Shown here: positions 1 through 40,492 of the stretch, piece after piece
How positions within the stretch are numbered: position 1 is the stretch's first letter
Layout: each line of letters starts with the position of its first letter
DNA from: Butyriboletus loyo
Taxonomy: Eukaryota > Basidiomycota > Agaricomycetes > Boletales > Boletaceae
Length of the DNA: 40,492 nucleotides
Assembly (NCBI GenBank): GCA_038093515.1
Contig: JBBPSI010000218.1
Span: forward strand, 1-40,492
Direction of reading: 5' to 3'
Program-made: the position numbers and the translations under genes
The notes under the pieces: generated by a model
What the model was told of the DNA's origin: nothing
Seen by the model: the letters and a program-made list of their open reading frames with translations, nothing else
Database searches by the model: none

Positions 1-939
1 AGACCCCCAAACCCCCCTTCCGAGAATATATAATCTAGAACCCTAACTTCTAACCGAGAACGAGAGCGAGAGCGAAACCAAGCTAACATATGTGTTTTAT
101 TTGTCACAGTTTATTATTGTTTATGGTTGGTTGGGGTGGGGTGGGTGGGGAAAAAGCCTGAGGTGTATATTGTGTCTAGTAATCATCAAATGTATTCTGG
201 GCAAAGCTAGGACAATCGTACAGAGAATTGGACTGCACAGATGGCAATAGAAGGGTATGTTGGATAAGGATAAGGCTTACCCTATACCATGCAAAGTGAG
301 ATTGATTTGGTTGATTTTTGTCTAGAGAATTGCACCGTAGAATCCTCAAGCAAAGTCACTTGGATTGCTCTTTTTTCATGATATTTTTGTTATTTTGGCA
401 ATAGGTCATTGTTTGGTTTGTATCTACAGAATTGTGCCATAGATTGTACCGTAGAATTCTTGATCTGTGATGCTCTTTTTGTTTTGCAATAGGACATTGT
501 TTTGATTTGTTCTACAGAATCGCAGCGTAGAATCCTTGATCAGAAGTCATCCAGATACACTCTTTTTGTACAGAATTGCACTATAGATTGCACCGTAGAA
601 TCCTTGGCCAGTGGTACTGAGATATTGTCTTTTTGTTTGATTTTTATCTAGGGAGTTGCATTGTAGAATCCTTGAAAAGATCAGTCAGATATGCTCTTGT
701 TCATGGTATTTTTATCTGTAGAATCCTTGATCGAAGCACTCAGATATGCTCTGTTTTCATAGTCAAGTATAGCTGAGATTTCCAAGCAAAGCATAGTCAA
801 AGAGTTGGTTATGTAGAAGTAGTCTCATTGGATTCTAACTGATGGGGGAGACCCCCAAACCCCCCTTCCGAGAATATATAATCTAGAACACTAACCTCTA
901 ACTAGCGAAACCACGAAACCAAGCTAACATATGCGTTCC
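1..939. repeat. Direct repeat pair (1-100 and 849-939) flanking tandem-like units
   Basis: The first 100 bases recur at 849-939 with few changes: both copies start with a C-rich stretch, continue through an AT-rich GAGAATATATAATCTAGAAC segment and end in a shared CCAAGCTAACATATG. Between them, a motif of the form TCTACAGAATTGCACCG followed by TAGAATCCTTGATC recurs at about 322, 423, 512, 571, 647 and 712, and weakly at 1126 and 1202, at spacings of about 60-100 bp. No convincing gene is present. The layout fits a decayed mobile or satellite-like unit. I see no tRNA primer site, target-site duplication or reverse transcriptase, so I do not call it an LTR element. Confidence 0.7.
129..150 (+). 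other. G-quadruplex-capable G-runs
   Basis: Runs of four, four, three and four G are separated by single T residues. This matches the canonical quadruplex pattern with very short loops. No gene lies next to it, so a function is not implied. Confidence 0.5.
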
Positions 940-1049
940 ATTGACTTCAAATCTTCACCCTTTGCCTATACCTCTTTGCCATGCTTACATAATCAAATAT
1001 GCGCCATGTCTAGTGGGGGTGCGGGGGTGTACATCCAAAGCGTACTTAC

Positions 1050-1945
1050 TTATCCTTATCAAAAAGTCTACACAAAGTGTACAGAAAGCGTACAAAAATG
1101 TCATTGCATTGTTTGATTTTTGTTTACAGAAACGCAGCGTAGAACCCTTGACCAGAAGCACTGAGATATGCTGTATTTTATGCTATTTTTGTTTGATTGT
1201 TATCTACAGAAACGCACTCAAAGCCTACACAAAGTGTAGGAAATGTAAACAAACATGTGTAATGAATGCAGAGCAAAAGTGCACATGAAAGTGTAGAAAA
1301 TGTGTTGGGAAATGTCTAGCAAAGTGAACACAAAGATTACAAAAAGTGTAGGAAAAGTGTAAAATGTGTACAAAATGTGTAACAACTTGTCAAGGAATGT
1401 GCGAAACAAAGTGTAGTCTAAGTATAGTAAAAAAGTATACAGAAAGTGTAGTCAGAGTGTAGCAAAAAAGCGTACAAAAAGTGTAGTAAATAAAGTGTAG
1501 TGATATGTGTGGTAAAGTGTAGCAAACAGAATGTAGACTTTTATTACGCTTTTCCTACACTTTTTGTTTACTTTCATTACGCTTTTTTGTTGACTTTTTG
1601 TAGACTTTTTATACACTTTTTATACACTTTTTTGCAGACTTTACTTTGGTAGACATGTTCCTACACTTTTCCTACACTTTTACTACACTGTTGCTGCACT
1701 TTGCCTACACTGTTTGTACACTTTTATTCCGCATTTTTGTAAACTTTAGTAGACATGTTTGTAGACTTTTTGTAGACTTGTGGTACACTCTACTAGACAC
1801 TTTTGTACAGTTTGGTAGACTTTTTTGGTAGACTCTTTGTACACTCTGAGTAGACTTGTGGTGGATGACTGTTTGCTACACATCATTCTGTACACATCTA
1901 TTTCGCATTTTTGCACACTTTTTGAGGACATTTATTACACTCTAT
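1050..1945. repeat. AGTGTA-word array with a strand switch (large quasi-palindrome)
   Basis: From about 1050 to 1525 the + strand is packed with AAAGTGTAC, AAAGTGTAG and close variants. From about 1540 to 1945 the same word appears as its reverse complement (TACACTTT, TAGACTTT). The array is therefore inverted around about 1530 and could fold into a long imperfect hairpin. Short open frames here come from the low-complexity composition and share no family features. I see no transposase. Confidence 0.75.
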
Positions 1946-1949
1946 ATGG

Positions 1950-3140
1950 ATAGCACTGCTCCTACCACTTGATATGAACACATCATGGCATTCTTGTAGG
2001 GCTGTCCCATTGCTTTCCCTGATAGTTATAGAGGTCCCAAACATCACAGGAACAACCAATAAGATGTCTGATATTTTATTTCACATGACTCTCCTACCTT
2101 GCCTCCTGCCTGTTACAATTTCCTACATCTTTTCCTTTCATCCCTATGGACTACCATTTGCACCTAGGTCTATTCTTTGAAAGGCTTAACTGTTTTGCTT
2201 AGTCATCATTTTCTCTTTTGGACACTATTTCTTTCATACTCCAGAGTCTTCTAGAGTCTTCTTTCTGCTTTCATCTTCTTGACTCATCTCAACTCATGCG
2301 ACCCAATCTGGCCCTGGTCAGTGCCCAGATCCCTCTAGTATAAATACCAGTGCCTTGCACAGTAGTACCCTATCTAGTTCTATGCAATATACTTGCTAGC
2401 AACTCCATGACTCCAGACTCTAAGTGTGCACACTTGGACATAGTCTGAGATTCCTTTCAAGAGTGTGGTAGCTACTCCAGAGTGCTACCTAAAGTCTAGT
2501 TGTTAGCACCACCAGCATAACATTGCCATCCAGACAAAGATTGATTTTTGTAGCCTCCAATATGCTAGCTATAAAGAAGAATGAGGGTGCTCCTACAATT
2601 GCAATTGTGAGGCCCTCTGGACATGATGGTAACACTGGCTAAGCCTCATAAAATCAGCTAAGCAAACATCTTGCTACCCCATATGAACCCATCATGACAT
2701 GATTTTAAGGATGTTCCAGCACTTTCCCTGATGGTATTAGAGGTCCCAAACAACACTGGGACTTTATTTCGCACGGCCTTCCTACCCTGCCTCCTGCCCC
2801 CAAACAAAGATCGATTTTCGTAGCCTCAAATATGCTAGCCATAAATAAGCGGGGTGGTGCTCCTACCCATTTAAGACCCTCCGGACACGATGGTAACATT
2901 TGCGAAGCCAAATAAAATCAGTTGAGCCCACAGTGCAATATTCTTCTCCTCCTCCAATATTCAAAACAGGCATACCGTGCCAGGGGACCTCTCCAGAACC
3001 ATTCCAGCACTTATCCTTGGGGTTATTGAGCCCTCTGAATCCATTGGTGACACTTAGAAGTTCCTACAAACTCGCCTTCATAGTGGTTCTTGACGTGTAT
3101 ACAATATGGCCTTGTTTCATTTCTATCTCCGAGTCCTGAC
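1950..3140. repeat. Decayed direct repeats, no gene
   Basis: Segments recur in the same orientation. About 1975-2050 resembles 2688-2760, both containing CCCTGATRGTTATAGAGGTCCCAAAC-like sequence (second copy GGTATTAG in the middle). About 2525-2665 resembles 2800-2930, sharing 'GTAGCCTC.AATATGCTAGC' and a segment ending in ATAAAATCAG. Several differences are CG in one copy versus TG or CA in the other, for example GATCGATTTTCG versus GATTGATTTTTG, as expected from decay at methylated CpG. I see no gene. Confidence 0.6.
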
Positions 3141-3846
3141 TGCCAATCTTGATGTGTAGGGGCTCAAAATGTTCCTAGAGATGTGCTCTATCACACAGGG
3201 CTTTTATGTGGCGCGTCTAACCGCCGCATTTCGACAACATGTTGAAATGCGGCATGATCAATCATTTCTTGGCATCATTCACTCATTGTATCTCTGCTCC
3301 TCCACCATACTGTCCATGTTCATGAGCAATCTGAGATTCTTGTATTTGTTGACTGTTGTCACATCCACCTCTCCCTTTGCCTTCTTCAACTCCTTCTCCT
3401 CAACATCTTCTCCTGTATCAGGCTTAGCTCCAACTCATCAATCATGATCCTCATTCCAATCATGCCCCCAACCAGGATGTGGAGATGTGAAGATATATGG
3501 GCAGACCAGATGGTATAGTAAATGAACTCCAATAAAACAACGACACCGCCTCATTTTGACAGTGTGGTATTGTATGTTAACTTGGGTTAGACCACAACAT
3601 CGCCGCATTTCGACATGCTGTTTAAATGCGGCGATGTCATGTTTCACATTAGACCATGTGGTATCATCAGATCATGACACCACCGCATTTCGACACACTG
3701 TTGAAATGCGGCGATGTCATACCACATATTGGAACAGGTGGTATCATATGTTAACTACAATTAGATCATGACATCGCCGCATTTCAACACACTGTCGAAA
3801 TGCGGCGGTGTACATCTATTGTGTGTGCACGTGGTCTGTACATTGA
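3141..3846. repeat. Palindrome cluster I (four GCCGCATTTCGACA palindromes)
   Basis: Four related 31-33 bp inverted repeats lie at 3223-3253, 3601-3633, 3681-3713 and 3775-3807. Each has arms of the form GCCGCATTTCGACA and TGTYGAAATGCGGC around a short centre. The last three are 80-94 bp apart. Their linkers also match each other (GATGTCAT, GTGGTATCAT, GATCATGACA), so the unit is palindrome plus linker. A half copy is visible near 3546-3566. The rest of this stretch is CT-rich and holds no convincing gene. Confidence 0.85.
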
Positions 3847-4461
3847 CTACTCGATTCTATGGCGCGTTCTAGACGATGGCCCAGGTTCTCCGTCATATGG
3901 AATAATGATGAGGTCGTCGCTCGAGGCGGGTTCGACGTCGATGTCTTCATGGCGACGCTTCCCTAGTGCCGATACAGATGTGATGGAGAATGGGTTGCTG
4001 TCAATGAACCCGCGTGTCTGGACCCAACCTTTCTGCAGGAGTCCCTTGGCCGTGTGTTCTCCGGCCAGCGTCACAACCGCGTCATAGGACCCATAGCTGT
4101 CGTGGTCAAGCAAACATCTCTTCACGCTGTTCCACTTGATCAATAGCTCCGTTGACGAGACAGGGTTCATGTCCAGCTTCCATCTGGCCCCTTTGTAAAC
4201 CTTCTGTGTGGCAGGGGTGGCAAGCCTGAAGCGCATGAGCACGTTCATCAGAGAGATCCCCTTGGAGGCTGTGGAACAGGGTGAGGTCAGAGGGCGCGTC
4301 GGTCCACATGCAGCGTGTGACTCACTGTGCTTGTCAAAGAACATCTTGACGTCATTTTTCTGTTGTGTCGTTGCCTTTCCGAAGTTCACATCAGTGAGGG
4401 CGTGCGACATAGGTGACCTCTCATCCATAACAGATATAATAAAGGTGGAGACCATCGTCAC
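3847..4461 (-). CDS. Hypothetical protein, about 204 residues
   Basis: This is the longest open frame in the left repeat region. I do not recognise the product. It has a moderately charged composition, a central TQKVYKGARWKLDMNP stretch, a basic KRRHED patch near the C terminus and no visible signal peptide or membrane segment. The reading frame is blocked by a stop just upstream (minus-strand TGA at about 4473), so translation would start at the first Met or follow an unseen splice. It lies between the two palindrome clusters, which suggests it belongs to, or was carried by, the repeat unit. It could also be a remnant of a larger gene. Function unknown. Confidence 0.35.
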   Translation of the reverse strand: MTMVSTFIISVMDERSPMSHALTDVNFGKATTQQKNDVKMFFDKHSESHAACGPTRPLTSPCSTASKGISLMNVLMRFRLATPATQKVYKGARWKLDMNPVSSTELLIKWNSVKRCLLDHDSYGSYDAVVTLAGEHTAKGLLQKGWVQTRGFIDSNPFSITSVSALGKRRHEDIDVEPASSDDLIIIPYDGEPGPSSRTRHRIE

Positions 4462-4995
4462 AAAGGGCGTTCCAGTTCATCCATCTTTATCCTCATCCCA
4501 ATCATGTCCCCCAACATCTCCTTTTTATCCTTCTCCAATTCCTCAATCCTTCCCATACTCACAATATTCCCCTTCCCCTCACTCAACCATTCAACTATCT
4601 CCACCTCCCCATTACCCATTGATCCTTCCCCCTGATCTTCCTCCATCTCCACCTCTGCAACCTCATCAACTTCCATCACATCACAACTTCTTTCTCCACC
4701 CCCCACTTCCTTCGCGTCCTCTTTCTTCTTCTCTGATCCTTCATTAGTATCACGAATGTAATAGCACAATATCACTTACTTATCATATCCAGCATTCTGC
4801 GAGTTCTTGCTTGTCTCTCAAGCATATCGTTCGAGTAGAATTCGTCAGACATGGTGTCTCGGATTGATTCAGGATCTGTCACTTAATTCCTTTTCTGACA
4901 TCAATCAATTGTGACATTCATCCCAGATCCATCTCCGCGGCTCACTAATTCCTAATTTGGTATGTCACGGGATTCATTTTATATACTGACACTGT
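4462..4995. other. Pyrimidine-rich tract, no convincing gene
   Basis: About 4475-4740 is strongly CT-rich on the + strand. The Glu/Lys-rich frame on the minus strand there (4458-4775) is best explained by this bias. Part of the tract (about 4476-4510) resembles about 3442-3475, sharing 'CCTCATYCCAATCATG.CCCC'. That makes it another duplicated segment of the repeat region. Confidence 0.5.
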
Positions 4996-5656
4996 GCCAC
5001 ATCTCGACATTGTGTCGAATTGCGGCAGATATTAAATGGACCCGATGAAGCATAGGGTTGTGCTTTGATACTGCGTTGGTAGATACATGGTCCACACATG
5101 GCCATCCTAAACACACGAAACACACTGATACATTGGTATAATAGTTGTATTTTGCATTTTGACCATAACTTGCTCAAATGTTGACGGATTTTCATGAATG
5201 TGGTCTTGTTTTGAAGCTGACACAAGTACCAATACATATGTGGCTGTGGAGTGGCCGCATTTCGACACAGTGTCGAATTGCGGTGTTTTTGCTCATTTTT
5301 CTCTCATTCTGTAATGTATGCATTTAATATGTGCCGCATTTTGACATCATGTCAAAATGCGGCACATATTAAATGGGCCTGATGAAGCACATTATTGCAA
5401 TCTGATATTTAATATCTGCCGCAATTCGACATAATGTCAAGATGCGGCATAGTATTGATGTACTGTTTCTGTCAGGATCCATTTAATATGTGCCGCATCT
5501 CGACATCATGTCGAGATGCGGCACATATATATTACGTGTTGAAGCGCCGCAATGCGACATCATGTCAAGATGCGGCACATTTCCAATCATTAATCATTAT
5601 ATGTGTCAATACTCTTGTCATAAGTTGCCGCATCAATGTAAATGTATAATTGCGGC
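4996..5656. repeat. Palindrome cluster II (seven members)
   Basis: Seven palindromes of the same family lie at 4996-5026, 5254-5284, 5332-5364, 5418-5448, 5492-5522, 5546-5576 and 5627-5656 (the last strongly degenerate). Most share the GCCGCA / TGCGGC ends and a GACATNATGTC centre. Several are embedded in longer symmetry with ATTTAATATGT on one side and ACATATTAAAT on the other. The best one, 5321-5375, is a perfect inverted repeat with 27-bp arms and a single central base. Flanks ATTAAATGG and GATGAAGCA recur at 5031-5056 and 5368-5391. I see no gene in this stretch. Confidence 0.9.
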
Positions 5657-5732
5657 AGTGTAGTGCTATTATAGATCAGGCTAACCCGGCCTAACCCTAA
5701 GGTATTTAAGAAAACAGTGTAATATCGCTAGA

Positions 5733-5740
5733 TATATAAA
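5733..5740 (+). promoter_or_regulatory. TATA-like box upstream of the hammerhead
   Basis: TATATAAA begins 34 bases before the first paired base of the ribozyme at 5767. The spacing fits transcription starting just before or at the ribozyme. The call rests on sequence match and position only. Confidence 0.4.
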
Positions 5741-5766
5741 CGGTGCGTCGGCTTTCTGACGTTCAC

Positions 5767-5851
5767 TACCACCAAGGTCTGATGAGTCCCGCTGGGGACG
5801 AAACAGGATGGATTGACGGCTTGGATGCCCTCAGTCCTGTTACCTGTGGTA
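5767..5851 (+). ncRNA. Type I hammerhead ribozyme
   Basis: All invariant parts of a hammerhead are present in order. CTGATGA is at 5779-5785, stem II pairs 5786-5790 with 5795-5799 (loop GCTG), and GAAA is at 5800-5803. Stem III begins with A5803-T5840 and pairs 5804-5808 with 5835-5839; it can extend through 5814-5820 with 5827-5833. The cleavage triplet is GTT at 5839-5841, which obeys the NUH rule although GUC is commoner. Stem I pairs 5775-5778 with 5842-5845 and, after a two-base bulge (C5773, A5774), 5767-5772 with 5846-5851. The RNA enters and leaves through stem I, so it is type I. The stem I bulge and stem II loop are placed for the usual tertiary contact. Predicted cleavage is between 5841 and 5842. 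The nearest protein gene (6082-8226) is on the other strand. Activity is inferred from structure. Confidence 0.88.
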
Positions 5852-6081
5852 AATCCCCACTCACGCAGTACTAATCACCGCAACTCCTCGCCTTCGGCTC
5901 GTCGTTGCTCCCTCCTAACCTAGATTTATGGATGTGAGGATGCTTGCAGGAACTGGCTCAGGTAAGTTTGGGGTCCTACCCCGGCTACTTCCGAAGGCTC
6001 AAATTTTCAATCGCGTTTTCCGCATCGTTTTGCAAACGGCTGTAACGAGCGCAAGTCTGAATACCAGGTATGTACTATGAT
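5852..6081 (+). other. Downstream sequence of the hammerhead transcript
   Basis: This stretch has no ORF of note. GTGG at 5846-5849 can pair with CCAC at 5857-5860, which would compete with the outer part of ribozyme stem I. A strong splice-acceptor-like TTGCAG ends at 5949 and a strong donor-like GTAAGT starts at 5962, bracketing a possible 12-base exon. CTAATCAC at 5871-5878 resembles a branch point. Whether any of this is used is not visible. Confidence 0.3.
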
Positions 6082-8226
6082 CTAATTCCTACACTTGGAT
6101 CGACGAATGTCAGCGAGCATAAAATCATCATGCGCTGCTGTAATATTCTTCCCATCAAGTGCATCTGGTGGTCGCGTTACTGTTGTAGTGTTCACATGCG
6201 CTGGGTATCGTGCCTCTCCAATCCTTCCCGACCAGTCAAAGTCAACGATCATTATGCGCTTGTCCGTCTCCGTCTTTGATACCATGAGATTCACATCACG
6301 GATGTCACCATGGACGAAACCAGCTTCATGGAACTTGGTCAGCTTCTCTGATATGTCAGTGAAGACCGATGGTGGAAGATGCTGCTCGCGGGCCTCGAGA
6401 GTCTCAAACCCACAGAGTGCGTCGAAGGCGACCATGAACCAGCCACCAGGGATTTCGTCGATCCCTCGCAAGACCGGGGCACATCCGAGAGAGGCTAGAC
6501 ATTGATGGGCGTCGAAAGAATAGGTTCGAGCGAATTTGACACAGATTTCATGTTTGTTCTCGTCAGTTGCGAAAAAGATTAGCTTCTTTTCGACTACTGC
6601 CTTCTTGTACTGGAACCTTTTTGTGGTTTTGTCCAAAATTGATGTTCCTGTAATACTCTTCCAGCATGTGAGTAGCTCTGCGAAAAGCAGCCATGTGACG
6701 TGCCACGGTAAGTTGGTTCTGGGTATCGGTGGAGTGAAAATGAAACGCGATGGGCGTCGACAGCACTTGTATGGTCGGTCGCAAGTTCCAGGCAGCGCCG
6801 GCGAAGACAATGTACGGCCCTGCAAAAAATCGGTGGAACCAAGAAGATTGACAGATTGACGGGTACTGACCGAAAATAGCGAGGAGCAAACATGGAAGAG
6901 GAGACCTTGGGTGCTTTGCGGCGAGCTCCCTAGTTGACTCCAGATAATATGCTATAGCTTCGAAATACGGTTCCGCCGAAGTACTCCCGGCTTCGTTCTT
7001 GAACTCAGCGATCACATAGCGATGTCCATTCACTGACATATCCCCGTCTACCAGATAATCCGTCTTTTGGATTTTGGAGATTGTAAAATGGATCTGATGA
7101 CGCCCGAGTGCCTCGTTGAGGAATCCAACCCGCTCTGCTTCACTTTTGTATAAGTTCGACATGGCGATCTCGAGATCCTTGGCAAGGCGATTGTCGTCGG
7201 CCGTGATCTCGATGCTCTGACAGTCGTCGACGAACTGACCAAAGACAGGGTGAAGTAATGTGGTCGGGATCGTTTCTTCATCCTCATATTTGTTATCAAG
7301 AGCACGACCGCAGGGAATGAATTTGTGACCCCTCTGTCGCGTCCTAAAAGAGGAAGGCGTGCCGGAGGTAGAGGGCTTGTCCTTTGGAGCGTGTGTGAGG
7401 AATTTAATTCGAGCGCTGGCGATCAGATCCCCGCTCGCAACAGAACGATACGCCGATGGAGGAGGTTTAGCCACGCCTGGAAACGTGGGTGAGCACCATT
7501 CTGCCTTATGAACGTCTGACTTACTTTCATCAAGCCACTCTATAGCAACACCTGGGTGCTCAGAAAAAGGAACATCGCTGAAGGCCGTTCCTAGGAGCTG
7601 GCTTGCGTGCAAGAGCTGCCCAATTCCAGTAGCGCTAAGAATTTCGGGGAGATCTTCTTCTGTGGTCGAAATCTTGTATAGTTTCAAGGATTGTACAGGT
7701 ACGTCAGCGAGGATCACCTGTTGCTCTGCCTTGATTGTACTCTTGAGCAGATCAACCCGTCCAAGTGCTGAGGCTCCGACCACAAAGGAGGAATCACTGT
7801 CAACTCCTCGAAACCAGCAGCGAACTGCCAAAGTTGGGATATCTGCAGAGGCGAACGATGATCGTCGTGGGTGTCAACTTAAACATATGAGTGCCACATA
7901 CCGATGACGAGGTGGAGCTGCCCTTGCGGGATTGACTCGAAATAAGTCGATAGCGCTCGCGTGGCCCGCAACGGTGTACCCAGCATAGAGATTGAGAAAG
8001 TACCAAGAGTATCTTCCATGGAATCGTCATCAGGTACTGGAGTCTCGTTGGGGACCTTATGGAGGTGCAATGATGTTGGCCTTATCGACAGAACCTCGCG
8101 TTTAATGATGCAATCTTTGAGCTCTCCGACCGTCGTTTCTGGGGAAACAGCTATGGTCCCCCAATCTCCAAAGGGATCTCCGCGTACCCAATAGCAGAGT
8201 GACCAGCTGTCCATGGTGAAGTTCAA
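6082..8226 (-). CDS. Crinkler-type effector: two header-like domains, PD-(D/E)XK nuclease, kinase-like domain
   Basis: Secreted or translocated Crinkler (CRN) proteins are described as host-cell or inter-organism effectors. Exon 1 is 8226-7902 and encodes a ubiquitin-like CRN header (LCYWVRGDPFGDW, then SLHLHKVP). A 59-nt intron (7901-7843) follows. Exon 2, 7842-6871, starts with a second header-like copy (LAVRCWFRGVDS, QSLKLYKIS). The nuclease core is TDYLVDGD with AEFKNE, giving candidate D, E and K residues near 370-390. A 51-nt in-frame intron is likely at 6870-6820 because the family reads AIFGPYIVF across it. The kinase-like part has VKF, HGDIRDVN and DFDWSG (DFD in place of DFG). The frame changes between 6700 and 6647. 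Compared with the copy at 28355-29167, about 68 bp are missing there. Either this copy is frameshifted, or a 52-nt intron (6699-6648, weak donor, CTCAC branch) keeps it open at 660 residues. The domain calls are firm; integrity is not. Confidence 0.75.
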
Positions 8227-8271
8227 GTTAGCAGATCGACAAGTTCAAGGCTACCACAAGAGCCCAGTTAT

Positions 8272-8288
8272 CACGTGAAGATCACGTG
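8272..8288. promoter_or_regulatory. Paired CACGTG E-boxes
   Basis: CACGTG occurs at 8272-8277 and 8283-8288, one helical turn apart. The pair is about 50 bp upstream of the Crinkler start at 8226 and about 110 bp before the tRNA gene. CACGTG is the site expected for the HxxxExxxR class of bHLH factors, the class encoded at 35600-37629. The link between the two is inference. Confidence 0.4.
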
Positions 8289-8396
8289 TTAACTTGGCTA
8301 CCAGTGGTGATTCTGACTGCAAGCCGTTGCGACTTTGAGGTTTCCACGCTTTTCCCAACTTCGGAATAGACGCTATCAAGTACCAAACGAACTGTC

Positions 8397-8469
8397 AGTT
8401 CAGTGGTCTAATGGTTATGATTTCTGTCTCACACACAGAAGGTTCGGAGTTCGATCCTCCGCTGAACTA
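8397..8469 (+). tRNA. tRNA-Val (anticodon CAC)
   Basis: A 73-nt cloverleaf can be drawn. The acceptor stem pairs AGTTCAG (8397-8403) with CTGAACT (8462-8468), with discriminator A8469. A D arm contains GGTCTAATGGTTA. The anticodon stem TCTGT/ACAGA closes a 7-base loop CTCACAC, with C-A-C at positions 34-36. The T stem is CGGAG/CTCCG with loop TTCGATC. The A-box and B-box regions match the internal RNA polymerase III promoter. No intron is present and CCA is not encoded, as usual in eukaryotes. Confidence 0.95.
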
Positions 8470-8470
8470 G

Positions 8471-8476
8471 TTTTTT
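8471..8476 (+). terminator. RNA polymerase III terminator of the tRNA
   Basis: A run of six T begins two bases after the mature tRNA end, the usual Pol III stop signal. Confidence 0.85.
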
Positions 8477-8618
8477 GCTGCCGCGAATCCTTTCTTTGCT
8501 CGCCGGACGGCAAAACCACGTAGGTGTTTATGCGTACCAATTTTAATTCTCATCAAATTCTGTGCTCTGATTAGGTATCAAACACCATCGTGCTCGTTCT
8601 CGCCATCCTGATCATGCA

Positions 8619-10522
8619 ATGAAAAATGAGGCCCTTTCTATTGCGTACGAGTTTCATGTCTCCAAGTTCGACATGCGTCTGATTTTGCGCAGAATGATAT
8701 CCGATTTTTTCTACCCCAACGTGGGAGGGGTAGAAAATCACATTTACATGCTCAGCGCCAATCTCATCCGTCGAGGCCACAAAGTCATCGTCATCACGCA
8801 CAGTCACCCTCCAGACCGCGTCGGCGTACGATGGCTGCTACCCTCACTCAAGGTATACTACATTCCCTTCATGACCATCGCTTCGTCTGCCACCTTGCCG
8901 AATTATTTTACGTCCCTCCCCTACTTTCGGACGATCATCCTTCGGGAGCATATCCACTTGATCCATGCCCATGCGAGCCTCTCGTCTCTGGGCCAAGAAG
9001 GCATTCTGCATGCCCACTTTTTCGGCGTGCGTACGGTGTTTACGGACCACAGTTTGTTTGGGTTCGAAGACGCGGCGAGCATCTTGACCAACAAGCTCTT
9101 GACAGCCGCGCTCAAAAACGTCGACGCAGTAATTTGCGTCTCGCATACGGGGTAAGTCTGATAAAAATGGTACGCGCAACGTGTACATGTAAAAGCTAAC
9201 GTCGCACATGACAGACGCGAAAACACCGTGCTCCGAGGTCAACTGTTTGAGCCTTCGGAAGAGGACCCCTCGGTATCTGTCGTGCGATCGAGTGTATATA
9301 CTATCCCGAACGCACTCGTCGCTGAACAGTTTACCCCTTCACCACAGCCGCAACCATTGGAGACCAGTGAGTGCACCTTTCTCTATCTTGGTATCCGCTA
9401 CCCGACCGGGGAGAAAAATTAACATAACCATTAGTTAACATTGTCGTCATTTCGCGCCTGGCTTATCGCAAGGGTATTGATCTCCTCGTAGCAACTGCAC
9501 CTCGCATATGTGCTGCCTTTCCAAACGTCAACTTTATCGTCGGTGAGCGAGCGAGCTCTTGTTCCCAGCGTTGATGTTCACCAAAACTTCAATAACTCCC
9601 AAATTAGGTGGAGATGGCCCGAAATTGAACGACTTGCTCCAAGCACGTGAACGTCATCTCCTCCAGGATCGAATCGAACTGCTCGGGCCCGTTCGGCACC
9701 GTGACGTGCGTAATGTAAGTTCACTCCCCACACTTCGCACCCTCCATTCCCATTCTCATTTCCTGACGCTGACACCCCCTAACTAGGTCCTCATCCGTGG
9801 TTCCATCTTCCTCAACACATCCCTCACTGAGTCCTTTGGTATTGCCATCCTCGAAGCCGCCTGTACAGGCCTCTATGTTGTCTCCACTCGCGTCGGCGGT
9901 GTCCCAGAGATTCTTCCCGAAGACATGATCTCCTTTGCGAACCCTGATGAAGATGGTGCGTCTCACCCCTCCCCCTTCCTTTCCTCTTCCTGCTCCCCCT
10001 CCTCTCCTTTTTTTTCGTCGAGAACCCGTCTACACTTTACGTCCAAACCCACACTCTTCTCACCCTCACCCCCCGTCCCCAAACAGATGTCTTCCGCGCT
10101 CTTTCCGAAGCGATCCAGATCGTCACCAAGGGCGATCATGACTCCCTCGAAGCACACGCACGCGTCAAACGTTTTTACGATTGGATGCAAGTCGCTGAAC
10201 GGACGGAAGCGGTGTACGATACTGTCGTTCGATCTGAACCCATCGATTTTCAGACACGCGTGAGACGGTGCGTTGGATTTCGTCGAGTGTAATGTGTGAT
10301 GGCTGATTGTGTGTGCACAGGACGATGGCGTTGGGTCCGTTTGCGGGGTTGATCTACACCACCATTCTCATCGTCGACTGTCTCTTCTTTCTCTTCTTGG
10401 AATGGTGGATGCCAAGGAAAGACGTAGATTTCGTGAAGGAAAATTGGAAACCCGACGTTTTTGCTGAGTTTGCTCAGGAGGCCCAGAGTGTAGTTACCAT
10501 CACGACGTACACTCGGACGTAG
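8619..10522 (+). CDS. gpi3: PIG-A/GPI3, catalytic subunit of GPI-GlcNAc transferase
   Basis: It transfers GlcNAc from UDP-GlcNAc to phosphatidylinositol at the ER, the first step of GPI-anchor synthesis. Seven exons: 8619-9151, 9215-9366, 9435-9542, 9608-9714, 9787-9955, 10087-10267, 10321-10522 (483 residues). All introns are GT-AG, 53-131 nt, and the phases agree. Family landmarks are [16 protein letters not shown] at the N terminus, [13 protein letters not shown] and TDHSLFGF. The GT4 core has [24 protein letters not shown] and the ExxxE-type [18 protein letters not shown] follows. A C-terminal membrane segment ([20 protein letters not shown]) precedes a short tail. The start at 8619 could instead be the internal Met at 8673, nearer the usual length. 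An AATAAA at 10569 lies 47 nt past the stop. The gene converges with the WW gene. Confidence 0.96.
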
Positions 10523-10712
10523 TCACTTAACTCGATTGTCCAAATGAAACAAATACGAGAAATAATGGAATAAAAGAATGAGCTGCAACCTGGGATGCTT
10601 GCTGAAATACTGCAGTATGCCATATAGAACTTGGGCTTTAACATAGGAAAGGGTGCAAGAGAGGAAAGCGCGTAGACGAATCAAAAACCAAATTATTTTA
10701 TCCATACATACC

Positions 10713-13700
10713 TCAAAGCCTACCCTTCCGCACCTTGGTCCCCCCTCGCCGCCTCACCCTCCTTGACCCATCATAATCATCACCTTCCGTATCGAGAGGA
10801 GGATCGCCAGAGAACATCTCCTCTCTGTCTCGCTTGAACGGCAGCTGAACACGGTCACGCAACGAAGGCGAGTTGACACGACTCCCTTCATCCAGCGACA
10901 GTCGGTCCAACAGCGATGCACCCCCTCCACCTCCGCGCACCACCGAGCGGTCGTCTTCAGGATAGCGACGCCGCTCGCTACCAGGTGATGCGGAGCGATA
11001 GTGTCCCTTGCTGTTTCCCCGCAGCGGTTCTGCACGGTCATAATCACGGTCATCACGTCTGTCTCGCTTTGGTCCCCTTGCAGATGTGGCTCGCCCAAGC
11101 ACGCTAGGTGGCCGTGGAGGCAAGCCGTTGGCCTGAAGCATGAGTGCGCGCTCAGGGTGCATAGGCGGCGGTGCGCGGTCACGGTCACGATCCTCGTCTC
11201 GGACGACTAGTGGGGGTGGAGGTCGGGCAACATAATGCTCAGCCTCAGAGTCACGGAACTTTGTCCGAGAACGCTCTGGACTGTACACATCCCGACTGTC
11301 CCGAGGAGCAGGCGGGGGCTCAGTAGAATGAGTATCCATTGTACGTTTCCGTGGTACAGGGGAGGACGGCCGGGGACGCGCAGGCGCTTCAGCAATCACC
11401 TCGTTATCCCGAGGGTCATGGGCGACCGGGCTTCGCGCATTGGGAGGGTGATGTGGCTTATTGGAGTCTCCCGATCGGTGTCGAAATCCACGAGGCGGAC
11501 TGACGGGTCGGGGAGGTAAATGAACGAGACGACCAGGTGGTGATGCGACATCTTTGAGTGATGTCATCGAAGACTCTCGAGAGGGTGGAGGTGGAGTTGC
11601 GCGCGACGAACCCTCTGGGACCTGTGAAGGGAGGTTTTCTGGGGAAATATTCGTTTGCGGTCGAGCAGGCTCAGTGTTTTCCTTGACAATAGGTGGCCCG
11701 AATCGAGACTTATGAAAAAATCCAGGGTCAAGCAAAACGTCGAGTAGCGCGCAATAGAGGAAAGCTTACAATCCCCAAAGCAGCCCGTGAAGGACGAGTT
11801 GGTGGAACTGCACGTTCAACCGGAGGTAAAACGCGTGGGTTGTTGGGCTATTCAACGTGGCATGTCAGTCAAAGCAATATGACCAACATGAAACAGGGAC
11901 CTACAGGGGATCGGTGAGCATCCTCACGCCTGCCCAGCTCCATCGGTGCACCTCGGTCACCAACGGTATCATCACGATGTGGCTGAGGTATCGAATGAGA
12001 TCACCATAGAGGATACAGTAAAAAAACAAAACTTACAGGCCGTTCATGGTCCTTGTTAACGCGATCTCGCCTTGGGGCACCAGGCTCACCAGTACTTCCA
12101 GGCGTGCCGGCAGGTGCGCGACGAGTACTGCTAGGTGGCGCACCGGGAGGTGGGACGTTACTTGCAAACTTGTTCCTGGCACCAATGGGAATGTTATTTG
12201 TCCCAGATAGCTTGATGTTGGATCCAGAAGGGGGAGGTCTTGTCTCTACACCACGAATTGGCTCCTTCTGTGAGTAGAAGCAGCATTTTAGTCAAGTGTG
12301 CTCCGTGATGAGGTGCGAAGGGACTTGCTTGAGAAGAATTTTGATCTGCGGAATGACGTTCTATTCCCAGCCGATCTCTTGAAGGACCGAAACGCGAAGA
12401 GTCGTCAACCGCGGAACGATGTCTTGAGTCAATCCCATCCCGGGCTTCACGAACACCTATTGTACATGGAAACAGTGACCGTCAGCCATGAACCGAGCAG
12501 GGAGCAACAAACATACTTCTTGACAGTCCATCATTATCTGAGTTCAGCATAGCCCTCGGATATCTTGGTACATCGTCTTGCAGAGTTGGTCGCCGTGGAG
12601 GAATCTGTTTGGTCGGTGGATCAGACGACTTAGGTAGAAGGACATCATCAACATCCATGGCAACACCATGGGCACGACCTCTTGAGGACTCGTGCGTAAC
12701 ATGAGAATCCATTTGCGAGGGTCCGTTTGCATGCGGCTTGGACCACCGAGAACGGCCACGATCGCGATCACTACGCTCAGCGGGGGGAGGACCGGGCTGA
12801 GATAGTGGAGAAGGGCTTCGTCGAGCCGAGTCACGTGGCGTGCCATCAAGAAATAACCGACTTGTGGGCCAATTTTCGGGCACAGACGCTGAGACTGGGG
12901 TACCAGGTCCCGGTGGATGATGACCACCGCCATGTTGGGTAGGAGCCGCCCTCGTACCTGGGCGGAACACTTCATCCTGTGGAGGCAATGGTGTCCTTTT
13001 CCTTGATCCTGGGCCTGGATATCGAAGGGGGAAGGACAATGAGAGAAGCAAAGGCGCATATACGCGAGTCGACGTTGACATGAGGATGGATGTTGTATAG
13101 GATGGCTCAAAGACGTACGTTGTGCATCTGACGCAGGATGGGTGGGAGTGTCATCGTCCCCGCGTATGTCTGACATTGCGCGCGAACTTGGTACGTCGTC
13201 AACGGGACGAGCACTGTGGGAGACAACGTCATCTGTGTGAGCTCGCCGCGTGCCAATGTCACGAGACTTGGACTGTCGATGAGCGTGCTGAACGGAACTA
13301 TCAGCTTGGGAGAAACGGCTCTGTCTCCCAGAAAGGGGTGCTTCTGGAACCGGATGAGATGGCTTGATCGAGGAGTGTGGGGTAGTACTCGCAGATTCCT
13401 CAGAACCACGAGTATAGGAGGCGGGTGACCTTGGCCCTAAAGAATAAAGATGGAAGGAGACATGCAAAAGGGGATACAAAGAGAAGAGAAATGGCAAAGG
13501 GGGAGAAGACAGGGATCCATGATGAGCGTCCGTGTGTCCATGCGAGGAAGTCGAACAAAAAGGAACAAGATATAATATGGCGCAGTTCGACTCCCAAGGC
13601 TTCGCGAGACGTCTGCGAGATGCTCCGTCCTCCGCCTCGGGAGGAGCAAACGCGCGGAGTACGAGAGGTGGGAGGGGAGGAGGCGGACAACGTACTTAGA

Positions 13701-14821
13701 GTCGATGACCTTTCTGTGGCCTGTGGTAGATCACGACGCTCAGTTTCCGGAGGAGTGGGATCGTCATGTTGTCTACGTTCCCTTGGACGTTCGTGTGGCG
13801 CAACGTCACGGGCAAACCAGACGCGATCTTGAGCAGACAACGCAGCTGCAGGAGCTTCACGGTGAGAACTGTGCACGCCATTACGATCACCATAGGAGTC
13901 ATCGGGTGACAGAGGCCGAAGAGATGGCGGAGCGGGGTCCCTCTCTCTTGCGCGCGGGGGTGGAGGCGAAGGCCGACTATTCCTGTGGTTGGGAGAGTAC
14001 GAATCTGGAACATAGGAATCGATGAGCTGAGTCGATGGGGCGGGACGCTCTTCCCGCCGACCGGTCTCTGCCGGACGATAGTGGCGATCGTTGTAGGACA
14101 TGTCACCGCTTTCTGCGCGACCTACACGTGGGATTAGGATATCACCATTCCTGGCCGACAAATTGTCAAGAGGGTCATCACGACGATCAGAGCGTTCACC
14201 GCGCTTTTCACGACTGGCAGAAGCAGTAGGGCGAGTCCAAGTAGACTCCCGGGTGTGGATGTTATAGTAGTAAACACCCCGACCATTTCTTGGATATTTG
14301 ACCTCCCAGCCAATTGGCAGCGAGTCATTGTGGTCATAGACGCTGGCTTTCGAGCCTGCGCCATTCCTCTTGTCACAGTCGGCACGACTAGCCATTGCTG
14401 TAGCTTCAATGATAGACGGGTGAGAAGGATGGACGAACGGCACACTAGAGACGACCGGCTTGGGTGGTAGAGCATGTACGAGCGTTCCAAATGTATGCGT
14501 ATGACCGGACAACGAAGACTGCTCGCCGGAGCCTGTGTGTTCATTGGGTTGCTCTTGTGGGTAGTGTGGAGGGGGGGAGTCGCTGCGACCTTTTGATGGG
14601 TCTCGTCTTGACTGGCGGGAACTCTTTGGGGGTGAATGGCGGTGGACAGTGTCCTGTGGAACGCGAGACTGGTAAGTCAAAAACTCGTCCTCCTCGTCGC
14701 CACCGAGCGAGACGGCGTCCTCTGCGTCGTCAATAGAAAAGGTGCGCCGCTCGCTGCTGCGCACAGCGACAGCCTCCTCTTCCTCGTGTCCCCAGTCAAG
14801 CACCTCTGTGTCGTCTTCCAT
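10713..14821 (-). CDS. WW-domain protein with long Arg/Ser/Pro-rich regions
   Basis: Eight exons (minus strand): 14821-13696, 13436-13119, 13014-12517, 12456-12329, 12267-12037, 11982-11905, 11847-11770, 11708-10713; 1150 residues, all phases consistent. The N terminus is acidic (MEDDTEVLDWGHEEEE). One WW domain lies at about residues 167-199, with both key Trp residues (IGWEVKY, STWTRP) and the central YYYN. Everything after it is low complexity, rich in Pro, Arg, Asp and Ser with many RD/RS dipeptides, and ends in a basic tail (RRVRRRGGTKVRKGRL). WW domains bind Pro-rich ligands, and this composition is common in nuclear RNA-processing proteins, so a role there is inference. The intron at 12328-12268 is GC-AG: only the GC donor (GCAAGT) keeps the frame. 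The first intron (259 nt) is unusually long for this window. I do not recognise a named orthologue. Confidence 0.85.
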
Positions 14822-14953
14822 GGTGGTCGCTGTCTGACAATGGAGAAACAACGACGACAGAACGCATGCAAAAGCAACACGCGCCGATTGAATACTTCAC
14901 ACACCGACGCAATGCCGATGGTGTGCCGTGTCTCTCTGGTCAACCCTCATATA
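14822..14953. promoter_or_regulatory. Divergent promoter between the WW gene and UNC50
   Basis: Only 132 bp separate the two start codons, which point away from each other. The interval must hold both 5' leaders and core promoters. No clear TATA box is visible. Confidence 0.6.
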
Positions 14954-16078
14954 ATGGCCATCCTCCCGCTGACGTCCTCCACCTACCCATCCCATGCCCC
15001 CCCAACATCCGCTAATGTCTCGCTGTCGAGCCGTGTACCGCTCATATTCCGCAGATTGCATCGGTTTCAGCAGATGGTGTGTGGTTTTGTTTCAGAATAG
15101 TTCAGCCGCGCTCAGTGTTCGTCTAGGATTTCGAAGTCGCTCTATGGCAACTATCATATCTATGCCTCGCCCCTAAAAGAGTGTGAGCCATCTTTTGTTT
15201 CAGCATTGCGCGCTATTAACCACAACCCAGCTATCGCAATGTATACTACCACAAACGTGAGTGCCCAATCGTGCGGCTGTTTCCAGGTACGACCGCGTTC
15301 GCAGAGACAAAGAACACCTGGGCAAGAGATGATCCAGCCATACTGATTCTCCTCTTCGGCTGCCTTTTTGGTATGGACCGCTTCTCCTCTTGTCCCGCTA
15401 AGCACCCCAATTACTTTATGCAGTCGCAGCCATGGGATGGTCTGTGGTGTATTCTTACACCTTTTTGGACGCAGTGAAACTGGCATTCATCATAATCCTA
15501 CGTGATTTTCTCTTTGTAGGCGTGATAATCGCAACTCTGCTTCGGTAAGGCTCCTTTGTATGACTTTCAATTTCGACTGACGCAGCTTCTGCCAGGCTTT
15601 TCGCCAATAAAGTTCTCTTGTCCCCTTCCTCTCATTCATCTCTAGCTGATTCATCAGTCGAATGGGCATATGCCTTCGACGTCCACACAAATTCCTTCTT
15701 CCCCTTTTATCTTACACTCTATGTCGCACAGCTAATCCTACTTCCTATTATCACAAAAGACAAGTGGGTCTGCCTCCTGGTCGGCAACACTCTCTACCTT
15801 ACAGGGTAACATTTTTCTATCTCACGCACACCCACGACCCTAACTATCCTCCAGATTCGCACAATACATCTACGGGGTGTACCTTGGGCTGAGCGGTGAG
15901 CCAATCTTACCAGGAAGTCGCACCGGCTAACGTGTCAATTGCAACGATAGCCTTGCCGTTCTTGATACGTGCCGAGATCCTTCTCGCTCCGTTATTGCCA
16001 CTGTTTGCCAGTTATGTTGTATCTCTGCTTGGGTTCAACATCGCGAACCATGTTCTGAGAGCGTACTTTGGCCCATGA
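14954..16078 (+). CDS. UNC50: UNC50/GMH1 family Golgi membrane protein
   Basis: UNC50 proteins are multi-pass membrane proteins of the early secretory pathway; yeast Gmh1 interacts with the Arf exchange factor Gea, and animal UNC-50 supports receptor trafficking. Eight small exons: 14954-15076, 15127-15182, 15231-15256, 15305-15370, 15424-15544, 15596-15805, 15855-15895, 15951-16078 (256 residues). All introns are 48-55 nt and the phases fit. Landmarks run in family order: RRLHRFQQM then DFEVALWQL, APKRVYRNVYYHKQTKNTWA, RDDPAILILL, VEWAYAFDVHTNSFFPF, LVGNTLYLTGFAQYIYGVYL and a C terminus like NIANHVLRAYFGP. About five hydrophobic segments fit the family topology. The start is the first Met of the open frame and gives a normal length. 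Calcineurin A follows in the same orientation 244 bp later. Confidence 0.95.
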
Positions 16079-16322
16079 TGAATAGACCGTGCCACCTTGT
16101 AGACTCGTCCCAGTCCTACTCGAAATGTATAGGTTAATGTAGCCATGTAAAGACCTTTTTTTTGTCTTGTCAGCCTATCAGCTCGCCGACGCTTGTGTGA
16201 TACGCGATCCATTTGAACCCCGCTACTGCACTGTTCATTTACGCAAACAACCTCCTTTTCAAACCCTTCGTTCGTGCCCGCCGTACAAACATTGAGCACG
16301 CCGTCCAAGTCAGCCGGAGACC

Positions 16323-18900
<2,578 letters not shown>

Positions 18901-19999
18901 GAGTTGTTGGTAGGGCTGATGCAGATGGACGTAGAATACTTCACTTCTAGTGTTTGTGACGGGGATTCGTTTATTTATTCTCTCTCTGAGCTTTGAATTG
19001 TTGTCTTCAGTCACAACAATGCGCGCCGTGGTCCTTGGCATGCGACAATAACGCAGTGATTGGACAGACGTTGCAACTGTCGAGTACAATACCTCTTCAT
19101 CCGACGACTCGGAAGGTTCGAGAGGATTTTCTATGTCATGACTAGAGAACCAACTACCAATACAACGAGTAGGTTGTTCTTCGGGTTGAAGATGTGAAAC
19201 GTGTCATGCTCTCGTTCATGTATGCATAATTCAAAGACCGGCGATGTGGGCACGACCTTTTTATTACTGCAGGTTCGGAAGTATTTGACGGCCACGAAGG
19301 TCTGCCCAGAATCTTGCACTTCCACTGGCGTGCTAGTCTACTGGTTTTTCAAGCTGATAACACTATGCGTGTGCGTAGGTGGCAGCTTCAGCCTCAACGT
19401 TCGGACCCGGTCAGTTGACTCACTTCTGACTCGGAGAGTCTGGTGTGTCGGTCGCTCTGCAGTGAACCAGTGGTGACTCGTTTACGGTATTATTGTTCGT
19501 ATAACTACAGGCTACTCGGCGAGCTGGGATTACGGATGGCCCCTTGGGCTTTCAAGTTGTATGGTAGAGATGGCCTGCTCGGCCACCATCGACAGGTCCT
19601 TGTTACTCTTTCAGTCTCAGGAAGAGTGACAAGAACCTGTCGGTGGCTGGCCCATGTTAGAGTCGCTTTTGGATCCCGGGCATCTCGCGAAACAGAACAT
19701 TGAAGACACTCCTCGAGACTGTCACAGAGTACAACGCCTGAGATCCTATTGGAAGATTGGAAGATTGGATTGTTGGTGCCAGTGGGAGGTTGCAAACGAA
19801 CACGACTTACTTATGTAATAATCTTGCGGACGAGTTCGATGTCGTCGTTGTACTAGCTGTAGTGAGTGAAGGTTCACCATTACGGCCTTGGCCTTGGGTG
19901 GGTCCGCTGCTCGGCCATACATGTATATTATACTAGGAACAAGCGTTGCTCCAACGTATGCAGTAAAACGTACACCACAGCATGCTAAACAACGCTCAG
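18901..19999. other. Intergenic stretch between convergent genes
   Basis: It lies between the calcineurin stop and the GTPase stop. Frames here are short and show no recognisable family or splice pattern. The only structure I see is the long hairpin at 19581-19652. Confidence 0.6.
19581..19652. repeat. Near-perfect 29-bp inverted repeat (hairpin)
   Basis: The arms 19581-19610 and 19622-19652 pair over about 29 bp with one mismatch, one bulged base and two G-U pairs. An 11-base loop separates them. The stem contains GACAGGTCCTTGTTACTCTT against AAGAGTGACAAGAACCTGTC. The size would suit a MITE remnant or a small-RNA precursor, but nothing distinguishes these. Confidence 0.8.
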
Positions 20000-22137
20000 T
20001 CACCACTCCTCATCCTTGTCCAGACCCAGCGCACTCAGATCCAGCTTACCAACTTCTTCATAGTAACTCCTCAAATCCAAGTTACCACGTTGTTCAGGAC
20101 TGATCAAAGATTCGATCATGGACAGTGCTGCGTCGCGTCCGTCCAGGTCGCGGTATGCCTGGATTTGAATATGGGCTTGGGCCATCACATCGGACTCGGA
20201 ATACAGGCGACAGGCAAGCTTGATAATGCGGCGGGTCAGTCGTTTGTGCTCGCCGCCCCTCAGGATGAAAAGAGTTTCCATGATGTGGGTCAGGCTGACG
20301 ATGAACGCGATGAACCGCTGTTGGACGGTTTTCCTGATACATCAAAACCCATCGAGAGAGTTCATGAGATGAGATAGAGGTTGACCTACGCATTCTGGTA
20401 GATATCGTATATCCACATTGCAGCAGCGAGACCTGCAACGATAGGTATAACTATTGGAGCTGCAGGATTGGCTATGGCTCCCAAAGCTGCGGAGATGGCA
20501 GTTACCAACGAACCACCGCTCAAAGCGCTGACAAGCGACGTACATGAGTTGCTTAACGCGCTGCTGTAGAAAATAGCTCACAGTATTCTGTTGGGGTTCG
20601 CGGGACGTAGATGCATATTCTGGACGACGCTGATGACGAGTTCCTTGAATTTTTCGTTCAGTAGATACTACGTGCGTGCCGTCAGAAATATACATAGCGA
20701 TCACAGTAAAATTGCATACATGACCCGGGTCATAGAAGTTCCAGACAGCAACTATGTCGGTATGAATTACAGAAAGGCAATCCTGAATGGTGTGCCCCGC
20801 AAACTCTGGACTAGCCCTCAGGGCTTTCCAGTATCCTGAAGCCAAAATGGTCAAGGTTTGCTATCATTATAAAACAAAGACCGAACTTTGCTTTCCAACA
20901 CTGCACAAAGATGAGATCATGCCACAACTCGAGCTGTCGAAGAGAGGGCTCACGCAATCGTCCCATGAATCTTGAGATGAGGATCAATTCTCTGTGCCAT
21001 CATCGTGACCATTGATTTGGTGTGTCCATCAGGCACGCCATCAGCCCCCACTAAACGGTAGGTCAGTTGGACTAAACTCGAGAGTGTATCCTCGTAATGC
21101 TTCTGTTCTGTTTGATGTATTAAAAATGAATTCTAATCAGTCCTCAACATACTCACTCGAAACAATTGCAAATGGAATAGGTTCTCCAGCAAGCTGAGTA
21201 ATCTCATTATAGCGTCGTCGTATAATAGACTCTGCTTCCGATCGGGCTCGATTTGCGATATCCCCTTCACTAAGTTTGCCTTGATTAAACTTCATTAGCT
21301 TGATCGCCTCCTCATTCGCAACGCCGTCAAGCTTCGTGAACACCACAACGATGGGTGCTGTAACAACGAGTCTGATCAGATTACGAGTCACATTGGGGAA
21401 AGGCACCTACTGGTTCCCAACGTATCACGTATTGACTTGAAGAAATCTTGTGCAGCTGTCTCGAGGAGGCGCCCTCCAGCCCGAGGTGCCTCGATGCAGA
21501 ACCTCGATGAAATATATCAATATACATGCAACAGATAGAAAATGAGCATCGCACCAAACTGCGTGCAGTTGATCTTTGAGTAGACCGCTCTGTCTGCTTC
21601 GGATGAAATATTTGACAATCTCGTATTTATCCTTTTCCCCTGGTTCGAATCCAAGAGAATCGTGAAGAACAAAGCGTGGATTAACTAGTGATGTAAGCTC
21701 GTCTTCAATTCTTGCCTGTCCGCGTTGGAGATCGGAAGCAGACTGTAGGGAATTACATGAGGAAGAGATATGATGAACAAATCGATCCAAAACTCAACCG
21801 CCTTGTTTATGCCGAAGGTGATATTGATAAGACTTGATTTTCCAACACCCATCTGCTGCGGGGTTAAGCACATGGCCGGACTAGAAGCGAGGCGCTCCCA
21901 CCTTGCCTATTACCAAGATGCGAAACCTTGAATTATCACGGTCGGTCAGGCTGACGAGGTAAGATAATATCGTTTGACTTACCTGGGACAATCGTTGAGA
22001 ATGGTCTGTGTTGTAGGGTGCAAAGCTCCAGTAACAGAGCTTTCCGCGGGCTCAGAAGATGTACTTGGCTGAGCCTGGCAGGTGAATGTAATTCGAATGC
22101 CATCCTGGGTGATTGATAGCTCTGTTCGTGATTTCAT
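20000..22137 (-). CDS. P-loop GTPase (G-domain protein) with C-terminal membrane segment
   Basis: Twelve exons (minus strand): 22137-21983, 21926-21902, 21852-21799, 21742-21555, 21502-21411, 21357-21157, 21107-20954, 20900-20887, 20835-20720, 20667-20582, 20527-20390, 20333-20000; 518 residues, phases consistent. The G domain has Walker A GKMGVGKSS (about 59-67), a DxxG in HDSLGFEPGE, and TKLD as the base-specificity motif. It belongs to the large Agaricomycete family of MMR_HSR1-like G-domain proteins, whose cellular role is unknown. Exon 8 has only 14 nt and supplies the conserved VGKQRYW stretch. A hydrophobic Ala/Ile-rich segment (about IANPAAPIVIPIVAGLAAAM) suggests membrane association; a charged tail follows. 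Two splice choices were set by conservation: the acceptor before exon 2 (CPRFRILVIGK) and the one before exon 3 (exact Walker spacing). Confidence 0.88.
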
Positions 22138-23902
22138 CGGGAGCCGATCACAAAGGCTGAAATAAGTTGGTAATCACCCTGCGTTCCATCATGTGGCCTG
22201 CCCGCGAAGAGATCCCGCGTAGCGATGCTTCGAGTTTTTCTACCAGGTTTAAACGGCGATCCCCCGGGACCTTGCAACGTGACTTGGGATGCTGACGTGA
22301 TTTCGCTACATAGAAAGAGATTTCAAGTTAAACGCCAGCGCAGGAGGGAGAACGTGAGCCGCACAGTGGGGTGGAGAATTGCTGGCGTAGCGACCCATTC
22401 CTGTCCGCAATGAGCTTGTGTGGTTGACTACCAGTGCCGACTTGTATCTCGTTGTACTTCAAAACCTGTTTGGTTCCGTTGGGAGATTCCGCAGACACAC
22501 TGACGGCTGGATAGGCGAGACAGTGACTGACTCAGGCATAGTTCATAATCCCAACCGCGATGGCCACTCACCAATAACGCGGACAACGGATGTCGCTTGC
22601 CAGTGGGCACTCGAAGTGGACATTTTGGCTACGTTTGAATGTGTTTGAGAGGGAAACGCTAGGTACGCATAGTATGCATGTATAGCCTCGAAGCGCCCAT
22701 CCACCTGTGTGAACGCACGATCCCTGTTAGGCGTGCCCTACCACTACTGATATCGATCTTACAGGCGCATTGCTTACAAAACTTGGGCGTAAAAATATCT
22801 GTCTTCTCATCACCTCGTATTTGGGCTTGTAGTCACACCACGAAGTTGGCAAACGAAATTGAATCTACTACTGACTTCCACCATACCCTGACACTGGCAG
22901 AAGTAAAATTTAAAAGTCGACGACCGTCCCTAGACGGATCGTTATGAATAAATAATCCTAGGACCTTCCCTTGCGCAGGCCATACTTTGCTCGCATTCGA
23001 AAAACGATCTAGTACAACTCAGTTGAAGTTGGGAGCTTGTACTGGCCAGCCCTGCTTAATATTAGTGTTGCCGCGAACCAAATCGAACCGAACCGAAGTG
23101 TATTTTGGGGGGACTTCGAAAGCGACGAAGTCAAACAGGGTGACCTCGTTCACATCTGTGTTGTTTTCCGTAGCAGTGGAAGTGTACCCGGAAAACTGAG
23201 GGTTATTTGCTTTTAACACGAGTTGTAGCCAAATTAAACTGTTACTAACTTGAAGCGTTGCGCCTTGGACTGACACGGAGCCGATTTGAGGCTTTCTTCA
23301 GTGTTCATCCTTTCAAACTAACAGCATCAATATTAGGATGGACAAGGGTGAGTAGATGAGCACATGGATTATCTTTGTACAGCAGCAACTAATCAGTACG
23401 ACATCAGTATACTTCGTTGGCACTTCGCGAAGTGAACAAGGTAACTTCGACTCAACCTGGATGTATCGAACTCTCACGAAGTGGCTCAGTTTCGAACCGA
23501 ATCGAAATTACCTCGAAGTTACTTCGTCTCACTACCGCTTATCTAGATAAGCCTTCGCAGCCCAGCTAAACTACGGTATGGTTAGAGAGGGATGAGAAAG
23601 GGTGGGTACACCGCAGCTGTAAACCTAGGAGAACATAAATTTAAATTCGCCTATATGGCGAGATCCTTTTCTCGACCCAGTTGTATTCATGGCACATCCC
23701 CTAGACTAGTAACCGTCTCGTTGCTTGGATGAACATAATATTGTAGATAATCTGACCAGTTCAACACGAAGAAAGAATCAAACAAAGGGAAATCTGTCCC
23801 ACCTGAAAGAATACTTACAACCCCCACCTAGCTACGAGCCAATCTTCAATGAGAAACGACCACGGTAATGTTTGGATGTGGAAAACAGAGTACGATATAT
23901 TT
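22138..23902. other. Gene-free stretch with short TTCGAA-type palindromes
   Basis: No frame here shows a recognisable domain or a coherent exon chain. Between about 23080 and 23530 the words ACTTCG, CGAAGT and GGTTCGAA-like repeats are frequent, including the 14-bp palindrome CACTTCGCGAAGTG at 23421-23434. This looks like a decayed repeat. Confidence 0.5.
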
Positions 23903-24710
23903 GATAGATGATTCACAATACAAATGCAAATGTCAAGCCTGTTGTGAGTCGCTACGTTTTCATCACCTTCAGTGCCTCCGGAAATGCCCACCTAGGCATC
24001 GCCAACATCCCATGCAGCTTCAACAATTTCCATCTGCTGGGCCCACTGACCATAGTCCATTTGCACCGCATACATATGCGCATGGTTCAATCCCCTCAAC
24101 GCCTCCACCACCCAAGTCTGGCAGTTCCAATCGGACCTCCCCTGCTGGATCGGAACCATCGAGAAGTGCGTCTCCAGAGCCTCCAGATAGCTGGGCGCGA
24201 CGTAGCCCGCCAGGTGCGTGCCCCTCTCATCCGTGTCCCACTTGGGGTGACGATTGTTGACGAGGTGTTGCGTAAAGTATCCGGTCTGCAGGCTGCCCCC
24301 GATCTCGTACCAGTTGCCCACCCCGCGACAGGTCGACGTGGGGATGAAGATGGCCCAGTGGTAAAGTCTCTTGCTGCCAGTCGACCGATCGCCTCGGGAG
24401 AATTGTGCGATCCTAATCGGGAGGTAGCTGGGGGGAACCTGAATCGAAGGGTTCCACTTGTGTACAATGTTGTACTCGATTTTTGGTGAAGGTCTAAGGC
24501 TCGCGGCGTAGGCTGCGGGGAGAAACACGAGGCAAGGGTCAAACAAGGCGCAATAGCGAGGGAGGGAGGTGCGAACTTACCCTTGAAGGTGGCCATCAAC
24601 TCGGGCGGGTAACTACTGAAGGGCATTGCGAGTATTGAATCTGAGGATGTAGAACTGATGGTTTTTTCACCGACCTTGATAGAAATTTTATATTGGAGGA
24701 TTGTCCATCT
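23903..24710 (-). repeat. Left arm of inverted gene duplication
   Basis: This arm is the reverse complement of 27196-27981. The match starts exactly at 24710/27196 and runs without indels through the whole gene; I see one synonymous difference near the C-terminal codons. It breaks about 10 bp past the stop codon, where this copy is about 22 bp longer, then resumes for about 40 bp. The inverted arrangement and near identity point to a recent duplication or ongoing gene conversion. Confidence 0.92.
23992..24626 (-). CDS. Uncharacterised protein, copy A of inverted pair
   Basis: Two exons, 24626-24581 and 24512-23992, with a 68-nt GT-AG intron after codon 15, give 188 residues. I do not recognise a characterised function. 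Visible features are IEYNIVHKWNPSI, KRLYHWAIFIPTS (an LYHWA core as in some fungal DUF families of about 180 residues, DUF6914 being my best but unverified guess), and NCQTWVVEALRGLN with conserved-looking Cys and Trp. No signal peptide or membrane segment is seen, so it is probably cytosolic. The copy at 27280-27914 encodes the same protein. The two are transcribed away from each other with 2.65 kb between their start codons, and the duplication includes at least 84 bp upstream of the ATG. Confidence 0.85.
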
Positions 24711-24915
24711 CGCAGTCTGTTGATGTGGACGGGCAATGACATTGTGGACACATCATTTTCTTTTGTTCCCCACAGGCGCTTCTGTTATCTGCTGCGATGA
24801 GGGAAGATGGATGATGGACTCTCGACGCTTTGACGCTTTCATATACGCGACGAATTGTCTTGTCGCAGGCTCAGATTGCCTATGACGTGTGCTATCCATC
24901 GAGGTGTGGAAATCG

Positions 24916-25148
24916 TCAATGATTGTGTATCTCGATCAACGCAGAAGCGAGCCGTGACTCGTGAAAGAACTGGGACAATACATCAGTCTGACTTATCTGT
25001 TGGTATTTCCTACCTTCAATGAGGAGGCCGTTATCGGGGGGCGCATACGCTCGGAGCGCCTGATGATTAGCGAGTCGTCGCGACCCGGTGTCTGGATTGC
25101 TGAGTAGGGGAAATACTTGAACGTGCATTCGTCGTCATTGTTGCATTG
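24916..25148 (-). CDS. Two C-terminal exons of an unrecognised protein (partial model)
   Basis: Exon 25148-25014 (45 codons, including DDECTFKYFPYS) is joined by a 44-nt GT-AG intron (25013-24970) to 24969-24916 (17 codons plus stop). Both are in phase 0. The upstream exon may lie in the open frame 25190-25507 (minus), which contains PIRVYTWNVRPH, with a donor at the GTTGCC near 25258. The IRVYTW string faintly resembles blades of fungal fucose-lectin-like propellers, but I do not rely on that. It may equally be decayed. Confidence 0.3.
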
Positions 25149-25635
25149 CTGGAACGCAAAAACACACCGTCAAATAGGCTGCGCGAGTCTCAGAATGCTG
25201 AGGTGAGACTGAGACTCGCCCATCTTGGGCGTGGAAGAAGAAAATGTATTCTGGCAACCATTGAATGCTGGTAGAAATTTATCAAGCAGCGGGTAAAAGA
25301 TGCAGATCTCCGACACCAGTTCTGATTGTCTTGCCGAGCGACGGAATCGATTAACGACATATATTTTCTGAGGCTTTTTCCCGCATCAAAAACATTCAAT
25401 AAATCCGGTTGATGCGGCCGCACGTTCCATGTATAGACACGGATCGGTACAGCGACCGCAGGAAGGGAAGCACGACACAAGGCTGCGCCCGTGTGTTGGT
25501 CCTTCAAGATGACACATTAATTGTCAACTTTGAACGCACTCACTATGATATTCCAAGATGAGGATTGGTCTATCTCAAGTATTGAACTTGTACCATAGCG
25601 GTTGCTTCTCCGTCTTTAGCAGTATCCGTAGAGGC

Positions 25636-26253
25636 GCAGGGGGATCCTTCCTTTAGGGCATATCTGGCGCCCAAGGGTCACGGATGCTGGAGACGAGCAC
25701 GACGTAGGCAAATCGGCCACTGTGGTTCCAAACAAAGTGGGGATTTGCATTGTCTCTGAGTCCAACCATGGGGACGATATCCGCAATCCAATAATGCGCT
25801 GTGTCTTTGCGGACAGATGTCCTGCAGAAACACCTTGTACTTCAAGATATTGGACGGTATAGCACTGAAAAATAGTGACATCTTATTCCAACATCAAGAA
25901 AAGCAAGTGGCCGTCCGGAGCAGCTCCAGAGGTGATTACCTACACGACCCTCTCTTCGTTGATATTTCCATCAGGTCCGACATACTGCACTGTCCACCCC
26001 GCCTTAGGGGGCAGCTGTGTCGAGTTGTTGGTATGTGACGACTTTGTGTATGCTTGGTGGCGTCGGCGACGATGTGTGCGACTGACTGGGACCGTTGTGT
26101 AGAGCTTTGAGTGATCGAGGCTTGGGGTGAGTTGACGGTGCATGGTGTGACAGTGTTGCGTGTCTTAAGAGCAAAGTTTGGCGGTTCACGGCACCGCCAC
26201 ACATGAGCGGGAACTTCTGAATCTCCTTCTCCATATTTGACATGGACCACCAA
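25636..26253 (-). pseudogene. Possible decayed gene of unknown family
   Basis: Three coding-like segments in changing frames occur in order on the minus strand. First is an N-terminal-like MVVHVKYGEGDSEVPAHVWR at 26253. Second is PPKAGWTVQYVGPDGNINEE near 25985-25935, followed by an in-frame TAG and then more coding-like sequence. Third is HYWIADIVPMVGLRDN with HFVWNHSGRFAYVV near 25795-25690. Introns could explain some frame changes, but the stop between the second and third parts is not removed by any good splice I can find. Family unknown. Confidence 0.25.
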
Positions 26254-26529
26254 CAGGAACTTTACTTCCTACCACGAGGGGTACAGAGCCTCCTCTTTCG
26301 CAAAGGCCTAACGCTCAACATTATAGGTTCGTCAGCCACTGCGGGATCTACTTCGGTCGTCTTGCAGCCTCACCGAGTTTCTGGAAACCCACTGTAACGC
26401 CTCGTGCTATATCGTCAGCCACGATATTAACGTACGACTCATATAATGGCCGAGTGATTCATGTGTGAGTATGCTCGCCTCGACAGTGACCAAAAATCTG
26501 ATCAAGTACTTCGAAGCAGAGCGGGTGTG

Positions 26530-26955
26530 CTAGCATACCCTCTGTTGCTCTCGTTCCGTTACTGCTATCTCGACATCTGTGACAAAGGGCTGGGAAGGTG
26601 CAACGATTACCTCCTCACACGAACTTGAAACTTGTGGGTCACATCCTGCTGCGGCCAACGGATCACGTCCTCCCGTTTCATAATCGACTTGGGAGATATA
26701 GAGTCTCGTCAACACCATGGAAAACGTGTTTTTATTCAATCTGACTCTGTGGTCCACACTTTTTTTAGAGGTTAGTCTGGTCACCTCAGCGATCATCACT
26801 ATAAACGCGTCCCCCACAGTGAAGATAGGAGAAACCAGCGAATATGTTCCAACTATGTAACCTGTAGTTGCATTTCTGTCACGGCTCGCATCTGGGTTGT
26901 AGTCAAGATACACCATCGGAGATGTCCACACCTCGACGAATATAACGCGCGTCAC
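26530..26955 (-). CDS. Hypothetical ORF, about 141 residues
   Basis: This open frame includes VTRVIFVEVWTS, VGTYSLVSPIFTVGDAFIVM and SMVLTRLYISQVDYETGG. Its N-terminal stretch is duplicated 85 bp upstream (VTRVIFVEVWTSSM, 27046-26977) in another frame, because the unit length is not a multiple of three. No domain is recognised and no start Met context stands out. It may be an exon or a remnant. Confidence 0.3.
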   Translation of the reverse strand: MTRVIFVEVWTSPMVYLDYNPDASRDRNATTGYIVGTYSLVSPIFTVGDAFIVMIAEVTRLTSKKSVDHRVRLNKNTFSMVLTRLYISQVDYETGGRDPLAAAGCDPQVSSSCEEVIVAPSQPFVTDVEIAVTEREQQRVC

Positions 26956-27195
26956 TGAAGGCCATTCCCCTAGTCGCTTCTGCGTTGTATTCCGGGTGCA
27001 TTGACGATGTCCACACCTCCACGAATATCACACGTGTCACGGAAAATCCGAGCCTGTGGCAAGCCATTCGTCGCGTATGATCGGCATCAAAGCGTCGAGA
27101 GTCCCTCTTCCTTCTTTCCTCCGCACAGCGCACAACAGAAACACCTGCGGACGCCAAAAGAAAACGCATCCACAATCCCACACTAAGGGATCGAA

Positions 27196-27981
27196 AGATG
27201 GACAATCCTCCAATATAAAATTTCTATCAAGGTCGGTGAAAAAACCATCAGTTCTACATCCTCAGATTCAATACTCGCAATGCCCTTCAGTAGTTACCCG
27301 CCCGAGTTGATGGCCACCTTCAAGGGTAAGTTCGCACCTCCCTCCCTCGCTATTGCGCCTTGTTTGACCCTTGCCTCGTGTTTCTCCCCGCAGCCTACGC
27401 CGCGAGCCTTAGACCTTCACCAAAAATCGAGTACAACATTGTACACAAGTGGAACCCTTCGATTCAGGTTCCCCCCAGCTACCTCCCGATTAGGATCGCA
27501 CAATTCTCCCGAGGCGATCGGTCGACTGGCAGCAAGAGACTTTACCACTGGGCCATCTTCATCCCCACGTCGACCTGTCGCGGGGTGGGCAACTGGTACG
27601 AGATCGGGGGCAGCCTGCAGACCGGATACTTTACGCAACACCTCGTCAACAATCGTCACCCCAAGTGGGACACGGATGAGAGGGGCACGCACCTGGCGGG
27701 CTACGTCGCGCCCAGCTATCTGGAGGCTCTGGAGACGCACTTCTCGATGGTTCCGATCCAGCAGGGGAGGTCCGATTGGAACTGCCAGACTTGGGTGGTG
27801 GAGGCGTTGAGGGGATTGAACCATGCGCATATGTATGCGGTGCAAATGGACTATGGTCAATGGGCCCAGCAGATGGAAATTGTTGAGGCTGCATGGGATG
27901 TTGGCGATGCCTAGGTGGGCATTTCCAGGGGATTGAACAGAACGGGCTTTGACATTTGCATTTGTACTGTGAATCATCCAT
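27196..27981 (+). repeat. Right arm of inverted gene duplication
   Basis: Reverse complement of 23903-24710, with the same sharp outer limit at 27196 on the spacer side and the gene inside. This arm lacks about 22 bp just after the stop codon compared with the left arm. Confidence 0.92.
27280..27914 (+). CDS. Uncharacterised protein, copy B of inverted pair
   Basis: Exons 27280-27325 and 27394-27914 with a 68-nt GT-AG intron; 188 residues, the same protein as copy A. Splice sites, intron sequence and upstream 84 bp are also shared, so both copies should be expressible if the promoter lies inside the duplicated segment. Further upstream they differ, which could give different regulation. The Crinkler-kinase remnant lies about 440 bp downstream on the same strand. 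Function unknown; features are described under copy A. Confidence 0.85.
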
Positions 27982-28354
27982 CGTTTCCAACGGTCTCCAG
28001 TGCTTTCGCAAAGGGTATTCGGTGAACAATTTTGTTTGCGGCTATGGTCTTATTGGAAGTTGGAGGGAACCGCGTAAGTATCGCGAATGACCCACGAGAG
28101 GGTCGCTTAGGTCGTTACTGCTCCAAATCAACCTATATGGCACGTCTCGCACGAGAGACCAGCTCCGAGGACTACAGAAATACCACGACGGCAATGTTAC
28201 GATGCGGAAAGAACGATTCGATTGATGATGTGGTTGCACTAAAGTTCTCCACGTTCATAGTGGCAACTAGATTTTGATGACACAGGTTGATCATTACATC
28301 CACCGAGACGTTTCAAGATTGTGTCTATCATCCTTTTTAGTCCGATCGTTTCAT

Positions 28355-29167
28355 TCTGCAGGGCCATACATCGTCTTCGCTGGCGCTGCCTGGAGCTTGC
28401 GCCAGACGGTACAAGTCCTGTCGACGCCCATCGCGTTTCACTTTCATTCCACCGATACCCAGAACTAACTTACCGTGGCACGTCACATGGTTGCTTTTCG
28501 CAAAGCGATCAACATGTTGCAAGCGTATTACAGAAACTTTCGAGCAACCAGCCACGAACTCGACAGCCATTCCATTCAATCTTTCCCGCACCCAACGACC
28601 TATAAATCAATTCTCGACGACGACACCACAAAGATCTTCCAGTACAAGAGGGAGGTAGTCGAGAAAAAACTGATCTGTTTCGCAACCGATGAGAACAACC
28701 ACAAAATATATGTCAAATTCACTCCAACCTATTCGCTCCACGCCCATCAATATATAGCCTCCTTTGGATGTGTCCCGGTCTTGCGAGGGCAAGACATAAT
28801 CCCCGGTGGCTGGTTCTTGGTCGTATTTGACCCACTCTGCCAGTTTGAGACCCTCGACGCGCGCAAAGAACCTCTTCCATTATCTGTCTTCGCTGACATG
28901 TCCGAGAATCTCACCAGGTTCCATCAAGCTGGTCTTGTCCATGGTGACATCCGTGGTGTGAATATCATGCTATCAAAGACGGACGAGCCCAAGTTTATGT
29001 TGCTCGACTTTGACTGGTCGGGAAGGATTGGAGACGCAGGATACCCAGCATGCGTGAACACTACAACTATAACGCGACCGCCAGATGCTCTTGATGGGAA
29101 CAGTATTACAGCAGCGCATGATCTTTTTATGCTCGATTACATTCGTCGATCCAAGTGTAAGAATTAG
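28355..29167 (+). pseudogene. 5'-truncated Crinkler kinase-module paralogue with in-frame stop
   Basis: Similarity to the gene at 6082-8226 begins at an intron acceptor (TGCAG, 28357-28361), just as exon 3 does in that gene, then continues to the stop at 29167. No header or nuclease domain precedes it, so the copy is 5'-truncated. A C-to-T change makes TAA at 28466-28468 where the other copy has CAA. Downstream the frame is open for 230 codons and contains the kinase-like VKF, VHGDIRGVNIML and LLDFDWSG. Unlike the 6082-8226 copy it retains the roughly 68-bp linker before the kinase domain. It may be a dead fragment, or a stand-alone kinase-like ORF starting at an internal Met. No new start context is evident. 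Confidence 0.75.
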
Positions 29168-30285
29168 ATCATAATACTTATGTCGAGAAACTTACATGCT
29201 GTGTGGCGGCTGTGCCCGCCGCCAGCGCGACTTATCGTAAATTAAACAGGATCTATAGTCGCTTGGTTGTCTTGCATGTCGTCCTGAGAAGATGGATGTG
29301 CACGAGAGGGGCAAACGTCTCGACGGAATAACCTATGCCTTGCGCTGAAGGTCGCAATGGAGCATGCCGCTGAAGAAACCAATGATGCTTGTGTCTGAGC
29401 GATGATAACGAGCGAATAGATTTGGCTTCTAGTGGGCACGTCAGCTTTGCATAATAGATATCATATTATGCTGAGCACTACTATGGCACGAGCTTGAACA
29501 GCTTTTTCGGGTTCGTTGGAATGCCATGCGAACCCGAGTCACTGTCGGCTCAGCCCTCTGAGATGGGACGATCCAAGGTAATTGGCAGACCTGGGCACGT
29601 CGACGGTCAACTCCAATGAAACGATGCCGCATTTTCCAAAGGCACTCTCAAGCCCGTCAGGAGCTACTCCTTCCCGCTCGACTTTCCGGGCGTCTTCCAG
29701 GGATTGAAGTTCTTACCTGGCAGCGACTGGCTCGTATTGCTCTTTCACAGCCGCACGCTCAATCATCCGCGGCATTCAAATATATGTTTGTTCAAACGCA
29801 CGCTGCAAGCTTCACCGCTTGAGGGGATAGCTGTCTGTGTGCACAACTCTTCCATGCGAGAATAAAATGAAAAACAGCAGTCATTTCAGTAACCACCAAT
29901 ACGTCCCGTCGCATCGCGTTATCTATCGCAGTCAAATGAGCACCACAGCCCAAGGAGAGATTCCTTATCTTTTACTTACCATCATCAACTGTGACCTGTT
30001 TCATGAAAACGTGTTGAGGACACATGAGTGCCCTTCTTTGGGTTTATTGAGGTGGCCCAGCCCCAACTACGATTATTTTACCGCCCACTGCCTAGTGTGT
30101 GTGTGATATCAGGTCGAGCGTTCCGATCGGGTAGTATCGCCAACGTGAATGTCGACATTAACGCGAGAAGACAAGGACAGGTGACCTGGGGCGTGTCTGG
30201 TGGACTGCGTCAGGTGAACACGATTGACAAGACGATGCCGACAGTGGGGGCGATAACTCGACTGAAGATAAAGATGGGATGAGGC

Positions 30286-31118
30286 GTGATTCACATTTAT
30301 CTGCCCCACTTTTTTTTTTTCTTTCAAAATTTTCCGTCTCGATTGGCTTCCTCTTTTTTTTTTCGAGCCTTTGAGCGCGATGGTCTAGCATATTCTCAGG
30401 CAAGTCTTGCGGTGACTGGCCCTCTGCGAGTCGAACGACGCCGTACAATACAACATGATGCACTCGGGAACGACGTACCGTCTCCAGGCCTACCATACGT
30501 ACTTCCGCCGTACTCGCCCGCAGAGGTCCCGTATCACACCATCCAAGCTCACGTCCTCCTTGCTTCAAGGCAGTTCAAAACGCCCGGATCCGAAGTCGAC
30601 GGTAGATGACATGTCTTCGTCGTCGTGGAGCTCCATGGTGGGTCTAGCAAATACCGCTTTGCTCCGGACGCTTTCCAGGACGACTCGGCACCACGAGGGC
30701 CTGCCACCAGTTGCCACCAGGATCGCAGCGACGGATACGACAGCGACGCGTCTGTCCCTGTCGTCGTTGTCAACGACGTCGTTCAACCCCGCATACACCG
30801 GCAAACGTCGTCGTGGTCCAAAACCAAATCAAGAGGCCTCCGCAACCATCGAGGATTACGGAATTATTTTATTTTTTCGGCTCCAAGTATCTGGGGGTCT
30901 GCCCTGCAACGGAGTTGCGTCGCATGTTCAGAAAACGTTCATCCATGTTCCGAGCCTTGACACTTGCTGTACTACCCCACCATCAGTCAAGCTCTCAAGT
31001 TACGTGTCTGGCATTCGAATGTCCATCTCAGTTCAGATCAGGCGTACCCGGTGGATTGAACGAGCTGTGCCCCTTCGCAACAGCTCGCCTTCCCAAATCA
31101 CTCCCCCAGCGACGGTAG
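30286..31118 (+). other. Weak coding-like segment
   Basis: Three frames in turn give protein-like sequence: GLPYVLPPYSPAEVPYHTIQ (about 30490-30550), then SSKYRFAPDAFQDDSAPRG (about 30637-30700), then YLGVCPATELRRMFRKR (about 30890-30945). No clear start or domain is visible, and not all required splices have good sites. It could be a small unrecognised gene or a remnant. Confidence 0.2.
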
Positions 31119-32342
31119 CCGTTTTCATTTCTGCGGACTTCAGACTCCCTTTTTTCTTACTTCCATCTATTAACGCCCGCCGCTCTAGCGACCCACAGGA
31201 CAATGGGCGTGACAACCAGAAGTTGGTTCGTGTTGTCATCAATGAATGCTCGCTTGAATAAATGAACCCGCAACAAGCATCGATGATGATCCTGTTCTCC
31301 TATAGGATATAGGATGTCGTGGTGTATATGTCATAGAAGTGAATGAGTCCGGACTGCAGGTGCTAAGCGCATTCACGCCCGCCCGCCGCGTGGGATCGTA
31401 CGTTTTACTCATACCCCGATGATTTCCCAGCGTCCAGATATGGAGGTGTCCTCTCAGATATCACCAGCCAAAAGAGTACGCCGAGGTTGAGGTAAAGAGG
31501 TACGTGTGGCTAACGATAGCGAGTCGCTGTCCTCTGGGAGAAATGGAACCCCTGCTTTCATTTTATTTTTCTCCATTCTGTAGTCTGTATTGATCAATTC
31601 AAGTGTAAAAACAAACGCACCGCGACGTCGTCGTGCATCGCAACTTCATCGCCTTTGTCCCTATCAACTTATCATTACCGTATCTCATCATACGTCACCA
31701 GCGTCATCATCATCATGGCTTATCTCTGTCCATTCAGGACGTGCTGGCAAGACCTTTTTTTTGGCCACTACTCGGCTCTATGTTGTCCCTCCTCCCACTC
31801 TCACGATCTAGAAGCTCAGGAACCAATCACGGACGAGATCGATTAAACCTTGGTTGTAGGCGCGTCCAAACACCAGAATGGGCGAGGACGGGCCATCGAT
31901 CGATGTCCGTCGTCCAAGATGGCAAGGCGAGGTTCCATTCCCCCCGGCATTTGCAACACACCGTCTTGTTCACACTTCCACGGCTATTTACTCCGCCCCT
32001 GTATTCCTGCCAGCTTCTCACTTCACCGGTACTGGACGCTGGACGTATTATCAGGCATGTCTGTTCTCCATTCGTGTCGTCGTATGATACTGCACTCTGT
32101 CCATCATCTCTACGGCACGCGTGTGGCGTGCTTTTTTTGAATCTTGCACGTTTGCAGCTTGGAGGCTTGGCTTGCCTCACTTGCTGTAAAAGGCAAGACT
32201 TTTTTTACGTGTATCCATCATCTTGTTGTCGTCTGTTGGGGGTTCGAGAGCATGTTCGACACGGCACGGATCTGTTGCATCCGAGTATGGCGGCTCAATC
32301 TGACTTCGCCTTTCTCGCATATGTGGCATCCATATCCACACC

Positions 32343-32360
32343 TACGCCCATATGGGCGTA
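32343..32360. repeat. 18-bp perfect palindrome
   Basis: TACGCCCATATGGGCGTA is fully self-complementary. It could be a dimeric protein-binding site; nothing else supports a role. Confidence 0.5.
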
Positions 32361-35300
32361 CTGCCATTTTCCGTCAGCGGATATTACAGATGTCATGATG
32401 GTAGCATGATGTTGAACTCAAAGCCATGTCGTCAATGGAGACGGGAAAACCGCAAACTCCCTACCAGTAAGTACCCGTATATCTGATAGGGCATTTCAAG
32501 ACCACCGGGCTGACAACGAACACCAGTCTCCAGCCTGACATCGTGATGTCAGCACCAAGTTGCGGCCGCCGCCGGTGCGGCGGCGACTCGTGTCAACGCC
32601 GGTCTACGCACGCACACGCACCCAAGTTGCCAACATACATATACGGAATATGTAAAAGAAAATGCATCGCCTTGCCTACCCAATTTCGAATCCAAATGTG
32701 CTGCGCTTCTCCACAAACCCGTTCGGCGAAACCTAGGTCCAATGTGAACTTTCCGTTACTTTGGGGAGAGGTTTTGGTTATGTCAGCGGTTTCATGTGGA
32801 ATGGTTTTTTTTCTGCTTGTGGGCGCCGAGTATTGGCCGTTTGTCGATCTGTGGGATGGACGAGAGTTGGATGGATGGATCGGATCCGGCCGACCTCAAA
32901 AGCAGCTATAAGTTCTGACGAGAGGATCTGGGACGAACGAACGAACGGGAGGGGGAAACGATTGCAATGGGTGTATGGACGCGGATAACGGTTCGGCTTT
33001 GAGAAGGGGGGATCGGGCCTCTGCGCTGTGGGCGAGCACGTTGCTAAACCGAGACGCGGCGCAATTCGTACATGATGACGTCTCTGTTTTGCAGCCGACG
33101 GGGGGGAGGGAGTGGAGGAGAAGTTGGGCCAAGGCGGAGATTGATGGCAGTGATGGCGATTTCAATTATGGGAGCGGGATTCCAAGCGCACATATTATGA
33201 TACATACACTTGGCTTGGTTAGGTGATTTGTATCTTATATCTTGTATTTTGTATTTTGTATATTGGACGGCAAACGTCGTCCCGTTCGTACTACGTATCC
33301 GTGCGCCACGGTGGGCCTCGTAAACGCCATTGCCACGGATACCCCCCCCCTCCACGTGTATGTATTTGTACGATACGATCGTATGACTTAGACTCGGCGT
33401 GTTCTCGAGCGTGCATTACAACGACGTCATTGGACTTTGTGGGGCTGTATGCGGCGTGTGTTCGACCAGAGGTCAAACTTGGGTACCCATCCAAAGAGCC
33501 GTAGATTATCAGAAGGGTCGGATGCCACTTATCATCATCCATCGCTACATCACACCTTCCTCGCTTCCATTGCTGACAACGCAACGGTGGCAGTTTTTTT
33601 CTCGTTCGCATGGAGTTCATCTCACAAAATAGAGGGGGAGGGGGGGGGGGAGAGAAACGGCTGTCCGCGCGGAGTTTCTATTCTTGTGGACAAGTCCGGT
33701 CCGACGAGCCGGATTTGGCGCTCAATCGGCGAGCTGTCGGTCTTCAACTTGGTTTCAAGATCAAAGTTTTCGAGACGCATGGAAACGTCACTTGTCAAAA
33801 TAAACTGTATCAGATATCCGGCTGGCGGGGGGGGGAAGAGATGAACGCTCACGTCGAGTGCCTTGTTCTGTGGCGTGACAGGAATAGGGGGAGGGGGAAC
33901 AAATATGGCTAATAAATTAGTAGAGATACACGGTGGAAACGCTTTGCCCTCATCACGACTTGCCTACGATACAAACATCGGACTTGCACGTTTATTTCAT
34001 GTCTTTACGATGTCTTTCCACTCAGATCTAGGTACTTGGACAGAGGCGTGATCGCGACAAAAGCCATCGGAGATGTCCACTCACACTGGTCGTTAGCGAT
34101 CGACGTGTTTTATCCCCCGGATACCCGTGCGAACGGGGAGATGCGGCGGAGTCCGTCGTCGTGCATGTGTAGGGTTGACTTTCCTCTCGTCTCCCGTCGG
34201 CAGACCCAAACGATCGATGCAAGGCAAATCGTTCCCTCCTTCTTTTCGCCATGGCTTTCCATTCGATTCCTGAAATCATGCAGGAGCCCCGTCATTCGAA
34301 TATAAATGACAACGACGCATCTATCCACTCTTCGCTCTCACAGGTTAGAAGCATGATCCGACCCGCGGATATGGTGTCGAAGCAGGCGAGCGCCGGAAAG
34401 CGGGAAGAATGGATGCACATAGGATGTGGCAGTGTGTTCTAGACGGTGTGCCTCGTTCTAAACGGTTTTCATTTCGAACTGGGACTCCGTTGGCGAGTGT
34501 GAATTGGCGCTTAGAACACTTTAAGGGATCAGACTCACATACGGTCCCGTTTTTCTTCACGACTCGGACCACACTGCTGTTGATGCGGCGACCAGCTGTC
34601 TTGTTTCCTGCTCGCCACCGAGGGAGAAAAGGGCAACACATGGAACACCGGCGATCTATTCATTTCCGGACCACGCGTTACATCAGGCTCGACGGGATAT
34701 CTATCAAGGCGACGATCGTTTTAAGACTTTGTACCTAGCTATTCCAGACCCCATTTCTGATAGTTGGTTTCTTATTCTAAAACGCACGTTCATCTTTCTT
34801 TGGGTGTGTACTTCATGGGTTCGTGAGAGTTTGTTTTGATCACCGTCATGGTTTGGTGGCGCATGTGTGTAGAGGGGTATGCCAGCGGATGTATCGCTCA
34901 CGGTTGTCGATCGGGCCCAGACTCGACGACGTATGTAACTGTGTACGGCATTTCAGGCACTCGTCGGCGTGGAGATTGTGCGAACCTATAAGCGCGGGAT
35001 GTACAGCAAACGGTTTTCTCTGTCAAATCGGGAAAACAAAGAGACAAGGTTTGGTTTGGGCCGCGTTATCGACGGTACAGAACTCTGTATGTACATGCGT
35101 AGTGGTGAGTGGATGCAAAGTGGGAAACGTAAAAAAAGTGGCATAACGCAATGGATTGGGATGTTTCCTTTCGGCCCGAGCCCACATCAGGACGTTGACA
35201 CGCAGCATCAAGGAGGAGAGATGGGAGAGGCGTTGGTCCGGTCTACGCGTGAGACGAGGGATGGCTGGGATATGTTTTGGCGGGGGGCGTGTGGGTTTGA

Positions 35301-35599
35301 GACGCATCTGTTTTGACATGGAGTACGTGAGAGAGAGGGTCAAAATCCGCGGATGGGGGGGGGCCAAACGAGAGTTGTCGATTTCGATTTGTCCGGGGCC
35401 GGGGCCGGATACGAAAATAGAATGTGGGGAAACAAATATTGATAAATAGATAAAGTGTGGAGTGCCTGGTATTCCCATAGCGGACCGAGACCCCGAAAGA
35501 TATTATTTGGTCGGTGCTTGTGGACGACCTACCTCACACTTTATATCCTTTTTCTCTTTCATTTTTTTAATTTTTCTTTTCTCTTTTTCTTCGAGCCCG

Positions 35600-37629
35600 A
35601 TGGCATATCCTCCGCTCGTCAGGCAGGATGGCTTCCAGCTGCCGTCCCCCGCACATACTGCGTCCCCAAAGTCCACCCCCGACGATGACCCCGACGAGCT
35701 GCTCTTCATGCCACACAACATCACCTTTCTCCCCGAATCATTGCGGAGGTTCCCCGCCCAGGCCCAATCGCACCACCCCACTCACAACCAGCAACCGATC
35801 GACTTTACAGACGAACTCGCCAACCTCATAGAGACGCCCCACGTCTCCTCCCATGAGCGATCGACACACTCACGCTCCCCCAACGATGAAACGTATAGGC
35901 ACAACATCTTTGACATCTCCGCGCCCACCTCCGCACAGCAACAGCACCATCAAGACATCTACCACCACGACTATGCCCACTTCAACCCCACCCTCCCCGC
36001 ACTCAATTCCTCCGTGCGCTACGAGCCACACCCAGATCCGTCCGCAGGATTCCAATACCGCCACTCGCCCTCTCCCACTCATCGCTCACGCTCACGGTCC
36101 CGGGGCACTTCCGTCGGTCCGACGAGACCCGCCCGCCGTGACCGTCGGGCCAATTCCATCTCCTCGCACGTATCCAGCAACAGTCCCCCGCCCCGCCCCC
36201 ACCCCCAGGCCATCGTCATCCCTGGCCGCGGAAACCCCATGGGGGGATTCTTTGTCCCAAACGGCACCAGTGCACCCCCAGATTACAATCTCCCCACCCC
36301 AGATTCCCTCTCCCACTCCTTTGGTCTTCAACACGCCCACGCCCATTCCCAGTACCCCTACCCCGCACAGACCCCATCCTCGCCATACTATCCTTATCCG
36401 CCTGTCAACCGCGCCGGTACGCCCAGCATGAGTATATCCCCCACCGACGTGGAGGCGCTCAACAATATATCCTTCAATGGCATTACCGCCCATCATCTCG
36501 CGTCCTCCCTCCCTGCCTCCCACGTCACCAGCCTCCCCAAATCCGCCGTGTCTGCCACCTCGTCCACATCGACGACCAAACAACTCGATCCCGACGGCCA
36601 CCTCTCTGAAAAACGACGCCGACGACGAGAATCGCATAATGCCGTCGAGCGCCGAAGGCGAGATAACATTAACGAGCGCATCGGCGAACTCGCTGGCCTC
36701 ATTCCTGGCGTCCTCTTCGAGTGCGACGGCCCGCTCGTCGTGCCGGGTACCACGCCACCTGCAGGATCGGTACCCGGGCCGAACTTTGCAGACGACTTGT
36801 TTATGATCGGTGTCTTGAGCGACTCTGGTGTGTGGCTGCGGTTTACTGCCCTGTGCTGCGTTTGCTAATTGTAATATATAACAGGGATGCACGTCTTGCC
36901 GGCAGAAGAGGGGTTGCCTGATCTACCAGAAGAGGGATCGATGATGAAGAAGGATCCGAGCGAGGAAGGCGAGGTGTTGGCGCCGACGTCGCCTACCTCT
37001 CCATCTGCTCCTAACAGCAGCGTGAATGGGAACATCAATGAGCAAACAATGATCAAAGCTAACAAGGGTATGATCCTGCGCAAGGTACGTCCCCGTGCCC
37101 TGCACATACATCGTGTGTCTGACGTGCTCAACAGTCGGTCGAGTATATTCGATACCTCCAACAGCTTGTGTCGGTGCAGGCTTCGAGGGGAAGAGACTTG
37201 GAAGAGCGTAATCGGGTGTTGGAGCGAGAGCTGACAGTGCAGAGGGGGGCCGTTGCACCTCCGTCGTCTGCATCGTCTACCTCGTCTGCTTCACCGTCGG
37301 CGGCATCCTCAGTGTTCTTGTCCATGTCCTCTTCAAATACATCGACGACTTCGAAGCCGTCTTCGTCTGCGGATTCGAACGGAGGTGTGGAACTGTGTGG
37401 AGAGAATGTAGAAGACCTGGAGATGGAGGATGTTAGTGTGGAGTCGGAGGCAAGGGAGTGCTCGAGAGAGGGAGGTGTAGAGGGCGTAGGCGAGCTGCGT
37501 GGACGACGACTTGCTCGTACGCGGAACAAGGTGCAGACGCACACACTCGGACTCGGCGAGGCCAGCATGGAGATTGAAGCTGCAAAGGAGCCATCATCAT
37601 CGCTCTCGAACACGTTGTTGGGACCCTGA
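35600..37629 (+). CDS. bHLH transcription factor with very long loop
   Basis: Three exons, 35600-36827, 36885-37084 and 37135-37629, give 640 residues. I chose the ATG at 35600 because the frame upstream is a pyrimidine-rich leader that would encode an implausible Phe/Ser run. The first 330 residues are Pro/Ser/His-rich and probably disordered. The basic region ESHNAVERRRRDNINERI (about 344-361) has the H-E-R pattern of CACGTG binders (His346, Glu350, Arg354). Helix 1 ends near 370. Helix 2 (KGMILRKSVEYIRYLQQL) starts near 470, leaving a loop of about 99 residues, and leads into a leucine-zipper-like LEERNRVLEREL. The C terminus is Ser-rich and acidic. Long loops occur in some fungal bHLH factors such as Tye7. 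Target genes are unknown. An AATAAA lies at 37995. Confidence 0.92.
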
Positions 37630-38785
37630 TACCTATGACCATGATCGCTACGCCTCATCGCTCCACATGTCACGCTTTCTCGTTTCCTTTTTTTTACCGT
37701 TTGCGAAACCTTGCATCGTCGCATGCCTTTTTCCCGTGCGTTTCATCCTGCCCTCAGTTCAGCATCCCCTTTTTTTTGTTTTCATCCAAAACTTGTCCTG
37801 GAACCTCGACTTGTGCAACAAGACTTTGAAGCGACACCACTTCCTCTTCCCTATCCACCCCAACAACCGACCCACATCAACCGCCTAGCCGATCTATGCG
37901 TTTAATACGCCACTTACATGAATACGAATGTGCACATGAAAGCGATATGCTGATGCCCCCATTCTCAATTCTCATTCCTCTCCCCCTCTTTCTTAATAAA
38001 ATGTACTATCACCCCACTGTTTGTGTCGTCTCTCCCTGTCTTCGATCCAATCGACTCACGCGTACATGCTGAGCTTTGTTTCTCTTTCATGTTATTTCGT
38101 TTTTTTTTCTGGACATTATTCACGTTGGATGGGTTGTACGACGTGGGGCGAGGGAGGGGGAACTTGATATGACCATTTCATCTCCGTCTTTTGGAATTTC
38201 GAAGCTACGCTCCGTCTTTCGTCCGGTGCTGATTAATACGTTGTTTTCTGTAGTACCAGCTTGTTTGTTTGATGGAAGGCGATGAGAGGAACCTGTGCTT
38301 GTATGTATAGTTTCAAGTATTCTTTTTTTTTCCTTCCCTTTTTTTTTTTTTGGCTTGTTGTTGTCGTGCGACGATCGATATCGATTCGAATGTGATGGAT
38401 ATAGATCCTGGGAACATTATAATAGTAGCCTCGAGCCCAGAGCATGACTTTTGTGGTTTCGGGGGAGGGGGGGGGGGGAGATGGATTCAGAGGCTACCTC
38501 TTACTCGATCGTTGGCGTTTCAGGAGCGTATACATACGGATTTTAAAGTTGAGATTGATGACGATCGATGATCGATGACGCGACGGTCCGCGTGCATGTC
38601 GATCAGCGGTACTGCAAAGGTACTCGGAAAAACGTCAAGGTGTATCGGTCCACCGTACCGCAGGTCGACAGATTCCCTTCAAGCCCAAGAGAGAAAAAGA
38701 AAAATGCAAGCAACGGACGACGGTGATGATTTGGACGCAAAACGATTTTAAAGAAAAAAAGAAAAAAAAGGGAGAGACGTTCTGT
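37630..38785. other. Intergenic stretch between convergent genes
   Basis: It holds the 3' ends of the bHLH gene and the SLC35F-like gene. Homopolymer T runs (38101-38108, 38322-38351) and a G12 run (38469-38480) stand out. I see no gene. Confidence 0.6.
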
Positions 38786-40492
38786 CTAACTGTCCATGTC
38801 CTCTATATCACCCCTATGCAATACATACGAAGGTATCCGGACATCAGATTCCCCTTGTTCTTCAGCTGTAAAGTCAGGATCAGTCTAGATTCCCGACGCC
38901 CGACGATAAGAATGCATGGATAGGGATACGACATACGGGTAGCATGCCAAAAGTACACGACAAGACCCGACATGACCACGGCGAACGCAGGAAAGTATAA
39001 CCAGTATGGGGAGTAATGCTGGTCGAAGAGAGAGTGGCGTGGCGTTAGATATCGGGCAGCCTGGAGTGTTAAACAAGGTACGTACAAAGAGGAAGAGACC
39101 TTGTCCGTCCATGGTCAGTATCGCCATCCAAGGGCAAGCGAGACGACGTACCAAAAACGAGTCCATAAAAGTCGCTGGTAAGTAGGGACATATTAAAGTA
39201 GGAAGACGATGCGGTGCGGTAGAGCAACGGCGCCAGAGAGAAAAACATGAATCCGGCTTGTCACCTCGTCAGCTTCTTCCCATCCCTCACGCGCAAGAGG
39301 GGGCTTACATATCGTATATATGAGCACAAGTCCGACTACAATCGGGTCAGTACGTTGGAACGCAAAGTTTGGGTCCACCCACTCGTCCCACTGTCCCATG
39401 GAGCAACCGCAACCAAATTTCGTTCCCAAACGAATGCTTGGATGCCGCTCACGAAGGTGCCCCACATACCAAGTTGTCCAACGACCTGGAGGTCTCATGC
39501 AAACAAGATCACGGAAATGTTGCATGGCGTACGCACCTCGTACAGTGGTGAGCGCCTCACAAAGAACTCTTCTGTCGCGTTTGCTGTGCCAGCAGTGAGT
39601 CTACCTGGTCCGTGACTTATTCACCCGAGCACGCACAAATGCCAAAGATTGTGGCAGCCACGACCATCAAGGCGTCTCCCAAGCCACGGCTCTCAGCATG
39701 TGCATCTTTATTAGTGACCAAGTCGGATACGACGAGGAGGCACAGCCCAGCGATGGCGATCACAACACCCTGGAAGACGGGGTCAATACGGAACATCGTC
39801 AAGGGGATCATACCGAGACTCACCAATACCTGTGTCCAGTGGTAGTTTGTTCTCATATATATCCAACTAGCGAACAAGCACACTGGGATAGCCCATCTGC
39901 GAAAGAGGTTGGCACCAGAATACAATCATAGACAAGCATCTCACGCGTCTAGCAACATGCACGAGAAAAGGTCGGTATAGCCATATGCCTTTTTGCCGGT
40001 AGAAATGTCACATTTTTTTCGGAGGGATGGAGTCAGGCTGATGTGCATCACTCACCTTGACAGCAAGATAGTTTCCTTCTGCATCACCAAACGCCAAGAG
40101 AAAGTCTGGAACGGGAGGGTTTGAGGAAGAACAAGACGCAAATCCAATAGCCGGACGACCCACATTTCCATCCATCCCGCATTATGAGCTTTCCCCAGCC
40201 GCCAAGTCCATCTGGGGAGGTGAGTGAATGAACGGTGGTTCAGAGGCCGGTACTCACAGCGATGGATAGTATAAGGTGTATACACAACAAAGATGGAGAG
40301 ATAACTATGATATCAAGAAAATATGATGACACACAGGATCACAGAAGAGCTACCACTTACATGAAAAATGTTTGTGTACTGGGCAAGATCCAATGCCGCT
40401 CGACTAATGCGGTTGTCGTGACGGACGAACATGTGACGGAGAGACTCAATAGTTGCCCACCGAGAAGGGCATACATAAAAGCCGGCGTCCAA
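38786..40492 (-). CDS. SLC35F-like transporter (DMT superfamily), 5' end outside the window
   Basis: SLC35F proteins are multi-pass members of the drug/metabolite transporter superfamily with poorly known substrates. Fourteen exons are visible (minus): 40492-40361, 40304-40258, 40211-40164, 40105-40056, 39988-39945, 39896-39830, 39769-39637, 39583-39537, 39485-39392, 39335-39309, 39256-39152, 39099-39086, 39018-38937, 38865-38786. They give 322 residues plus an unseen N terminus, and all phases agree. Family landmarks are LLGGQLLSLSVT, VYTPYTIHR, DAEGNYLAVKAY, LLDAWAIPV, HWTQ, LTSDFYGLVFG and YWLYFPAFAVVMSGLVVYF. Exon 12 is only 14 nt. The 56-nt intron 39391-39336 explains an apparent frame change (ERNLVAVAPWD then GLVLIYT). 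About ten hydrophobic segments are expected; eight or nine are visible. Confidence 0.93.

Follow-up and report, generated by a model that had tools for sequence, protein, structure and literature searches.

A hammerhead ribozyme in a repeated, non-coding unit

The window (the whole 40,492-nt stretch of DNA analysed here, contig C218 of a 30.3-Mb genome assembly in 420 contigs) carries on its forward strand, at positions 5767-5851, a type I hammerhead, HHR-A, in which a complete core, three helices and an opening at stem I can be read directly from the sequence. Stem I consists of an outer part of six pairs (TACCAC, 5767-5772, with GTGGTA, 5846-5851) and an inner part of four (AGGT, 5775-5778, with ACCT, 5842-5845), with a 2-nt CA bulge. 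The catalytic core CUGAUGA (5779-5785) is followed by stem-loop II (GUCCC-GCUG-GGGAC, 5786-5799) and by a segment from 5800 to 5841 that contains GAAA (5800-5803), stem-loop III and U17; stem III has six pairs (ACAGGA, 5803-5808, with TCCTGT, 5835-5840). The cleavage triplet is GUU at 5839-5841 and U17 is position 5841, which places the predicted cleavage (GUU^A) between 5841 and 5842, as the first-pass annotation had proposed.

The ribozyme lies within a 5'-truncated unit of about 200 nt (5723-5922, forward strand). Just 5' of it, TATATAAA (5733-5740) is a possible TATA promoter element, judged by sequence, and a second hammerhead family of this genome, HHR-B, has CCTATAAAG at the equivalent position. 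On the 3' side, an interrupted UUCG hairpin (GCAAC..GUUGC, 5880-5908, -8.8 kcal/mol) precedes the conserved terminus CCTCCTAAC (5911-5919), which is complementary to a GTTAGG-type telomere strand. A 321-base query found the unit at at least seven other places at 87-100% identity (contigs C135, C26, C208, C60, C175 and C89), in line with the proposal that further genomic copies would define it; C26 carries two matches, one of them cut by the contig end. Our genome searches score the best candidates only, so all genome counts given here are lower bounds. At six of the places, about 400 nt more of upstream sequence is held in common. The 5' side of the window copy abuts a separate subtelomere-like repeat containing CCTAACCCTAAGG (5640-5725, forward strand), which was matched (query position 1 to 83-89) at at least 10 further places.

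Directly beside the 3' end of the element, and outside it, lies a Crinkler/kinase-like host gene in two overlapping frames (6082-7831, reverse strand) with a Crinkler N-terminal domain (PF20147). Its named relatives are mainly from what we take to be the Boletales, which agrees with the fungal host suggested in the first-pass annotation. Contig C86 has the same host flank as the window, and the unit on C135 abuts a weakly kinase-like frame.

Two other repeat types were observed in the window. Between 3223 and 5576 there are ten palindromes, near-perfect and built like GCCGCATTTCGACA..TGTCGAAATGCGGC (24 matches to the arms in the window, against about four by chance), which possibly represent a small family of inverted-repeat elements. 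Near the contig end, 1532-1845 holds degenerate tandem TGTAGACTTTT-like repeats.

Support for the hammerhead fold

A descriptor combining CUGANGA, GAAA, three stems and UH matched one site on the two strands of the window and none in 1000 dinucleotide shuffles. The core alone is not significant, since the pattern CTGATGA-N5-30-GAAA occurs at 699 sites in the genome and its reversed control is commoner still (805 sites). An Rfam scan of the window at the gathering threshold gave no match, and a permissive scan of 5400-6200 returned only a type III match in the wrong register (15.6 bits; cut-off 48.5). By contrast with these Rfam models, a covariance model built from five distinct HHR-B sequences alone recovered HHR-A at E 0.0014 in 110 kb and, when the window was searched, at 26.5 bits (E 5e-4, with the second-ranked match at E 3). 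Hence, the covariance-model check proposed in the first-pass annotation failed with Rfam and succeeded with the genome's own sister family. The unconstrained minimum-energy fold of HHR-A (-37.4 kcal/mol) is not the hammerhead, which when forced reaches -34.5 kcal/mol, a gap of about 3.

Across eight distinct HHR-A and HHR-B sequences (alignment A2, with row A_C89 lacking its final columns), 99.2% of 133 cells pair, compared with 32-54% when partners are slid by one to three columns. Four pairs change on both sides, all of them in stem I, and the four pairs counted in stem III are invariant. None of 500 column shuffles equalled the alignment in percentage paired, in cells with changes on both sides or in covariation score; 105 reached the count of pairs with changes on both sides and 117 the count of further pair types. 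Independent pairing changes are few because the eight sequences represent two families.

The core and cleavage triplet are retained in all eight HHR-A copies at hand (three distinct sequences), as the first-pass annotation had expected of genomic copies, although the search pattern itself demanded CTGATGAGTC, so that part is conserved by construction. Six copies are near-identical, which makes this weak evidence of constraint; one sequence, 87% identical, has the triplet GUA instead of GUU. Taken together, the sequence evidence confirmed 5767-5851 as a type I hammerhead, and self-cleavage is predicted. Pattern searches for relatives outside this genome matched 29 sites in viral contigs and 53 in bacterial or archaeal contigs, of which none was confirmed. 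Fungal Penelope hammerheads, including stable monomeric variants, were reportedly described by Cervera and de la Pena in 2014, and HHR-A may match these.

A sister hammerhead family and a Penelope-like reverse transcriptase

The HHR-B family (CUGAUGA-GUC-AUAU-GAC-GAAA) gave at least 34 matches, fragments included, and HHR-A units are mixed with HHR-B units in arrays near contig ends. The 25 hammerheads in the loci at hand comprise eight HHR-A and 17 HHR-B copies; the HHR-B copy on C128 has lost the core G12. An Rfam scan at threshold of seven 10-kb loci missed HHR-B and reported no hammerhead.

At least four reverse transcriptase (RT) loci were found, all on contigs with HHR-B matches, and the RT on C208, the only one with both flanks at hand, is bounded by HHR-B units. 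On C304 and C81 the protein is a single frame of 1239-1240 aa. We identify the HHR-B element protein as a Penelope-like RT with a telomerase-like predicted fold; the model was computed from an alignment of 46 database proteins (prediction from the single sequence reached a pLDDT of only 32), and a profile search of solved structures gave none that was significant (best E 0.3). A Pfam search of 26 members found no GIY-YIG domain, a result of limited sensitivity because Pfam misses the RT itself in 16 of the 26. Among the best 150 of 424 candidates in a genome search with RVT_1, none is among the four RT loci. We rejected the idea that a spliceosomal intron splits the RT gene, given that C304 and C81 each show a single open frame and that the break on C208 is a one-base difference. 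Separately, the 5' HHR-B unit of C208 and C304 (locus L033, around 9874, reverse strand) lacks about 58 nt between AG|GT repeats. The missing stretch carries the 5' half of the hammerhead and could be a spliced-out GT-AG intron with the ribozyme core or a deletion between short repeats.

A tblastn search with the element protein gave no match in the window, consistent with the earlier observation that no coding retroelement is visible there. Among the loci with the eight HHR-A copies, an RT was found on C208 only, at a distance of about 2.2 kb from the HHR-A copy and with HHR-B units downstream of it, and in the loci examined HHR-A was not seen adjoining an RT frame of its own. The link between HHR-A and the RT therefore rests on shared arrays and shared ends, and we refer to the window copy as a non-coding unit of the system, not as an element, because the unit holds no RT. 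The retroelement connection raised in the first-pass annotation is thus borne out by arrays shared with coding Penelope-like elements that bear a sister hammerhead and show signs of telomere attachment. Its description of the host unit as non-autonomous or undescribed holds in the first part, given that the only RT found in the HHR-A loci is that on C208, beside HHR-B, and not in the second, since Penelope-like units of this kind are known.

A predicted group I intron in coding copies

The 5' HHR-B unit of the coding Penelope-like copies on C208 and C304 contains an identical 906-nt insert (C208:42146-43051; positions 8902-9807 of locus L033, reverse strand; L075 on C304), which matches RF00028 at 90.7 bits, above the cut-off of 50. 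Its 5' exon ends in U and the intron in G, the core and the U.G splice site are conserved, and P1 is paired at 13 of its 14 positions, the exon ACCU included. We conclude on this basis that the insert is a group I intron, and self-splicing is predicted. Among the best 26 of 713 candidates in the genome, group I matches occur on C208 and C304 only. The loci at hand contain 20 CATATCCAAC sites, of which 17 are uninterrupted, two carry the intron and one is an inverted piece. C208 and C304 agree over 126 nt before the insert and over 1927 nt from its start, and their 3' flanks differ; since the sequences agree and both contigs break shortly upstream, the two may be partly one element assembled twice. 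The intron may have entered the Penelope-like RNA by reverse splicing. None of the open-licence titles and abstract openings searched names a group I intron within a Penelope-like element.

Type III hammerheads in tandem units

A genome search with Rfam Hammerhead_1 gave at least seven weak matches, none over the cut-off and three of them on C68; equally weak matches arose in 11 of 14 control genomes. On C68, a type III hammerhead, HHR-C, scores 39.7 bits with RF00008 (E 9e-7; cut-off 48.5), and at minimum energy it folds into the hammerhead. The spacing between two copies in head-to-tail non-coding units is exactly 925 nt, and a third copy is at C68:3629 (units at C68:1-1541 and 3331-3850, loci L077 and L078). 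The tandem units are bounded by hammerheads and have a longest stop-to-stop stretch of 85 aa. In each there is a UUCG hairpin with CACTAAC; one of the three ends runs into the next unit, and the other two pass straight into (CCTAA)n. The HHR-B model did not match the type III HHR-C significantly (E 1.5). In its sequence layout, HHR-C resembles a retrozyme joined to a telomere-type end. Neither a fungal telomeric retrozyme nor type III telomeric tandem units were named in the open-licence titles and abstract openings searched. Rfam thresholds hence miss two fungal hammerhead families, A and B, and the third, HHR-C, falls under the cut-off.

Unit ends and telomere-like repeats

Units end in a UUCG hairpin, perfect in HHR-B and interrupted in HHR-A (in the C89 copy it is not formed within the stretch folded), followed by (C)CUCCUAAC. 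Thirteen of 28 HHR-A and HHR-B unit ends continue as CTAA-type repeats, compared with 18 of 161 CCTAA sites elsewhere in these loci (Fisher p 4e-5, with a repeat pattern chosen after the ends had been seen and background sites preceded by CT excluded); the remaining 15 do not run on as telomere-like repeats. The longer (CCTAA)4 was found on three contigs only, following an HHR-B end on C81 and C26 and an HHR-C end on C68. As a telomere marker, (TTAGGG)3 was discarded because it is absent from the assembly, and CCTAA-type repeats were used instead; true telomeres are for the same reason not seen, and contig ends may be breaks at repeats. Of 15 contigs, 13 have the unit 5' sides pointing toward whichever contig end is closer; C316 shows the reverse and C26 both orientations (C99, C335, C310 and the 67-nt fragment at C86:44428 are excluded from this count, and C151 enters through a 46-nt tail fragment only). 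At the end of C26 (186876-189917), hammerhead units also form a head-to-head palindrome, which may be a true fold-back or an assembly artefact.

At the window copy, the 3' end reads CCTAACCTAG into host DNA and continues CTAG, and no telomere repeat is seen there. The C86 locus keeps only the last approximately 54 nt of the HHR-A tail, with the junction CCTAACCCTAAG, and on its upstream side that tail is fused to an HHR-B end, as would be expected from successive additions to an end.

Origin of the window unit

The sequences themselves show the hammerhead and its sister families, unit ends in common, telomere-like junctions and RT loci on the same contigs. We regard the window copy as probably a solo 3' unit, non-coding and 5'-truncated, of a Penelope-like system of the Coprina/Athena/Terminon kind that lacks an endonuclease and attaches to telomeres; the hammerhead would process the RNA of the unit. 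HHR-B copies would make the RT, which would bind the 3' hairpin, while the RNA tail would pair with an exposed GTTAGG-type G strand and the chromosome 3' end would prime cDNA synthesis. Synthesis that often stopped early would leave 5'-truncated copies, and addition of the next element distally would build head-to-tail arrays. Transcription may start from the putative promoter element, and in vivo the hammerhead would cut read-through or tandem RNA at 5841/5842 and so release the 3' tail from the RNA upstream. Because the assembly yielded no RT frame that belongs to HHR-A, its unit probably depends on mobilisation in trans.

Two alternatives place HHR-A in a family of its own, and we consider each of them possible but less likely. 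According to the one, HHR-A forms a separate retrozyme-like family, telomeric and non-autonomous like HHR-C, that propagates through a self-cleaved and perhaps circular RNA and is served by the Penelope-like RT or telomerase in trans, a reading that overlaps with the Penelope-like one and does not exclude it. It would fit the lack of an RT in the HHR-A unit (the longest stop-to-stop stretch in the 646-nt unit on C135 is 75 aa) and the occurrence in the same genome of type III hammerheads (HHR-C) in 925-nt tandem units in which (CCTAA)n follows two of the three ends. However, HHR-A was not found as tandem direct copies in the loci at hand, where its upstream neighbour is HHR-B or other DNA. The other alternative is that HHR-A forms the 3' end of a further autonomous Penelope-like family whose RT is missing from the 30.3-Mb assembly. 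The HHR-A layout is that of HHR-B (TATA, hammerhead, hairpin, CCTCCTAAC) and the arrays lie at contig ends, where sequence gets lost; set against this, the RT loci, of which there are at least four, are all on HHR-B contigs, and the RT on C208 is bounded by HHR-B units.

We consider it somewhat less likely still, and rank it below the Penelope-like reading, that HHR-A is a decayed and functionless relic, as the truncated, isolated window copy and the HHR-B copy without G12 might suggest, given that core and triplet persist in all eight HHR-A copies, a weak argument with six of them near-identical. Chance resemblance, for which the lack of an Rfam match and the commonness of the core motif could be cited, ranks far below and is highly improbable in view of the empty shuffles, the match by the HHR-B model and the pairing kept in eight distinct sequences.

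Several observations tell against the telomere-attaching Penelope-like reading: the window copy shows neither an RT nor a telomere repeat, HHR-A adjoins no RT frame of its own in the loci examined, 15 of 28 unit ends do not run on as telomere-like repeats, (TTAGGG)3 is absent, the stem III pairs counted are invariant and Rfam does not recognise HHR-A. The conserved 3' ends of HHR-A units, moreover, are found 78 nt past the cleavage site; genomic copies would thus reflect uncleaved 3' tails and not a cleaved RNA template. This would agree with an anole Penelope-like element whose RNA was inserted in vitro without a need for ribozyme cleavage (PMC11167929).

Relation to known systems and implications

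Hammerheads in Penelope-like elements have already been published, and the window unit is a variant of that kind; its association with several hammerhead types and a group I intron in one genome looks unusual. Endonuclease-deficient Penelope-like elements (Athena, Coprina) at telomeres were reportedly described by Gladyshev and Arkhipova in 2007. These elements share with the present system a telomerase-like RT without GIY-YIG, a subtelomere-like position, C-rich telomere-like repeats at 3' ends, 5' truncation and head-to-tail arrays. They differ in that endonuclease-less elements are described with two ORFs (PMC6431247), whereas a single frame of 1239-1240 aa is present on C304 and C81.

Hammerheads are reported in Penelope-like elements and Terminons (PMC7761336, PMC6431247), and Penelope-like elements at mushroom chromosome ends (PMC7473861). 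Terminons of bdelloid rotifers, for which attachment by a 3' hammerhead and C-rich repeats is described, similarly carry their hammerhead close to the 3' end, ahead of reverse-complement telomeric repeats for which pairing with a G-rich overhang has been proposed, and occur as 5'-truncated head-to-tail copies; here, however, the host is a fungus, a UUCG hairpin stands between ribozyme and tail, and no giant accessory-gene cargo was seen within the partial flanks of the RT copies (PMC6431247). Other Penelope-like hammerheads are also type I and lie in terminal units and in tandem, but they are described as minimal motifs without helix III or tertiary loops, whereas in HHR-A stem III has 6 bp and stem I is bulged (PMC7761336, PMC6155905). 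HHR-C resembles plant type III retrozymes in its hammerhead type and its 925-nt non-coding tandem units (PMC6155905, PMC4918200, PMC9695139), and differs in its fungal host and telomere-like 3' junction (PMC6155905). Like nuclear group I introns, the insert on C208 and C304 has an RF00028 match (90.7 bits), exon U and intron G, and P1-exon pairing; unlike them, it sits in the 5' unit of a retroelement and not in ribosomal RNA genes, which a review lists as the nuclear home of group I introns in eukaryotes (PMC3073962).

More tentatively, we suggest that chromosome ends in this genome may have been colonised by several kinds of ribozyme unit, namely type I Penelope-like units, type III retrozyme-like 925-nt tandem units ending in (CCTAA)n and a group I intron that most simply would have entered the Penelope-like RNA by reverse splicing and then been copied by the telomerase-like RT of the element, a proposal we hold with less than even confidence. 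If true, a self-splicing intron would here have spread in nature beyond rDNA by way of a retroelement, and retrozymes would be anchored at telomeres. Spread of the intron by reverse splicing and reverse transcription is directly testable because the 17 uninterrupted copies represent empty sites. Three hammerhead families in one genome, whose units alike end in a hairpin and CUAAC, would offer natural comparisons bearing on why Penelope-like elements retain hammerheads and on the role of the ribozyme in attachment to chromosome ends.
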